Source: an uncultured Candidatus Saccharibacteria bacterium (GTDB taxonomy: Bacteria; Patescibacteriota; Saccharimonadia; Saccharimonadales; Saccharimonadaceae). Taken from it: a stretch of 52,169 nt of DNA. The position numbers and the translations under genes are program-made. Where the stretch lies: the NCBI GenBank assembly GCA_947306745.1, contig CAMZHH010000003.1, forward strand, positions 1-52,169. Reading direction: 5' to 3'. This document shows, piece by piece, positions 1-52,169 of this stretch (its first letter is position 1; every line of letters starts with the position of its first letter). A model generated the notes under the pieces. The model ran no database searches. It was not told the origin of the DNA and worked only from the letters and a program-made list of their open reading frames with translations.

Positions 1-13
1 CGTCTTTATTCAT
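1..13 (-). CDS. 5' end of an unidentified gene leaving the window
   Basis: Only the first four codons (Met-Asn-Lys-Asp) are inside the window, so the product cannot be named. The call rests on an ATG at 13-11 placed 6 nt after a minus-strand TATAAT (20-25). This is the same arrangement seen in front of many other genes here. The gene would be transcribed divergently from the histidine kinase at 81. Confidence 0.4.
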
Positions 14-19
14 AAGCTA

Positions 20-25
20 ATTATA
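20..25 (-). promoter_or_regulatory. -10 hexamer TATAAT of leaderless type
   Basis: The hexamer ends 6 nt before the ATG of the gene running off the left edge. If transcription starts 7 nt after the hexamer, the first base of the RNA is the A of the start codon. Confidence 0.4.
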
Positions 26-67
26 TAAAAGTTCAAAAATAAGCGCAAACTAGAAAAGAGCTTGTGC

Positions 68-73
68 TAAAAT
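68..73 (+). promoter_or_regulatory. Extended -10 (TGTGC TAAAAT) of the histidine kinase gene
   Basis: The hexamer is preceded by TGTGC and ends 7 nt before the ATG at 81. There is no room for a Shine-Dalgarno site, so a leaderless mRNA is predicted. Confidence 0.6.
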
Positions 74-80
74 GAAATAA

Positions 81-1328
81 ATGGGCTTATTTAGTAAGAA
101 AGAACCAGTGAAAGAAGAAGCCGCCACTACGCCAGCGACGATTACTACTTCCACCGATGTTGAATCTGAACGCCATAGCTTGAACGAGATCGTACTCGAG
201 TCCATCAACGAAGGCGTGATGATTGTTGACCAAAAAGGTAATATTCAACTAGTTAATCCAGCAGCTTGTAAAATGATTGGCCGCGATGCGGACGAGTTGC
301 TACACGTTAGCCACGATGCCGTGATTACTCTGCTCGACAAGACCGGCAATCGCATTAGCGCAGCTCGCAACCCAATCAATATGGCGATTAAGCAGAAAGA
401 ATACAAAGAAACACGCGATCTAGACATGGTAGCTGCTGATAGTAATAAAAACACGCCAGTCTCGATTATTACTACGCCGAGCCAAGGCGATAATCCAAAC
501 ATTATCGTCACCTTCCGTGATATTGACCGCGAACTCCGCGAGGAGCATGAACGCAACGAATTTATCTCTACGGCTAGCCACGAAATGCGCACCCCAGTAG
601 CCAGTATTGAAGGATATCTAGGTCTCGCAATGAATCCAGCCACGGCGACTGTTGACGAGCGCGCAATGGGTTACCTCGAAAAAGCCCATGATGCATCAAA
701 GCATTTAGGGCGCCTATTCCAAGATTTGCTTGATACAACTAAGCTCGACGACGGTAAAATTCAGCCAGTCATGCGTCCGGTTGAAATCGTAAAGCTTGTA
801 AAGAAAATCGCCGATGGACAAATTCCACGCATTACAGACAAAGGTCTAGGATACCAGTTCGGCAGTGGCTCGGTCGACCAGCAGCTCGGTGGCGGCCATC
901 GCCTAGAACAGCTGATTTACGCAAGCGTTGATGAAGATTTCTTAAGTGAGATTATTAATAACTTAATCGAGAACGCCGTTAAATATACGCCATCCGGTTG
1001 GGTGACGGTTAACGTTAAGGCTGATAATTACAACGTGCAAATTATTATCCAGGATACCGGCATCGGTATCGCGCGCGAGGAATTGTCGCATGTGTTCCAA
1101 AAGTTTTATCGCGTCGATAACCGCGATACGCGCGAAATTGGCGGTACTGGTCTGGGTCTCTATTTAGTTAAGCAACGCGTTGAGATGATGAATGGTCGCA
1201 TTTGGGCCGAATCAGAGCCAAACAAGGGTTCGCGTTTTATCGTGCTTTTGCCACGCATTTCGAAAGAAGCTTACGAGCAACAAAAGTTCTTAATCGAGAA
1301 TCAAGAAGCCCAAGAAAAGATGCACTAG
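81..1328 (+). CDS. Soluble PAS-domain sensor histidine kinase
   Basis: This 415-residue protein is the sensor half of a two-component system and should autophosphorylate on a histidine, then pass phosphate to the regulator encoded next. A short polar N-terminus (1-35) is followed by a PAS domain (about 36-150). The HisKA H-box STASHEMRTP puts the phosphoacceptor at His167. The HATPase_c domain shows an N-box (NNLIENAVKYTP, about 293-304), a G1 box (DTGIGI) near 325, an F-box (FQKFYR) and a G2 box (GGTGLGL) near 354-360. No membrane segment is visible, so it probably senses a cytoplasmic signal through the PAS domain. The start at 81 fits the promoter spacing. The family call is secure and the signal is unknown. 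Confidence 0.93.
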   Translation: MGLFSKKEPVKEEAATTPATITTSTDVESERHSLNEIVLESINEGVMIVDQKGNIQLVNPAACKMIGRDADELLHVSHDAVITLLDKTGNRISAARNPINMAIKQKEYKETRDLDMVAADSNKNTPVSIITTPSQGDNPNIIVTFRDIDRELREEHERNEFISTASHEMRTPVASIEGYLGLAMNPATATVDERAMGYLEKAHDASKHLGRLFQDLLDTTKLDDGKIQPVMRPVEIVKLVKKIADGQIPRITDKGLGYQFGSGSVDQQLGGGHRLEQLIYASVDEDFLSEIINNLIENAVKYTPSGWVTVNVKADNYNVQIIIQDTGIGIAREELSHVFQKFYRVDNRDTREIGGTGLGLYLVKQRVEMMNGRIWAESEPNKGSRFIVLLPRISKEAYEQQKFLIENQEAQEKMH

Positions 1329-1355
1329 TTTATAGATTTTTGGCGCGAAATGCGG

Positions 1356-1361
1356 TAAAAT
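1356..1361 (+). promoter_or_regulatory. -10 hexamer TAAAAT before the response regulator gene
   Basis: It ends 10 nt before the ATG at 1372, leaving at most a 3-4 nt leader. The response regulator can therefore be transcribed separately from the kinase gene, which ends at 1328. Confidence 0.5.
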
Positions 1362-1371
1362 CATAAGCAGT

Positions 1372-3297
1372 ATGATCAAAATAATGTTAGTCGAGGACGA
1401 TAAGTCCTTGCGAGAAATTTACAGCATTAGGTTGGTCGCTGAGGGCTACAATATTGTATCTGCCGGCGATGGCGAAGAGGCACTCGCTTTGGCTGCGCAG
1501 GAAAAACCAGACCTCATCATCTCTGATGTGATGATGCCAAAGATTTCTGGTTTCGATATGCTAGACATTCTGCGATCTCAGCCTGAAACCAAAGATATTA
1601 AAGTAATCATGATGACGGCGCTTTCCAGTGAAGACCAACGTCTTCGCGGCGAGGCCTTAGGTGCTGACCGCTACTTGGTAAAGTCGCAGGTTGGTATTGA
1701 GGACGTCGTAAACACTGTTCATGAAATTCTAGGCGACCAGCCAAACGCCAGTGCGCATACGAGTATGAGTACCGCTGCTGTAATGCCAGCAGTCGAACAG
1801 GCCGCAAAAGAAGCTGCCGCCGCCGAACAGACTGCGCCAGTGAATATCGATGCGCCGACAACCGCCGAAACGACGATTGCGCCGCAGAATTCTACCACGC
1901 CAGCGCCTGACGTAAATCAGCAGATGCCAAGAGCGCCGCAGCAAGTGATCCCAGACTCGGCACAAACGCCGCCAACACAGCCTGGAGGAATGAATCCTGC
2001 AAATTTTAATCAAGCCCCTGCCGCTAATTCGGCAGTTGCAACCATGCAGCCGGCTGCAGGGGCTGTTCCTCAAATGCCGGTAAATCCACAACAAATGCAA
2101 GCTGGTCGCAAAAGTACTGGCGGCGAGCGCGTAATTGCGCCAATTCAAGACCGTGGCGAAATCGAGGAAAGACGCCTCGCAAACGAGCGACGCTTTGCCG
2201 AATTACTCGGTGAACCGGTTGAGGAACCACAACAAGGTGGGCCACAGCAAGTAATTCCAGACCCGGCCCAAACACCGCCGGCACAACCTGGAGGAATGAA
2301 TCCTGCAAATTTTAATCAAGCCCCTGCCGCTAATTCGGCAGTTGCAACCATGCAGCCGGCTGCAGGGGCTGTTCCTCAAATGCCGGTAAATCCACAACAA
2401 ATGCAAGCTGGTCGCAAAAGTACTGGCGGCGAGCGCGTAATTGCGCCAATTCAAGACCGTGGCGAAATCGAGGAAAGACGCCTCGCAAACGAGCGACGCT
2501 TTGCCAAATTACTCGGTGAACCGGTTGAGGAACCACAACAAGGTGGGCCACAGCCGATGCCAATGCCACAACAAATGCCGCCTCAAGCACCACAACCAGT
2601 ACGCATGGGTCCCCCAATGACCTTATCTGCCGCCGTGCAAGGCAATGCTATGCCAACGCCACCGAAGCAAGGCCCGCAACAAGTGGCCACACAACCGTCG
2701 CCAAATAGCCCTCAGCAAGCTTCTCCTCAGGCGACGCAGCCAGTTGCGCAGAGCGTCCCGGAAAATACTCCACCAGCACCAAAGCCAGCCGCACCGGCTA
2801 AGAAGAGTAACCCTGTCGCAAATATGTCTCCAGAGATGATTGCACAGGTCGTCAAAGCCACCAAGGTGCGCAGCGACTACGATGAAGATGAGGTTGTTGA
2901 GTCAATCAAGCCTGCCTATATTACTGAGCTCGAGGAAGATTTGAGCGCAGATATGGATGCTTTAGGTGGCGATAAAAACTCGATGGCCGCACGCATGTTT
3001 GACGAATTGAAAGACGATGAAATGACTATTGCGGCCAGTCAGATGGAGCGCCCTGTTGTAAAGCAACAAGAAGAAGAGGTTACGGATGACGATGCAGATT
3101 TGCCAGATGCTCTGAAGGACGTACTCAGCAATACTGACAATATGAACCCAAATATTAGCTACTCCAACGGCGATGAAGAAGAGGACGGCGAAGAAGATGC
3201 GAGTGTAACCGTATTGCAAGCCGCGAACGAAGCTATGGCCGAAGGTGACGGTATGGGCCCAACCGAACCAGAAATGACGATTGACGGCGAAGGATGA
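1372..3297 (+). CDS. Response regulator with REC domain and long disordered tail
   Basis: Residues 1-120 form a receiver domain: acidic pair Asp9/Asp10, phosphoacceptor Asp52 in SDVMMPK, Thr82 in MMTALS and Lys104 in YLVKSQ. This is presumably the partner of the kinase upstream. The remaining roughly 520 residues are Pro/Gln/Ala-rich and then acidic, with no recognisable DNA-binding, enzymatic or membrane domain. Residues 190-291 and 292-393 are a near-perfect tandem duplication. Each copy contains a charged segment (IQDRGEIEERRLANERRF) that could form a short helix. Output is therefore probably by protein-protein contact rather than by DNA binding. The stop overlaps the next gene's start (ATGA). 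The REC domain is certain; the tail's function is unknown. Confidence 0.9.
   Translation: MIKIMLVEDDKSLREIYSIRLVAEGYNIVSAGDGEEALALAAQEKPDLIISDVMMPKISGFDMLDILRSQPETKDIKVIMMTALSSEDQRLRGEALGADRYLVKSQVGIEDVVNTVHEILGDQPNASAHTSMSTAAVMPAVEQAAKEAAAAEQTAPVNIDAPTTAETTIAPQNSTTPAPDVNQQMPRAPQQVIPDSAQTPPTQPGGMNPANFNQAPAANSAVATMQPAAGAVPQMPVNPQQMQAGRKSTGGERVIAPIQDRGEIEERRLANERRFAELLGEPVEEPQQGGPQQVIPDPAQTPPAQPGGMNPANFNQAPAANSAVATMQPAAGAVPQMPVNPQQMQAGRKSTGGERVIAPIQDRGEIEERRLANERRFAKLLGEPVEEPQQGGPQPMPMPQQMPPQAPQPVRMGPPMTLSAAVQGNAMPTPPKQGPQQVATQPSPNSPQQASPQATQPVAQSVPENTPPAPKPAAPAKKSNPVANMSPEMIAQVVKATKVRSDYDEDEVVESIKPAYITELEEDLSADMDALGGDKNSMAARMFDELKDDEMTIAASQMERPVVKQQEEEVTDDDADLPDALKDVLSNTDNMNPNISYSNGDEEEDGEEDASVTVLQAANEAMAEGDGMGPTEPEMTIDGEG
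1939..2550 (+). repeat. 306-bp in-frame tandem duplication
   Basis: Copy 1 is 1939-2244 and copy 2 is 2245-2550. From about 1981 (2287 in copy 2) to the end the two copies are identical except for G to A at 2200/2506 (Glu to Lys). The first 42 bp differ at many, mostly synonymous, positions. Each copy encodes 102 residues of the response regulator tail. Confidence 0.93.
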
Positions 3298-3968
3298 CAC
3301 GCTTAAATAAATATATTGCGACGAATTTTGGAGTCTCGCGGCGCGAGGCTGATTTGTTGATTCAGCAAGGCAAAGTCATGATTAATGGCACGAAGGCTGA
3401 GATTGGCCAGCGCGTCGAAGACGGCGATAAGGTTACGATTAGTGGCAAAAATGTCGCAGAACAGAAATTAATTTATCTCGCTTTAAATAAACCGGTTGGC
3501 TATGTGTGTAGTCGCAAGCGTCAGGGCGACACGCCAACGATTTTTGAATTGTTACCAGAGAAATACCAGAGTCTCAAGAATGTTGGACGCCTAGACCGGG
3601 ATTCTTCTGGGTTAATTTTGCTGACTAACGATGGCGACTTCGCTTTCCAGATGACGCATCCGAAATTCGTTAAGACAAAAGTTTATGAAGTCGAGATTGA
3701 TCGTGAATTGGAGCCGTTACACCAGCAAATGATTTCAGATTTCGGCGTCGATTTGCCAGACGGCCGCAGCCAGCTCGGCTTGGCGCGTCTATCCGATAAC
3801 AACCGTCGCCAGTGGCAAGTCACAATGAGCGAAGGTCGCAATCGTCAGATTCGTCGTACTTTTGACGCGTTGGGCTATAAAGTTGTCGCCCTACATCGCA
3901 TTAAGTTCGGCGTTTATGAATTGTCCGGCCTGCCGGAGGGTGAATTTACAGAGGTGCAAAAAGCTTAA
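3294..3968 (+). CDS. Pseudouridine synthase of the RsuA/RluB/RluE/RluF family
   Basis: This 224-residue enzyme should isomerise a specific uridine in rRNA. An N-terminal S4 RNA-binding domain (about 1-50, with SRREADLLIQQGKVMING) precedes the catalytic domain. The catalytic motif GRLDRDSSGLILLTNDG carries the conserved Asp after GRL. A C-terminal GRNRQIRR segment is typical of the RsuA branch. The start overlaps the response regulator stop by 4 bp, indicating translational coupling. Which rRNA position is modified cannot be read from the sequence. An RluB-like role is the usual one for the single copy in reduced genomes, and this is inference. Confidence 0.9.
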   Translation: MTRLNKYIATNFGVSRREADLLIQQGKVMINGTKAEIGQRVEDGDKVTISGKNVAEQKLIYLALNKPVGYVCSRKRQGDTPTIFELLPEKYQSLKNVGRLDRDSSGLILLTNDGDFAFQMTHPKFVKTKVYEVEIDRELEPLHQQMISDFGVDLPDGRSQLGLARLSDNNRRQWQVTMSEGRNRQIRRTFDALGYKVVALHRIKFGVYELSGLPEGEFTEVQKA

Positions 3969-3970
3969 GA

Positions 3971-3999
3971 TTGACTTTTTGCGTGTTTTGTGCTATAAT
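3971..3999 (+). promoter_or_regulatory. Near-consensus promoter with no gene downstream, antisense to the ftsA-like gene
   Basis: TTGACT (3971-3976), a 17-nt spacer ending in TGTGC, and TATAAT (3994-3999) match the strong promoter shared by six other sites in this window. The predicted start near 4006 lies just before the stop codon of the minus-strand ftsA-like gene. The only plus-strand start nearby is ATG GCC TAA at 4008-4016. An antisense or non-coding RNA is possible. Confidence 0.65.
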
Positions 4000-4012
4000 T
4001 ATAAGATATGGC

Positions 4013-5302
4013 CTAATTCTTTAAGAAGCGGGCCAATTTTGCTTTAATACCCGTATTACTATCAGTGCCCACGAGTGTATCCATACCAACACGGAGTAGT
4101 CCCATAGCAGTCACAAAGGTATGATCAAGCTCACGATCTGTCGCATTATCGATGCCAGCAATTTCTTCTGGCTCAATCAAGCTAATGATTGGACGGCGCA
4201 CAAAAGGCAAATCTTTATACCAGTCGCCCGTTGCGAGAATTTCTGGAATGGCCGACAAGCTTGCGCCACCACCACAGAGCAGAATCTGGCCCGGCAGAGC
4301 TTCAAGATTATCAAATTCTTCGAGCGCAAGTTCGACGCCAGATTGCCAGACTTCAAGGTTGCGCTCGATGGCCTGGTCGAATTTCTTGCGGATTTCCGGC
4401 TTCATACTTGGATTATCGGCAAGCAATTTAAGCTTTTCGGCATCCTCTAGGCTGAGGCCGAGACGCTCGGAAATCTGATGCGTAAAGCTACGGCCGCCGA
4501 TGCTAAACATCTTTGTACCATCGACACCGCCGTCGTCCACCACGGCAATATCCGTCGTGCCACCACCAATGTCCATCACGATGCCGGAGAAGCTCGATTC
4601 AATATCGTCGCCCAAGCAGGCGCGGCAAACTGCAAATGGCTCTACGGCCACCGTTACAAGGTCGAGTTGCAACTCGTCGCAAACGCGTTCAATGGCAGAA
4701 ATATGCACGAGTGGCGCAAAAGCGGTATAGATTTGGACGACCACTTCCTTGCCCTTAAAACCAATCGGATTTGTAACCTTATAACCGTCAATGCGGAGCG
4801 AAACGAGAGCGGAATTAATTAAACGGACTTCAACATCTGGATTATTCGTTTCTTCGGCAACCTCGCGACGCGCGCGTTCGCCAGCTTTCTTCTGCACCTG
4901 TTTGATAATCTTGTGCATTTCCTCGTCGTTAATCGGCTTAGAGGCATCGGCACGACGGAATTTAACTGAGGTCGTATTTCCCTTAATCAGCTCACCAGCA
5001 ATGCCAACGACCACTTCCTGCGCGCGCACGCCGGCCATTTCCTCGGCCTTAACGAGAGCTTCTTCGCAAGTTTTAGCAACGCCGGAGATGTCTGAAATTG
5101 CACCGGCATACATATTGGTCGGAGCCTCGTGTGCCTTACCGACGCCGACAATCTTCATCGTGCCTTTGCCCTTCTTGGCAATGAGGGCTTTTACGAATTC
5201 GGTACCAATATCGAGAGCTAGCAAATAATCGTCCGGATCTTTAGCCTTCGGCTTCTTTGCTGGTTCTTCTGGGGTATTTTTGCGACGCGATAAAAAGCTC
5301 AT
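4013..5302 (-). CDS. ftsA: FtsA/PilM-type actin-like ATPase
   Basis: A 429-residue member of the FtsA/PilM branch of the actin-like ATPase fold. It shows the phosphate-1 motif LALDIGTEFVK (about 28-38), the phosphate-2 motif VMDIGGGTTDIAVV and the adenosine motif LLCGGGASL. An inserted 1C-like subdomain lies between the first two. FtsA tethers FtsZ filaments to the membrane at the division site. The short C-terminal end KLARFLKN could be a membrane-binding helix. PilM is the main alternative, but no pilus gene is nearby. The start was chosen because a minus-strand TATAAT at 5313-5318 (preceded by GTGC) ends 10 nt upstream. No ftsZ is present in the window. Confidence 0.82.
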   Translation of the reverse strand: MSFLSRRKNTPEEPAKKPKAKDPDDYLLALDIGTEFVKALIAKKGKGTMKIVGVGKAHEAPTNMYAGAISDISGVAKTCEEALVKAEEMAGVRAQEVVVGIAGELIKGNTTSVKFRRADASKPINDEEMHKIIKQVQKKAGERARREVAEETNNPDVEVRLINSALVSLRIDGYKVTNPIGFKGKEVVVQIYTAFAPLVHISAIERVCDELQLDLVTVAVEPFAVCRACLGDDIESSFSGIVMDIGGGTTDIAVVDDGGVDGTKMFSIGGRSFTHQISERLGLSLEDAEKLKLLADNPSMKPEIRKKFDQAIERNLEVWQSGVELALEEFDNLEALPGQILLCGGGASLSAIPEILATGDWYKDLPFVRRPIISLIEPEEIAGIDNATDRELDHTFVTAMGLLRVGMDTLVGTDSNTGIKAKLARFLKN

Positions 5303-5312
5303 GATTAAGTAT

Positions 5313-5318
5313 ATTATA
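5313..5318 (-). promoter_or_regulatory. Extended -10 (GTGC TATAAT) of the ftsA-like gene
   Basis: The hexamer ends 10 nt before the ATG at 5302, predicting a leader of about 3 nt. Confidence 0.6.
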
Positions 5319-5332
5319 GCACTTTTGCAAGC

Positions 5333-5860
5333 TTAATCATCTATCATATACACAAACTTCACCTGCGGAATGGAGCGGTCGTTGTTGTCTGGATCGGTTT
5401 GAACTAATACGCCACCCATAGCGAGGTAAAATTGCTGAGCTGGAAGATTGTATTTATTACAAGAAACAAAGAATTCATCATAGCCATGCAACTTAATAAT
5501 CTCGCGTGCCTTCTCGAAGAGTTGGCGACCGAGGCCTTTGCCTTGATGTTGTGGCAAGATATACAGCAAACCGATCTCCTGATCGTAGCGCGAGAACGGA
5601 TAACGTGGCGTACCGCAACTCATGTAACCACAGACATATAAATGCCCTTCATGATTACACTCGGCCACCCAGACATCTACGTCTGGCGCGTTGATGATTT
5701 TTTCGAATTTTTGCACGTTCTCTGGGATGCTGTAATTATCTAATTTCGCATCTGGATAGATGCCGCGATAGGTTGCCTCCCAGGTGATTTGCTTAACTTG
5801 CGCCATCGCAAGCGCGTCAGCCACAGTGGCTGGGCGGATGCGGTAGAAATCTTGTTGCAT
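5333..5860 (-). CDS. GNAT-family N-acetyltransferase
   Basis: A 175-residue single-domain GNAT protein. The acetyl-CoA pyrophosphate-binding motif QHQGKGLGRQLFEKA lies in the middle, after the strand IGLLYILP, and a C-terminal NLPAQQFYLAMGG segment corresponds to motif B. The substrate cannot be predicted from sequence. RimI-like protein acetylation, small-molecule acetylation or aminoglycoside-type activities are all possible. The ATG lies 6 nt after the alaS stop and the GGAG used for initiation overlaps that stop, so the gene is probably co-transcribed and translationally coupled with alaS. Confidence 0.85.
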   Translation of the reverse strand: MQQDFYRIRPATVADALAMAQVKQITWEATYRGIYPDAKLDNYSIPENVQKFEKIINAPDVDVWVAECNHEGHLYVCGYMSCGTPRYPFSRYDQEIGLLYILPQHQGKGLGRQLFEKAREIIKLHGYDEFFVSCNKYNLPAQQFYLAMGGVLVQTDPDNNDRSIPQVKFVYMIDD

Positions 5861-5866
5861 AAGGTA

Positions 5867-7741
5867 TTACTCCACGATTGCTTTAATACGACGAACACCA
5901 GCTGAGCTAGACTCTTCTTTTTTGATCTTGAAATGACCAATTACGCCAGTATGTTCAACGTGTGGACCGCCACAAACTTCGCGCGAGACTGGATTATCGA
6001 AATCGCCGATTGTATAGACAGTGAGTTTCTCTGGATATTTATCCCAGAACTGACCATGCGCCTTTAGAGTATCGCGCGCGTAGGCCTTATCGTATTCATC
6101 GTGAACCACCTTGAGGTCGGCCTGAATCCATTCGTTGACCTGGTCTTCGATTTGTTGCTTCTCTTCTGGAGTAAGCTTACGGTCGAGGTTGAAGTCGAAG
6201 CGGAGACGTTCGGCGGTGATATTTGAACCCTGCTGACCGATTTCTGGATCAATTAGCTTCTGCAAAGCCGCCAAAAGTAAGTGTGTAGCAGTGTGATATT
6301 TCGTGGTTTGTTCGCCATGGTCCTCGAGGCCGCCCTTAAACATACCCTTGCTAGCCGTCTTAGAACGATTGCGTTGCTCTTCGAGCGCAGCATCGAATTC
6401 TTGGCGCCAATTCTCGCTGAGTGGAATATCCTGGCGATAAGCTTCCTCGACAGAGAGCTCGAGTGGGAAGCCATAGGTATCCTGAAGCATAAAGAGTTCG
6501 TTGCCAGTAAGACCATCTTTCTGGAAGCGAGCGAGCTCTTTCATACCGCGACGAAGCGTCTTGCGGAAGGCTTGCTCTTCGTGACTGAGTACATCAAGTA
6601 CCTGCTCGCGAGTAGTCAAAATGCTATCTGGTAAATCTTTATAATTATCAGCAATCAATGGCAAAACTTCAGCGAGGAAATCTTGCTCGATGCCGAGGTT
6701 GAGCGCCTTCAAAATTGCACGACGGATCAAGCGGCGAAGCGCATAACCTTGTTGTTTATTAGATGGCTTTAAGCCCTGCGCAGACAAGAGATATGCGCCA
6801 CGCAAATGGTCAGCAATCACGCGCATTTCAGCGGTGTTAGATTCGTATTTTTTGCCGGAAAGAGAAACCAATTTATCTACGATTGGTTTAAGCAAGGAAA
6901 TTTGGAAGACGTCATAAGAGTCCATCGAGGCAGCGGTAATACGCTCGAGGCCGGCGCCGAAGTCGACGTTCTTGTGCTCGAGTTCTTCGAAGCTGCCATC
7001 TTCGAGGCGGCGATATTGCATAAAGACTTGGTTGCCGATTTCCATGAAACGGGCGCCATCGGAAGCTGGATGAGCCTTGCCATACTTCTCTTCGTCCTGG
7101 TGCTCTTCGCCAAAGTCATAGAAGACTTCGGAATCTGGACCGCATGGGTCGCCAATTGGCGTAGTTTCAATGCCGCCACCACGAGACCACCAGTTTTCTT
7201 TATCGTTATAGAAGAAGATGCGCTCATCACCCTTAATACCGCGCTTGTCGCCGTTCTCGGCGGTGTCAATTTCGGCAATATCAGCTTTAATGCCAACCTC
7301 GGCAAAGACTTGCTGCCAAATCTTAGCAGCCTCATCATCGCGTGGGATACCGTATTTTTCGCTGCCGATAAAACAGGTAACGTAGATTTTAGTCGGATCG
7401 AGGCCAACTTCTTTGGTCAGGAAGGTAAAGAAGTTGCGAATCTGCTCTTCTTTGAAGTAATCGCCAAGCGACCAGTTGCCAAGCATCTCAAAGACGGTAG
7501 TATGGCGCGGGTCGCCCACGTCGTCGATATCCTGCAAACGCAAACATGGTTGCGAGTCGGTAAGGCGCTGGCCCTCTTTGTGCGGTTGACCAAGCAAATA
7601 TGGCAATAACGGTTGCATACCGGAGCCAGTAAATAATGTCGTCGGATCATTTTCGAGCACGAGTGGTGCTGGCTCAATCACCACGTGGCCCTTCGACTTC
7701 ATAAAGTCGAGGTATTTTTGACGTACTTCACTTGCATTCAT
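5867..7741 (-). CDS. alaS: Alanyl-tRNA synthetase, short form without C-Ala domain
   Basis: Charges tRNA-Ala with alanine. The class II catalytic core includes FTGSGMQP (motif 2 region) and the GLERI stretch of motif 3. The editing domain carries the zinc-type residues HTATH and CGGPH. The protein is 624 residues and ends soon after the second zinc motif, so the C-terminal C-Ala domain of the roughly 875-residue bacterial enzyme is absent. I chose the ATG at 7741 (MNASEVRQ) instead of an in-frame ATG 111 nt upstream. The family normally begins near this motif, and a minus-strand TACAAT (7748-7753) ends exactly 6 nt before it, making the mRNA leaderless. The acetyltransferase gene follows in the operon. 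Confidence 0.95.
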   Translation of the reverse strand: MNASEVRQKYLDFMKSKGHVVIEPAPLVLENDPTTLFTGSGMQPLLPYLLGQPHKEGQRLTDSQPCLRLQDIDDVGDPRHTTVFEMLGNWSLGDYFKEEQIRNFFTFLTKEVGLDPTKIYVTCFIGSEKYGIPRDDEAAKIWQQVFAEVGIKADIAEIDTAENGDKRGIKGDERIFFYNDKENWWSRGGGIETTPIGDPCGPDSEVFYDFGEEHQDEEKYGKAHPASDGARFMEIGNQVFMQYRRLEDGSFEELEHKNVDFGAGLERITAASMDSYDVFQISLLKPIVDKLVSLSGKKYESNTAEMRVIADHLRGAYLLSAQGLKPSNKQQGYALRRLIRRAILKALNLGIEQDFLAEVLPLIADNYKDLPDSILTTREQVLDVLSHEEQAFRKTLRRGMKELARFQKDGLTGNELFMLQDTYGFPLELSVEEAYRQDIPLSENWRQEFDAALEEQRNRSKTASKGMFKGGLEDHGEQTTKYHTATHLLLAALQKLIDPEIGQQGSNITAERLRFDFNLDRKLTPEEKQQIEDQVNEWIQADLKVVHDEYDKAYARDTLKAHGQFWDKYPEKLTVYTIGDFDNPVSREVCGGPHVEHTGVIGHFKIKKEESSSAGVRRIKAIVE

Positions 7742-7747
7742 TGTTAT

Positions 7748-7753
7748 ATTGTA
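7748..7753 (-). promoter_or_regulatory. -10 hexamer TACAAT of alaS
   Basis: It lies 6 nt before the MNAS start, which supports that start and a leaderless mRNA. Confidence 0.5.
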
Positions 7754-7808
7754 CAATATTTTCGCCCCTGATGATAGCGTTAGAAGATTGCCAGTTTTCT
7801 CTTTATGC

Positions 7809-7837
7809 TTGACTTTTTTGTCGAAGTGTGCTATAAT
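7809..7837 (+). promoter_or_regulatory. Strong shared-type promoter of the secreted two-repeat protein
   Basis: TTGACT (7809-7814), 17 nt, then TATAAT (7832-7837) preceded by TGTGC. The start is expected near 7844, giving a leader of about 90 nt. Confidence 0.8.
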
Positions 7838-7843
7838 GATAAT

Positions 7844-7904
7844 TGTAGTCATTTTAGAGACTACACTACCTCATTGTTTCAGAGGGTAGCACGCAAAACC
7901 CTCT
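7844..7904 (+). promoter_or_regulatory. Structured 5' leader with alternative hairpins
   Basis: A perfect 7-bp hairpin (7844-7850 with 7859-7865) is followed by two competing ones. Segment 7882-7889 can pair upstream with CTACCTC at 7866-7872, or (as 7881-7887, AGAGGGT) downstream with ACCCTCT at 7898-7904. The Shine-Dalgarno site GGAAGGAG (7918-7925) follows. The pairing is directly visible; a regulatory role is inference. Confidence 0.5.
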
Positions 7905-7934
7905 TGGCACCTTAATAGGAAGGAGTGGTTGATT

Positions 7935-8567
7935 ATGAAGAAAACCACACGTATCTTTGCAGCACTGATGACCATTATTCTGTCCTGCTGCATGTTTGTC
8001 ACTCCGGCCTTTGCCACCACTAGTAGCCCGCTTAAACAGCGCTCAACCGAGTATACCAATGCCCTGGTAAACGCTGGCGCCTATTACGGATGGAATTCCG
8101 AACAGAAAACCGCTTCCGAGACGGCGCGCAAAATTGTAACCTCCATTAAGCTGAAAAACAGTAAATGGAGCATGACTGTTACTCAGACCACGGCGATGTC
8201 TTCTGGACGCATCAGCAATAGTTATGCGGTTGGTGGAACTACCTACTCGCTTACTAACATCAAAAAGACGCTCAAGAAATGCGCCGTCGGCACCGATAAA
8301 CGCAATGCTCTGAAAGATCAGGCAGCAATTTACGCTACCAAGCTTTCGGAATACGCGACGAAGAGAGGCTGGAAGACGAGCTTTAAGAGTTCCTACAAGA
8401 ACAAAAAAGCTAAACAAGTGGTCACCTTCGAAAATGGCAAGTATCGCTTCAACGCAACCGTAACCTGCTTCCGCAAGAGCGGCAAGATTGCCGTTAGCTA
8501 CTTGCGTCAAGGCAAAACTTCTACTGCAAAAGCCATCAAAAACTGGCTCGCCAAATATAAGCAGTAA
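7935..8567 (+). CDS. Secreted protein with two tandem related domains
   Basis: A 210-residue exported protein I do not recognise. Residues 1-27 are a classical signal peptide (MKKTTRI, a hydrophobic stretch, then PAFA before the likely cleavage). The mature part is basic and consists of two related halves. Each shows a Tyr/Leu helix ending in GW, a lysine-rich loop, a VT strand pair, an SG turn followed by a SY strand, and a final helix with a Leu/Lys pattern. The ATG at 7935 is preferred over TTG 7929 because GGAAGGAG (7918-7925) is correctly spaced. It has its own strong promoter, a structured leader and a downstream terminator, so it is monocistronic and probably abundant. The function is unknown. 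Confidence 0.8.
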   Translation: MKKTTRIFAALMTIILSCCMFVTPAFATTSSPLKQRSTEYTNALVNAGAYYGWNSEQKTASETARKIVTSIKLKNSKWSMTVTQTTAMSSGRISNSYAVGGTTYSLTNIKKTLKKCAVGTDKRNALKDQAAIYATKLSEYATKRGWKTSFKSSYKNKKAKQVVTFENGKYRFNATVTCFRKSGKIAVSYLRQGKTSTAKAIKNWLAKYKQ

Positions 8568-8591
8568 TACCAATCACCTTCTTCTCTTTAC

Positions 8592-8616
8592 GCCGCCCCT
8601 CCGGGGCGGCATTTTC
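8592..8616 (+). terminator. Rho-independent terminator
   Basis: The 8-bp stem GCCGCCCC/GGGGCGGC with a 3-nt loop is followed by ATTTTCT. It ends the transcript of the secreted protein and sits directly against the mnmA stop codon. Confidence 0.85.
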
Positions 8617-9638
8617 TAGGCTTCGATAATGCCGCCACCAAGACAGACGTCGCCGCGATAAAAGACGACCGACTGACCAGGCGTAAGCGACTTTTGTTCT
8701 TCAGTGAAGGTTAGCACGCCATCCTGATAATCCGCCTCTACGAGCGGTGCGCGGTGGCGAATGCGCGCCTGAATATGGCGCCCATCATCGCCGTGGCGCA
8801 AAATAACATCTTTGAGTTTAATAGTGTTCGTCCAAAGTTTGAGCGAATTAAGATTCTGTGAGACATAGACAATATTAGCGTCCATGTCTTTTTTGACGAC
8901 ATAATAAGGCAAGCCAGCTTTAAGGTTAAGCCCGTGGCGCTGACCAAGCGTATAGAAAATTGCGCCGTCATGCACGCCTATTTCTGCGCCAGTTTCGAGT
9001 TCGACAATTTTGCCCGGCTTAGTCTCGATAAATTCCGCCAAAAAGTCTTTCATGTTCGCTTCACCCACAAAGCAAACACCCATCGACTCAGCTTTATGCG
9101 CCACACTTAGGCCAATTTCGGCCGCTAAGGCTTTTACCTCGGGCTTGAGCATATCGCCAACTGGGAAAATTGTCTTTTCAATGACGTCTTCGGTGATGCG
9201 ATAAAGAAAATAAGTCTGATCTTTGTTCTCGTCTTTAGCTTTCAGCAACGCGCGACCGTTCGTCTTAGCATAGTGGCCAGTGGCAATCATGTCCGCCCCC
9301 TGCTCAAAGGCGGTATCGGCGAACAACTTAAACTTAATCTCCTGGTTGCACATAATGTCAGGGTTCGGTGTATTGCCCTTTTGATATTCGGCAAGCATAT
9401 AATCGACTACTTTCTGCTTATATTCCAGCTCAAAATCAAACACGCGAAAATCGATACCTAGTTTAACCGCCACACGTTTCGCATCGGCGAGATCTTCCGC
9501 CCATGGGCATTTCATGCCTGGGAGATTTTTGCTCCAGTTCTTCATGTAGACGCCGACAACTTCGTAGCCTTGTTGCTGCAAAAGATAAGCCGAGACGGCC
9601 GAATCAACGCCACCAGACATGCCTAAGAAAACTTTCAT
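8616..9638 (-). CDS. mnmA: tRNA-specific 2-thiouridylase
   Basis: MnmA places sulfur on U34 of tRNA Lys, Glu and Gln, using ATP and a persulfide relayed from a cysteine desulfurase. One is encoded in this window at 16667-17821. The N-terminus carries the PP-loop GMSGGVDS. The first catalytic cysteine is in PDIMCNQEIKF and the second in GVCFVGE, and the GHYAKT and LGQRHGL motifs are present. At 340 residues it is close to the usual length. The ATG at 9638 (MKVFLGMSGG) is chosen over one 12 nt upstream, because the upstream ATG overlaps the -10 hexamer TATGAT (9646-9651). Confidence 0.95.
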   Translation of the reverse strand: MKVFLGMSGGVDSAVSAYLLQQQGYEVVGVYMKNWSKNLPGMKCPWAEDLADAKRVAVKLGIDFRVFDFELEYKQKVVDYMLAEYQKGNTPNPDIMCNQEIKFKLFADTAFEQGADMIATGHYAKTNGRALLKAKDENKDQTYFLYRITEDVIEKTIFPVGDMLKPEVKALAAEIGLSVAHKAESMGVCFVGEANMKDFLAEFIETKPGKIVELETGAEIGVHDGAIFYTLGQRHGLNLKAGLPYYVVKKDMDANIVYVSQNLNSLKLWTNTIKLKDVILRHGDDGRHIQARIRHRAPLVEADYQDGVLTFTEEQKSLTPGQSVVFYRGDVCLGGGIIEA

Positions 9639-9645
9639 TATTAAT

Positions 9646-9651
9646 ATCATA
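9646..9651 (-). promoter_or_regulatory. Putative -10 hexamer TATGAT of mnmA
   Basis: It ends 7 nt before the MKVF start, fitting the leaderless pattern. It deviates from consensus by one base. Confidence 0.35.
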
Positions 9652-9700
9652 ACATCAAAAGGCTACTCACGCTATTAAACGGCATCTCTAGCGCGTTGAG

Positions 9701-10735
9701 CTATTTTTCTTTGACGGCGAAAGCGGCACGGACTTTTTGACGATTTCTAACCACCCGAAAGATAAGAACCCAACAGATACACCAAATGAACTGACCAACG
9801 AGACGCAACACGCTTAGACCATTAATGCCAAAATTGAAACCCAGAAAACGAATAATCGCATGCCAATCTATAAAACATAAATCGATTAAATGTACGCACA
9901 ACACGATAAGCGAATACTCGCCAAACGGCTTGAGTACATTAGCTACTGGTCGGAGATATTTTTCGATCAGTTTCGCTACCACCAAAACGCAGAACGACCC
10001 AGCGATGGCGGCGACAATGTCAAGCGGTAATATCGAGAAACTCAATCGAACCATTGAGAAATAGTCGGATGTTTTAATACTAATCAAGAGCACGCAAAAC
10101 CACACAATGAACGAACCTAAGACGATCGGCCATTTCATTAATCGATTTAGTCCAATCTCTTTCATTTTGACGCCGATTAGCATATAGAACGTACCCGCAA
10201 TTGCCGACAAAATACTCCATGGTGCCCAAAAATGTGGCGCAATCATATATGCGGCCAGCATAGCAAGGCCAGCATATATGAAACGATACTTTTTATCGAT
10301 AATTAAATTCAAAAATAGCGACGCGAAGAACATCGCCAACAAAAACCAAATTGCACCAATCGGCTGAATGCCAAATTCGTAGTTATATCCGCTTCCGTAT
10401 AATGCGCTTAAAACCCACGACCACGTCGAGTGTACAGGAGCGCCCCAGAAATTAGCACCCGTATGACGCAGGACGAAAACTAAAGCAATAATAACGGCGC
10501 TAGTAATTAAATATGGCACTATTAGCGACTTAAGACGTTTCTTAATAAGTTCGCGCCATGGATATTTGCGTGCCAGCAAACCGCTAACAATGAAAAATAT
10601 CGGCAAATGGAAGGAAAACATAATTCGCACGACGACCGGCCAAGTGCTAAATCCAACATGCCCGATAATGATCGCTATCATACCGAGCGCACGGGCCACG
10701 TCGATATATTCGATTCTTTTACCTCTCTTAACCAT
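9701..10735 (-). CDS. Membrane acyltransferase (acyltransferase 3 family)
   Basis: A 344-residue polytopic protein with about ten hydrophobic segments. The N-terminus has the family signature: a RIEYIDVARALGMIAII segment followed by the GH of IIIGHVG, the usual position of the catalytic histidine, and then FHLPIFFIVSG. Relatives O-acetylate cell-wall or envelope glycans, so peptidoglycan or surface polysaccharide is the likely substrate (inference). I use ATG 10735 (MVKRGKR) because a minus-strand TATGAT preceded by TGT (10743-10748) ends 7 nt upstream. An in-frame ATG at 10810 lies upstream of that promoter. It is divergent from the MoxR operon. Confidence 0.85.
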   Translation of the reverse strand: MVKRGKRIEYIDVARALGMIAIIIGHVGFSTWPVVVRIMFSFHLPIFFIVSGLLARKYPWRELIKKRLKSLIVPYLITSAVIIALVFVLRHTGANFWGAPVHSTWSWVLSALYGSGYNYEFGIQPIGAIWFLLAMFFASLFLNLIIDKKYRFIYAGLAMLAAYMIAPHFWAPWSILSAIAGTFYMLIGVKMKEIGLNRLMKWPIVLGSFIVWFCVLLISIKTSDYFSMVRLSFSILPLDIVAAIAGSFCVLVVAKLIEKYLRPVANVLKPFGEYSLIVLCVHLIDLCFIDWHAIIRFLGFNFGINGLSVLRLVGQFIWCICWVLIFRVVRNRQKVRAAFAVKEK

Positions 10736-10742
10736 TAGTTTA

Positions 10743-10748
10743 ATCATA
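10743..10748 (-). promoter_or_regulatory. Extended -10 (TGT TATGAT) of the acyltransferase gene
   Basis: It ends 7 nt before the preferred ATG at 10735. Confidence 0.4.
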
Positions 10749-10834
10749 ACACTAATGGTTGCTAATCTGAAAGCATAAGCGTTTTGCAAAATATTTCGAG
10801 CTAAAAACAAAAGATTTTTTTGAAGCGTTTATGC

Positions 10835-10840
10835 TAAAAT
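10835..10840 (+). promoter_or_regulatory. -10 hexamer TAAAAT of the MoxR-VWA operon
   Basis: TATGC precedes the hexamer. Unlike most genes here there is a leader of about 25 nt with a Shine-Dalgarno GGAGG at 10862-10866 before the ATG at 10871. Confidence 0.5.
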
Positions 10841-10870
10841 AAATACAGTACTAATTTTGACGGAGGTGGG

Positions 10871-11530
10871 ATGTTCTATCCTAATCGACAGGCTTTGGGC
10901 GATCAGCTCGCAGTTAAGCTGACTCAGTATAAGGATACTGATTCGATTATTTTCTGCCTCAAGAAAAGTTCCCTCTTGTCATGTATAGAACTGGCAGCAC
11001 ATTTACACGCATATATTTATATATTGCAGTATTCCGAAATCGCCGACCCATTCGACATCACGCGTAATCTTGGCGCCATCACGAACAAGGGTGAATTCGT
11101 CTTAAATCCAGACATTTCGCAAAGTGAATATGAATATATTAATTCCGACTTCATGAGCGTGATTGAAGAGCGCAAGCGCGAGGCGTTCTCGAAGATTAAC
11201 GCTGAACCCGATCCGAATCCGAATTTCGACATGCGCGCTTTTAATAATCGCAACATTTTACTGTTTGCCGATGTCTTGATGACTTCTTTCCAGATTCAAA
11301 TCGCGCTAAATATGCTCAAGGCCTACTCGCCAGCCAAGGTGACTGGTACCTGTGGCAATATTACAGCGCCTATTTCCGATAAATTCAACATCGAGACTGA
11401 CGGCTGCACTTATATGGATATCTTACCGAATACTTTCTTTGACGACGATCACTATTTTGATCAGCCAGATACGTATAGTGAGGAACAAAAAATAAGTATG
11501 GCAAATAATATCAGCCTGTATTGGGCATAA
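10871..11530 (+). CDS. Degenerate phosphoribosyltransferase-like protein, first gene of the MoxR operon
   Basis: A 219-residue protein whose order of motifs follows the COG1926 type of predicted phosphoribosyltransferases. These are an NRQALGDQLA start, a CLKKSSLLSCIELAAHL segment where active relatives have an RGG loop, a LGAITNKGEFVLN strand, a charged helix, and ILLFADVLMTSFQIQIALNML where active relatives have a DDG-ATGAT PRPP loop. The RGG and PRPP-loop residues are absent here, so catalysis is unlikely. It may have become a binding or structural protein. The strong Shine-Dalgarno site and the 12-nt gap to moxR make it the first cistron of that operon. The family assignment is from pattern memory and needs a profile search. 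Confidence 0.6.
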   Translation: MFYPNRQALGDQLAVKLTQYKDTDSIIFCLKKSSLLSCIELAAHLHAYIYILQYSEIADPFDITRNLGAITNKGEFVLNPDISQSEYEYINSDFMSVIEERKREAFSKINAEPDPNPNFDMRAFNNRNILLFADVLMTSFQIQIALNMLKAYSPAKVTGTCGNITAPISDKFNIETDGCTYMDILPNTFFDDDHYFDQPDTYSEEQKISMANNISLYWA

Positions 11531-11542
11531 AAGGAGTACCAA

Positions 11543-12553
11543 ATGGACCAAACTAATAAAAACCCTAACAATCTGACGGATGCAGAGCTCGAAGGAGCAA
11601 AAGCCGTCATTACCCGTATTTCCAAAGCTTACGCTACTAAAGTTGTTGGCCAGGACGAATTGCGCCTATGTATGATGGTTGCCCTAATCGCTGGTGGTCA
11701 CGTTTTGCTCGAATCCGTACCAGGCCTTGCAAAAACTTTAGCCGCAAAGACGATTGCCGAAGCAGCTAATGGTTCGTTTAGTCGCATTCAATGTACGCCA
11801 GACTTATTGCCAAGCGATATTATTGGTACACAGATCTTCAACTACAACACCAACTCCTTCGAAACTAAGATTGGCCCAGTCCATGCCAACTTTGTACTTC
11901 TCGATGAGATTAACCGTTCTAGCGCCAAGACTCAGAGTGCTATGCTTGAGGCTATGCAGGAACATCAAGTTTCCGTTGGTGGTGTGATGTACAAAATGCC
12001 AGAACCATTTGTCGTGCTCGCAACTCAAAACCCAATCGAGCAGGAAGGTACTTACGAATTGCCAGAAGCTCAGCTCGACCGCTTCCTTTTGAAGGAGATT
12101 GTCGGCTATCCAAACCGCAACGAAGAATTACAAATTTTGAATTACACCCTCAGCGGTGCTACTACGAATAAATTGGAGGACGAACAAAAGGTCTCTATTG
12201 AAGACGTCAAGAAACTTCAGGGCCTCTGCAAGCGCATCGCCGTTGATGACTCAATCAAGAATTACATCGTAAATATCATCACCGCTTCACGTAACCCACG
12301 CGAGTTAATCGATGCCTCCCTCGCTCGTTACGTTGAATACGGCGTCAGCCCACGTGGCGCTATTGCCTTAATGCAAGTCGCCCAGGCAATCGCTTTGATT
12401 GAAGGTCGCACCTACGTCACGCCAGACGACGTCAAACGCCTCCGCTATGCCGCCTTACGCCACCGCATCATCCTCAACTTCGAAGCCGCGGCCGACGAAG
12501 TTCACTCCGAAGCCATTATTGACGCTATCTTTAATAAGATTCAAACACCATAG
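11543..12553 (+). CDS. MoxR-family AAA+ ATPase
   Basis: A 336-residue MoxR chaperone-like ATPase. It shows the Walker A region ESVPGLAKT, Walker B VLLDEINR, sensor 1 ATQNP, the LPEAQLDRF arginine-finger region and a C-terminal lid helical domain ending near PDDVKRL. MoxR proteins work with von Willebrand A partners encoded beside them to activate or assemble metal-dependent or envelope complexes. The neighbours here (DUF58, two VWA proteins, a TPR protein) are the standard set. An AAGGAG Shine-Dalgarno site precedes the ATG. The family is certain; the client is unknown. Confidence 0.95.
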   Translation: MDQTNKNPNNLTDAELEGAKAVITRISKAYATKVVGQDELRLCMMVALIAGGHVLLESVPGLAKTLAAKTIAEAANGSFSRIQCTPDLLPSDIIGTQIFNYNTNSFETKIGPVHANFVLLDEINRSSAKTQSAMLEAMQEHQVSVGGVMYKMPEPFVVLATQNPIEQEGTYELPEAQLDRFLLKEIVGYPNRNEELQILNYTLSGATTNKLEDEQKVSIEDVKKLQGLCKRIAVDDSIKNYIVNIITASRNPRELIDASLARYVEYGVSPRGAIALMQVAQAIALIEGRTYVTPDDVKRLRYAALRHRIILNFEAAADEVHSEAIIDAIFNKIQTP

Positions 12554-12591
12554 GGTTCAAAACGATAAAGTAGGAAAATAAAAGAACTAGT

Positions 12592-13479
12592 ATGCCAAGT
12601 TATCTCGTAAAAGTGCGGAAGAAGATGGACATCTATTCGCAGCGTCGCTCGCGAAATGTCCTCGCCGGCAATTACGGCTCCGTCTTTAAAGGACGTAGCA
12701 TGGATTTTGATGATTTGCGCGAATACACCTACGGTGACGATGTTAAGGATATCGACTGGAAAGCAACCGCTCGTTCGAGAAATATTATGATTCGTCGTTA
12801 TGTCGCAATTCGTAAACATAACATTCTCGTAGTAGCAGACAATGGTCGCTCTATGGCAGCCTTAGCACCGAGTGGCGAAACCAAGGGCGAAATCGCAGCA
12901 TTTTGTGCTGGCGTAATTGCTTATATTGCCCAACGTCACGGGGATTTGGTCGGTATGGTTTATGGCAATAAGGAAGGCAACAAGCGCTATTCCATGAAGG
13001 AAGATACTGCTTATATTGAAAACTTCCTCGACAAGTATGCTAAATCTATCGATATCGAAGCCGGCACGAGTGACATTAATTCCCTATTAACCTACATCTC
13101 GAAATCTTTCCGTGAGCGCATGTTTGTAATCGTAATCACTGATCCAAGTAGCGCTGCAACAGCGAACCGCGAACTCATCCGTCGCTTAAATGCACGCCAC
13201 GAACAAATGTATATTATGGTTGAAGATTCGCCAATGACAAACAACATCATCTCTGAGCAAATCGTGAACGATATCGACGGCGATGTGCGTTTGCCGCATT
13301 ATTTCCGCACAAATAAGAAGATTGCCGCTGCCGAAACGCAATTCCGCTCCAATCAAAAGGAGCTGATTGCAAAAGGTCTGCGTCGCTTCGGTATTGTAAG
13401 CTGTTCGGTCGATAGTACAGATAACGCTATTCCACGTATTTTCCAAATGTTAGAGGAGCAACGCCATGTCCGAAGGTAG
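12592..13479 (+). CDS. DUF58 domain protein
   Basis: A 295-residue cytosolic protein. The diagnostic DUF58 block is clear: an NVLAGNYGSVFKG segment followed by MDFDDLREYTYGDD and DIDWKATARS. A degenerate VWA-like fold follows, with ILVVADNGRSMAA (D-N-R-S instead of a full MIDAS). DUF58 proteins are the regular adaptor between MoxR ATPases and the membrane VWA proteins. Its 3' end overlaps the next gene by 14 bp, consistent with tight coupling. Confidence 0.92.
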   Translation: MPSYLVKVRKKMDIYSQRRSRNVLAGNYGSVFKGRSMDFDDLREYTYGDDVKDIDWKATARSRNIMIRRYVAIRKHNILVVADNGRSMAALAPSGETKGEIAAFCAGVIAYIAQRHGDLVGMVYGNKEGNKRYSMKEDTAYIENFLDKYAKSIDIEAGTSDINSLLTYISKSFRERMFVIVITDPSSAATANRELIRRLNARHEQMYIMVEDSPMTNNIISEQIVNDIDGDVRLPHYFRTNKKIAAAETQFRSNQKELIAKGLRRFGIVSCSVDSTDNAIPRIFQMLEEQRHVRR

Positions 13480-13942
13480 TAGTTTTTATGGTCCATTTTA
13501 TTACAGCATCGTTTGGACGGTGGTTGGTATGGCCTTCATTTTGCTGGCGATTAGTGCATTCGTATTGATTTTCTTCATTACGCGCAAGAAAAAGATTCGC
13601 TCGCTCAGTACGCTCAAAATTGAGGCACCAAAAACCGTCGATTTGAACGAGCTTAAAACTAAATATCTTGGCTTGATCGATCAGGCTGAACGCAATTACG
13701 AAAACCATATGATTAAAGCATCCGTTGCGCATCAACATTTCAGCTTAATAGTACGTCTATTCTACGCCGAAGGCCTCGGTTTTCATGCCGATATTATGAC
13801 TTTGACCGACTTAAAGAATTCCTTTAAGCAAGATTTGGTTGATTTGATTGAGCATTATTATCCAGACGAGTTTAATACGCTTGAAAAAGGTAGCGTCAAA
13901 GAAGCCGCGGAAATGGCCCGTGAGTTAGTGAGGAAGCAATGA
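13466..13942 (+). CDS. Small single-pass membrane protein of the MoxR operon
   Basis: A 158-residue protein with a short extracellular N-terminus, one membrane segment (about 13-38, ending before RKKKIR) and a cytosolic helical domain. I see no catalytic motif. Its position between DUF58 and the first VWA protein matches the small membrane subunit (DUF4381-like) of other MoxR operons, but the sequence is too divergent to assert that family. It overlaps DUF58 by 14 bp and the next gene by ATGA. Confidence 0.75.
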   Translation: MSEGSSFYGPFYYSIVWTVVGMAFILLAISAFVLIFFITRKKKIRSLSTLKIEAPKTVDLNELKTKYLGLIDQAERNYENHMIKASVAHQHFSLIVRLFYAEGLGFHADIMTLTDLKNSFKQDLVDLIEHYYPDEFNTLEKGSVKEAAEMARELVRKQ

Positions 13943-14937
13943 TACTTTATCCTTGGTTATTCGTAGCTCCAGTAATCGCTATTACTTTGATCGTTCTGTA
14001 TTCGCTCGCAATTCATCGCTCAAAACATTACCACCGCAAGAGCAAACGCAACGAAACGATGATTGCGCACACAAGTGCAATTCGCAACTTGCCTGAATAC
14101 AAGAAAGCAAAGAAGCGCTACTTAATGTTAATCATTTTAGCTGCCATATTCCTATTTGGCGCCATCGCTTCTACCGTCGTCGTCGCTTCACGTCCAGTTT
14201 CGACGGATTCGATTAGTACCGAATACGACAACCGCGATATTATGCTCTGCCTCGACGTAAGCGGCTCAACCAATGACACTATTGGCGACATGCTTTCTCG
14301 CTTACAACATGTAGTTTCCGAGATGAAAGGTGAACGTTTTGGAATTGTAGCATTCGACGGCGTGCCGATTACGGTTTCCCCGCTCAGTAATGACTATAAA
14401 GTAATCGATCAGCTATTAGAGTCGATTAAGGATAATCAATCCATATATCTCAGTGCCTCCCATACATATTCCTTGGGTTCATCCTTGATTGGCCCCGGCT
14501 TAGTAGGTTGCGTTAACTCATTCGACCACCTTGACGACACAGAACGTTCGCGCTCGATTATCTTATTCACGGACAACTATGCGTCATATACGCAACCAGT
14601 AAACATCATACAGGCCGCCAAATACGCCAAGCGTTACGGTATCACTATCTATGGCATTAATCCGGCCGACTATAGCCATGTCTATGACGGTGTAGCAGTA
14701 TCTGGCACGGACAAAGAATATATGGAAGCAGTTGCGCTTACCGGCGGTTCATACTACGCGGCCAGCTCAAAGAATACCGACGTAAATCATATTATTGATC
14801 AAATTATGGAACAGCAATCCGCCCTCTTGGAAGGCGCTGAGAAATATATCAAAACCGATTCGCCAGGTATTGCCATACTCGTCGCTTTCGTGATGATTAC
14901 TGTTTATCTCGTAGTAATTTGGAGGTTGCGCTTATGA
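13939..14937 (+). CDS. Membrane-anchored von Willebrand A protein (BatA-like)
   Basis: A 332-residue protein with an N-terminal membrane helix, a second one near residue 55-80, a VWA domain and a C-terminal membrane helix (about 310-330). The metal-site motif is complete at DVSGST (DxSxS), with a later Thr/Asp in LFTDNYA. BatA-type proteins form a membrane platform for the MoxR ATPase. Its start overlaps the stop of the preceding gene (ATGA) and its stop overlaps the next start. Confidence 0.9.
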   Translation: MILYPWLFVAPVIAITLIVLYSLAIHRSKHYHRKSKRNETMIAHTSAIRNLPEYKKAKKRYLMLIILAAIFLFGAIASTVVVASRPVSTDSISTEYDNRDIMLCLDVSGSTNDTIGDMLSRLQHVVSEMKGERFGIVAFDGVPITVSPLSNDYKVIDQLLESIKDNQSIYLSASHTYSLGSSLIGPGLVGCVNSFDHLDDTERSRSIILFTDNYASYTQPVNIIQAAKYAKRYGITIYGINPADYSHVYDGVAVSGTDKEYMEAVALTGGSYYAASSKNTDVNHIIDQIMEQQSALLEGAEKYIKTDSPGIAILVAFVMITVYLVVIWRLRL

Positions 14938-15926
14938 GATTACTGCCATTAATTCCAATTTGGTTAGCGATAGTATTCGCGGTTCTAATTGGTGCACTTC
15001 TGGTTTATTGCATCATTACGAAGAAATATCGCAAAATCGACAATTTCCGTCGAATCGGAATCCTGATTTTGGTCCTACTTATCGCATTAAGGCCAGTCAT
15101 ACGCGGCGGCGAAGGCGAATCGCAACTTAGCAATTTCAACATCTACTTCGCCGTTGACGCAACGAATAGCATGATTGCGAAAGACTGCGATAATGGCGAA
15201 ACGCGCCGTTTCGAAAAAGTGCGAGACGATATTAAAACTATCGCGCGCCAATTCCCTGGTTCGCAATATTCAATTATTATGCAGGATATCGCAACCTATG
15301 TCGCCATGCCGCTGTCTACGAATTCTGATACGTTAATTTCGTATGCAAATGCCTTAACTCCAAAAGACGAAACCTACAGCCAAGGTACTAGCATTTCGAA
15401 CTTACTCAATTTGGTAAGCGAAACAATGTCGAGTTATTCGAAAGAATTCCCAGATCGTAAAAATATTCTGTTCCTGTTTAGTGATGGTGAGATTACCAAT
15501 ACGTCTAGCTCATCAGCTACCACGAATCTAAAGAAGAATGTTTCGAGCGGCTACGTATTTGGCTATGGTACAAAAAATGGCGCCCCACTCGAACGAATTC
15601 AGAGTGGAACTGGCAAAATTATCGAGGATAGCTTCATTACGGAAGGTTTGGGTTACTCTGGTACGCGTCACTATTCCAGAATCGACGAAGCTACTTTAAA
15701 GAGCGTCGCGAATTCGATCGGAATAAGCTACAACAACCGCACCTTTGGCGATATGCCGTCCAACTTTGCAGACGAATTAAGCAAGGATGAAAAGTTAACT
15801 GGCTCCAACTTAGTAGAATCATACACGGAAATCTACTGGATTATTGCCCTACTATTACTTGCTGCAATCATCTGGGACTTCTACGCTGTATTTAATCGCT
15901 TACTGCTCGAAAGGAGAGAAAAATAA
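14934..15926 (+). CDS. Second membrane-anchored von Willebrand A protein (BatB-like)
   Basis: A 330-residue paralogue of the preceding gene. Two N-terminal helices flank KKYRKIDNFRR, the VWA domain has AVDATNSM (DxTxS metal site) and LFSDGEI, and a C-terminal helix lies near 302-325. I start at ATG 14934 because it overlaps the previous stop as ATGA and GGAGG lies 8 nt upstream. An in-frame ATG 15 nt earlier lies before that site. Two VWA proteins side by side suggest a heteromeric metal-dependent complex at the membrane. Confidence 0.9.
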   Translation: MRLLPLIPIWLAIVFAVLIGALLVYCIITKKYRKIDNFRRIGILILVLLIALRPVIRGGEGESQLSNFNIYFAVDATNSMIAKDCDNGETRRFEKVRDDIKTIARQFPGSQYSIIMQDIATYVAMPLSTNSDTLISYANALTPKDETYSQGTSISNLLNLVSETMSSYSKEFPDRKNILFLFSDGEITNTSSSSATTNLKKNVSSGYVFGYGTKNGAPLERIQSGTGKIIEDSFITEGLGYSGTRHYSRIDEATLKSVANSIGISYNNRTFGDMPSNFADELSKDEKLTGSNLVESYTEIYWIIALLLLAAIIWDFYAVFNRLLLERREK

Positions 15927-16666
15927 TGCTGAATCTTGATCCGCAAATCATTGACCAAGATAAAGTTCGTCTTCGTCGCCGAAAGAAGCTATTGAAGTAC
16001 GCGATTATTCCTATTATCCTCGTTTTGCTTATAGGTGTTTTCTTCTTGCGTACAGGTTTCTATAATATCGTTTATAAACTTTCATACGACAATCGTAATT
16101 ACGATACTCCTACTTCAATTTCATCAATGCAGCTCTTCGGTAATATGATTCAGCCTTACATCGCATACTACAACCGCGGTACGGCCGAATTGAATATTTC
16201 TGAGTATGACGAAGCTGAGGAAGATTTCCGTGCAAGTCTGCGCGAGAATCCGCCAAAAGCCGAACTATGTAAGATTTATGTTAATTTGTCGTTCAGTATC
16301 GAAATGCAAGCCGATCGCGCCGCGCAACGAAAGTTGTACGATGATGCATTAGTGCTCTATAACCGCGCTGAATCCGTTCTGTACGAAAACAGCTGCGCTT
16401 CAAAAGATGGCGAGAGTGGAGGAGGTGACGAAAAAGCCGAGGAGTCACAAGAACGTATCAATAGTAAACGCCGTCGCGCGGTCCAACAAATGAATAACGA
16501 AGAAGAAAGCCAAAATACTGGAGATTTTGATAGTTCAGAAATCTCCCAGGATGACCTTGAAGCCATGCGCAATATGCAGAATTCGTCCGATAGTATCCGA
16601 AATTTACAATACGGACTCGGCAAGAAAGCCTCGGGTGGCGCCAACACTCACGATAAACGTTGGTAA
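15926..16666 (+). CDS. Membrane-anchored TPR protein (BatC-like), last gene of the operon
   Basis: A 246-residue protein with a short basic cytosolic N-terminus and one membrane helix (about 25-45). A tetratricopeptide-like stretch follows (AYYNRGTAELNISEYDEAEE and a second helix pair with ALVLYNRAE), then a charged, Ser/Glu-rich disordered tail. TPR proteins of this position (BatC) close Bat operons. The start overlaps the previous stop (TAATG). There is no gap to the convergent cysteine desulfurase gene and no visible terminator. Confidence 0.82.
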   Translation: MLNLDPQIIDQDKVRLRRRKKLLKYAIIPIILVLLIGVFFLRTGFYNIVYKLSYDNRNYDTPTSISSMQLFGNMIQPYIAYYNRGTAELNISEYDEAEEDFRASLRENPPKAELCKIYVNLSFSIEMQADRAAQRKLYDDALVLYNRAESVLYENSCASKDGESGGGDEKAEESQERINSKRRRAVQQMNNEEESQNTGDFDSSEISQDDLEAMRNMQNSSDSIRNLQYGLGKKASGGANTHDKRW

Positions 16667-17821
16667 TTAATGAGCTAAACGACGCATTTCATTCTCCACG
16701 ACTTCGTGGAGAATTTTGCTGAACTCATCAATTTGCTCAGCGTTTGTCAATTTACCCATCGATAGACGTAGTGAACCAGCAATCGCTTTATCGTCTAGAC
16801 CAATTGCAACTAGCGTGGGCGATTTAATGCCTTTACTAGCAGAACAAGCAGCGCCAGTTGAAACATAGACATTCCGATCTTCAAGCGCGAAAATCAAGCG
16901 TTCCGCATCGAGTCCAGGTAAGGAAATTGGCAAGAAGCTCGGCAATTGTACCTTGTCTTTACCAAGGAACATAATATTCGGCAAATCTTCAAGCCGTTTG
17001 CGCAATTCACGCTTCAAATCACTCAGACGTTTGCGCTCGGAATTAATATGTTTCTCCGCTTCCGTAATCGCCGTTGCGAAGGCCATCGTGGCTGGAACAT
17101 TTTCCGTGCCACTACGCAGTCCCATTTCCTGACCGCCACCAACAGTTAATGGCTGAAGACGAACATTATGGCCAACATATAGCGCACCAATACCCTTCGG
17201 GCCGTAAATTTTGGCGGCATTCAAAGTTAACAAATCAACACCGAGACGAGCAACTTTTACTTCCATCAGGCCAAGCCCCTGCGAAGCATCGCAGTGGAAA
17301 TATAATGGCGTCTTCTCGCCAGCAAATGCACGACGTTCGCGTTCGGCGTTAATAATGTGCGATAAATCCGAAATTGGCTGAATTGTACCAAGCTCAGAGC
17401 AGACTAAGCAAACCGAAACAAATTGCGTTTTTGGCGACAACTTCGCTTCAAAATCCGCCAGGTCAACGCGACCATTTTCATCAACTTTGATTGTTTGATA
17501 GTTCCCCGCGCGCTTCGCATTCTCAAGTACCGACGCATGCTCAACGGCCGAAATCAAAACCTCCGCATCGGAACCGCTAGGAATTAAAGAAAAGGCGAGA
17601 TTAATCGATTCGGTTGCGCCAGAGGTCATCACGAGATCGGCGCCCTTCGCGCCGATTACGTGCGCGATTTGATCCTTAGCTTCTTCGTAGCGATGACGCA
17701 CATCTACGGCCGGCAAATAAGCTGCCGAAGGATTAAAAAAGAAATCACTAAAATACGGCTCCATTGCATTGCGCGCTTTATCGGAAAGCGGCGTGGCCGC
17801 GGCATGGTCTAAATAAATCAT
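16667..17821 (-). CDS. Cysteine desulfurase (NifS/IscS family)
   Basis: A 384-residue pyridoxal-phosphate enzyme that removes sulfur from cysteine as a persulfide. The start YLDHAAATP, the HCDASQ motif and the PLP-binding lysine in NAAKIYGPKG are typical. The sulfur-carrying cysteine is in STGAACSASKG, on the short loop of the NifS-like class. In this window its likely acceptor is MnmA for tRNA thiolation. No iron-sulfur scaffold gene is visible nearby. A minus-strand TATAAT (17828-17833) ends 6 nt before the ATG, so the mRNA should be leaderless. Confidence 0.95.
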   Translation of the reverse strand: MIYLDHAAATPLSDKARNAMEPYFSDFFFNPSAAYLPAVDVRHRYEEAKDQIAHVIGAKGADLVMTSGATESINLAFSLIPSGSDAEVLISAVEHASVLENAKRAGNYQTIKVDENGRVDLADFEAKLSPKTQFVSVCLVCSELGTIQPISDLSHIINAERERRAFAGEKTPLYFHCDASQGLGLMEVKVARLGVDLLTLNAAKIYGPKGIGALYVGHNVRLQPLTVGGGQEMGLRSGTENVPATMAFATAITEAEKHINSERKRLSDLKRELRKRLEDLPNIMFLGKDKVQLPSFLPISLPGLDAERLIFALEDRNVYVSTGAACSASKGIKSPTLVAIGLDDKAIAGSLRLSMGKLTNAEQIDEFSKILHEVVENEMRRLAH

Positions 17822-17827
17822 GTATAT

Positions 17828-17833
17828 ATTATA
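17828..17833 (-). promoter_or_regulatory. -10 hexamer TATAAT of the cysteine desulfurase gene
   Basis: It ends 6 nt before the ATG at 17821, predicting transcription from the A of the start codon. Confidence 0.55.
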
Positions 17834-19048
17834 TCAGTTATAATGGTGTTTCTTTGGAAGAGCCATCTCTAGCCATGCCACGATGAAGAAAGACTCAATT
17901 AAAGCCAGCCATATCATATATTCTTCGAGTCCCATTAGAATTAGGAACAATAATATCGTCAAGCCAAGTACGCGTCCAATCGTGAGGGCTACTTCGCCCG
18001 AGCATTCAATTTCGATACGATACGAGTCGTCCTTTAAGTGCGTACTAATAATACCCTGCAGGCGGGTCTGAGTAATCGTGCCATCAAATAATCCACCAGC
18101 AATACTTTGCATAAACACATACAGCGTAACCGAAAGCACCGTGTGGTGCGGAGCAATAATTAAGGCAACTGGTAATAGGATAATTGCTGGCACAAAGAAA
18201 CATAGAAATGCTTTTTGGCGTGAAGCATTTTTAATGCGACGATATAACAATACCGCCACAATAGCAATAATCGCAGACAATGAAGTAAAGATACCGAGAT
18301 CTAAATCTGAGTTCGTACTGCGATATAAATTAATCTGCGCAATCACCAATAGAGCCGAGCTTGAAATCACAAAACCGCGAACAAATTGCAATAAATAAAT
18401 CTTCCGCAGGGATTCGTGCGCCATGACTTTTTCGTAAACTTTGAGCGGCGCATGCACTTTTGTATTTTGATGCTTGGCGGTCGGACGAAAACATAATGAA
18501 AGCAACAATTGCGCCAACGAAATACCGAGAATAATAAAAGCAGCACGCGTATATCCAGCATTCCCGATCACAATGCCAAGAACAACCGGCATGACGATTT
18601 TAATAACTTCAGTAAAGATAGTTGCGCGACCTTTAAAATACAGACGACGCGAATCTGAAACTTCCGTAACGTCGAAATACATTTTTGGTCGCCAATATAA
18701 GGATGATTCTGCCGCAGAGAAAATCGCGAGCACATATGGAAAATAAAAGGCTTGCGAATCGAGCAATACTACAGCTAGAATTTCAAAAATCGAAAACATC
18801 ATGCTTATGCGCCAAGACGCAAGCGTGTGTTTCTTGAAAAGTGGAATTAGAATAATTGCAAACAACGCCATCAACGAATAGCGCACGATACAATAAACAA
18901 TAAAGTTCACCGGCGAGCTGGCGGCGGAAATATTAATCATGAAAGCCATCAAAAAGACGTTCATGAATGAGGATTTACTACTGAGCAATACGTCAGCGGC
19001 AATCAAAATATTTTCATTAGTACGCAAAGCGCGCAGGCATTTAAGCAT
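17834..19048 (-). CDS. MFS-like membrane transporter
   Basis: A 404-residue protein with about eleven to twelve hydrophobic segments. Basic loops such as LFKKHTLASWRISM and YRRIKNASRQKAF occur at the positions of cytoplasmic loops of major facilitator proteins. No substrate motif is recognisable, so an efflux or uptake role cannot be chosen. I start at ATG 19048 (MLKCLRAL), not 19054, because the extended -10 (GTGC TAAAAT, 19056-19061) ends only 1 nt before the upstream ATG but 7 nt before this one. The stop lies 12 nt from the desulfurase start. Confidence 0.75.
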   Translation of the reverse strand: MLKCLRALRTNENILIAADVLLSSKSSFMNVFLMAFMINISAASSPVNFIVYCIVRYSLMALFAIILIPLFKKHTLASWRISMMFSIFEILAVVLLDSQAFYFPYVLAIFSAAESSLYWRPKMYFDVTEVSDSRRLYFKGRATIFTEVIKIVMPVVLGIVIGNAGYTRAAFIILGISLAQLLLSLCFRPTAKHQNTKVHAPLKVYEKVMAHESLRKIYLLQFVRGFVISSSALLVIAQINLYRSTNSDLDLGIFTSLSAIIAIVAVLLYRRIKNASRQKAFLCFFVPAIILLPVALIIAPHHTVLSVTLYVFMQSIAGGLFDGTITQTRLQGIISTHLKDDSYRIEIECSGEVALTIGRVLGLTILLFLILMGLEEYMIWLALIESFFIVAWLEMALPKKHHYN

Positions 19049-19055
19049 AATCATT

Positions 19056-19061
19056 ATTTTA
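19056..19061 (-). promoter_or_regulatory. Extended -10 (GTGC TAAAAT) of the transporter gene
   Basis: It ends 7 nt before the preferred ATG at 19048, again leaving no leader. Confidence 0.55.
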
Positions 19062-19085
19062 GCACTGCGCGCTGTTCAGGTCGAG

Positions 19086-21806
19086 TTATTTAGCTTCTTG
19101 AGCGTTGGCCTTGATTGATGGCGGAATCATCACGTCGCCAGCTTCATTATATTTCGACAGAACCATCGAACAGGTAAATTTATCAATGCCGGAGACTAAT
19201 CCACTAAAGTCATAGTCTAGTTTGCTAATGCGGCCATAAGAATCGATATAAACATCGACTTCCACGTCGCCGTTTAGAACTTTATAGTCTGCATCTTCTG
19301 AAGAATTATTAGCGGTCGACATTAAATCTGCAAGCTCGGCGGCTGTCATCTTTAGCTTATAATGACCGTCACCGACTTTCTTTGCTTCGTCAGACTTCAT
19401 CATACGCTTTACGACAAAGTCTATATCGAGTGTATGGCTGGCAGTTTTAGTCTTAGTCCAGGTCGGCATTTCTTCTCCGCCACCCAACAGACTAACAATA
19501 TCGCCAAGACCGCCGCCAAGACCAGAAATTGGGTTCGAGACATAATCGATTCCATTGTAGAAATCCGAATACGTAATCATCGAAATTTCCATATTCATGA
19601 CGGTTGTCATATTAGTCTGGAGATATTCACGCTGATGACGCTCATCGACTACGCCCTTACCGACCGCATGAACGTTAAAGCCGGACATTTCCATATCCAT
19701 CGTAAGATCGACGGCGTAGTTGTTATATTTGTGATTAAAAGTCAGAGTGCCAGGCGCATCGGCTAATTCAAACTTTAGGTGAAAGGACGACTTATTCAAT
19801 AAATCGGCATTCGTAACGACGAGATAGATTTCGTCAAAATCTGAATAGTCTGCACTATTCTTTACTAGCTTACCAACTGCAGTATCTTCAATTGACCATT
19901 TGTCGCCCTTCTTTTTAATAATAAGCGCGGATATTTTATCTTTGCCAGAAAATTCGAGTTTCCAATCTTTGCCAAGCGTAAAGTACATTGTGGCGCCATC
20001 CATGATTTCATAATCTAAATCAAGACTATAATCGCCATCATTTTCGAATGTAACCGTTCCGCGATCTTGCTTAAGTGAAGGATTATCGTAGTCACCAGAA
20101 ATTGCCCGATAGGCGGCATCATTAATGACCTTCTGCATATCCGAAGCGCTAGTATGTTTTTGAATAAAGTCATACGGATCGGATTGTTTGTGTGCCTGCA
20201 CGAGTGTAGCAAAGCCATTATTAACTATTTTTTGATATGAATAGAAATATGGATACTGACCGTAGCCATGATCGCCAGAGTCGTTCGTAATATGACGCAA
20301 GCCATCATGTGCCCGTGCGCCATAGCGCCACGACCAGTTACCTAGCAGTTCGCCTTTTTTATTAGTCACTAAAGCGCTAGCCAGGTTTGCTAATGCTTCT
20401 GCGTAGTCGTACTGATTGTCTGGGCAGTAGCCGTAACGTTTCTTGTTTTCCGGAGAACAGATGATTTTTTGATAATGATGGAATAACTCATGGTTAATAG
20501 TCTGTTCGCCAGACACGCCGCCATCATCTTTTTCGTAGACCAAGTTATTAACTACGATATGCGGCCACGTGATTGATTGATTGAATTGGCCAAAATCGTT
20601 AATGAGCTTATGGAACGTAGTAGAGGCGGCGCACCCAGAGTCGCTACTGGAATCACAAGTCATCGAATAATAGCTTGCGAGCGTAGATTTACTCTTAGTG
20701 TCCATCACGTAAACATTCATGGCACCCAAAAGATATGCCGTATCGATATTATTTGCCCTAAGGGTCTTGTTGACCTTTCTCGCATCGGAGGTGGTGTCTC
20801 CTTCTTCCGTGTCTATCGGATAGAATTCGTACGGACTGCCGGTTAGTTCGCTATATTTAGAGATATTTTTCTCCAAATTTGCAGCAAGATTTTTCGCTTG
20901 AGCGTCAGTGATTGCATCATCACCTTCCTTGGTGTACCAAATCAGGAAGTGACCATTATCTGAAAGTATGACTTTATCAAGACGGTGAGCATAATTCTCC
21001 TTCTTGTCTGCCAATACTATACCGGTAGCCGACACTGGGTCGTCTTCATCTGTCCATAATGCGACATCATTCAAGAAATAATGATTAGCAAAGTTTTCGA
21101 TGGAAGTCTTGGAAATTTCCGATTCGTATTTTTCGTAAAATTCCAACAGCTCATCAACGTTATTAATTGGCGCTACCGCGGCCTCGTCTGGAGCGTATTT
21201 TTCATCTAGCTTACTGGAGTCATATTCAGAATAAGTAAGTTGTTGGAAGTATTCGTCTGCCGTAATTTGGCCAGCCTCAAAATCCATGTTGAGTTTTGCG
21301 ACCGTCGTAAAGGCTTCTGGTATTGGCTCTTTTTTGTCGTGCTCGGCAGCCTTAGCTTCCCCTTTATTAAAGAAGATAAAGAATACGGCAGCGCCAGTGG
21401 CGGCGACTAATAAAATGATAATCAGAATGATGAGCCATTTTTTACTCTTTTTCTTTTTGGGAGTAGGAGTTTCAGCTGGAAGAGCTTGTGCGACTGGCAC
21501 TTCTACGGTCGGAGTAGCGTCTTGCGTTGGAGCAGGTTCCGATTCTGGTGCTTGTTCCGGTGTTGGCTCCGGTTCTGGCGTCGACTCAACTACTGGCTCG
21601 GGCTCTGATTCTGGTGTCGTGATAGACTCCAACTCAGACTCCGCGGCGGCTTGCTCAAAAATATTTGCTTCTTGCGGCACTTCTGGCTCTTTGCCCCGCT
21701 CCGCAGCGGCTTGCTCAAAAATGTTGGCCTCATGCGGCTCATTGGCCTTATTGACTGATTCGCCAAAAATATTCTTTTCTGGCGCGTCGCCATTTGAATC
21801 TTCCAT
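19086..21806 (-). CDS. Membrane-anchored surface protein with HExxH metalloprotease motif
   Basis: A 906-residue protein. The cytosolic N-terminus (1-120) contains two copies of EANIFEQAAAE and a variant, then a Glu/Pro-rich stretch, then KKKKSKK and a membrane helix (about 124-146). The large remainder should face outside. HELFH at 439-443 is a zinc-binding HExxH, and Glu470 in DYAEALAN is 27 residues further on, the arrangement of gluzincin peptidases. Four cysteines near 384-392 and 450-461 could form disulfides. The C-terminal third is beta-rich and lipoprotein-like. The ATG has a GGGAG site and TAAAAT upstream. I know no named family for the whole; a host- or envelope-directed protease is inference. 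Confidence 0.75.
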   Translation of the reverse strand: MEDSNGDAPEKNIFGESVNKANEPHEANIFEQAAAERGKEPEVPQEANIFEQAAAESELESITTPESEPEPVVESTPEPEPTPEQAPESEPAPTQDATPTVEVPVAQALPAETPTPKKKKSKKWLIILIIILLVAATGAAVFFIFFNKGEAKAAEHDKKEPIPEAFTTVAKLNMDFEAGQITADEYFQQLTYSEYDSSKLDEKYAPDEAAVAPINNVDELLEFYEKYESEISKTSIENFANHYFLNDVALWTDEDDPVSATGIVLADKKENYAHRLDKVILSDNGHFLIWYTKEGDDAITDAQAKNLAANLEKNISKYSELTGSPYEFYPIDTEEGDTTSDARKVNKTLRANNIDTAYLLGAMNVYVMDTKSKSTLASYYSMTCDSSSDSGCAASTTFHKLINDFGQFNQSITWPHIVVNNLVYEKDDGGVSGEQTINHELFHHYQKIICSPENKKRYGYCPDNQYDYAEALANLASALVTNKKGELLGNWSWRYGARAHDGLRHITNDSGDHGYGQYPYFYSYQKIVNNGFATLVQAHKQSDPYDFIQKHTSASDMQKVINDAAYRAISGDYDNPSLKQDRGTVTFENDGDYSLDLDYEIMDGATMYFTLGKDWKLEFSGKDKISALIIKKKGDKWSIEDTAVGKLVKNSADYSDFDEIYLVVTNADLLNKSSFHLKFELADAPGTLTFNHKYNNYAVDLTMDMEMSGFNVHAVGKGVVDERHQREYLQTNMTTVMNMEISMITYSDFYNGIDYVSNPISGLGGGLGDIVSLLGGGEEMPTWTKTKTASHTLDIDFVVKRMMKSDEAKKVGDGHYKLKMTAAELADLMSTANNSSEDADYKVLNGDVEVDVYIDSYGRISKLDYDFSGLVSGIDKFTCSMVLSKYNEAGDVMIPPSIKANAQEAK

Positions 21807-21845
21807 TTATAACTCCCTTTATTGCTTATATTTTACCATAAGCAT

Positions 21846-21878
21846 CAAAAAACTACCGCCTTTTCCGGACGGTAGTTT
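21846..21878 (-). terminator. Rho-independent terminator
   Basis: The stem ACTACCG/CGGTAGT with an inner CC/GG pairing is followed on the minus strand by a T run. It ends the tatD operon just after the 117-residue gene. Confidence 0.75.
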
Positions 21879-22230
21879 ATTTGTTGTAAATACGAGTTTT
21901 AACCAATTCGAGATAAGCTTTGGTTGCTGCGGTGAAATGTTCAAGTTCCTCGCCGGTAACCTTATTATAGCCACCATCGCCAACCTTCTTAAAGACGCCA
22001 TATTCGCGCACTTCATAGCGAATCGTTAGGCCATTTTCGTACCAAATCCAAACATTCTTTTTCAAACAGAAGAACTCACGCGAACCGCCAGCCGGAATAT
22101 ATCCAAAAAGCGTACGGCCGAGTGCGGATTCGGCATTAATTAAGTTCTTCTCGACAGCTCTACGGCGATCTTTATAGTTTGGCTGCGGAACTTGGCCTAA
22201 TAGATGTTGTTTAAGATTGAGTTTCGACAT
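21877..22230 (-). CDS. Hypothetical protein, last gene of the tatD operon
   Basis: A 117-residue basic soluble protein I do not recognise. The middle has an aromatic strand pattern (REFFCLKKNVWIWYENGLTIRYEVREYGVFK) flanked by helices, suggesting a small alpha/beta domain. There is no signal peptide. A GAGG site lies upstream of the ATG. Its first 34 bp overlap the end of the preceding 80-residue gene in another frame, which implies translational coupling. A direct terminator follows. Confidence 0.7.
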   Translation of the reverse strand: MSKLNLKQHLLGQVPQPNYKDRRRAVEKNLINAESALGRTLFGYIPAGGSREFFCLKKNVWIWYENGLTIRYEVREYGVFKKVGDGGYNKVTGEELEHFTAATKAYLELVKTRIYNK

Positions 22231-22439
22231 GCGATTACCTCGTCGGAGATGGCACTCAATTCATCGAAGATAGCGCGATCTTGGATGGACTCGTTCACGG
22301 CAGGAAAAGCTTTGGCGATAGTGATCGGCGTTTCTGGCGTAATCGGATTAGCATCGAGCGCAACCTGTTGCGCGTCCATGACAGCACCCGAAGTCGGAAT
22401 CTGATAGACTGTATTTTCGTAGTCTTCCATTATTTCCAT
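22197..22439 (-). CDS. Small acidic hypothetical protein of the tatD operon
   Basis: An 80-residue acidic protein without a recognisable domain. It has a disordered Pro/Thr-rich first half and a helical second half (VNESIQDRAIFDELSAISDEV). It is supported as a gene by a strong GGGAGG site 5-6 nt before the ATG and by tight placement 15 nt after tatD. Its pairing with the following 117-residue gene, which it overlaps by 34 bp, suggests that the two act together. Function unknown. Confidence 0.65.
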   Translation of the reverse strand: MEIMEDYENTVYQIPTSGAVMDAQQVALDANPITPETPITIAKAFPAVNESIQDRAIFDELSAISDEVIACRNSILNNIY

Positions 22440-22454
22440 GATGTCCTCCCCTTT

Positions 22455-23207
22455 TTAGATTTTGAAGATTTTTTCAGCGTTCTCAGTAGTGATTTTAGCC
22501 ACCACCTCTAAATTCTGCTGATAATAATCCGCTGCCCATTCGGCTATATTCCTTATATAACCTGGCTTATTCATTATACCACGAAATGGTTTTGGTGTCA
22601 AGAATGGAGCATCAGTTTCAAATACAATTCGCTCGAGTGGCGGATGCGCAATGTCGGCGAAGGTTGCCAGACCGTTTACGCCGAAATAAAAACCTTCTTC
22701 AAGTCCTTGCTTCATATTCTTTTTCGAATCAGAAAATGAATGCAAAACCGAGGTAGGAATATGGAAATTATGGTAAATCGGCCAAAAATCCTCGAAAGCA
22801 TCGCGAATATGAAAACTGACTGGAAGCTGACGATCTTGAGCGATTTGAAGCATATTTTCGAGCAAATGACGCTGAAAATCCTTATTATAGCCCTCGAAAT
22901 GGTAATCTAAGCCAATTTCGCCGATTGCCACGAGTCTTTTATCGTCTAGAACCTTTTTGGCCCGCTCAAGGTCTGCTGCGAGCTTAGTTTTATCGCCATC
23001 ATAATCGTTTGGATGATAGCCGAAAGTCCACCAAGCTTCGGCGTGCTGATTCGCAAAATCACAGGCCGCCTCCGAATCGAGCGGGTCCGTGCCAATCACG
23101 ATACATTTATCGACCCCGTTTCCGTGCATATGTGCCAAAACCTCATCAGTCTTAGATAGGTCAAAAAACTGTTTATCATGCAAATGACAGTGCGAATCAA
23201 TGAGCAT
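22455..23207 (-). CDS. tatD: TatD-family metal-dependent DNase
   Basis: A 250-residue TIM-barrel hydrolase. Metal ligands are visible as HCHLH at residues 6-10, the Glu of IGEIGLDYH, further histidines in FHIRDA and VLHSFSD, and Asp in ETDAPFLTP. Family members have 3'-5' DNase or exonuclease activity linked to DNA repair and turnover. Only 2 nt separate its start from the stop of the DUF4868-like gene upstream (TAA TT ATG), so the two are translationally coupled. Confidence 0.93.
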   Translation of the reverse strand: MLIDSHCHLHDKQFFDLSKTDEVLAHMHGNGVDKCIVIGTDPLDSEAACDFANQHAEAWWTFGYHPNDYDGDKTKLAADLERAKKVLDDKRLVAIGEIGLDYHFEGYNKDFQRHLLENMLQIAQDRQLPVSFHIRDAFEDFWPIYHNFHIPTSVLHSFSDSKKNMKQGLEEGFYFGVNGLATFADIAHPPLERIVFETDAPFLTPKPFRGIMNKPGYIRNIAEWAADYYQQNLEVVAKITTENAEKIFKI

Positions 23208-23209
23208 AA

Positions 23210-24217
23210 TTATCCTTCAAGGCCGCGCGGCGGTTCACCTTCCGGCTCATCAAGTAGCTTCTTGCTCTTGATTTCATAACGGCGACCATTAACTGGAGAA
23301 ACAAAGTAATCTTCGCTGAGGAGATTAACGAACATGCCAAGATCTTTTTCGTCCATGATGATAATTTTGCCCTGATCGTCAGTCATGAGCTCGAGTTGCA
23401 TTTGGTCGGCATAATCAAGCAGTTCGTCCTGCTTCATCTCGCCAACTTCGATACTCTGAAGCTTCTTGATAAGTGGCTTCTTGTCCTCAAGGAGTGCATT
23501 CAAGGTGAGACCTTCCGGGAAGCTGAGGCTATAAGCCTCTTCGAGCTCTTTAGCCTTTTGCTCAGAAATAACCTGAGATTTGTAATCATACTGGAAGAGT
23601 TTTTCAAACTTGGATTGATTAAAGATAACGATTTGGCCATCGACGATGGCGGTTTCGTTGCCTTCTGGCACCTTAATCGCAACATCGGCCGTAAGTGGCT
23701 CGAAGCTTTCGCCATTCAATTCCCAACCGAGCTTGCCCTTCAAGGCAGAGCTAGCGGCAAGATTCTTGGCGATATAGAAAGTCTCTTGACCATTGTCGCC
23801 AGGATAGGTAAACTTTGCCACGATACCCTTGATGCGCTTAAATTCGTATTCGTCATCAGTAAAGAAAGCAATGTCTTTGTATTCATTCTCGATGAGGTGG
23901 ATTAAGGTTTCAGCACGACCAACTTTCTCGAGCTCGATGCGATAGATGACCTTATCTTCACCATCAGAAAGCTCGTATTCACGACATTCGAGACCTTTGT
24001 CGGCTTCTTTAATGATATACTCGACAGCTTCGAGCATAAAGGTGTTCTTGATTGCCTGCATTAAAGCATCACTATAGCGCACCTTGTATGGGGTGTAGTT
24101 TTTATTGAATAGAAATAGCTCAACCGAGACGTTGTTTTTAACTTCATCAACGTTGTTAGCCCACTGAAAAACGTCAAATTCAGGTTTTCCGGTCTCTGGG
24201 GCGGTATTTTCTTCCAT
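23210..24217 (-). CDS. KwaB-like DUF4868 protein
   Basis: A 335-residue soluble protein. The pattern matches DUF4868, the family of KwaB from the Kiwa anti-phage system. It has a beta-rich N-terminal half, then an IFNQSKFEKLFQYD segment, a helical region with PLIKKLQSI, and a terminal block with GKIIIMDEKDLGMFVNLLSEDYFVSP then NGRRYEIKSKK. Kiwa normally pairs KwaB with the four-helix membrane protein KwaA. No such gene is adjacent. Here it leads an operon with tatD and two small genes. The ATG has a GGAGGAGA site and a TATAAT at 24243-24248. The assignment is from remembered family pattern; the role could be defence or something older. Confidence 0.6.
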   Translation of the reverse strand: MEENTAPETGKPEFDVFQWANNVDEVKNNVSVELFLFNKNYTPYKVRYSDALMQAIKNTFMLEAVEYIIKEADKGLECREYELSDGEDKVIYRIELEKVGRAETLIHLIENEYKDIAFFTDDEYEFKRIKGIVAKFTYPGDNGQETFYIAKNLAASSALKGKLGWELNGESFEPLTADVAIKVPEGNETAIVDGQIVIFNQSKFEKLFQYDYKSQVISEQKAKELEEAYSLSFPEGLTLNALLEDKKPLIKKLQSIEVGEMKQDELLDYADQMQLELMTDDQGKIIIMDEKDLGMFVNLLSEDYFVSPVNGRRYEIKSKKLLDEPEGEPPRGLEG

Positions 24218-24242
24218 GTTTCTCCTCCTATTGTTCCCTGTT

Positions 24243-24248
24243 ATTATA
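24243..24248 (-). promoter_or_regulatory. -10 hexamer TATAAT of the DUF4868-tatD operon
   Basis: This promoter gives a short leader of about 20 nt with a GGAGGAGA Shine-Dalgarno site (24221-24228). Confidence 0.55.
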
Positions 24249-24253
24249 ACAGA

Positions 24254-25495
24254 CTATTCCGCTAGCGCCGCATCGAGTTGCGGATCTTCTTCTTTATTAA
24301 TTTGGTCAAAGGTGCGCTCAACTTCTTTATCTGGAGTAATACCCTCTTTGTTAATATTCACACCCTTTGGCGTATACCACTTAGCGATCGTAACGCGAAG
24401 CACTTCGCCGCCAGACAAAGTTTCAAGCGTCTGAACACTACCTTTACCGTAAGTCTTCTCACCAATCAAAGTAGCCCTATCGTAATCTTTCAAAGCACCA
24501 GCTACGATCTCGGAGGCGGAGGCAGTTGAACCGTTTACTAATACAACGGTCTTAATATTTGCAAGCAAAGCTTTATCGCGGTCGGCATAATACTTTTGGT
24601 TATAGAAACCGCTCGAAGATTTCTGCTCCATAATAATATCGCCGCTAATCCAGAGTGAGGCAACTTCCTTGGCGGAGCTGACATAACCACCACCGTTGCC
24701 GCGGAGGTCTAGAATGACTTTCTTGGAGCCTCTGTTTACGATTTCTTGCGCCTTTTCGCGTGCGAGCTCGCCAGTATTTTCATCGAAGCGCGTAATCGTA
24801 AGGATAGCAGTGTCGCCCTTATATTCGGTATACACACTGACGTTATTGATTGTCTCGCGCGTAAGGGTAAATTCTTTTTCTTCATTATTGCGTACGACAG
24901 TTAATACGACTGTCGAGCCAGCTTGACCGCGTAGCTTCTTTGCGACTTCTTCAACGCTTAGGCCGGAAATATCTTCACCATCGGCCTTGTAGATAATATC
25001 ACCAGCAAGAATTCCGGCACGACGAGCAGGGTTGTCTGGCGTAGTGCGTAGAACTTTCACTAAACCATCGCGCTGGCCAATCTCAACGCCAATGCCGGCG
25101 CCAACATCACCGTTCAAATCTTTATTAAACTCTTCAGCTTCAGAGGCGGTCATATAATAGGTGTACGGATCGCCAGCCGCATTTACCATGCCACGCTTAG
25201 CTTCCTGGATGGCTTTTTCTGGCGAAATTGAACCATCATATTTGCTAGTTAACTGGTTATATAAGTCCGTCAAAGAACTGAAATCTACTGTCGTGGGACG
25301 TTTGCCACCGAGATATGGGCCAAAAACATTTAATATGGTATTTGAGTTAAGACCAATCAATAGACCGAATGCCAACGTGATAGCACTAACAATAATGGTC
25401 GTAGTAAGATTTACTTTTTTCTCTGACGCTGGACTCTTGTAATATAGGTCACGCGTCTCATTTTTGAATTTATTTTCTTCGCGTTGCTTAGTCAT
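24254..25495 (-). CDS. ctpA: Carboxy-terminal processing serine protease (S41, CtpA)
   Basis: A 413-residue exported protease. It has a cytosolic basic N-terminus, a membrane anchor or signal (about 28-52), a PDZ domain (GVEIGQRDGLVKVLRTTPDNPARR region, about 135-215) and the S41 catalytic domain. The catalytic Ser lies in NGSTASASEIVAGAL and the Lys in GEKTYGKGSVQ. CtpA proteases process or degrade envelope proteins, often peptidoglycan hydrolases and their activators. It lies just downstream of a PcsB-like hydrolase and ftsEX. A minus-strand TAAAAT (25502-25507) ends 6 nt before the ATG, so it can be expressed independently and leaderless. Confidence 0.93.
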   Translation of the reverse strand: MTKQREENKFKNETRDLYYKSPASEKKVNLTTTIIVSAITLAFGLLIGLNSNTILNVFGPYLGGKRPTTVDFSSLTDLYNQLTSKYDGSISPEKAIQEAKRGMVNAAGDPYTYYMTASEAEEFNKDLNGDVGAGIGVEIGQRDGLVKVLRTTPDNPARRAGILAGDIIYKADGEDISGLSVEEVAKKLRGQAGSTVVLTVVRNNEEKEFTLTRETINNVSVYTEYKGDTAILTITRFDENTGELAREKAQEIVNRGSKKVILDLRGNGGGYVSSAKEVASLWISGDIIMEQKSSSGFYNQKYYADRDKALLANIKTVVLVNGSTASASEIVAGALKDYDRATLIGEKTYGKGSVQTLETLSGGEVLRVTIAKWYTPKGVNINKEGITPDKEVERTFDQINKEEDPQLDAALAE

Positions 25496-25501
25496 AGACT
25501 A

Positions 25502-25507
25502 ATTTTA
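25502..25507 (-). promoter_or_regulatory. -10 hexamer TAAAAT of ctpA
   Basis: It lies 6 nt before the start codon, giving a leaderless arrangement. Confidence 0.5.
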
Positions 25508-25544
25508 ACACGAAGCTTGTGCTTATACCTGAAAAGATATGATT

Positions 25545-26702
25545 TTATCCACCGAAATAGATGTAATAGTCAAACATGCTTTTATTGACAGTCATAACAG
25601 AGAATTCACCGCGCGTCCAGTTATACTGAGAAACTTTCACCGTAACGCCATCGGTCCATTCTACCCATGCGGCGTGGCCATAAGTACCACTCATGCGAAT
25701 TGCGACTGCGCCATATTTTGGCACCGTACTGACAGGATATTTAGCAGCGCGCGCATTGGCCGGCCACTGCTTAGCGTTACCGCGGCCACCCCAACGGAGC
25801 GTAATGCCGTAGTTTTGTTCGACTTTCCAAGCCGCGTAGCTCACGCACTCACAAACATACATACCCCAGCGATCAACGAAGGAATCTATACCGCTTGGGC
25901 AATACTTCGAATATGGATAGCCACCCTTGTTTGGGTCACCAGAGGTAATCTGTGCATTCAGCAATTTAGCAGCCTCTTGGTTGACGCGATACTGTTCGTT
26001 TAATAAGGCTTTCTTTTGCGCATCAACGGCATTCTTACGCGAGACATAATCGGCTTGACTGCTGCGAGTCTGCGCAAGTAGCTCAGCTTGCTGCTTCTCA
26101 GTGGCAGCCAATTCAGCCTTCTGCTCTTTTAGGTCCTCAAGAATCATCTCAGCGTTCTTTTTCTTAACTTCGAGTTCTTTCTTGAGATTCTTATTCTCTT
26201 CAACGATGGCGGCTAACGTATCGGAAACGCTAGACAAACGAACTTCCTCATCGACAAAAGTAGAGAAATTTTCCGACGAAGCTAAGCGCTCAATGGTCGA
26301 AACACTATCATTGTAATAATATTGCGCAATGACATAGCCAATCGTATCGGAGTTTTCGTCAATACGCTTCTGGACGGCATCGATATCCTGAAGAATCTGC
26401 TCATATTCAGCTTGTTCGAGCTCAATTTCAGCCTTCAGTTTGGCCTGCTGGTTTTGCAAAACGGCAATTTGATTCTCGATAGTAGCAGCCTGAGCAGCCA
26501 ATTCGGCGGCCTTAGCATTGAGATTGTTTACTTGACCCTGAAGCTCATTAATCTTATTACCCAATTCGCGGCTCTGAGCATTCAATTCATCGAGCTTCTT
26601 CTGCTCGGCGGCAGTCAAAGCGGAGGCCGGAAGACTTAGACAGGTAGAAAAAAGAATAACACAGGCGAGAGCGATAATACTAATTGGACGCCATAGTTTC
26701 AT
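25545..26702 (-). CDS. PcsB-like coiled-coil peptidoglycan hydrolase with CHAP domain
   Basis: A 385-residue secreted protein. It has a signal peptide (1-28, ending PASA), a long coiled coil (about 30-245, heptad-rich Leu/Ala/Glu/Gln) and a C-terminal CHAP domain. The catalytic Cys is in VCECVSYAAW and the His in GHAAWVEW. This is the architecture of PcsB, whose coiled coil is held by FtsX so that FtsE ATP hydrolysis switches on wall cleavage at the septum. The ftsX gene starts 61 bp upstream and ftsE before it, which supports that role. Endopeptidase or amidase specificity cannot be read from the sequence. Confidence 0.9.
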   Translation of the reverse strand: MKLWRPISIIALACVILFSTCLSLPASALTAAEQKKLDELNAQSRELGNKINELQGQVNNLNAKAAELAAQAATIENQIAVLQNQQAKLKAEIELEQAEYEQILQDIDAVQKRIDENSDTIGYVIAQYYYNDSVSTIERLASSENFSTFVDEEVRLSSVSDTLAAIVEENKNLKKELEVKKKNAEMILEDLKEQKAELAATEKQQAELLAQTRSSQADYVSRKNAVDAQKKALLNEQYRVNQEAAKLLNAQITSGDPNKGGYPYSKYCPSGIDSFVDRWGMYVCECVSYAAWKVEQNYGITLRWGGRGNAKQWPANARAAKYPVSTVPKYGAVAIRMSGTYGHAAWVEWTDGVTVKVSQYNWTRGEFSVMTVNKSMFDYYIYFGG

Positions 26703-26763
26703 AGCTAAACAATAGCATAAGCAAAAAGATTTGGCAAGTAGCCAAATCTTTTAGTTTCCTCTG

Positions 26764-27807
26764 TTAGTTTTTTGCGTTGAGGTATTTGCGCGCGGCAAGT
26801 AATGATGAAATAATACCAATCAACATGCCAACTATCAAGAGTGCGCCAACGGCGAAGTACCAGTAATGTTGCATAAAGAAGATGGCTTCGTCTAGGACAG
26901 AACCGATACTATTGTGAAGCGCAAATGCGGCAACATAGACAATAGCTCCAGCAACCGCCGCAGCAGCAACGCCGTAAAGTGCTGCCTCGACAATGAATGG
27001 ACCAATAATGAACCAACGGCTTGCACCAACTAGGCGCATCATGTAGATTTCTTCCTTGCGGTTAAAGATCGCCATGCGAATCGTATTGAAGACTACGAGA
27101 ATCGCGATTAAGGCAAAGATGCCAGCGGCAGCAAGACCGATGATTTCGATGCGGTTCATGATGCTCGCAATGCGATCAATCGTCTCGCGGTGACTAGACG
27201 AATAGCTCGGCGGACGCGCATCAAGCATATTCACCATCACACTGCTGTGGTTGACAAAATCTTCAAGCTCACCGGTTTCGTTTAAATTCTTTAGCTTAAC
27301 GTTAATCGTCCACGGAATTTTATTTGGTGCTTCATATAAGCTCTCGATGTAGGCTTCATCCGTAATATGACTTTCTTCGATTAATTTCTTAATGGAAGCG
27401 TTATTAGCGTCTTCTGGCGAAGTAGCCTTTACTTCCACGACAGAATCGAGATTCTGCATAGCCTCAGTAATCTTGCGAACCTGCTCGGCACTGGCGGTCT
27501 GCTTGATGTAGACTGACATGTCCACCTGCGACTCTACCGCCTTAATAGCCGAGCTCATTGCGCTCGTAGCAATAATCGTGGCGGATAGAACAATCAAAGT
27601 TACTGCCATAATAGCGATAGCCGCCATACTAAGCCAGGCATTGCGCACAAAGCTCTTGGTGCCATACTTCATCACACGAGCGGAAGTGCGCAAACGATGC
27701 TTACGCGTCTTAGTAATGCGATTTAAGCGTTCTTTACTGACGCGAGCGGTCTCTTTTAGCTCGGCCTTCTGCTCTTTCGTAATCTTTGGTTTCTTCTTAC
27801 TTGACAT
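26764..27807 (-). CDS. ftsX: Cell division ABC transporter permease FtsX
   Basis: A 347-residue protein with a basic cytosolic N-terminus, a first membrane helix (about 58-85), an extracellular domain (about 90-220) and three C-terminal helices in the FtsX topology. The conserved cytosolic NRKEEIYMMRLVGASRWFI segment contacts the ATPase. FtsX with FtsE transmits the division signal to a periplasmic or extracellular hydrolase, here the CHAP protein next in line. Its start lies 29 bp from the ftsE stop. A near-palindromic AT-rich block at 27824-27833 could provide its own -10. Confidence 0.93.
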   Translation of the reverse strand: MSSKKKPKITKEQKAELKETARVSKERLNRITKTRKHRLRTSARVMKYGTKSFVRNAWLSMAAIAIMAVTLIVLSATIIATSAMSSAIKAVESQVDMSVYIKQTASAEQVRKITEAMQNLDSVVEVKATSPEDANNASIKKLIEESHITDEAYIESLYEAPNKIPWTINVKLKNLNETGELEDFVNHSSVMVNMLDARPPSYSSSHRETIDRIASIMNRIEIIGLAAAGIFALIAILVVFNTIRMAIFNRKEEIYMMRLVGASRWFIIGPFIVEAALYGVAAAAVAGAIVYVAAFALHNSIGSVLDEAIFFMQHYWYFAVGALLIVGMLIGIISSLLAARKYLNAKN

Positions 27808-27829
27808 TTTTGCTTATCTGTGATATAAT
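27801..27829 (+). promoter_or_regulatory. Consensus-like promoter pointing antisense into ftsE
   Basis: TTGACA (27801-27806), 17 nt, TGA then TATAAT (27824-27829). The start would fall at the ftsE stop codon. The -35 overlaps the ftsX start codon and the -10 is part of an AT palindrome, so a chance match is possible. Confidence 0.35.
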
Positions 27830-27836
27830 TATATTA

Positions 27837-28700
27837 TTAGTTAATAAAACGACGTTTATGCACGCGCTTTGGCTGAGGAGTGGCCGCTGGCGCACTTTTT
27901 TGTACGGGTTTCACTTCTGGCTGAGAGGTAGTAGCACGACGAATCTGTTCGGCAGTCGGTGCAGTACGAATCCTTGCCGCAAGTGGACGTTTTACGATCT
28001 TTGTATGCGAAGCATCGAGATCATAATGACCGTCATTCTTCTGATCGCCAATCACTTTACCATCGCGAATCGTAATCACGCGCTTCTTGAGCTGGTTTAC
28101 AATCTTTTCATCATGCGTAGTAACCAAGATTGTAGTGCCGAAATTATTAATTTCTTCAAGCAAACTCACGATACCCCACGAAGTCTCTGGGTCGAGGTTA
28201 CCAGTAGGCTCATCGGCGATTAGAATCTTTGGCTGGCGCGCCATCGAACGCGCAATCGCCACACGCTGACGCTCACCGCCAGAAAGCTCGGACGGGAATT
28301 TGTGACCTTTGTCGGCGAGGCCGACTAATTCAAGAACCTTCGGCACTGTACGGCGAATTTCAGCATTTGATACGCCTACAATTTCGAGCGCAAAGGCGAC
28401 GTTTTCGTAAACTGTACGGTTTGGCAATAATTTAAAATCCTGGAAGACGACACCAAGACGACGACGAAGATGCGGAATATGGCGACGCTTCATATAATCA
28501 TAATCAATGCCGCCCACCATAATTTTGCCAGAAGTCGGCTTCTCTTCGCGGGTAAGCATCTTAATCAAAGTAGATTTGCCGGCGCCAGATTTACCGACCA
28601 AGAAAACGAATTCCTTTGGCTGGATATGCAAAGAAACATTGTCGAGAGCCGGCAACTTATCGCCAGGATAATATTTGGACACATTATCAAGCAATATCAT
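27837..28700 (-). CDS. ftsE: Cell division ABC transporter ATPase FtsE with C-terminal extension
   Basis: A 287-residue ABC ATPase. It has Walker A GKSGAGKST near 36-44, a Q-loop in VVFQDFKLLP, signature LSGGERQRVAIARS, Walker B ILIADEPTGNLD and the H-loop VTTHD. The canonical enzyme is about 225 residues. The extra 60 residues are basic and Pro/Ala-rich (ending KRVHKRRFIN) and look disordered, a possible partner- or nucleic-acid-binding tail. The gene leads the ftsE-ftsX-hydrolase cluster. A minus-strand TATGCT (28707-28712) ends 6 nt before the ATG, a weaker leaderless match. Confidence 0.95.
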   Translation of the reverse strand: MILLDNVSKYYPGDKLPALDNVSLHIQPKEFVFLVGKSGAGKSTLIKMLTREEKPTSGKIMVGGIDYDYMKRRHIPHLRRRLGVVFQDFKLLPNRTVYENVAFALEIVGVSNAEIRRTVPKVLELVGLADKGHKFPSELSGGERQRVAIARSMARQPKILIADEPTGNLDPETSWGIVSLLEEINNFGTTILVTTHDEKIVNQLKKRVITIRDGKVIGDQKNDGHYDLDASHTKIVKRPLAARIRTAPTAEQIRRATTSQPEVKPVQKSAPAATPQPKRVHKRRFIN

Positions 28701-28724
28701 GTTTCTAGCATAACATAAGCGGAA

Positions 28725-29795
28725 TTAATTGTCCAAATAAGCGGTAATGAAATTATCAATTGCACCATCAAGTACAGCGTCGGCGTCAGTTTCTTCGTAC
28801 TTCGTGCGCGTATCTTTGACGAGTTTATATGGATGCAATACATAATTGCGGATTTGCTGTCCCCAGCTAGCCGATTCGCCTGCGCGCAATTTATCGACAG
28901 ACTCGGCGTTCTGCTCCTGCATCATCTGCTGCAATTTACCACGCAAAATTTCCATGGCCTTTTCCTTGTTTTGCAACTGGCTACGCTCATTCTGAATAGC
29001 CACCACAGTATTCGTTGGCAAATGTGTAATGCGCACAGCGGAATTCGTAGTATTTACCGATTGACCACCGTGACCGCCGGAATGATAGACATCGATACGT
29101 AAATCTTTTGGATCAATTTGCACTTCAGCATCATCGCGAATTACCGGCAAAACTTCTACTAGCGAAAAGGAAGTTTGGCGTAGATGATCAGCATTAAACG
29201 GACTTAGACGCACTAAGCGATGCGTGCCGTGCTCAGAGCGCAATTGACCATAAACATTGTGGCCAGTCATCTCCATTACCACGGTTTTTATGCCAGCCTC
29301 TTCGCCAGCAACCCGGTCGAGAATCTGCACCTTTACTTTGTGACGCTCAGCCCAACGCAAATACATACGCTCGAGCATACCAGACCAATCCATGGCTTCC
29401 GTACCGCCGGCGCCAGCCGTGATGCGCATAATAGCATCATTGTGATCATATTTTCCAGTAAAGCGAAGGACAATTTTCATATTATTCAGCGATGATTCCA
29501 TCGCATCGAGTTGGCCAGAAAACTCCTCTAATAGACTTTCGTCGCCAAGTTCCATTAACTCAGAAATATCCGCAATTTGAGTCTGTAAAAGACGCCACGG
29601 ATCTAATTCTTCGTGTAAATTGGCAAGCTCCGTAGTTTTTTGACGAGCGTATTCAAGATTATTCCAAATCTCTGGCACTGCTACTTCTTCTTCAAGGGCG
29701 GCCATTTTAGCCATTTTCTCGTCGAGTTTAAGTTTTTCCCAACTGGTCTGAAATTCCGTGCGCAACAAATCTAGACGTTTCTGTAAATCGAACAT
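28725..29795 (-). CDS. prfB: Peptide chain release factor 2, without programmed frameshift
   Basis: A 356-residue class I release factor for UGA and UAA stops. The stop-recognition motif SPF is in VRLSPFNADH and the catalytic GGQ in SGGHGGQSVNTT. The N-terminal helices (RLDLLRTEFQTSWEK) run without interruption through the place where most bacterial prfB genes carry an in-frame UGA and a +1 shift, so this gene lacks that autoregulation. RF2 presence fits ordinary TGA stops in the window. A TAGAAT (29802-29807) ends 6 nt before the ATG and lies just before the stop codon of the upstream gene. Confidence 0.95.
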   Translation of the reverse strand: MFDLQKRLDLLRTEFQTSWEKLKLDEKMAKMAALEEEVAVPEIWNNLEYARQKTTELANLHEELDPWRLLQTQIADISELMELGDESLLEEFSGQLDAMESSLNNMKIVLRFTGKYDHNDAIMRITAGAGGTEAMDWSGMLERMYLRWAERHKVKVQILDRVAGEEAGIKTVVMEMTGHNVYGQLRSEHGTHRLVRLSPFNADHLRQTSFSLVEVLPVIRDDAEVQIDPKDLRIDVYHSGGHGGQSVNTTNSAVRITHLPTNTVVAIQNERSQLQNKEKAMEILRGKLQQMMQEQNAESVDKLRAGESASWGQQIRNYVLHPYKLVKDTRTKYEETDADAVLDGAIDNFITAYLDN

Positions 29796-29807
29796 ACTTT
29801 TATTCTA

Positions 29808-30167
29808 TCAGATTGTAGTCTGAAAGCTCTCGTTAATCAGTGTCTGCAATAATTTACGGTCAGTTTTATCAGTGAGCAAAACCGTAGTCCAATGCTTTTT
29901 ATTCATGTGATAAGCGGGAAAATATTGTTTCGGCAAATTCTTCTGTAGTTCAAGAATAAAATCTGGATCGAGTTTAATATCGAGAATATCTGCCTCACCC
30001 TCATTATTAATACCAAGCTTCGTTGCCGGTATGCGCATCAAAACACCAAACCATCTCTTCGTATCTGGATGGCGCAATGCGGCAGTGACAAAGTCCCCTT
30101 CCCACAAATAGTCTGGCTTTACGCCAAATTCTTGCGCGACAAATTGTTCTACATTCTGACGATTCAT
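29808..30167 (-). CDS. MmcQ/YjbR-family protein
   Basis: A 119-residue protein of the YjbR/MmcQ type, a small CyaY-like fold. Family features are the N-terminal helix with QFVAQEFG, the strand pair WFGVLMRIPATKLG, DILDIKLDPDFI, and the AYHMNKKHWTTVLL block followed by a C-terminal helix. Relatives are called DNA-binding from fold similarity, but their role is not established. It sits 12 bp before prfB and is divergent from the HD-domain gene. A CACCTAAGGTG palindrome lies in its short leader. Confidence 0.82.
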   Translation of the reverse strand: MNRQNVEQFVAQEFGVKPDYLWEGDFVTAALRHPDTKRWFGVLMRIPATKLGINNEGEADILDIKLDPDFILELQKNLPKQYFPAYHMNKKHWTTVLLTDKTDRKLLQTLINESFQTTI

Positions 30168-30215
30168 AAAAGCACCTTAGGTGTCCTTATTATAACAAAT
30201 GAGAAACGTTAATGC

Positions 30216-30221
30216 TAAAAT
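30216..30221 (+). promoter_or_regulatory. -10 hexamer TAAAAT of the HD-domain gene
   Basis: Preceded by ATGC. It ends 10 nt before ATG 30232 and lies downstream of an in-frame ATG at 30199, which therefore cannot be the start. Confidence 0.55.
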
Positions 30222-30231
30222 AAAGATAGTT

Positions 30232-32127
30232 ATGGGAAAATTTGAGCAATCACCAATTGAGACGCGACGCGAAGTTGATCGCTCAATCGAGCAGACTGAG
30301 GCTTATAAAGGCGCCGAGACTCTAACACAGCTCGGAGTGTTGTCTAAAATGAAAGATGTCGACCTTTTTCATGGGCGCGCAGGCGACGGTAGAGGTGGTT
30401 GGCAGGTCCGCGCCGACTTTAATAATTCTGGAAACGAAACCGGCCACCACAACATTAACAAGATTCCAGCCCTAAACACTGGTTCCGTTACCACGGCCAG
30501 AGATTTCGCGGAGGCCCGTGCGAGACGGCAAGGAGCATCCGTGGCTGAAGTTCATCGCATCAAGTCATCTAACCCAGATGCGAGAATTATTAACCCTAAT
30601 TTCGATTGGCGATCGTTATCGAAATTTCAACGCGATGATGCCGTAAGAGCAATACGCAAAACTTTACCCGATGTATTAGACGGCATTAGTGTTGATTTTA
30701 AGGACCGTAACTCTGGCTTAGGGAGAGTGTTTTCGCCGAGCGATTTCTCGTCGGGTGGCGAATATGGAAGCTTTACGGTTTCGGATGATATTCAGCGCAT
30801 TTCAGCCAAGCTCAATATCCGTCAAGAAATGGTAAGTAAAATTAGTGGCGCCAGAAATGCCAGAATATTACTTGGTAATTATCCAGAATGCACGTCGAAT
30901 ATAGTCTATGCTTTTTCCGACGGCAAAGATAGCATCTCACTGAATTTCGTCAGCGGAAGGAAAAGAATCCCGATTGACCGCGAATATGTCGGCAACTGGC
31001 TAAAAAATATGGATGTCGTTGGCGCGAATATTCCTGTACATTCCGCGACTCTAGGAAGAGACGTTAATAACTGCTTACTATTTGAATTAGATGATATTAA
31101 TACCGAAGAGAGACTCGAGCAAAACCGTGAAGCAATGCAACGACGCATGGGCAAGATGGCCTTACGCATTTACGAAAAGCTACACCGCCCGCAAGACGGA
31201 GCGGAGGCAAATACTGAAATGTCTGAGGATGAGCGACAGAAAGAATGCGATCAACTTAATCGCGAGCTTGATAATTATTTTTGCGCCGAAATCACGCGCG
31301 CTGGCCAAAAAATCGGTTTAGATATTGAGAATGGCATGGATACGCATGAATGGACCGATCCTGCCCAGTTGCGCAGACTATTGAATACTATCAAGGCGGG
31401 CCGTGGCGAAAAAGTCGAAACAGCGACATCAAATAAGAATGGCGAAGTAGTCAATCTCCTGAGCGAGAACTTATATGCTTCACCACAAGATATTATTGAA
31501 TCTGCCAAGAAAACGCCTGGTTATAAAAGATTATTCGAAGCCCAGTCGGGCGTCTGGGAAGGCTTTACTATTCAGCAACACACCGAAACAGCCTTACAGT
31601 TCTTTGACGATAATTATGCCGATAAATTACCATCTGGAGTTCTTCCATTATTACGCTTAGCAATTATTACACACGACATCGGTAAGGGCGTGGCGGCTAG
31701 CAGAGGCGATAAAGCGAACCAGAAGGCTTACAATGTTGCGTATGCTGACGATTTCCTGAAGAAAAATGGCGTCGACGAAGATATGCGCAAACTTATTGTC
31801 TCGATGATTGGCGACGGCATGGATGCATCTACGGATTGGGCAATTCGAGGTGGTTCGGATGCAAAGTTCTACGATTATTGCAAACGTACAGTCGGCGATT
31901 TTCTAGGAACTACCCCTGCTCGCGATAATGTTCGTGGTTTTGCGCAACTAGAGCTCGCCTTGCAAACCTGCGACAGTGCATCTTACACCGACATGGCCGT
32001 AACGCGATCAAGAACAAGTAATTCGTCATATTTCAATTATCGTAACAGTCCAAGTTTTGACGGCTCATTCATCAAAAAAGCGAGCCTCAACAATCGTCGC
32101 GCTATACTAAAACGTCATCTTGAATAA
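30232..32127 (+). CDS. HD-domain protein with possible ADP-ribosyltransferase-like N-terminus
   Basis: A 631-residue cytosolic protein. The C-terminal part has an HD metal-dependent phosphohydrolase signature: His450 in QQHTE, His481-Asp482 in THDIGKG, and a later Asp in QTCDSASY. The N-terminal part (about 35-150) has LFHGRAG, then GHHNINKIPALNTGSVTT followed by ARDFAEARA, and a VAEVHRI strand. This order resembles an ADP-ribosyltransferase fold (HG, then a Ser-Thr strand before a helix). A middle region with EDERQKE is helical. There is no signal peptide. The start is set by the promoter at 30216. The gene ends exactly at the truB stop on the other strand. HD is likely; the N-terminal idea is tentative. 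Confidence 0.7.
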   Translation: MGKFEQSPIETRREVDRSIEQTEAYKGAETLTQLGVLSKMKDVDLFHGRAGDGRGGWQVRADFNNSGNETGHHNINKIPALNTGSVTTARDFAEARARRQGASVAEVHRIKSSNPDARIINPNFDWRSLSKFQRDDAVRAIRKTLPDVLDGISVDFKDRNSGLGRVFSPSDFSSGGEYGSFTVSDDIQRISAKLNIRQEMVSKISGARNARILLGNYPECTSNIVYAFSDGKDSISLNFVSGRKRIPIDREYVGNWLKNMDVVGANIPVHSATLGRDVNNCLLFELDDINTEERLEQNREAMQRRMGKMALRIYEKLHRPQDGAEANTEMSEDERQKECDQLNRELDNYFCAEITRAGQKIGLDIENGMDTHEWTDPAQLRRLLNTIKAGRGEKVETATSNKNGEVVNLLSENLYASPQDIIESAKKTPGYKRLFEAQSGVWEGFTIQQHTETALQFFDDNYADKLPSGVLPLLRLAIITHDIGKGVAASRGDKANQKAYNVAYADDFLKKNGVDEDMRKLIVSMIGDGMDASTDWAIRGGSDAKFYDYCKRTVGDFLGTTPARDNVRGFAQLELALQTCDSASYTDMAVTRSRTSNSSYFNYRNSPSFDGSFIKKASLNNRRAILKRHLE

Positions 32128-32778
32128 TTATTCTGGCAAATCAAAAAGTGGTAATTTTGTAATATCGTAATCGGCGATTTTAGTGCGACGGAGTTCTGCC
32201 GTATATGCGCCACAACCTAAGGCGCGACCAATATCCTCTGCGAGCGTACGAATATAAGTGCCGCTACCAACATGGGTGCGAATTTTCAAATATGGCGCGT
32301 TATATTCCAAAACCTCAATGCTATAAATCTGCACCTTGCGCTTTGGCATTTCCACTTCCTTGCCCGCCCGCGCTAAACGATAGGCTCGCTGGCCATTAAT
32401 TTTGATGGCCGAAAAAGCTGGTGGTGTTTGCTCGATTTCGCCCACAAATTGCCTCGTCGCTTTTTCGATTTCGGCGAGTGTAAATTCTGGCGCTTCATCA
32501 TTAATCGTAATTTCACCTTCTGGGTCACCCGTGCTGGAAATAGCACCCAAATGAATTACCGCCTCGTAAACTTTATCCTTCTTCGTTAGCTCCGGAGCCT
32601 TTTTGGTAGCTTTGCCGGCAAGCAAGATTAAGAGTCCAGTCGCAAACGGATCGAGCGTGCCAGTATGGCCAACTTTCACCTTGTGCCCCTCGCGCTCTGA
32701 CAGAATCTGACGCACGCGCGCTACGGCACCAAAACTGCTCATGCCGGCCGGTTTATCAACAAAAATAATCTCTTCCAT
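32128..32778 (-). CDS. truB: tRNA pseudouridine-55 synthase
   Basis: A 216-residue TruB making the T-loop pseudouridine 55 in tRNAs. Visible are the N-terminal VDKPAGMSS, the catalytic GHTGTLDPFATGLL with its Asp, the AYRLAR tyrosine motif and the VGSGTYIRTLAEDIG motif. The C-terminal PUA extension found in longer TruB is missing, as in short forms. ATG 32778 (MEEIIF) is chosen over one 18 nt upstream because TACAAT (32785-32790) ends 6 nt before it. Its stop abuts the stop of the convergent HD gene with no gap. Confidence 0.95.
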   Translation of the reverse strand: MEEIIFVDKPAGMSSFGAVARVRQILSEREGHKVKVGHTGTLDPFATGLLILLAGKATKKAPELTKKDKVYEAVIHLGAISSTGDPEGEITINDEAPEFTLAEIEKATRQFVGEIEQTPPAFSAIKINGQRAYRLARAGKEVEMPKRKVQIYSIEVLEYNAPYLKIRTHVGSGTYIRTLAEDIGRALGCGAYTAELRRTKIADYDITKLPLFDLPE

Positions 32779-32784
32779 ACTTAA

Positions 32785-32790
32785 ATTGTA
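32785..32790 (-). promoter_or_regulatory. -10 hexamer TACAAT of truB
   Basis: It ends 6 nt before the MEEI start and lies against the terminator of the upstream gene. Confidence 0.5.
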
Positions 32791-32819
32791 CAACAAAAAG
32801 CCACCCGCCTAGGGTGGCT
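32791..32819 (-). terminator. Rho-independent terminator
   Basis: The 8-bp stem AGCCACCC/GGGTGGCT is followed on the minus strand by TTTTGTTG. It ends the gene at 32825-33421. Confidence 0.85.
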
Positions 32820-32824
32820 GTTGT

Positions 32825-33421
32825 TTATTCTTCGATGAGCGTAGCGCGATACTTTGAGATGAAGGTATTTAAGACAGAGCTGTCATAAATCGTATCGAGA
32901 CGATCATGAATCTTGCCATTACGGACATAAAGAAGTGCTGGAGCGGCTTCAGAATCGCCGAGCGTAATCGAATGGGCATATTCGCTAGCTTGTTGGTCAC
33001 CACTCTCTGGGTCGTAAGTAAAGGCATAAGTTTGAGCTTTAGTATCGGTAGCGTTCAACTCGGTCAAAACATCACCATAGAAGTTGGAGCTACGGTCTTG
33101 ATTAAGCTCAAGTACGAGCAAGAAGCCAGTTTGGTTGCTTTCAAAGAAATCAATCACACCGCCAGCAGAGATTTCTGTAATTGTGTCGTCGTAATTAGCA
33201 TCAAGATCTTTACTAAATTGACCAGTATAAGTGTTGCCATATTTATGACGCAACTCAGTTGTGAAGATTGCCGTAAAGCTGATTGAGAAAATCAACGCAA
33301 CCAAAACAGCAGTCAGTGCACAGACCAAGAAGCAGACTGGCATCAAGCTACGACCGCAATCGCATTTTTCGCATTTGCAATTATTGCAATCGCATTTTTC
33401 AGTAGTTTTCTTATCGCTCAT
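32825..33421 (-). CDS. Anchored thioredoxin-like protein with cysteine-rich cytosolic tail
   Basis: A 198-residue protein. The first 22 residues contain six cysteines in CDCNNCKCEKCDC. A membrane helix follows (about 28-52, itself with two cysteines). The extracellular part looks like a thioredoxin fold: FLLVLELNQD strand, helix, AYAFTYDPE-like strand, the cis-Pro-type EAAPALLYVRNGK, then a helix. The CxxC redox pair is missing, so it is not an oxidoreductase of the ordinary type. A metal-binding or scaffold role for the cysteine tail is inference. It has its own TATAAT around 33460 and a strong terminator. Confidence 0.7.
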   Translation of the reverse strand: MSDKKTTEKCDCNNCKCEKCDCGRSLMPVCFLVCALTAVLVALIFSISFTAIFTTELRHKYGNTYTGQFSKDLDANYDDTITEISAGGVIDFFESNQTGFLLVLELNQDRSSNFYGDVLTELNATDTKAQTYAFTYDPESGDQQASEYAHSITLGDSEAAPALLYVRNGKIHDRLDTIYDSSVLNTFISKYRATLIEE

Positions 33422-33469
33422 AAGTTATTAAACCCTATTCCCTTTTTACTTATGCTTATTATACCACAA

Positions 33470-33496
33470 GAAAAAACGCCCATGAAGAGCGTTTTC
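33470..33496 (-). terminator. Rho-independent terminator after the RNase J gene
   Basis: The AAAACGC/GCGTTTT stem is followed on the minus strand by a T run, a few bases past the RNase J stop. Confidence 0.7.
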
Positions 33497-33502
33497 CTGA
33501 AG

Positions 33503-35692
33503 CTAAACTTTATTAATGACCGGAATCACGATTGGCGTGTGGCCAGTAGCGTCATACAAGATATGCGTGACGTCTTCTTTGATTTCCTCTTTCAGAGCTT
33601 TGATGTCCGATTCGGAAGCCAAAGTGTGATCCGTCTTGGCGCGGAGATAGTGGCGAATCTTGCCAATTAGCTCCTCAGAATTATCCAAGTAGATAAAGGC
33701 GCGCGAGACGATATCCGGAGTTTTAATCAAACGGCCAGTCTTCTTGCTGAGCGTTAAGATTACGACAAAGATACCTTCGCGCGAGATATGAATACGATCC
33801 TTAACAACCGCCTCATTAACCTGCTGGTCGGCATCATCATAAAGTTTGTTGCCGACATGAATGCGGCCATTTTTATGAATAGTTTGGTCTGGCATTAACT
33901 CTACAATATCGCCATCATCAGCTACGATAATGCGCTCGCGTGGAATACCAACAACATTTTCGGCCATCTCAGCATTGTGTTGGAGCATATAGAACTCGCC
34001 GTGATATGGCATATAGTTCTTTGGTCGCATATCGGTGACGAATTTGACATGGTCTTCAAAATAGGCGTGACCAGAAAGGTGAAGTGGACCAATGTTGGTA
34101 AGATGTGTCTTACCGTTCTGAATAACCTGCGCACCCTCGCGAAGTAAGCCGCCGACGGTGCTGGTGACTTTCGGCTCGTTGCCTGGAATCGGGTTAGAGC
34201 TAAAGACGATCGTATCAGTTGCCTTAATCTTGATGTAACGATGCGATCCGGTCACCATGCGGTTGAGCACGGCGTTCATTTCGCCCTGCGAACCAGTACA
34301 AACAATTGTAACTTTCTCATCTGGAAGCTTCACGATATCTTCCATCTTCATGATGGTATCTTTTGGCACCTTAATAGATTTCGCGCGGAGTGCAACTTCA
34401 ACGTTGTTGATCATTGAATAACCTGCAAAAGCTACCTTGCGACCACGCGCGGCGGCTTCTTTCAAAACGAGCTCGATGCGCTTCACTTGTGACGAGAAGC
34501 AGGAAATAATTACGCGACCATTGGCGTAATGATCCATCACGCGGCCCATATTCTCACCAACGTCAAATTCGGAATGCGGATGCGTGCCTGGCGTATCGAT
34601 GTTGGTCGATTCATTCAAAAGCAAGGCGTAACCTTCTTTGTCGCGGATTTCAAGCATGCGGTCATAATCGGCCGGTATATCCATTGGATTATTTTCAAAG
34701 CGCCAGTCACCAGAAAGCAGAATGTTGCCGTTTGGCGTGCGGATGACAATTGAAGTGTTGCCTGGAATCGAGTGCAGAGTATGAATAAATTCGCAAGAAA
34801 GATGCTCAGAAATCTTAATATTCTTATGATCGAGCGGATTGACCTCGTTGTAATTCATATCTGGCACATCGGCGAGCTCGGACATCTGCTTCTTGATCAT
34901 GCCGATCGTGAATGGCGTTGCGTAAATTGGCACATATGGGCCAAAGAATGGCAAAAGATGACGGCAGGCGCCGATATGGTCCAAGTGCGCATGCGTAAAG
35001 AGAATCGCTTTGACCTTGTCGCGGTTATCGTCGAGCCATTTAGCATCTGGCACCATGTAATTAACGCCCGGATAATCTTCGCTGGCAAACAAGGTACCCA
35101 TATCGATCAAGACAATTTCGCCCTGATACTCGATGGCGGTCATATTCTTACCAATACCAAATTCACCAAGACCGCCAATCGGAATAATGCGGACGGCGTC
35201 TTTGTGTGGACGCGCGGCTTTGATTTGCGCCATCGTGACCTGTTCGCCATTGTAGCCATTGTAACGAGACTTATTAACTGGAATACCGATGATATGCTGT
35301 GTAGCCTGAGCATTCACGTCCTGGCTCAGCATACGTTGATGATGCACCATTTCGCCCTTACGGGTAGAAACGAGCAAATTCACATCACGTTTTTTATCAG
35401 TGTTGCTGGCGGCCTGCTTGGTAGCCTTCGAATTGCGCGAGGTGTTAGATTTCTTGGCGACAGCCTTTTTGCTAGCTGGCGTAGCGGCTTTTTTAACAGT
35501 CTTGGCGGCAGCAGTTTTAGTGGTAGTTTTCTTGCGGACAAGTTTTTCGTCTTTGCCGCCAGGGGCAAAGTTGGCGTTGAAGTTGCGTTTTTGGTTTTCT
35601 TCAAAGGCCTTTTTGATATCAGGAAGACGCTCGGCGCGCATCTTTAATAATTTGGCGCGGCGCTGTTCCTCAGCTTTGTTTTTGTCGTTCAT
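33503..35692 (-). CDS. rnj: Ribonuclease J with long basic N-terminal extension
   Basis: A 729-residue metallo-beta-lactamase/beta-CASP RNase that degrades and processes RNA with 5' exonuclease and endonuclease activity. The metal motif HAHLDH, the later SGDWRFE and HPHSEF region, the beta-CASP block (TGSQGEMNAVL) and SGHAYFEDH are clear. Usual enzymes are about 555 residues. Here roughly 165 extra residues precede the core. They are rich in Lys/Ala/Thr and resemble a disordered RNA-binding or ribosome-binding tail. The ATG has an AAAGGA site. A leader of about 120 nt from a TAAAAT near 35817 carries a small CGCAGATACTGCG hairpin. Confidence 0.95.
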   Translation of the reverse strand: MNDKNKAEEQRRAKLLKMRAERLPDIKKAFEENQKRNFNANFAPGGKDEKLVRKKTTTKTAAAKTVKKAATPASKKAVAKKSNTSRNSKATKQAASNTDKKRDVNLLVSTRKGEMVHHQRMLSQDVNAQATQHIIGIPVNKSRYNGYNGEQVTMAQIKAARPHKDAVRIIPIGGLGEFGIGKNMTAIEYQGEIVLIDMGTLFASEDYPGVNYMVPDAKWLDDNRDKVKAILFTHAHLDHIGACRHLLPFFGPYVPIYATPFTIGMIKKQMSELADVPDMNYNEVNPLDHKNIKISEHLSCEFIHTLHSIPGNTSIVIRTPNGNILLSGDWRFENNPMDIPADYDRMLEIRDKEGYALLLNESTNIDTPGTHPHSEFDVGENMGRVMDHYANGRVIISCFSSQVKRIELVLKEAAARGRKVAFAGYSMINNVEVALRAKSIKVPKDTIMKMEDIVKLPDEKVTIVCTGSQGEMNAVLNRMVTGSHRYIKIKATDTIVFSSNPIPGNEPKVTSTVGGLLREGAQVIQNGKTHLTNIGPLHLSGHAYFEDHVKFVTDMRPKNYMPYHGEFYMLQHNAEMAENVVGIPRERIIVADDGDIVELMPDQTIHKNGRIHVGNKLYDDADQQVNEAVVKDRIHISREGIFVVILTLSKKTGRLIKTPDIVSRAFIYLDNSEELIGKIRHYLRAKTDHTLASESDIKALKEEIKEDVTHILYDATGHTPIVIPVINKV

Positions 35693-35842
35693 TTATTCCT
35701 TTTAATTAAAGATTTAATATTAATTTCCCACACTTAAGGCGCAGTATCTGCGGAAGAATCTTGCAGAATATCTATGATGTTGCGCTAAAAGTAATAACTT
35801 AGTAACTTTATTTTACCAAATTAGCCGAATTGTGTCAAAGGA

Positions 35843-35874
35843 TAGAAAATGCCCCATCCAGTGAAGGATGGGGC
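35843..35874 (-). terminator. Rho-independent terminator
   Basis: The 9-bp stem GCCCCATCC/GGATGGGGC is followed on the minus strand by ATTTTCTATC. It ends the 164-residue gene. Confidence 0.85.
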
Positions 35875-35889
35875 GGACAATGGGAGCAA

Positions 35890-36384
35890 TTACTTCTTCT
35901 TGGGAGTCTGATACCAGGCAATAAGGTCGCGCAAGGTCTGAGGGTAGATAGCTTTCGGCTTCTTGCCGGCAGCGCGGTTCTCGCGCTCTTTGCCAGCCGC
36001 CTTATGCAGCCTTTCAACCTTGCCACGCATGCGCGTACGGAACTGAGTTTCCGGGTTAGTACTGCGAGCCAGCGGTCTGAATTCGCGAACGTCCTGTTCG
36101 GTATAGGTCATGCCGAGTTCGTTGCAAGATTCCAAGACCGCACCCCAGGTACGTTCAATACGCCCCTTGCGCTCAAAGTATTTCTCTTCCACGATGCGAC
36201 GGTTTCCACCGTAGCTCTTCTGGAAAACGGTTGCCACCTCAGGCGGCATCCACTCGTCGAGCTTATCGTAGATTCCTCTAACCTGATTGAACTTACCGAC
36301 GGCATCAAAGAAACTCATCAGACGCCAGTAGTACAACTCCACTGCAGATAACGGTGCTCCAAAATTTTCGATTGCTTTAGACAC
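35890..36384 (-). CDS. Hypothetical basic helical protein with strong promoter
   Basis: A 164-residue soluble protein I do not recognise. It is predominantly helical, with an aromatic N-terminal helix (VELYYWRLMSFFDAVGKF) and a strongly basic C-terminal third (RMRGKVERLHKAAGKEREN, ending PKKK). It could bind nucleic acid, but no motif proves that. It has a GGGGTG-type site before the ATG, one of the seven near-identical strong promoters, and a terminator, so it is an independent and probably abundant transcript. Confidence 0.72.
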   Translation of the reverse strand: MSKAIENFGAPLSAVELYYWRLMSFFDAVGKFNQVRGIYDKLDEWMPPEVATVFQKSYGGNRRIVEEKYFERKGRIERTWGAVLESCNELGMTYTEQDVREFRPLARSTNPETQFRTRMRGKVERLHKAAGKERENRAAGKKPKAIYPQTLRDLIAWYQTPKKK

Positions 36385-36431
36385 ATGATCACCCCACTTT
36401 CTTTTTTATAGTGCAAAAGCAATATACTTAT

Positions 36432-36460
36432 ATTATAGCACAAACGGTTTAAAAAGTCAA
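36432..36460 (-). promoter_or_regulatory. Strong shared-type promoter of the 164-residue protein
   Basis: On the minus strand TTGACT (36460-36455), 17 nt, then TATAAT (36437-36432) preceded by TGTGC. The leader is about 40 nt. Confidence 0.8.
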
Positions 36461-36482
36461 TATTACCACTCCTCTTTTTCGC

Positions 36483-36511
36483 TTGTGCTTTTATCGAAAT
36501 TGTGCCACAAT
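36483..36511 (+). promoter_or_regulatory. Promoter of the small membrane protein
   Basis: TTGTGC, 17 nt, then CACAAT preceded by TGTGC. It ends 6 nt before ATG 36518 and overlaps the first codons of a longer possible reading frame, which it argues against. Confidence 0.45.
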
Positions 36512-36517
36512 TGGGGC

Positions 36518-36787
36518 ATGTACGTAGACCATCAGGGCAAAGCTGCCGGCAAGATTCTGCACAACTTCATCATTATCGCCGTTATTGTAGTGATTGGTAT
36601 TTGTATTTACTTCGTATACGACAAAGTGCAAAATGGCCTATTTCAGGGAGACTCCACCAAGGCTAATGCCTGCGCAAACGAATCTGGCATGGATACTTTA
36701 AAGGAGGCTGGCATCGAGAGCGCAACTAAATGCGAGCCAGCCGAGAAAGACGCTAAGACAAAAATTCGCGAGATTTACGGAAGATAA
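36518..36787 (+). CDS. Small single-pass membrane protein
   Basis: An 89-residue protein with a short cytosolic start, one membrane helix (about 14-36, rich in Ile/Val) and a polar extracellular part with two cysteines (ANACANE and ATKCEPA) that could form a disulfide. I do not recognise it. The ATG at 36518 is preferred over a GTG 33 nt upstream because that GTG lies within the promoter. It is monocistronic and followed by a bidirectional terminator. Confidence 0.65.
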   Translation: MYVDHQGKAAGKILHNFIIIAVIVVIGICIYFVYDKVQNGLFQGDSTKANACANESGMDTLKEAGIESATKCEPAEKDAKTKIREIYGR

Positions 36788-36816
36788 CAAAAAACCGCCA
36801 TCGATGGCGGTTTTTT
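36788..36816. terminator. Bidirectional Rho-independent terminator
   Basis: A perfect palindrome around AACCGCCATCGATGGCGGTT is flanked by A and T runs. It serves the small membrane protein gene (plus) and nusA (minus). Confidence 0.92.
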
Positions 36817-36818
36817 GA

Positions 36819-37925
36819 TTACTCGGCGTCTTCGTCGGCTTCTTCCACGGCGGAAAGGAGCGAATCTTCGACGTTCTTTTTCTTCTTCTTTTCTGGAGCC
36901 TTAGCGACTTCAACGTCAATATCAAAGCCAGTTAATTCGGAAGCGAGGCGAACGTTCTGACCAATGCGACCAATCGCAATTGATTGTTGATCCTTAGCGA
37001 CATAAACCGTAGCTTTCTTACCATCAATTTCAACCTTCTGAATTTCAGCTGGGCTGAGAGCTTCGCGAATATATTCAGAGTTGTTGTCGCTCCAGTTAAC
37101 GATATCAATTTTCTCGCGATCGCCGATTTCGTTCATGACAGCTTGGACGCGAACACCACGGCCACCTACAAAGGTACCGACTGGATCAATACCAGGCATC
37201 GTAGCAGCAACTGCAATCTTGGTGCGGCGACCAGCTTCACGAGCGATAGCTTTGATTTCAACCGAACCGTTTTCGATCTCTGGAACTTCCTGGCGGAAGA
37301 GATATTCGATAAATTGCGTGCAACCACGGCTCAAGATGAGCTGAGCGCCACGTTCATTGCGTTCGATTTCTTTAATGTAAACCTTGAGGCGAGAACCAAC
37401 GGTGTAATATTCACCATCGATTTGCTCACTCTTTGGCATAATACCAGTAGCTTTGCCGAGGTCGATGCGGACCACGCGTGGCTCAACACGTACGACGGTA
37501 CCGTTCATAACGGTGCCGATTTTATCTTCAAACATCGCCAAAACAGCATCGCGTTCAGCCTCACGGAGGCGCTGAATCACAACTTGCTTAGCGGTCTGGG
37601 AAGCGACGCGGCCAAAGCTCGTAACCTTAAACTTCTCTTCAACATGGTCACCAATTTCCTTGCCCTTAGCATCGGATTGTGGAATTTCGGTAGCTGGATT
37701 ATAAGCGACGTCGTTTTCGATAACTTCGCGAATTACATAAACATCAGCTTCGCCAGTATTCAGGTCGAGCTCACAACGAACGTCCATATCCTTGTCGCCG
37801 TTATCCTTGCGCCAAGCGGCCGCAATTGCCTGTTGGATCACATCAATCACAGTCTCTTTTGGAAGGTTCTTCTCTTCAGCGATAATGTCCACCATGGCCA
37901 CCATCTGCTTGAGGTCTAGATCCAT
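36819..37925 (-). CDS. nusA: Transcription termination/antitermination factor NusA
   Basis: A 368-residue NusA that binds RNA polymerase and modulates pausing and termination. It has the N-terminal polymerase-binding domain (about 1-125), an S1 domain (GTVMNGTVVRVE to LILSR, about 138-200) and two KH domains (KIAVAATMPGIDPVGTFVGGRG, then NVRLASELTGFDIDV). The C-terminal acidic repeats of the E. coli protein are absent; a short charged tail remains. The leader (37926 to about 38005) contains a terminator-like hairpin that could allow autoregulation. No rimP or infB is beside it, unlike most bacteria. Confidence 0.95.
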   Translation of the reverse strand: MDLDLKQMVAMVDIIAEEKNLPKETVIDVIQQAIAAAWRKDNGDKDMDVRCELDLNTGEADVYVIREVIENDVAYNPATEIPQSDAKGKEIGDHVEEKFKVTSFGRVASQTAKQVVIQRLREAERDAVLAMFEDKIGTVMNGTVVRVEPRVVRIDLGKATGIMPKSEQIDGEYYTVGSRLKVYIKEIERNERGAQLILSRGCTQFIEYLFRQEVPEIENGSVEIKAIAREAGRRTKIAVAATMPGIDPVGTFVGGRGVRVQAVMNEIGDREKIDIVNWSDNNSEYIREALSPAEIQKVEIDGKKATVYVAKDQQSIAIGRIGQNVRLASELTGFDIDVEVAKAPEKKKKKNVEDSLLSAVEEADEDAE

Positions 37926-37937
37926 ATTTTTCCTTTC

Positions 37938-37993
37938 TTGGGGCGTTTTTGCCCAAATTTTAACTTAAAAACACCGCCTCTTTTCGAGCCGGT
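37938..37993 (-). promoter_or_regulatory. nusA leader with terminator-like attenuator
   Basis: On the minus strand the stem ACCGGCTC/GAGGCGGT (37993-37973, one mismatch, 5-nt loop) is followed by GTTTTTAAGT, the form of an intrinsic terminator. A second hairpin TTGGGC/GCCCCAA (37956-37938) lies between it and the start codon. The likely promoter TAAAAT is at 38012-38017. No minus-strand gene lies upstream that would need a terminator here. Confidence 0.6.
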
Positions 37994-38069
37994 CTATATC
38001 TGTATACTTGTATTTTAGCAAGAAAGGCGCCGAAATGCAAGCGATCGGTTCAAATACCCCTTATGGCTA

Positions 38070-38098
38070 TTGACTTTTTTCAAAAAGTGTGCTACAAT
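38070..38098 (+). promoter_or_regulatory. Strong shared-type promoter of the PTPE-repeat secreted protein
   Basis: TTGACT (38070-38075), 17 nt, then TACAAT (38093-38098) preceded by TGTGC. It gives a leader of about 220 nt. Confidence 0.75.
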
Positions 38099-38104
38099 AA
38101 TATT

Positions 38105-38327
38105 TGTTAGTTGTTATCGAGTGAGGTAGCAGTTGACGCAGCTTAATAGTTGAATTATTACTGCGTACAATTTGCGCAGTAGGAAGAAGGTTTACCGAAC
38201 CCCGATTTCCACCTCCGGGAAAAGAGGTGTTATAGATACATAGCATTTTGCTTACAGATGCACCATTGTCTTACATGTCCCACCCTGACACGCATATGCG
38301 GTCAGAGATTTTGAAAGAGGTGATACC
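38105..38327 (+). promoter_or_regulatory. Long structured 5' leader with alternative pairings and possible SD sequestration
   Basis: CTGCG at 38161-38165 can pair with ACGCAG at 38136-38141 (as CTGCGT) or with CGCAGT at 38175-38180 (as ACTGCG), not both. CACCTC at 38210-38215 can pair with GAGGTG at 38224-38229 or with the identical GAGGTG of the Shine-Dalgarno site at 38317-38322. A further hairpin CTGAC/GTCAG lies at about 38285-38305. This gene-free stretch of more than 300 bases (with the nusA leader) holds no tRNA or open frame. Confidence 0.5.
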
Positions 38328-39650
38328 ATGAAAGTTACCACAGTTAGACGCGGAGCCATCATCTCCGTACTTTGTCTTTTGGTAGCTGCAGTATTCGCCT
38401 CCCCTACAATAAGGGGAGCCATCGCACAGGCCGCTTACGCCGCCGAGGGATTCGCCATCCATTATTTCAATGACGATGTCCAGGATGACGGCAACGACCG
38501 CAATAACTACAACTTCGGCCCCGACCGTAAGGCTCAGGCCGATAAAGCTGTAGAGAGCGGCACCGTTGCTAATGTTCAGGATTACATCGCCAAGAAGGAT
38601 GGAACTGGAGATTTCTTCGAGTCTATCGCCGTAGATCCGGCCCTTTGTGCAGCTATCGCACTGCATCTCGATGAGTCCATGGAGCTGCCAGAAACAATTC
38701 TGGTAGACGAGCAGAATGAGCTGATTGGCCAGCGTGCCAATGTTGCTCATAAGCATTTCATTAGCGACCACGCATACTGGGAGCGCGCCGTCAACCTGAT
38801 TAAACAGTTCCTGACGAGCGGAGAAATCACAATCGGCAACCTGAACGACTATACGTCTTCGATGTACCAGTGGCATAACGGCCTTGACGGCAATAAGCCT
38901 TCTGTCATCGTAAAGAATACCCACAATCTGGGTGGTACGTATATCAAGTTTGACCTGGGAAAACCTGGTTCTGTTCGCTTCCGTCTGGAGTGCGGATACC
39001 AGCCGATTGACACACCGTATTGGCCGGCACCTGATGAGCCCGAACCGCCGCAGCCGACTCCGGAACCGACACCGCAGCCGACGCCGGAACCGACACCGCA
39101 GCCGACGCCGGAACCGACTCCGGAGCCTACTCCGGAACCTACTCCGGAGCCGACACCGGAACCGACACCTGAGCCTACTCCGGAACCTACTCCGGAGCCT
39201 AAGGACCCCGATGCTGGACCGCAGGCACAGATTCCGGACGACACCCCGGGTAAGGATGATTTCGGTGGTGGTCAGAACCATGACCCGATTACCGAGATTA
39301 CGGATGAGCCGGTCAGCCCGCCGGAGTACAATCCGCCCGCTCCGCCTCAGCCCGAGACATCTGAACCTTCGGCTGATGAACCGCCGAAGACTTCCGATGG
39401 TCAGCGCGACGCATCTGCTGATACCGATACAGGCAGCAAGATTATCGATGATACCAATGGTAAAATCGAGCAGCATACTGACCCTGACACAGGTAAGACC
39501 CAAGATTACGAGGTTCAGGCCGGCGACGGTCAGGACCACGGCGATTTAGGCCAGATTCAGCAACAGAATCATAGCGCCGACACGGTCGAACCTGAACTTA
39601 AGGACGACGGCGTAAACGAGGGTGACCTCGATGAAGATGCCGTTGAATAA
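38328..39650 (+). CDS. Secreted protein with PTPE repeats
   Basis: A 440-residue exported protein. It has a signal peptide (about 1-38, ending AYA), a globular domain (about 40-225) starting FAIHYFNDD, a run of about twelve PTPE or PTPQ units (about 240-290), and an acidic disordered tail. No sortase motif or C-terminal membrane helix is present, so attachment is unclear. Pro-Thr-Glu runs of this sort act as wall-spanning stalks in other bacteria. The AGAGGTGA Shine-Dalgarno site is strong. The GC-rich codon choice (frequent CTG, GAG, CCG) differs from housekeeping neighbours. The globular domain is not one I recognise. Confidence 0.8.
   Translation: MKVTTVRRGAIISVLCLLVAAVFASPTIRGAIAQAAYAAEGFAIHYFNDDVQDDGNDRNNYNFGPDRKAQADKAVESGTVANVQDYIAKKDGTGDFFESIAVDPALCAAIALHLDESMELPETILVDEQNELIGQRANVAHKHFISDHAYWERAVNLIKQFLTSGEITIGNLNDYTSSMYQWHNGLDGNKPSVIVKNTHNLGGTYIKFDLGKPGSVRFRLECGYQPIDTPYWPAPDEPEPPQPTPEPTPQPTPEPTPQPTPEPTPEPTPEPTPEPTPEPTPEPTPEPTPEPKDPDAGPQAQIPDDTPGKDDFGGGQNHDPITEITDEPVSPPEYNPPAPPQPETSEPSADEPPKTSDGQRDASADTDTGSKIIDDTNGKIEQHTDPDTGKTQDYEVQAGDGQDHGDLGQIQQQNHSADTVEPELKDDGVNEGDLDEDAVE
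39053..39203 (+). repeat. 12-bp tandem repeat encoding PTPE/PTPQ
   Basis: About twelve units of the type CCGACTCCGGAA with synonymous variation (CCT/CCG, ACT/ACA, GAA/GAG/CAG). Such a tract is prone to length change by slippage. Confidence 0.9.
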
Positions 39651-39732
39651 ACCTATACCTTCTTCCATTTCCCCTCCGGGGGAGCACCTTAAAGGAGAGC
39701 CGAAAGCTTCCTAGCGAAGCCGAAGTTATCTC

Positions 39733-39757
39733 GGGGAGGGGCGTCAATGCCCCTCCC
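39733..39757 (+). terminator. GC-rich hairpin, possible terminator
   Basis: A 9-bp stem GGGAGGGGC/GCCCCTCCC with a 6-nt loop lies 80 bp after the PTPE gene. It lacks a clear T run, so termination is probable but not certain. Another CCCC/GGGG mini-hairpin lies at about 39677-39687. Confidence 0.5.
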
Positions 39758-39795
39758 AACTTCCTTGAAATTATACCCAGTAACAATTCAACTAA

Positions 39796-39824
39796 TTGAC
39801 ATATAATGCAAAAAGTGCTATAAT
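39796..39824 (+). promoter_or_regulatory. Strong shared-type promoter of the two-gene membrane operon
   Basis: TTGACA (39796-39801), 17 nt, then TATAAT (39819-39824) preceded by AGTGC. The leader is about 40 nt. Confidence 0.8.
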
Positions 39825-39871
39825 TACATAGCAATTTTTTGTGCACTTTTATATCGGAAGGAGATGATGCT

Positions 39872-40405
39872 ATGGCTAGATCTAATTTTGAACCTGCACG
39901 AATTTACCCGCAAAAGAGATATTCTGCACCCGCTCCGCGTGGAGCACGTTTCTTTGCTCGCATAATGCTTGTCGCACTCGGCGTGATATTAATCGCCGGA
40001 GCAGTATTCATCGTCAAGGCCACCTTGGATGACCCTATGAAATGGTCGGACGAGAAAGCTTTGGCTCAGATTCAGGCTTACCGTCAGCAAGATATGGTAA
40101 ATCTGAATCAGTATCTGTTGGATCAGAAGTATCAACCAACTGGCGACACGGAAGCCTATATCTACACGAAAGGTGGTCGCACAATCGTCATTTCGCCGTA
40201 CAGATACGACGTTACGGTTGGTGACGGCAAAGGCAACTCGCGCCAATACGGCGCCGGTGCGGGCGACATATTCTTATGTCGCGTAAGCTGGACGCACGAA
40301 CTCGCAGAAGCTCGCGAAATAATCACATTAGGCGAGCCTGAACTGCGCGACGTTAGTATTCCTAGTGAAGCTTTGGCGGAAATTATCCGCTTAGCAAACC
40401 GTTGA
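39872..40405 (+). CDS. Single-pass membrane protein, first of a pair
   Basis: A 177-residue protein with a basic Pro/Arg-rich cytosolic segment (1-27), one membrane helix (about 28-50) and an extracellular alpha/beta domain. I do not recognise the domain. ATG 39872 is chosen because GGAAGGAG lies 6-8 nt upstream; the frame could extend to a TTG at 39839 but without a ribosome site. The next gene follows 23 bp downstream and encodes a protein with the same topology, so the two are probably partners. Confidence 0.72.
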   Translation: MARSNFEPARIYPQKRYSAPAPRGARFFARIMLVALGVILIAGAVFIVKATLDDPMKWSDEKALAQIQAYRQQDMVNLNQYLLDQKYQPTGDTEAYIYTKGGRTIVISPYRYDVTVGDGKGNSRQYGAGAGDIFLCRVSWTHELAEAREIITLGEPELRDVSIPSEALAEIIRLANR

Positions 40406-40428
40406 ATGATGAAGGAGGGGGATTAATT

Positions 40429-41064
40429 ATGGCAAAGATGCATTATGCCGACGGGACTTACAAGGATACGAACGAATATGGGAGTAGCGCCAGCGACGTT
40501 TATTACAATCCGCGCGCATACTCACCTACTCGCGCCAGGCGCAAGAGTAGCAACGAGGGGCTGAAATGGTTCGCGCTGATTGCCTTAGTCATCGTAGCAA
40601 TCGGCTGCTTGGTTGCTGTCAATCACAACCTGTTCGTGGGTAAGCACGCTAACGCGCGCAACTGGGGCAACGAGATCAAGTACGCCGAGAATACTACCGC
40701 GAAAGCATTAAGTGACTTTACTGTCGACGACCTGGCGGCCGAGAATGGCCTGCAAAGCTTGATCGATTCGGCAAAAATCTCAGCACGCCACGAATACACT
40801 AATAACCGTGGCGAGTGGATTATCGCATTCTTTAACGAAGAGTGGATTCCGCATAGTCCGGAAGTAGTATTGCTTGGCGATTCGAACAGCCACGAGATTA
40901 AGGGCTACAAGATTGAGCGCAGTAAAACGCCGGCCGTGACAGATTTCAAGAACGAGCCGAACGAAGCGCACGACATTGAGCTGACGCTCGGAAAGCACAC
41001 ATTCGTATTGACGCATACCGAAGCACAGACACTGATTGATTTGATTCGCGCGAATTTCTCCTGA
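40429..41064 (+). CDS. Single-pass membrane protein, second of a pair
   Basis: A 211-residue protein with a Tyr/Arg/Ser-rich cytosolic N-terminus (1-45), a membrane helix (about 47-68) and an extracellular domain ending in a helix (TEAQTLIDLIRANF). Topology and size match the preceding gene, and both end in a terminal helix of the type I-x-L-I-R, so distant paralogy is possible. The start is set by GGAGGGGG before ATG 40429. A terminator follows. The function is unknown. Confidence 0.72.
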   Translation: MAKMHYADGTYKDTNEYGSSASDVYYNPRAYSPTRARRKSSNEGLKWFALIALVIVAIGCLVAVNHNLFVGKHANARNWGNEIKYAENTTAKALSDFTVDDLAAENGLQSLIDSAKISARHEYTNNRGEWIIAFFNEEWIPHSPEVVLLGDSNSHEIKGYKIERSKTPAVTDFKNEPNEAHDIELTLGKHTFVLTHTEAQTLIDLIRANFS

Positions 41065-41073
41065 GATGCAAAC

Positions 41074-41106
41074 CGCCCTGAGTCTGGTAACTCGGGGCGT
41101 TTTTTA
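41074..41106 (+). terminator. Rho-independent terminator
   Basis: The 10-bp stem CGCCCTGAGT/ACTCGGGGCG (one G-T pair) is followed by TTTTTT. It ends the two-gene membrane operon. Confidence 0.88.
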
Positions 41107-41110
41107 TGCG

Positions 41111-42331
41111 TTATTTTTCGTCAAGTTCGGCGAACTTGGCCGCCATGGTTGAATTACCTCGCGTGAGGCGCTTAATGGTCAATTCCTCGGCCTTATTATT
41201 CGCAAGACGCAGGTTATTTTCGGAACTCAGCAGAGCCTCTTTAGTCTTTTGCAGATGCGCAATAGTTTTATCGATTTCTTCAATGGCAGTACTAAACTTG
41301 CGGCTGGCCAGTTCGTAATTGCGCGCAAAAGCCTGCTTGAAGTTTTCCATGTTTTCTTCAAAATGCGTAATATCGAGATTTTGGTTGCGCACCACGGCGA
41401 GCTCCTGCTTATATTTGAGCGAATTTAGCGCCGCGTTGCGTAGAAGCGTAATCATCGGAATGAAGAATTGCGGACGAATGACGTACATTTTGTCATATTT
41501 ATAGCTGACGTCGACGATGCCGGTATTATAAAGCTCGGAATCGGCTTCAAGTAAAGTCACCAACACGGCATACTCGCAACCTTTTTCGGCGCGATCCTTG
41601 TCGAGTTCTTTAAAGAAATCCTCGTTTTTATGCTTAGTGGCGGTCGTCTCGTTCTCATTCTTCATTTCAAACATAATAGAGATGATTTCGGTGCCGCTCT
41701 CATCGGTCTCACGATAAATGTAATCACCCTTGGAGCCGGTCTTACTGACGGTATTATCCTTTTCGAAGTAGGCGTTTTTGAAAGCAGTGGCGCGAAGGCG
41801 ATTAAATTCAGTCTGACAGTGTTGTTCGAGCGTCTCGCCGACCATTTTAGTACTGAGTTTCGACTTCAAATCTTTGAGGCGGTCAATCTCCTCATCCTTG
41901 AGCTTAAGTGCACCTTCGTATTGAGTTTTGAGGGCAGATTCGCGTAATTTCACTTGTGCCGTAAGAGATTCTTCACGGAGTTTGGCTTCCTGAGTTTTAG
42001 TTTTAAGGTCAGATTTAGTAGCCTCGAGCTCTTTTTCGACTGGAGCAAGTGCCTTCGTAATAGCAAGCTCTTTCTCGGCTTCGATTTGCTTAATTTTGCT
42101 CTTCAACTCGGCAATCTCGGTGGCCTGATTTTGAGCGGTTTTCGCCTGCTCGGCCTCCTGCTTAGCGAGAGCGAGATCTTTATCGGCGACAGCTTGCTTT
42201 TGCAAAGCAGCAATTCTCTGCTCTAATTCCTGGTCAAATTCATGCCCGCGCACCTGGCTCAAAATATCCGCATAGCTGCTGTCGTCTACTTTAAAAGTCG
42301 TTCCACATTTTGGGCACTTAATTTCCGCCAT
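41111..42331 (-). CDS. DUF2130 coiled-coil protein with nuclease-like core
   Basis: A 406-residue protein. It has a zinc-ribbon-like start ([11 protein letters not shown] with one CxxC), a long coiled coil (about 30-175) and the DUF2130 domain (about 180-330), which includes [20 protein letters not shown] and a FEMKNE strand. The E, D and ExK spacing resembles a restriction-endonuclease-like (PD-(D/E)xK) site, but that is inference. A second coiled coil closes the protein. Relatives are uncharacterised, sometimes near phage or repair genes. ATG 42331 has AGGAGG upstream; a GTG directly before it is less likely. The promoter TATAAT is at 42352-42357. Confidence 0.85.
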
Positions 42332-42351
42332 CACTCCTCCTGTTTCTCCCT

Positions 42352-42357
42352 ATTATA
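42352..42357 (-). promoter_or_regulatory. -10 hexamer TATAAT of the DUF2130 gene
   Basis: Preceded by TATGC. A short leader carries AGGAGG. It is divergent from the strong promoter at 42371-42399. Confidence 0.6.
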
Positions 42358-42370
42358 GCATATGCTTACA

Positions 42371-42399
42371 TTGACAAAATCGCCTAAGTGTGCTATAAT
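42371..42399 (+). promoter_or_regulatory. Strong shared-type promoter of the small membrane protein
   Basis: TTGACA (42371-42376), 17 nt, then TATAAT (42394-42399) preceded by TGTGC. The leader forms a hairpin, ACTA and CCTCT (42408-42418) with AGAGG and TAGT (42425-42433). Confidence 0.82.
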
Positions 42400-42453
42400 A
42401 GAAGAATACTACTCCTCTGGCTCGAGAGGTAGTGAAGAAAGGGGGAATGTCTA

Positions 42454-42798
42454 ATGAGAGACATCTTTAACAGAGCTGGTCTGAAACGTATCGACAAGGA
42501 CACGCGCTTCCCCTACGAGAAAGTGTGGGATTTTGCCTCAAAGCTGATCTACATCGCTATTATCGCAGGGATTTGCTGGTTTGCGAGCTTCATTCTGTTG
42601 CTGGTTTTCCCGGCAAAATGGACGCTCATCGTGGGCTTGCTGAAAATCGTTAAGTTCCTCGGCAAATGGGCTTTCTGGATTACATCAATCGGCGCTTTGC
42701 TTTGCTATATTGCTGGCTGGATTGTGCCACTTTTTACCAGAGACCAAGGCGACGGAATCGAATACCGCGAAGACCCACATTGCGAACGCAGACCTTAA
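42454..42798 (+). CDS. Small membrane protein with two hydrophobic segments
   Basis: A 114-residue protein with two hydrophobic blocks (about 27-50 and 55-90, the second perhaps two short helices), a charged start (FNRAGLKRIDKDTRF) and an acidic tail. There are no catalytic motifs and I do not recognise it. A GGGGG site precedes the ATG. The gene has its own strong promoter, leader hairpin and terminator, like the other members of the shared-promoter set. Confidence 0.7.
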   Translation: MRDIFNRAGLKRIDKDTRFPYEKVWDFASKLIYIAIIAGICWFASFILLLVFPAKWTLIVGLLKIVKFLGKWAFWITSIGALLCYIAGWIVPLFTRDQGDGIEYREDPHCERRP

Positions 42799-42829
42799 TC
42801 GCGACTTTCGTCGCAGCACCTTATCGGCC

Positions 42830-42857
42830 GGGGCTCCTACATGGAGCCCCTTTTTCT
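42830..42857 (+). terminator. Rho-independent terminator
   Basis: The 8-bp stem GGGGCTCC/GGAGCCCC with a 5-nt loop is followed by TTTTTCT. A smaller GCGAC/GTCGC hairpin lies just upstream (42801-42814). Confidence 0.88.
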
Positions 42858-45495
42858 ATTCTTTTTCGATAGCGTGCATAATTTGCTTGTATCCCTCAAT
42901 CACAAAGAGGATGATTAAGGAAATGCCGAATAGGCCAAGCATGTACAAAATCGGCACTGATACGGTTTGAAGCAACTGCGACAAGATTGGTACTTCCATG
43001 ACGAGGAATTGCAGGAATAGAGTTCCACCAATACCAACAAGCATCATCGGGTTGCTCTTGAGCGATACCGAGAAGGCGGAGTTACGCTCCGAGCGGCAGT
43101 TGAAGACATGGACGTTCTGAATAAAGACCATCAAGCACATTGTATAGGTGCGCGCAGTAACAATATCGAGCTTTAGCACGTTTACAAAGAGGCAATATGC
43201 CGCAAAAACAACCGAAGTAATCACGAAACCCGATACGATAATTTCGCGAATCAAGCGCTTGTCGAAAATTGATTCCTTCGGATCGCGCGGACGCTCTTTG
43301 AGAATACCGCGCTCCGCTTTCTCGAAGGACATGGCGAAATCTTGTACGCCATCCGTCACGATGTTAAGCCAGAGCAATTGCACCGCCACAAGTGGCATTG
43401 GCATATCGGTTGCGATTGCGAGACAGAAGAACGCCGCTTCGGCCAAGCCGCAAGAAATCAAGAAATAGATAATCTTGCGAATGTTCGCGTAGGCCACGCG
43501 TCCTTCTTTAATACCAGCCACGATCGACTTGAAGTTGTCATCCATAATAATCATATCGGCCGTTTCGCGCGCGATATCCGTGCCAGAACCCATGGCGATA
43601 CCAATATTAGCAGTTTTGAGGGCCGGCGCATCGTTCACGCCATCGCCCGTCACAGCTACAAATTCGCCCTGGCGTTTCAGGGAATTTACAATATTAAGTT
43701 TTTGCAGTGGCGTGACGCGGGCATAGATAATATGTTGCGAAACAAAATCATCAAATTCATCTTCGCCTTTTGCGAAAGCTTCTTCAACTTGGTCGGAGGT
43801 GGCGACTTGGCTGTAATCATTAGCCAACTTTAAGTCGCGCCCAATCTTGTAAGCCGTGAGTGGGTGGTCGCCCGTCACCATCAAAACCTTAATGCCGGCC
43901 GTATGACAATCGCGAATTGAAGCCACAACTTCCTTACGAATTGGATCAATAAAGCCAACCATGCCCATGAAAGTTAAGTTTTTGATATCAGCTTCAGTAT
44001 AGTGTTCCTTGCGAGCAATTTTACCGTTTGCGAGCGCAATCACGCGATAGCCATCACGGGCGAGATTATCGTTTTGTTCGTCGAGCTTCTTGAAATCTTT
44101 GGCTTTACCGTGCGAGAAATTAATGTCGTTACTAAAGCCTTCGATTGTTTCGAGCGAGCCTTTGGCGGTACAGTAAACTTCCCCATTCTTTTCATAGAAA
44201 ACGGCAGAATATTTATTCTCGGACTCATATGGGATAGTTTCGAGGATTTTAATACCATCCTTTTTGACACCCAACTTCTTGCCAAGTACGAGGAAAGCAA
44301 TATCAATCGAGTCGCCAATCGTTTGGCCACCATCGATATTCGCTTCATTGTTCAAGACACCGAGTAAACCAATTTCTTCTGCATATTTGAGAGCAGCTCC
44401 CGTCACCTTACCCTTTAATTCGTAGCCAGTACCGCTAACCTGATATTCCTGGCCATTCGGCAAGGCGATGATTTTCGCGGTTTGCTGGTTAACGGTCAGC
44501 GTACCTGTCTTATCTGAGGCAATGACCGTACATGAACCAAGCGATTCGGCGGCGTTAAGCTTGCGCACAATCACGTTTTTCTTCGCCATGCGGTTACTGG
44601 CGATGGTAAGCGCCATCGTGAGCGCCAGTGGTAAACCTTCCGGCATGGCCGAAAGCGAAAATGCAATTACCGTAAGGAAGATTTCGTTATATGGCACCTG
44701 CTTGACGATGAGCAACGTCGTAATGAGCGCCGCGATAATTAGAATCAGCACCGTAATTTGTTTCGAGAAACGCTCGACGCGAATCGTGAGTGGCGATTTT
44801 TCGACTACAGTTTCGTTGAGACTGTTGGCAATTTTGCCGAGCTCGGTTTGCAGACCAACTTTTACCACTACGCCTTGCGCGCGGCCAGAAACCACGGTCG
44901 TACCAGAAAAGGCCATATTGCTTTGATCGCCAAGCGATGGGCGTTTTTTCGTGACAATGTCGGCCGATTTGACGGCTTGAACGGATTCGCCAGTCAAAAT
45001 CGATTCATCAACGGTAAAGTTGTGCGCTTCAACGAGGCGAATATCAGCTGAGATCTTATCGCCCGATTCGAGCAAGACGTAATCGCCGACCGTAAGATTT
45101 TCGATTTCAATTTGCTCTTCTTTGCCATTGCGCATGACACGTGCGTGCGTGGCTACCATACTAGCAAGAGCCTCGGCGGTGCTGTTGGCCTTGTTCTCCT
45201 GATAGGTGCCCATGATTGCGTCAACCAGAATAATAAAGGCAATCACGCAGGCATCCAGGATTTCCCCCACAATCGCAGAAGCAATAATCGCGACGAGGAG
45301 TAAGAGTACCATTGGATCATAAAATTCGTGAATAAAGATTTTGAGAATACTATCTTTTTTCTTTTTCGGCAGCGAGTTGGCGCCATATTTTTCGAGGCGT
45401 TTAGCAGCCTCAGCCGAGCTGAGACCTTTTTTGTCGGTTTTCAGCTCATCGAGAATATCCTCGGCGCTACGGCTATAAAATGCTTCTGGTTTCAT
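42856..45495 (-). CDS. P-type calcium/cation ATPase (PMR1/SERCA type)
   Basis: An 879-residue type II P-type ATPase with the full set of motifs. It has an N-terminal cation-ATPase domain, the actuator loop ILTGES, the membrane motif AMPEGLPLAL of calcium pumps, the phosphorylation site SDKTGTLT near residue 330, the hinge TGDGVNDAP and a six-helix C-terminal membrane domain. It most likely exports calcium or manganese. It is transcribed away from the other P-type ATPase with only 24 bp between start codons, and both -10 hexamers overlap in that space. Confidence 0.92.
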   Translation of the reverse strand: MKPEAFYSRSAEDILDELKTDKKGLSSAEAAKRLEKYGANSLPKKKKDSILKIFIHEFYDPMVLLLLVAIIASAIVGEILDACVIAFIILVDAIMGTYQENKANSTAEALASMVATHARVMRNGKEEQIEIENLTVGDYVLLESGDKISADIRLVEAHNFTVDESILTGESVQAVKSADIVTKKRPSLGDQSNMAFSGTTVVSGRAQGVVVKVGLQTELGKIANSLNETVVEKSPLTIRVERFSKQITVLILIIAALITTLLIVKQVPYNEIFLTVIAFSLSAMPEGLPLALTMALTIASNRMAKKNVIVRKLNAAESLGSCTVIASDKTGTLTVNQQTAKIIALPNGQEYQVSGTGYELKGKVTGAALKYAEEIGLLGVLNNEANIDGGQTIGDSIDIAFLVLGKKLGVKKDGIKILETIPYESENKYSAVFYEKNGEVYCTAKGSLETIEGFSNDINFSHGKAKDFKKLDEQNDNLARDGYRVIALANGKIARKEHYTEADIKNLTFMGMVGFIDPIRKEVVASIRDCHTAGIKVLMVTGDHPLTAYKIGRDLKLANDYSQVATSDQVEEAFAKGEDEFDDFVSQHIIYARVTPLQKLNIVNSLKRQGEFVAVTGDGVNDAPALKTANIGIAMGSGTDIARETADMIIMDDNFKSIVAGIKEGRVAYANIRKIIYFLISCGLAEAAFFCLAIATDMPMPLVAVQLLWLNIVTDGVQDFAMSFEKAERGILKERPRDPKESIFDKRLIREIIVSGFVITSVVFAAYCLFVNVLKLDIVTARTYTMCLMVFIQNVHVFNCRSERNSAFSVSLKSNPMMLVGIGGTLFLQFLVMEVPILSQLLQTVSVPILYMLGLFGISLIILFVIEGYKQIMHAIEKE

Positions 45496-45503
45496 ATCTA
45501 TAT

Positions 45504-45511
45504 ATTATAAT
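45504..45511. promoter_or_regulatory. Shared near-palindromic divergent promoter of two P-type ATPases
   Basis: TATAAT is read at 45506-45511 on the plus strand and at 45509-45504 on the minus strand. Each ends 8 nt before its ATG (45520 and 45495), so both mRNAs should be leaderless. The two polymerases cannot occupy the site at once. Confidence 0.6.
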
Positions 45512-45519
45512 ATAAGCAT

Positions 45520-47970
45520 ATGCGTAAAATACAAATTCCGGGCTACCATGCCATTGTTGTAGCGAAAATTAAGGTCGATCCAAAGAAGGGCCTTAGTCAT
45601 GATCAAGTGCGCAAAATGAAGCGCGCCGGCGCGATTAACGAATCCGTCAAACCGCCGAGCAAAAGTGTGCAAGAAATCGTACGTAGCAACGTCTTCACGT
45701 ATTTCAACTTTGTCTTTTTGATTATTACAATTATTTTGATTTGCGTGCAAAGCTGGCGCGATATTACTTTCTTGCCGTTAATTATTGCAAACACTTTAAT
45801 TGGTATTTTTCAGGAAATACGCGCCAAGTCCGTGCTCGATAAGCTTACAATGCTCAATGCTCCAACCGCTCGCGTAATTCGCGACGGCAAAGAACAAGAA
45901 ATTCCGGCCGAAAAGTTGGTGCAAAATGACGTCGTAGTATTCCGCGCCGGCAATCAAATTCCAGCCGATGCCGTAATTCTGACGGGCGAAGTCGCCGTCA
46001 ATGAAGCTTTACTAACAGGCGAAGCAGATGAAATTCGTAAAGGTAAAGATGGCGAATTAATGTCCGGCAGTTTTATCGTGTCAGGCGAATGTACGGCGCA
46101 ATTAACGAAAGTTGGCGCCGCTTCGTATATTTCGCAATTAACTCTGCAGGCGAAAAAATTAAAGAACAAAGAACAGTCTGAAATCATTCGATCGCTTAAT
46201 AAAATCGTCACGATTGCTGGCTTCTTAATCATTCCAATTGGCGGCATCTTATTCTATCAAGGTTTCTTTATGAATCACTTGAGCGCACAGGCTAGCGTGC
46301 AAAGCGCAGTCGCATCGGTACTCGGCATGATCCCGGAAGGCTTATTCTTACTATCGTCGATCGCGCTCGCCGTGAGCTCGATGAAACTCGCGCAAAAGAA
46401 AGTACTTTTGCATGACATGAAATCGATTGAAACTTTAGCGCGCGTAAATGTGCTCTGCGTCGATAAGACTGGTACGATTACCGAAAACACCATGGCCGTA
46501 AGCGATTTTGGGCCAATCGGTAAAGTGAAAAAGACTGACCTAGATGGCCTGCTCAGCGACTTTGTAGGCGCACAAGCCGCCGACAACGCCACAATGGGCG
46601 CATTGAAGGCTTTCTTCTCCGCACCGGATGGCCGCACGGTAGTATCGGTTTCTGGTTTTACGAGTCAGTATAAATACAGTGGTGTAAATTTCGAAGACGA
46701 GAGTTACGTGCTGGGCGCGCCGGAATTCGTACTGGGTAGTGATTACGAAAAATACCAAGATACTATCGAAGATTACAGCCATAAAGGATACCGCGTATTA
46801 ATATTCGGCAAATATGACGGCATCGTGGAGGGTAAAAAGTTGACACATAAATTTACGCCAATGGGCTTAATTATGCTAAGCAACCCAATCCGCGAAAATG
46901 CCGTGGCAACCTTTGAATTCTTCAACAAGCAAGGCGTTGCAATTAAGGTCATTTCTGGCGATAATCCGGTTACCGTTTCCGAAGTAGCACAGAAGGCTAA
47001 GATTAAAGGCGCGGAGAAGTATGTCGACGCTTCGACCTTGCAAACTGACGAGTCAATCGCGAAAGCCATGCGCGAATATACCGTGTTTGGTCGCGTCACA
47101 CCAGAACAAAAGCGCAAATTTATCAAGGCTATGCAGCACGATGGCAAGATTGTTGCAATGACCGGTGATGGTGTCAATGACGTGCTCGCTTTACGCGATG
47201 CAGACTGTTCTGTCGCGATGGCTAGCGGCAGTGAGGCGGCGGCGCAAGCGGCGCAACTAGTTTTGCTCGAGTCAGATTTCGCACGCATGCCAGACGTAGT
47301 GGCGGAAGGTCGCCAGGTCGTAAATAACCTCGAGCGTTCCGGCAGTCTATTCTTAGTAAAAAATGTTTTCTCGTTGATTACTTCCCTGATTGTAATCATG
47401 TTTGCAATTACCTACCCATTAGTGCCAGCACAAATTTCACTAATTAGCGCCTTTACGATTGGTATTCCAGGCTTCTTACTCTCGCAAGCACCAAACCATG
47501 ATTTGATTCGCGGTAGCTTCGTGAGCAATATCCTAAAACGCGCCACGCCGGGTGGCTTAACTGATGTCGTGTTGGTAGCTGCAATGGTAATACTAGGTGC
47601 GATTTTCGGTTTGCCGGATACAGATGTTTCTACCGCTTGCGCTGTGTTAATTGCCGCCGTCGGTCTCGCGATGGTCTGGGAAGCTTCTAAACCAATCGAC
47701 TGGTATAAAAAGACCTGCTTCATTGCCTGTTTGGTTGGTCTAATCTTCTGCTACATCTTCTTAAACGATTTCTTTGGCATGAGTCGCATTTCGATCCAGT
47801 CGGCAATTATTTTAGTCGCTTTGATGGCGGCCGCATATCCGATTTTGAAACAAATGTATAAGTTCGTGGACTGGCTTTGGAAAGCTGGCGGTAAGTTTAT
47901 CGCTCGCGTTCGCGACTATACGCACGCAAACGAAATTCAAAACCCATTCGCAAAGCCGGATGACGATTAA
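45520..47970 (+). CDS. P-type ATPase of the CtpE type
   Basis: An 816-residue P-type ATPase with a short N-terminus, actuator LLTGEADEI (TGEA instead of TGES), the membrane motif MIPEGLFLLSS, the phosphorylation site CVDKTGTITEN and the hinge TGDGVNDVLAL. The PEG(V/L)xLL stretch and the LHDMKSIETLARV sequence before the Asp resemble mycobacterial CtpE, a calcium-uptake pump. That comparison is from memory. It would thus move the ion in the opposite direction to its divergent neighbour. A small gene follows 11 bp downstream and is probably co-transcribed. Confidence 0.88.
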   Translation: MRKIQIPGYHAIVVAKIKVDPKKGLSHDQVRKMKRAGAINESVKPPSKSVQEIVRSNVFTYFNFVFLIITIILICVQSWRDITFLPLIIANTLIGIFQEIRAKSVLDKLTMLNAPTARVIRDGKEQEIPAEKLVQNDVVVFRAGNQIPADAVILTGEVAVNEALLTGEADEIRKGKDGELMSGSFIVSGECTAQLTKVGAASYISQLTLQAKKLKNKEQSEIIRSLNKIVTIAGFLIIPIGGILFYQGFFMNHLSAQASVQSAVASVLGMIPEGLFLLSSIALAVSSMKLAQKKVLLHDMKSIETLARVNVLCVDKTGTITENTMAVSDFGPIGKVKKTDLDGLLSDFVGAQAADNATMGALKAFFSAPDGRTVVSVSGFTSQYKYSGVNFEDESYVLGAPEFVLGSDYEKYQDTIEDYSHKGYRVLIFGKYDGIVEGKKLTHKFTPMGLIMLSNPIRENAVATFEFFNKQGVAIKVISGDNPVTVSEVAQKAKIKGAEKYVDASTLQTDESIAKAMREYTVFGRVTPEQKRKFIKAMQHDGKIVAMTGDGVNDVLALRDADCSVAMASGSEAAAQAAQLVLLESDFARMPDVVAEGRQVVNNLERSGSLFLVKNVFSLITSLIVIMFAITYPLVPAQISLISAFTIGIPGFLLSQAPNHDLIRGSFVSNILKRATPGGLTDVVLVAAMVILGAIFGLPDTDVSTACAVLIAAVGLAMVWEASKPIDWYKKTCFIACLVGLIFCYIFLNDFFGMSRISIQSAIILVALMAAAYPILKQMYKFVDWLWKAGGKFIARVRDYTHANEIQNPFAKPDDD

Positions 47971-47981
47971 GTGGGAGAATT

Positions 47982-48344
47982 ATGGGATTATTCGGTATCG
48001 GTAAGAAAAAGACTACGAGCGAAAATAACTATGCCAATATAGATTCATTCGAGAAGGCGCGCGCATTGGTGGCGCAAGGCAGACTCGAGCGCATGTATAT
48101 TGTTTCACCGTCATTATTCGGCGGCTCCGAAGCGGACGATAATGTTTTATATGTGCCGCTCGGTACAAGTGCGCGTAAGGATGAGTTAGACGCCCAATTA
48201 GTACAGTGGGCCGAAGAGGGCCATAAGATTGGTTTTAACTGCAATCCCGAATATAAAGACAAGAGCGTCGTACCGTCAAAGATTACAATCATCTGCAAAT
48301 GCGACGGCACCGCCGCTGTAACGTCGACGCTGGAATTGTGGTGA
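47982..48344 (+). CDS. Hypothetical protein downstream of the CtpE-like ATPase
   Basis: A 120-residue soluble protein with a glycine/lysine-rich start (MGLFGIGKKK), a helix with EKARALVAQGR and an alpha/beta remainder. Two cysteines (FNCNPE and IICKCD region) are present. I do not recognise a family. It lies 11 bp after the ATPase with a GGGAG site and overlaps the next gene by GTGA, so the three genes form an operon. Confidence 0.7.
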   Translation: MGLFGIGKKKTTSENNYANIDSFEKARALVAQGRLERMYIVSPSLFGGSEADDNVLYVPLGTSARKDELDAQLVQWAEEGHKIGFNCNPEYKDKSVVPSKITIICKCDGTAAVTSTLELW

Positions 48345-48691
48345 ACGACAACTTATCTGACCGTCTTTCACGCTCAAAATTTCGCTCCAGCTTCCATTTG
48401 AAGCCTAAAGATATTGCATACATCGACAGAGTTGGCATCGATAAGATACGTTCGCACGCTTACGATTTCATCAAAGCTCGCCTAGCTCCAGCCGAGCCAG
48501 CCAATGACGGCAAACAAACGCCAATGCGCGGACATCCGGTATTTATCGCGCAGCACGCATGTGCTTGCTGTTGTCGTGGCTGTCTAGAAAAGTGGCACAA
48601 AATACCAAAAGGTCAAGCCCTAAGTAGCTCAGAGGTCGATTACGTCGTCGATATATTAATGGAATGGATTAAACAAGAGTATTGCAATTAA
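48341..48691 (+). CDS. DUF4186 family protein
   Basis: A 116-residue protein with the DUF4186 signature: LSRSKFRSSFHL near the start, the block PANDGKQTPMRGHPVFIAQH, and a cysteine cluster CACCCRGCLEKWH suggestive of metal binding. The function of the family is unknown. I start at GTG 48341, which overlaps the previous stop as GTGA, because conserved sequence begins soon after. The frame is open further upstream but overlaps the previous gene. Its stop overlaps the stop of the convergent gene by 4 bp. Confidence 0.85.
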   Translation: MNDNLSDRLSRSKFRSSFHLKPKDIAYIDRVGIDKIRSHAYDFIKARLAPAEPANDGKQTPMRGHPVFIAQHACACCCRGCLEKWHKIPKGQALSSSEVDYVVDILMEWIKQEYCN

Positions 48692-49644
48692 ACGTTGCTC
48701 GAGGTGTTGTTTGTATTGCCAGAGCCGCCAGTATCGCCGTTATTTTTATTATCTTTGTTATTATTATCAGCGCCATTATTATTCGCACCGCTTAACCCTA
48801 ACGCTTGGTAGAATAATTTAACTTCGTCAGCCTCAAGTTCCGATTCAATATCTTGCGTATAATTAACGCGGAAATTATCCTCAATTTCGCAAATGTGATG
48901 TACGAGCTCAGCTAATGATTCTTGCTGCTCTTCGCTCAATGTCGGGATCTTTGCGTTAGTATTGCCATTTGCGACTACTGCAACGTCTCCGGAACGCTCT
49001 TGAATGGTATAACGCGTTCGCGATGCTGCATCGTAGTAATAAACCTCAAATAAGTCGATATCTTTTTCCGAGTTTGCTACGGCGCTATAAACAATGCGCT
49101 TCTCCGTATAGTCTAAGTCGGAATAATCCGTGCCGCTCTCGAGGTCAGATAGGAAATCATAAACCATATCAAGATGTTCTTCTGAAAAATGCAACCGATG
49201 AGTTACGTGCCGGTCTTCACATGGGGCCTGAATGCAGACAACCTGCTCGTCATATTCCACGGTAATACCAGAAACGCCGTAGGTAAAAGTAACATCATGG
49301 CCACGACCATAGTAATTCGCAACAGTCTTAATGACATTTTCTAGCTTTGCTTCCTTGCGAGGCTGAGGTTGTTTCGGCTCCGAAATCATTGCGCTATTAA
49401 GGCGATAGGAAATTTCATCCCATAATGTCCAGTAATTACATGGTTCATTCTGGCACTCCTCCGTCGCCTCTCCGCCACGGCATGGCGAGCCGCATTCGTC
49501 GAGCACAATGAAGTGTGCTATACCCACAAATGCAACAATCAAGAATGCCAAACCGAACATTATCATGCCACTAATCGGACGGCGGCGCCTTTCGGTCTTA
49601 GAATCGGTTTTCGTATTCTTATTCGTTTTATTCGTGGTGCTCAT
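48688..49644 (-). CDS. Anchored extracellular protein with Asn/Gly-rich tail
   Basis: A 318-residue protein with a Thr/Asn/Lys-rich cytosolic N-terminus ending RRRRP, a membrane helix (about 28-50), then four closely spaced cysteines (DECGSPC to NEPCNYW) that may form disulfides. A beta-rich domain with a further pair (VVCIQAPCED) follows, and the last 35 residues are low-complexity Asn/Gly. I do not recognise the domain. ATG 49644 (MSTTNK) is used because TATAAT (49652-49657) ends 7 nt before it; the ATG 9 nt upstream is too close to the promoter. Confidence 0.7.
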   Translation of the reverse strand: MSTTNKTNKNTKTDSKTERRRRPISGMIMFGLAFLIVAFVGIAHFIVLDECGSPCRGGEATEECQNEPCNYWTLWDEISYRLNSAMISEPKQPQPRKEAKLENVIKTVANYYGRGHDVTFTYGVSGITVEYDEQVVCIQAPCEDRHVTHRLHFSEEHLDMVYDFLSDLESGTDYSDLDYTEKRIVYSAVANSEKDIDLFEVYYYDAASRTRYTIQERSGDVAVVANGNTNAKIPTLSEEQQESLAELVHHICEIEDNFRVNYTQDIESELEADEVKLFYQALGLSGANNNGADNNNKDNKNNGDTGGSGNTNNTSSNV

Positions 49645-49651
49645 GCTTATC

Positions 49652-49657
49652 ATTATA
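49652..49657 (-). promoter_or_regulatory. -10 hexamer TATAAT of the anchored extracellular protein
   Basis: It ends 7 nt before ATG 49644, in the leaderless arrangement. Confidence 0.5.
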
Positions 49658-49696
49658 ACTTATAAGACCATAATGCGGTATTCTAGCTATATTAAA

Positions 49697-49725
49697 TTGA
49701 CTTTTCAAACTGTTTGTGCTATAAT
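49697..49725 (+). promoter_or_regulatory. Strong shared-type promoter of the 142-residue protein
   Basis: TTGACT (49697-49702), 17 nt, then TATAAT (49720-49725) preceded by TGTGC. The leader is about 88 nt. A mini-frame ATG GCT CAG TGA sits at the predicted start (49732-49743). Confidence 0.8.
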
Positions 49726-49819
49726 TAAATGATGGCTCAGTGATATTTTGACCCCTGTAAAAAGGCCCGCAAAAGCCCACTCGCCAAGTTCATCTACATG
49801 ATTCTGGAAAGGAGAGCTT

Positions 49820-50248
49820 ATGGATTTTACTTTCTCGGAAAACGATCCTTTGATGCGCGTTGGTCACGGTTTTCTTTGTAACAGCTTTGATTTCACCGAT
49901 GACGAACTGCTGATCTTATGTGCAGATTCGCGCACGCGCGAGTTCGCGCAGTATTTCTATGACTGCCAGAACTTTAGCATCGACGGACCGCATTTCTACC
50001 GCAATTCCACCATGCGCCTCGAGGGCGCGCTCAGCAACCTGGAGGGCTATATGTTCCAGCAGAAGCGCCTCTATAAGTCTCAATCGCGCGAAGTTCGTTC
50101 ACGCTATCGCGATTCCTATCGCATTTTCATGCGCATTCTGAAGCGGATGCGTTTCCAACTGGCCAAGCGTTGTAGCACGCTAGAATCGCTCAGCGAGATG
50201 GAAAGCACCGCCGAACGCGAACTCTCGCGCAAAGCAACTAACGCCTAA
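49820..50248 (+). CDS. Hypothetical helical basic protein
   Basis: A 142-residue soluble protein. An acidic first part (DFTDDELLILCADSRTREFAQYFYD) is followed by a strongly basic helical part (RSRYRDSYRIFMRILKRMRFQLAKR). No family is recognised. The ATG is set by AAAGGAG about 7 nt upstream. It has its own strong shared-type promoter and a terminator, and in size, charge and isolation it resembles the 164-residue gene at 35890-36384. Confidence 0.7.
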   Translation: MDFTFSENDPLMRVGHGFLCNSFDFTDDELLILCADSRTREFAQYFYDCQNFSIDGPHFYRNSTMRLEGALSNLEGYMFQQKRLYKSQSREVRSRYRDSYRIFMRILKRMRFQLAKRCSTLESLSEMESTAERELSRKATNA

Positions 50249-50270
50249 CTGGCACAGAATCATTCCAGCA

Positions 50271-50298
50271 CCACCCCCGATTGTGGGGGTGTTTTTTA
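50271..50298 (+). terminator. Rho-independent terminator
   Basis: The stem CACCCCC/GGGGGTG is followed by TTTTTTATT. It overlaps the stop codon of the convergent ASCH gene. Confidence 0.88.
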
Positions 50299-51168
50299 TT
50301 CTTCCGTTCTAGTCTCAGCTTCGCGCTCTTCTCTCTGCTCCGCCAATTCTTCTGGCTCTAGGCGATCAGCGCTAACCCGGTTCAGGACACTAAGCATTAA
50401 GACCGGACAAATTAAATTAGAGACAAAATAAAGTCCAGACATTATCATATACGGCATAATTACAGTCGTTACTTCAATAAGACTCATGCTGGCGCCCGTC
50501 TCCTCTGTGTTCATTACGGAAGATACAATAGACGGAATCACATAAGGCCCCATGATATGTAGGACTATAATACCTATCAGCCAGATTCGATGCTTCGGAG
50601 CCAACTCTTTACGGATACTATCGCGAACCAGGGCGTGCTGTTTTGTAATTTTCAGAAAGATAGTAGCAAGAATCATCTCTAAAACGACGACAATTAGAGT
50701 GTCGATAGTAAAAGGCAAAGATTTCATTATCGCATAACTTGTAATAAGCAAGACGACACCAACAATCGTTGCCGCTATGCTAGTAAAAGTCGCGATGCGT
50801 GCGATTTTCTTGGTTCTCTTTGAGCGATAATCTTCTAATAGCTCAAAATGAATTGCGACTACACCATCCTCCGCAATCTCATCATTTGAGTAGAATTTCG
50901 ACAGCAAGGCCAGATATTGCTCTTTAGTGAAGTCTGGTGAATAAAGACGCTCAATAGGATATGCGTTGGCTAGCTCCTCGAAGTCCTTATAGACACGCTT
51001 TTGCGTGACGCGCACGCGTAGTTCTTCCTTCTCTTCGGGGCGCTTCAGAATAGTGATAATATCACCCTTCTGGATCAAGCGACGTTTTTCGTCGTTAACG
51101 CGCGCCTCGACATTCTTCGTACCATTCTTTACCTGCTCAAAAATTTCTGGATCTAGGTGTATTTCCAT
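50296..51168 (-). CDS. ASCH domain fused to a four-helix membrane domain
   Basis: A 290-residue protein. Residues 1-110 resemble an ASCH domain: the helix QVKNGTKNVEARVNDEKRR, the strand GDIITILKR, a second strand ELRVRVTQKR, the helix FEELANAYP and the closing strand GVVAIHFELL. The ASCH fold is PUA-related and binds RNA or nucleotides. Four hydrophobic helices follow (about 130-150, 157-178, 200-222, 240-268), then a Glu/Arg-rich tail. A membrane-tethered ASCH domain is unusual. TATAAT (51176-51181) ends 7 nt before the ATG. Confidence 0.7.
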   Translation of the reverse strand: MEIHLDPEIFEQVKNGTKNVEARVNDEKRRLIQKGDIITILKRPEEKEELRVRVTQKRVYKDFEELANAYPIERLYSPDFTKEQYLALLSKFYSNDEIAEDGVVAIHFELLEDYRSKRTKKIARIATFTSIAATIVGVVLLITSYAIMKSLPFTIDTLIVVVLEMILATIFLKITKQHALVRDSIRKELAPKHRIWLIGIIVLHIMGPYVIPSIVSSVMNTEETGASMSLIEVTTVIMPYMIMSGLYFVSNLICPVLMLSVLNRVSADRLEPEELAEQREEREAETRTEE

Positions 51169-51175
51169 AAGTATT

Positions 51176-51181
51176 ATTATA
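51176..51181 (-). promoter_or_regulatory. -10 hexamer TATAAT of the ASCH-membrane gene
   Basis: It ends 7 nt before ATG 51168 and is divergent from the promoter at 51210. Confidence 0.5.
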
Positions 51182-51209
51182 AGCTATATTTCGACTAGAT
51201 AAAAACCTG

Positions 51210-51215
51210 TATAAT
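51210..51215 (+). promoter_or_regulatory. -10 hexamer TATAAT of the deoxyribosyltransferase-like gene
   Basis: It ends 6 nt before ATG 51222, predicting transcription from the start codon itself. Confidence 0.5.
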
Positions 51216-51221
51216 TTCAGT

Positions 51222-51632
51222 ATGAAGATATGTATTTGCTGTAGTTTAAGTTTTTCCGATGAAGTAAAGAAAGTAGCCGCCGAGCTAGAAGCTCTAGGAC
51301 ACGAAGTATTATTGCCAAATGGTATCCTACTGGACGTCATGAAAGATCCGAATTTTGATCCAGTAAAAGCTAAGACCTGCAATGGCTACAATGCGATTCG
51401 TGGGCATTTTAATAAGATTCTTGAAGCCGACGCAATATTGATCTGCAATTACACAAAGAAGCGAATCAAGAACTACATTGGCGCCAATACTTTTCTGGAG
51501 GCCGGTTTCGCCTATTATCACAAAAAGCCTATCTATGCCTTAAACCCGCTACCAAATCAGAAGTATATTCATGACGAAATTTATTCGTTCGACATTAAAG
51601 TTTTGAATGGGGATTTGGGCAAGATCATATAA
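51222..51632 (+). CDS. Nucleoside 2-deoxyribosyltransferase-like protein
   Basis: A 136-residue Rossmann-like protein with MKICICCSLSF, helix EVKKVAAELEALGHEVLLP, the ADAILICNYTKK strand, and GANTFLEAGFAYYHKKPIYAL. In this superfamily the acidic Glu of the ExGxA-type segment is catalytic. Members move deoxyribose between bases or act in nucleotide salvage, and many short versions are uncharacterised. A salvage role would suit an organism that scavenges nucleosides (inference). The stop codon lies inside the first of three hairpin repeats. Confidence 0.75.
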   Translation: MKICICCSLSFSDEVKKVAAELEALGHEVLLPNGILLDVMKDPNFDPVKAKTCNGYNAIRGHFNKILEADAILICNYTKKRIKNYIGANTFLEAGFAYYHKKPIYALNPLPNQKYIHDEIYSFDIKVLNGDLGKII

Positions 51633-51789
51633 TGCGAACGGAGCTAAGGCCCCGTTCGTTATACTTCCTAATCATTAATTAGGATATAATGCGAACGGCG
51701 CTAAGGCCCCGTTCGTTATATGAATAGATTATTATAACGGCTTATTATTTCATATAATGCTCACGGGGCTTTGCGCCCGTTCGTTATAT
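51627..51789. repeat. Three imperfect palindromic repeats downstream of the rRNA operon
   Basis: Copies of 37-38 bp are at 51627-51663, 51684-51721 and 51752-51789. Each starts ATATAATGC, ends CGTTCGTTATA and can fold on itself (ATATAA, CGAACGG with CCGTTCG, TTATAT). Copy 3 has changed bases in both arms. Spacers are 20 and 30 nt; the first holds another hairpin CCTAAT/ATTAGG (51667-51683). Confidence 0.85.
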
Positions 51790-51825
51790 GAAACGGGTAC
51801 GCTAGCGCGTACTCATTTTTTGTTA

Positions 51826-51851
51826 CACAAAAAATCCACCTATCGAGGTGG
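51826..51851 (-). terminator. rRNA operon terminator 2
   Basis: The stem CCACCT/AGGTGG is followed on the minus strand by ATTTTTTGTG. It lies about 60 nt after the 5S 3' end. Confidence 0.8.
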
Positions 51852-51870
51852 CTTTCATGCTTGTAAACAA

Positions 51871-51897
51871 GATGAAAGGCCACCCGTTTAGGTGGCC
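51871..51897 (-). terminator. rRNA operon terminator 1
   Basis: The 7-bp stem GGCCACC/GGTGGCC with a 6-nt loop is followed on the minus strand by TTTCATC. It begins 13 nt after the 5S 3' end. Confidence 0.7.
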
Positions 51898-51909
51898 GTT
51901 TCATATAAT

Positions 51910-52014
51910 TCGGCATCTTGCTAGTTTCCCGCAGAGCAGTATAATCGCCGCGACCAGGCTTGACTTCTGTGTTCGGGATGAGAACAGGTATTTCCCTGGC
52001 GCTATGGACACCGA
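51910..52014 (-). rRNA. rrf: 5S ribosomal RNA
   Basis: The minus strand carries the conserved 5S landmarks: CCATAGCG near the 5' end, TCATCCCGAACACAGAAGTC in loops B and C, and CTGCGGGAAACTAG near the 3' end. The ends were set by the 8-bp terminal helix TCGGTGTC/GATGCCGA. At 105 nt it is slightly shorter than the usual 115-120. It is the last gene of an rRNA operon entering from the right. Confidence 0.93.
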
Positions 52015-52122
52015 GAAAAGACACTAAGGGCGCGCCGCAAATCCAATGGCGCTGTTTTAGTATCTTATCTCGATGTAAGATGCTAGAAATTTTAATTGAC
52101 TTGGTGCTTTGAACACCAGTTA
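52015..52122 (-). other. 23S-5S internal spacer
   Basis: About 108 nt with no gene. It contains the hairpins ACTGGTG/CACCAAGT (about 52099-52120) and ATCTTA/TAAGAT (about 52061-52082), probably used in rRNA processing. Confidence 0.5.
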
Positions 52123-52169
52123 CTAGTTAAGTCTACTCTACTTATCGTCGTTATGCAAGCATAAAAACA
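52123..52169 (-). rRNA. rrl: 3' end of 23S ribosomal RNA (partial)
   Basis: The minus strand ends with GACTTAACTAG, which resembles the GACTTAACCA at the 3' end of many bacterial 23S rRNAs, and lies in the right place before the 5S. Only about 47 nt are in the window, so the boundary is approximate. Confidence 0.5.

What the first reader, a model, noticed from the sequence alone, without database searches (positions are those of the whole stretch)
22197..24217. Orphan KwaB-like gene coupled to tatD and two small unknown genes
The first gene matches the pattern of DUF4868/KwaB from Kiwa phage defence but lacks the membrane partner KwaA. It is coupled (2-nt gap) to a TatD nuclease and then to two small overlapping genes. 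This may be an unrecognised defence or DNA-turnover unit.
Basis: inference. Interest (0 to 1): 0.6.

Follow-up and report, generated by a model that had tools for sequence, protein, structure and literature searches.

The report
Core KwaB-family gene in Saccharibacteria
A protein known only as the DNA-binding arm of the Kiwa phage-defence system is kept here without its partner as one of the most conserved single-copy genes of a family of tiny parasitic bacteria (Saccharibacteria), which points to an everyday DNA-related role rather than a private defence system.

Summary
The minus-strand gene at 23210-24217 is a true KwaB-family protein: Pfam KwaB 35.7 bits against a cut-off of 26.3; its predicted fold matches solved Kiwa KwaB at Z 15-17. 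There is no KwaA in the genome. A TatD gene starts 2 nt downstream, followed by two small genes overlapping by 34 nt.

The defence reading does not hold. The gene is present in 177 of 188 near-complete genomes of its family (one copy in nearly all), all 18 of its genus, and is the most conserved protein of the 52-kb window (86.5% identity to a congener, above AlaRS, RNase J and NusA; dN/dS 0.016). In other genera it sits in core synteny with RNase HI, RecO and a PIF1/HRDC helicase. KwaA occurs in 3 of 151 family genomes; those three carry KwaA-KwaB pairs beside restriction-modification genes, as well as the core copy. Five phage contigs encode relatives among DNA-metabolism genes.

The KwaB-TatD coupling is a late join within this genus; elsewhere TatD and the 117-aa gene form a separate metG-tatD-iscS-mnmA-alaS locus. 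Best reading: a core, KwaA-independent, non-catalytic DNA-binding protein of replication or repair, paralogous to Kiwa KwaB. The fold and conservation are shown; DNA binding and function are inferred.

The parts
23210..24217 (-). KwaB-family core protein (335 aa), here called cKwaB
   Evidence: PF16162 35.7 bits, PADLOC KwaB E 3e-11; fold matches PDB 9nyu/9mtn/9mrx Z 15-17; hhalign vs Kiwa KwaB 95.8%, E 7e-9; 177/188 family genomes
22455..23207 (-). TatD-family metal-dependent DNase, 2 nt downstream of KwaB
   Evidence: PF01026 204.8 bits; canonical motifs DSHCHLH, GEIGLDY, SFHIRD, VLHSFS, FETDAP present in the translation
22197..22439 (-). 80-aa fast-evolving small protein (O80); variable middle, conserved C-terminus ELSA(V/I)S(D/E)EV..CR
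   Evidence: recurs between TatD and O117 in 32 genus loci at 24-79% identity; no family match
21877..22230 (-). 117-aa conserved protein of unknown function (O117), overlaps O80 by 34 nt
   Evidence: 35 invariant columns in genus alignment; found in 98 of 147 class genomes independently of KwaB; no Pfam/NCBIfam family
24254..25495 (-). S41/CtpA-like protease with PDZ domain, 36 nt upstream of KwaB
   Evidence: PF03572 163.9 bits, PDZ_2; same order in the genus
25545..26702 (-). PcsB-like coiled-coil + CHAP peptidoglycan hydrolase
   Evidence: PF05257 46.8 bits, CC_PcsB weak
26764..27807 (-). FtsX-like permease of the same gene run
   Evidence: ORF and position after the ABC ATPase; family name inferred from sequence and order, conserved in 26 genus loci
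27837..28700 (-). FtsE-like ABC ATPase, first gene of the run
   Evidence: ORF with ABC motifs; conserved order

Best explanation
The gene encodes a core, KwaA-independent member of the KwaB family, kept by vertical descent in Saccharimonadales as a cytoplasmic, non-catalytic DNA-binding protein (probably a homodimer, as in Kiwa) that works on the cell's own DNA at replication or repair structures. It is a slowly evolving paralogue of the Kiwa effector, not a Kiwa system. In this genus the gene moved from an old neighbourhood of RNase HI, RecO and a PIF1/HRDC helicase to the junction between the FtsEX-PcsB-CtpA genes and the TatD-O80-O117 genes, so it is now probably co-transcribed with envelope and DNase genes; TatD is a housekeeping nuclease and not its dedicated partner. 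Shown: family membership, fold, absence of KwaA, conservation, synteny, join in this genus. Inferred: DNA binding (from Kiwa KwaB), dimerisation, replication/repair role (from neighbours and phage context).
For: Homology over the full length; fold. Near-universal: 177 of 188 family genomes at least 95% complete, 18/18 in the genus, 195/295 in the class, none outside the class in the phylum sample. Strongest purifying selection: 81-94% identity in the genus, against medians of 41-80% for the neighbours, dN/dS 0.016, rank 1 of 28 window proteins against congener G034. Core synteny elsewhere: PIF1/HRDC helicase within four ORFs downstream on the same strand in 26 of 33 representatives, RNase HI, RecO and HisS nearby. 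Genuine KwaA in only 3/151 family genomes, with KwaB next to R-M genes, and in addition to the core copy. Tree: core copies on short branches, Kiwa KwaB on branches of 0.7-5.3 changes per column. Phage contigs carry relatives beside RecE-like exonuclease, Sak4, replication initiator and terminase. Kiwa KwaB binds DNA without cleaving it (PMC12904381).
Against: No experiment. DNA binding is carried over from a 15%-identical homologue; the protein is acidic (pI 4.5), although Kiwa KwaB from Emticicia (4.9) and YejK (4.9) are too. It is not strictly essential: 11 of 188 family genomes and about a third of class genomes lack it. Its helicase neighbour is dispensable: the window genome and g27 keep KwaB but have no PIF1/HRDC match, and several genomes keep the helicase without KwaB, so no fixed functional pair is shown. 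A constitutive anti-phage role cannot be excluded.
Confidence: 0.55

Rival explanations
1. It is a constitutive, KwaA-less immune protein: cytoplasmic KwaB that binds incoming phage or transformed DNA, fixed in the lineage because these reduced genomes have few other defences.
For: KwaB fold and full-length homology; Kiwa KwaB blocks phage DNA replication (PMC12904381); phages of unknown host carry homologues that could be decoys.
Against: No KwaA sensor; lowest dN/dS of the segment and top conservation rank, unlike the long branches of true Kiwa KwaB; core synteny, no defence island; real Kiwa coexists with it in three genomes.
Confidence: 0.15
2. It is an envelope/cell-division factor: in this genus it is a cytoplasmic adaptor of the FtsEX-PcsB-CtpA peptidoglycan remodelling operon.
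For: Gene order FtsE-FtsX-CHAP-S41-KwaB found in about 25 genus loci with short gaps; FtsEX-CHAP-S41 also lies two called ORFs from KwaB in genus g29; Kiwa KwaB is a membrane-complex subunit.
Against: Outside these genera KwaB is not next to FtsEX; the basal genus member G002 has KwaB in the RNase HI-CYTH-KwaB-MraW context instead; no membrane segment or signal peptide apparent in the translation.
Confidence: 0.12
3. KwaB and TatD form a dedicated DNA-processing pair (binding protein plus nuclease).
For: 2-nt gap with a ribosome-binding site inside the KwaB 3' end; the two are neighbours in 34 genus loci, median gap 1 nt.
Against: In the other genera sampled TatD sits with metG/O117/iscS and KwaB elsewhere; KwaB-bearing genomes outside the genus show no such coupling.
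Confidence: 0.1
4. It is an orphan remnant of a Kiwa system that lost KwaA recently.
For: No KwaA; KwaB homology.
Against: One conserved copy in 94% of the family, in shared synteny and under strong purifying selection; core and Kiwa copies are distinct in the tree.
Confidence: 0.02

Closest known systems
Kiwa anti-phage system, KwaB (PF16162/DUF4868; PDB 9mtn, 9nyu, 9mrx, 9o0i)
   Same: Full-length homology and the same fold; likely dimeric, non-catalytic DNA binding.
   Different: No KwaA, no defence island, core single-copy gene under very strong purifying selection; far below the NCBIfam KwaB equivalog cut-off (31.9 against 200 bits).
Kiwa pairs inside Saccharimonadaceae-type genomes (G149, G175, G588)
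   Same: The same family of bacteria; the KwaB of G149 is about 22-29% identical to core copies.
   Different: Adjacent to KwaA and to restriction-modification or Vsr genes; sporadic; long branches; present in addition to the core copy.
Phage KwaB-like proteins (IMG/VR contigs L265-L269; phrog_11123, unknown function)
   Same: 30-36% identical to the window protein, no KwaA recognised beside them, shared D-x-F-x-W-A-N and M-x-D-x-x-G-x-I-I motifs.
   Different: Encoded in phage replication/recombination regions.
YejK/NdpA nucleoid-associated protein (PDB 9be2)
   Same: Best non-KwaB structural match of the N-terminal half (Z 4.9, 129 residues); similar length; core chromosomal DNA-binding protein.
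   Different: Z too low to call homology; no sequence-profile similarity (hhalign probability 0.1%).
metG-tatD housekeeping locus of bacteria
   Same: TatD with O117 follows metG and precedes iscS-like, mnmA and alaS in most Saccharimonadales sampled.
   Different: In this genus it is preceded by FtsEX-CHAP-S41-KwaB.

Membership tests
KwaB protein family (PF16162 / DUF4868) | HMM score above the gathering cut-off | tested here: met
   35.7 bits against 26.3
KwaB protein family (PF16162 / DUF4868) | KwaB fold over the whole chain | tested here: met
   Foldseek E 2.5e-12, prob 1.0; VIA Z 15-17, 280-284 residues aligned; high rmsd (13.7) shows that domain orientation differs or is mispredicted; hhalign 95.8% over 300 columns
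Kiwa defence system | Adjacent membrane partner KwaA | tested here: not met
   NF041622 absent from the window genome; neighbours are S41 protease and TatD
Kiwa defence system | KwaB at equivalog level (NF041623) | tested here: not met
   31.9 bits against a cut-off of 200
Kiwa defence system | Sporadic occurrence in defence islands | tested here: not met
   177/188 family genomes; PADLOC scan of 47 window ORFs gave only scattered single hits, mostly apparent housekeeping paralogues such as the IscS-type desulfurase
Kiwa defence system | Protection against phage | not testable with these tools
   needs a phage challenge
Qat defence system (QatD = TatD-like) | QatD at equivalog level with QatA-C | tested here: not met
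   QatD 57.7 bits against 230; TatD scores far higher with TIGR00010 and PF01026; no Qat partner among window hits
TatD family DNase | PF01026 and metal-binding motifs | tested here: met
   204.8 bits; motifs read in the translation; TIGR00010 202.4, just under its cut-off of 206
YejK/NA37 nucleoid-associated proteins | Sequence-profile similarity to YejK | tested here: not met
   hhalign probability 0.1%
YejK/NA37 nucleoid-associated proteins | Shared fold | tested here: inconclusive
   Z 4.9, 129 residues, first non-KwaB hit but under the level where common arrangements are excluded

The most novel reading that the evidence does not exclude
The KwaB fold is first a housekeeping and phage DNA-metabolism module (a new nucleoid- or fork-associated protein of Saccharibacteria), and Kiwa arose by coupling such a protein to a membrane sensor; the core copies are the living counterpart of the pre-defence state.
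Probability: 0.25. Interest if true: 0.75.

Novelty: new variant of a known kind. Interest (0 to 1): 0.55.

Why it matters
KwaB is known only as a defence effector, and annotation pipelines label its homologues as such. A core, KwaA-less, slowly evolving KwaB in a family of reduced epibionts warns against calling defence from one domain. It offers a genetically tractable case (Southlakia epibionticum, PMC10633639) for asking what the KwaB fold does on host DNA and whether a defence system was built from a housekeeping DNA-binding protein.

Tried and rejected
Orphan Kiwa remnant: rejected by universality and selection. Dedicated KwaB-TatD unit: rejected, the join is limited to this genus. Qat-like system: rejected by scores. 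Fixed KwaB-PIF1 pair: considered because of synteny, weakened because each is retained without the other. YejK homology: structural lead only, no sequence support. First AlphaFold model (alignment of close relatives only) had pLDDT 52 and was replaced by one with phage homologues, pLDDT 81. tblastn with the window protein found nothing in plasmids or in GenBank phages, with the L268 phage protein nothing in phages, and with the G149 Kiwa KwaB nothing in plasmids. Further viral scans gave no contigs beyond the first five. The Kiwa structure paper is not in the library, so KwaA-interface and DNA-contact residues could not be checked.

Full report
What is there. The gap between KwaB and TatD is 2 nt; the two small genes overlap by 34 nt, an overlap that is 34 nt in 28 and 31 nt in 4 of 32 genus loci. 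Upstream, with gaps of 29-61 nt, lie FtsE, FtsX, a PcsB-like CHAP protein and an S41/PDZ protease. The whole order FtsE-FtsX-CHAP-S41-KwaB-TatD-O80-O117 recurs in most of the genus, so the unit is probably an eight-gene run and not a four-gene operon. The genome is a 935-kb Saccharibacteria assembly: the closest named hits of the KwaB protein are Candidatus Saccharibacteria MAGs, many from ruminant gut.

Is it KwaB? Yes as a protein family. Pfam KwaB scores 35.7 bits against a cut-off of 26.3, five PADLOC KwaB models match, the best across residues 24-324, and all 27 aligned relatives match PADLOC KwaB. A model with pLDDT 81 finds only Kiwa KwaB structures at significant E-values (9mtn, 9mrx, 9nyu; E 2.5e-12 to 2.5e-11; Z 15-17 over about 280 residues). 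The high rmsd shows that the arrangement of the parts differs or is not well predicted. A profile-profile comparison with KwaB of three KwaA-KwaB loci on plasmids gives 95.8%, E 7e-9 over 300 columns. It is not at equivalog level: NCBIfam KwaB 31.9 bits against 200.

Is it Kiwa? No. KwaA is absent from the genome. In the family, KwaA reaches E 0.001 in 3 of 151 genomes. In each, KwaA overlaps a KwaB-like gene: G149 has it beside a 5mC-methyltransferase-like and a Vsr-like gene, G175 beside restriction-enzyme-like genes, G588 near a methyltransferase-like and a Vsr-like gene (these neighbour names rest on reading the translations, not on an HMM search). The same three genomes also carry the core copy. 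That contrast inside one family is the clearest evidence that the window gene is a different thing.

Core-gene evidence. With a 27-row profile, 177 of 188 family genomes at least 95% complete have the gene, nearly always once, including 18 of 18 in the genus. In the class sample it is 195 of 295; in the phylum sample nothing outside the class matches. Across the genus KwaB is 81-94% identical to the window copy (median 89), while FtsE has median 80, S41 68, O117 66, TatD 65, FtsX 62, CHAP 53 and O80 41. dN/dS to the closest relative is 0.016, the lowest of the segment. Against congener G034 it ranks first of 28 window proteins (86.5%), ahead of alanyl-tRNA synthetase (82.7), RNase J (81.8) and NusA (81.4). 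Several comparisons have saturated dS, so the ratio is rough; the ranking by identity does not depend on it. In a tree, core copies have short branches while Kiwa copies have terminal branches of 0.7 to 5.3 changes per column; placement of those long branches is unsure.

Neighbourhood and history. In 33 representatives of other genera and families KwaB is not next to TatD. A PIF1-type helicase with an HRDC domain follows within four called ORFs on the same strand in 26 of 33; RNase HI, RecO, HisS-like, SAM synthetase, CYTH, MraZ and MraW recur nearby. TatD with O117 forms a second conserved locus: metG, tatD, a small ORF, O117, an aminotransferase class V (IscS-like) gene, DUF218, mnmA, alaS. 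The window still shows this second locus downstream (IscS-like 16667-17821, MnmA 8616-9650, AlaRS 5867-7852). The basal genus member G002 keeps KwaB in an RNase HI-CYTH-KwaB-MraW setting. So KwaB moved to the join of the FtsEX and TatD loci within this genus. The helicase is not an obligate partner: the window genome and genus g27 have KwaB without it, and several genomes have the helicase without KwaB.

Phage relatives. Five IMG/VR contigs encode proteins 30-36% identical to the window protein. Between them they carry terminase, RecE-like exonuclease, Sak4-like annealing protein, replication initiator and endolysin genes; no KwaA was recognised beside them, but this was not searched with a KwaA model. 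Their hosts are unknown. PHROG 11123, of unknown function, is a phage KwaB family.

Mechanism. Kiwa KwaB forms dimers that bind DNA without cleaving it and block replication and late transcription (PMC12904381, summarising the Kiwa structure paper). I infer that the core protein keeps the DNA-binding part and lost, or never had, the KwaA link. Eight of 35 invariant positions across core and phage proteins are Lys/Arg and none is Glu, against 40 and 44 of 335 overall, compatible with a nucleic-acid surface. The acidic pI is shared by an authentic Kiwa KwaB and by YejK. A structural echo of the nucleoid protein YejK (Z 4.9) has no sequence support and is only a lead. Which DNA structure is bound, and in which process, is not shown.

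Verdict. Observation confirmed; defence reading not supported; a core DNA-related role is the best reading at moderate confidence. In the papers searched I found no description of this gene, but the library is partial.

Noticed in passing
window 19086-21806 (-): 906-aa protein with a repeated EANIFEQAAAE N-terminal segment, one membrane segment and an HELFHH (HExxH) motif, a putative surface metalloprotease; found next to O117 only in the window genome and its closest relative G010.
   Followed up: partly
window 21877-22230 (-); one search hits: O117 is an undescribed 117-aa family with invariant W-x-W and R-Y-E-x-R motifs, in 98 of 147 class genomes, normally after tatD.
   Followed up: partly
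window 22197-22230: The overlap of O80 and O117 is fixed in length (34 or 31 nt) although O80 itself evolves very fast (24-79% identity); suggests translational coupling.
   Followed up: partly
L311:6483-7983, L312:5832-7287, L313:3626-5031: Genuine but divergent Kiwa (KwaA-KwaB) pairs in three Saccharibacteria beside methyltransferase, Vsr or restriction genes; all under the NCBIfam KwaA cut-off.
   Followed up: yes
L265-L269 (IMG/VR contigs): Phage-encoded KwaB-like proteins in DNA-metabolism regions; possible replication accessory or decoy; host unknown.
   Followed up: partly
G185/G262 (L255, L257) upstream of PIF1: In two KwaB-lacking genomes a 538-547-aa unannotated protein (no Pfam match) occupies the slot between RNase HI and the helicase; possible replacement.
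   Followed up: no
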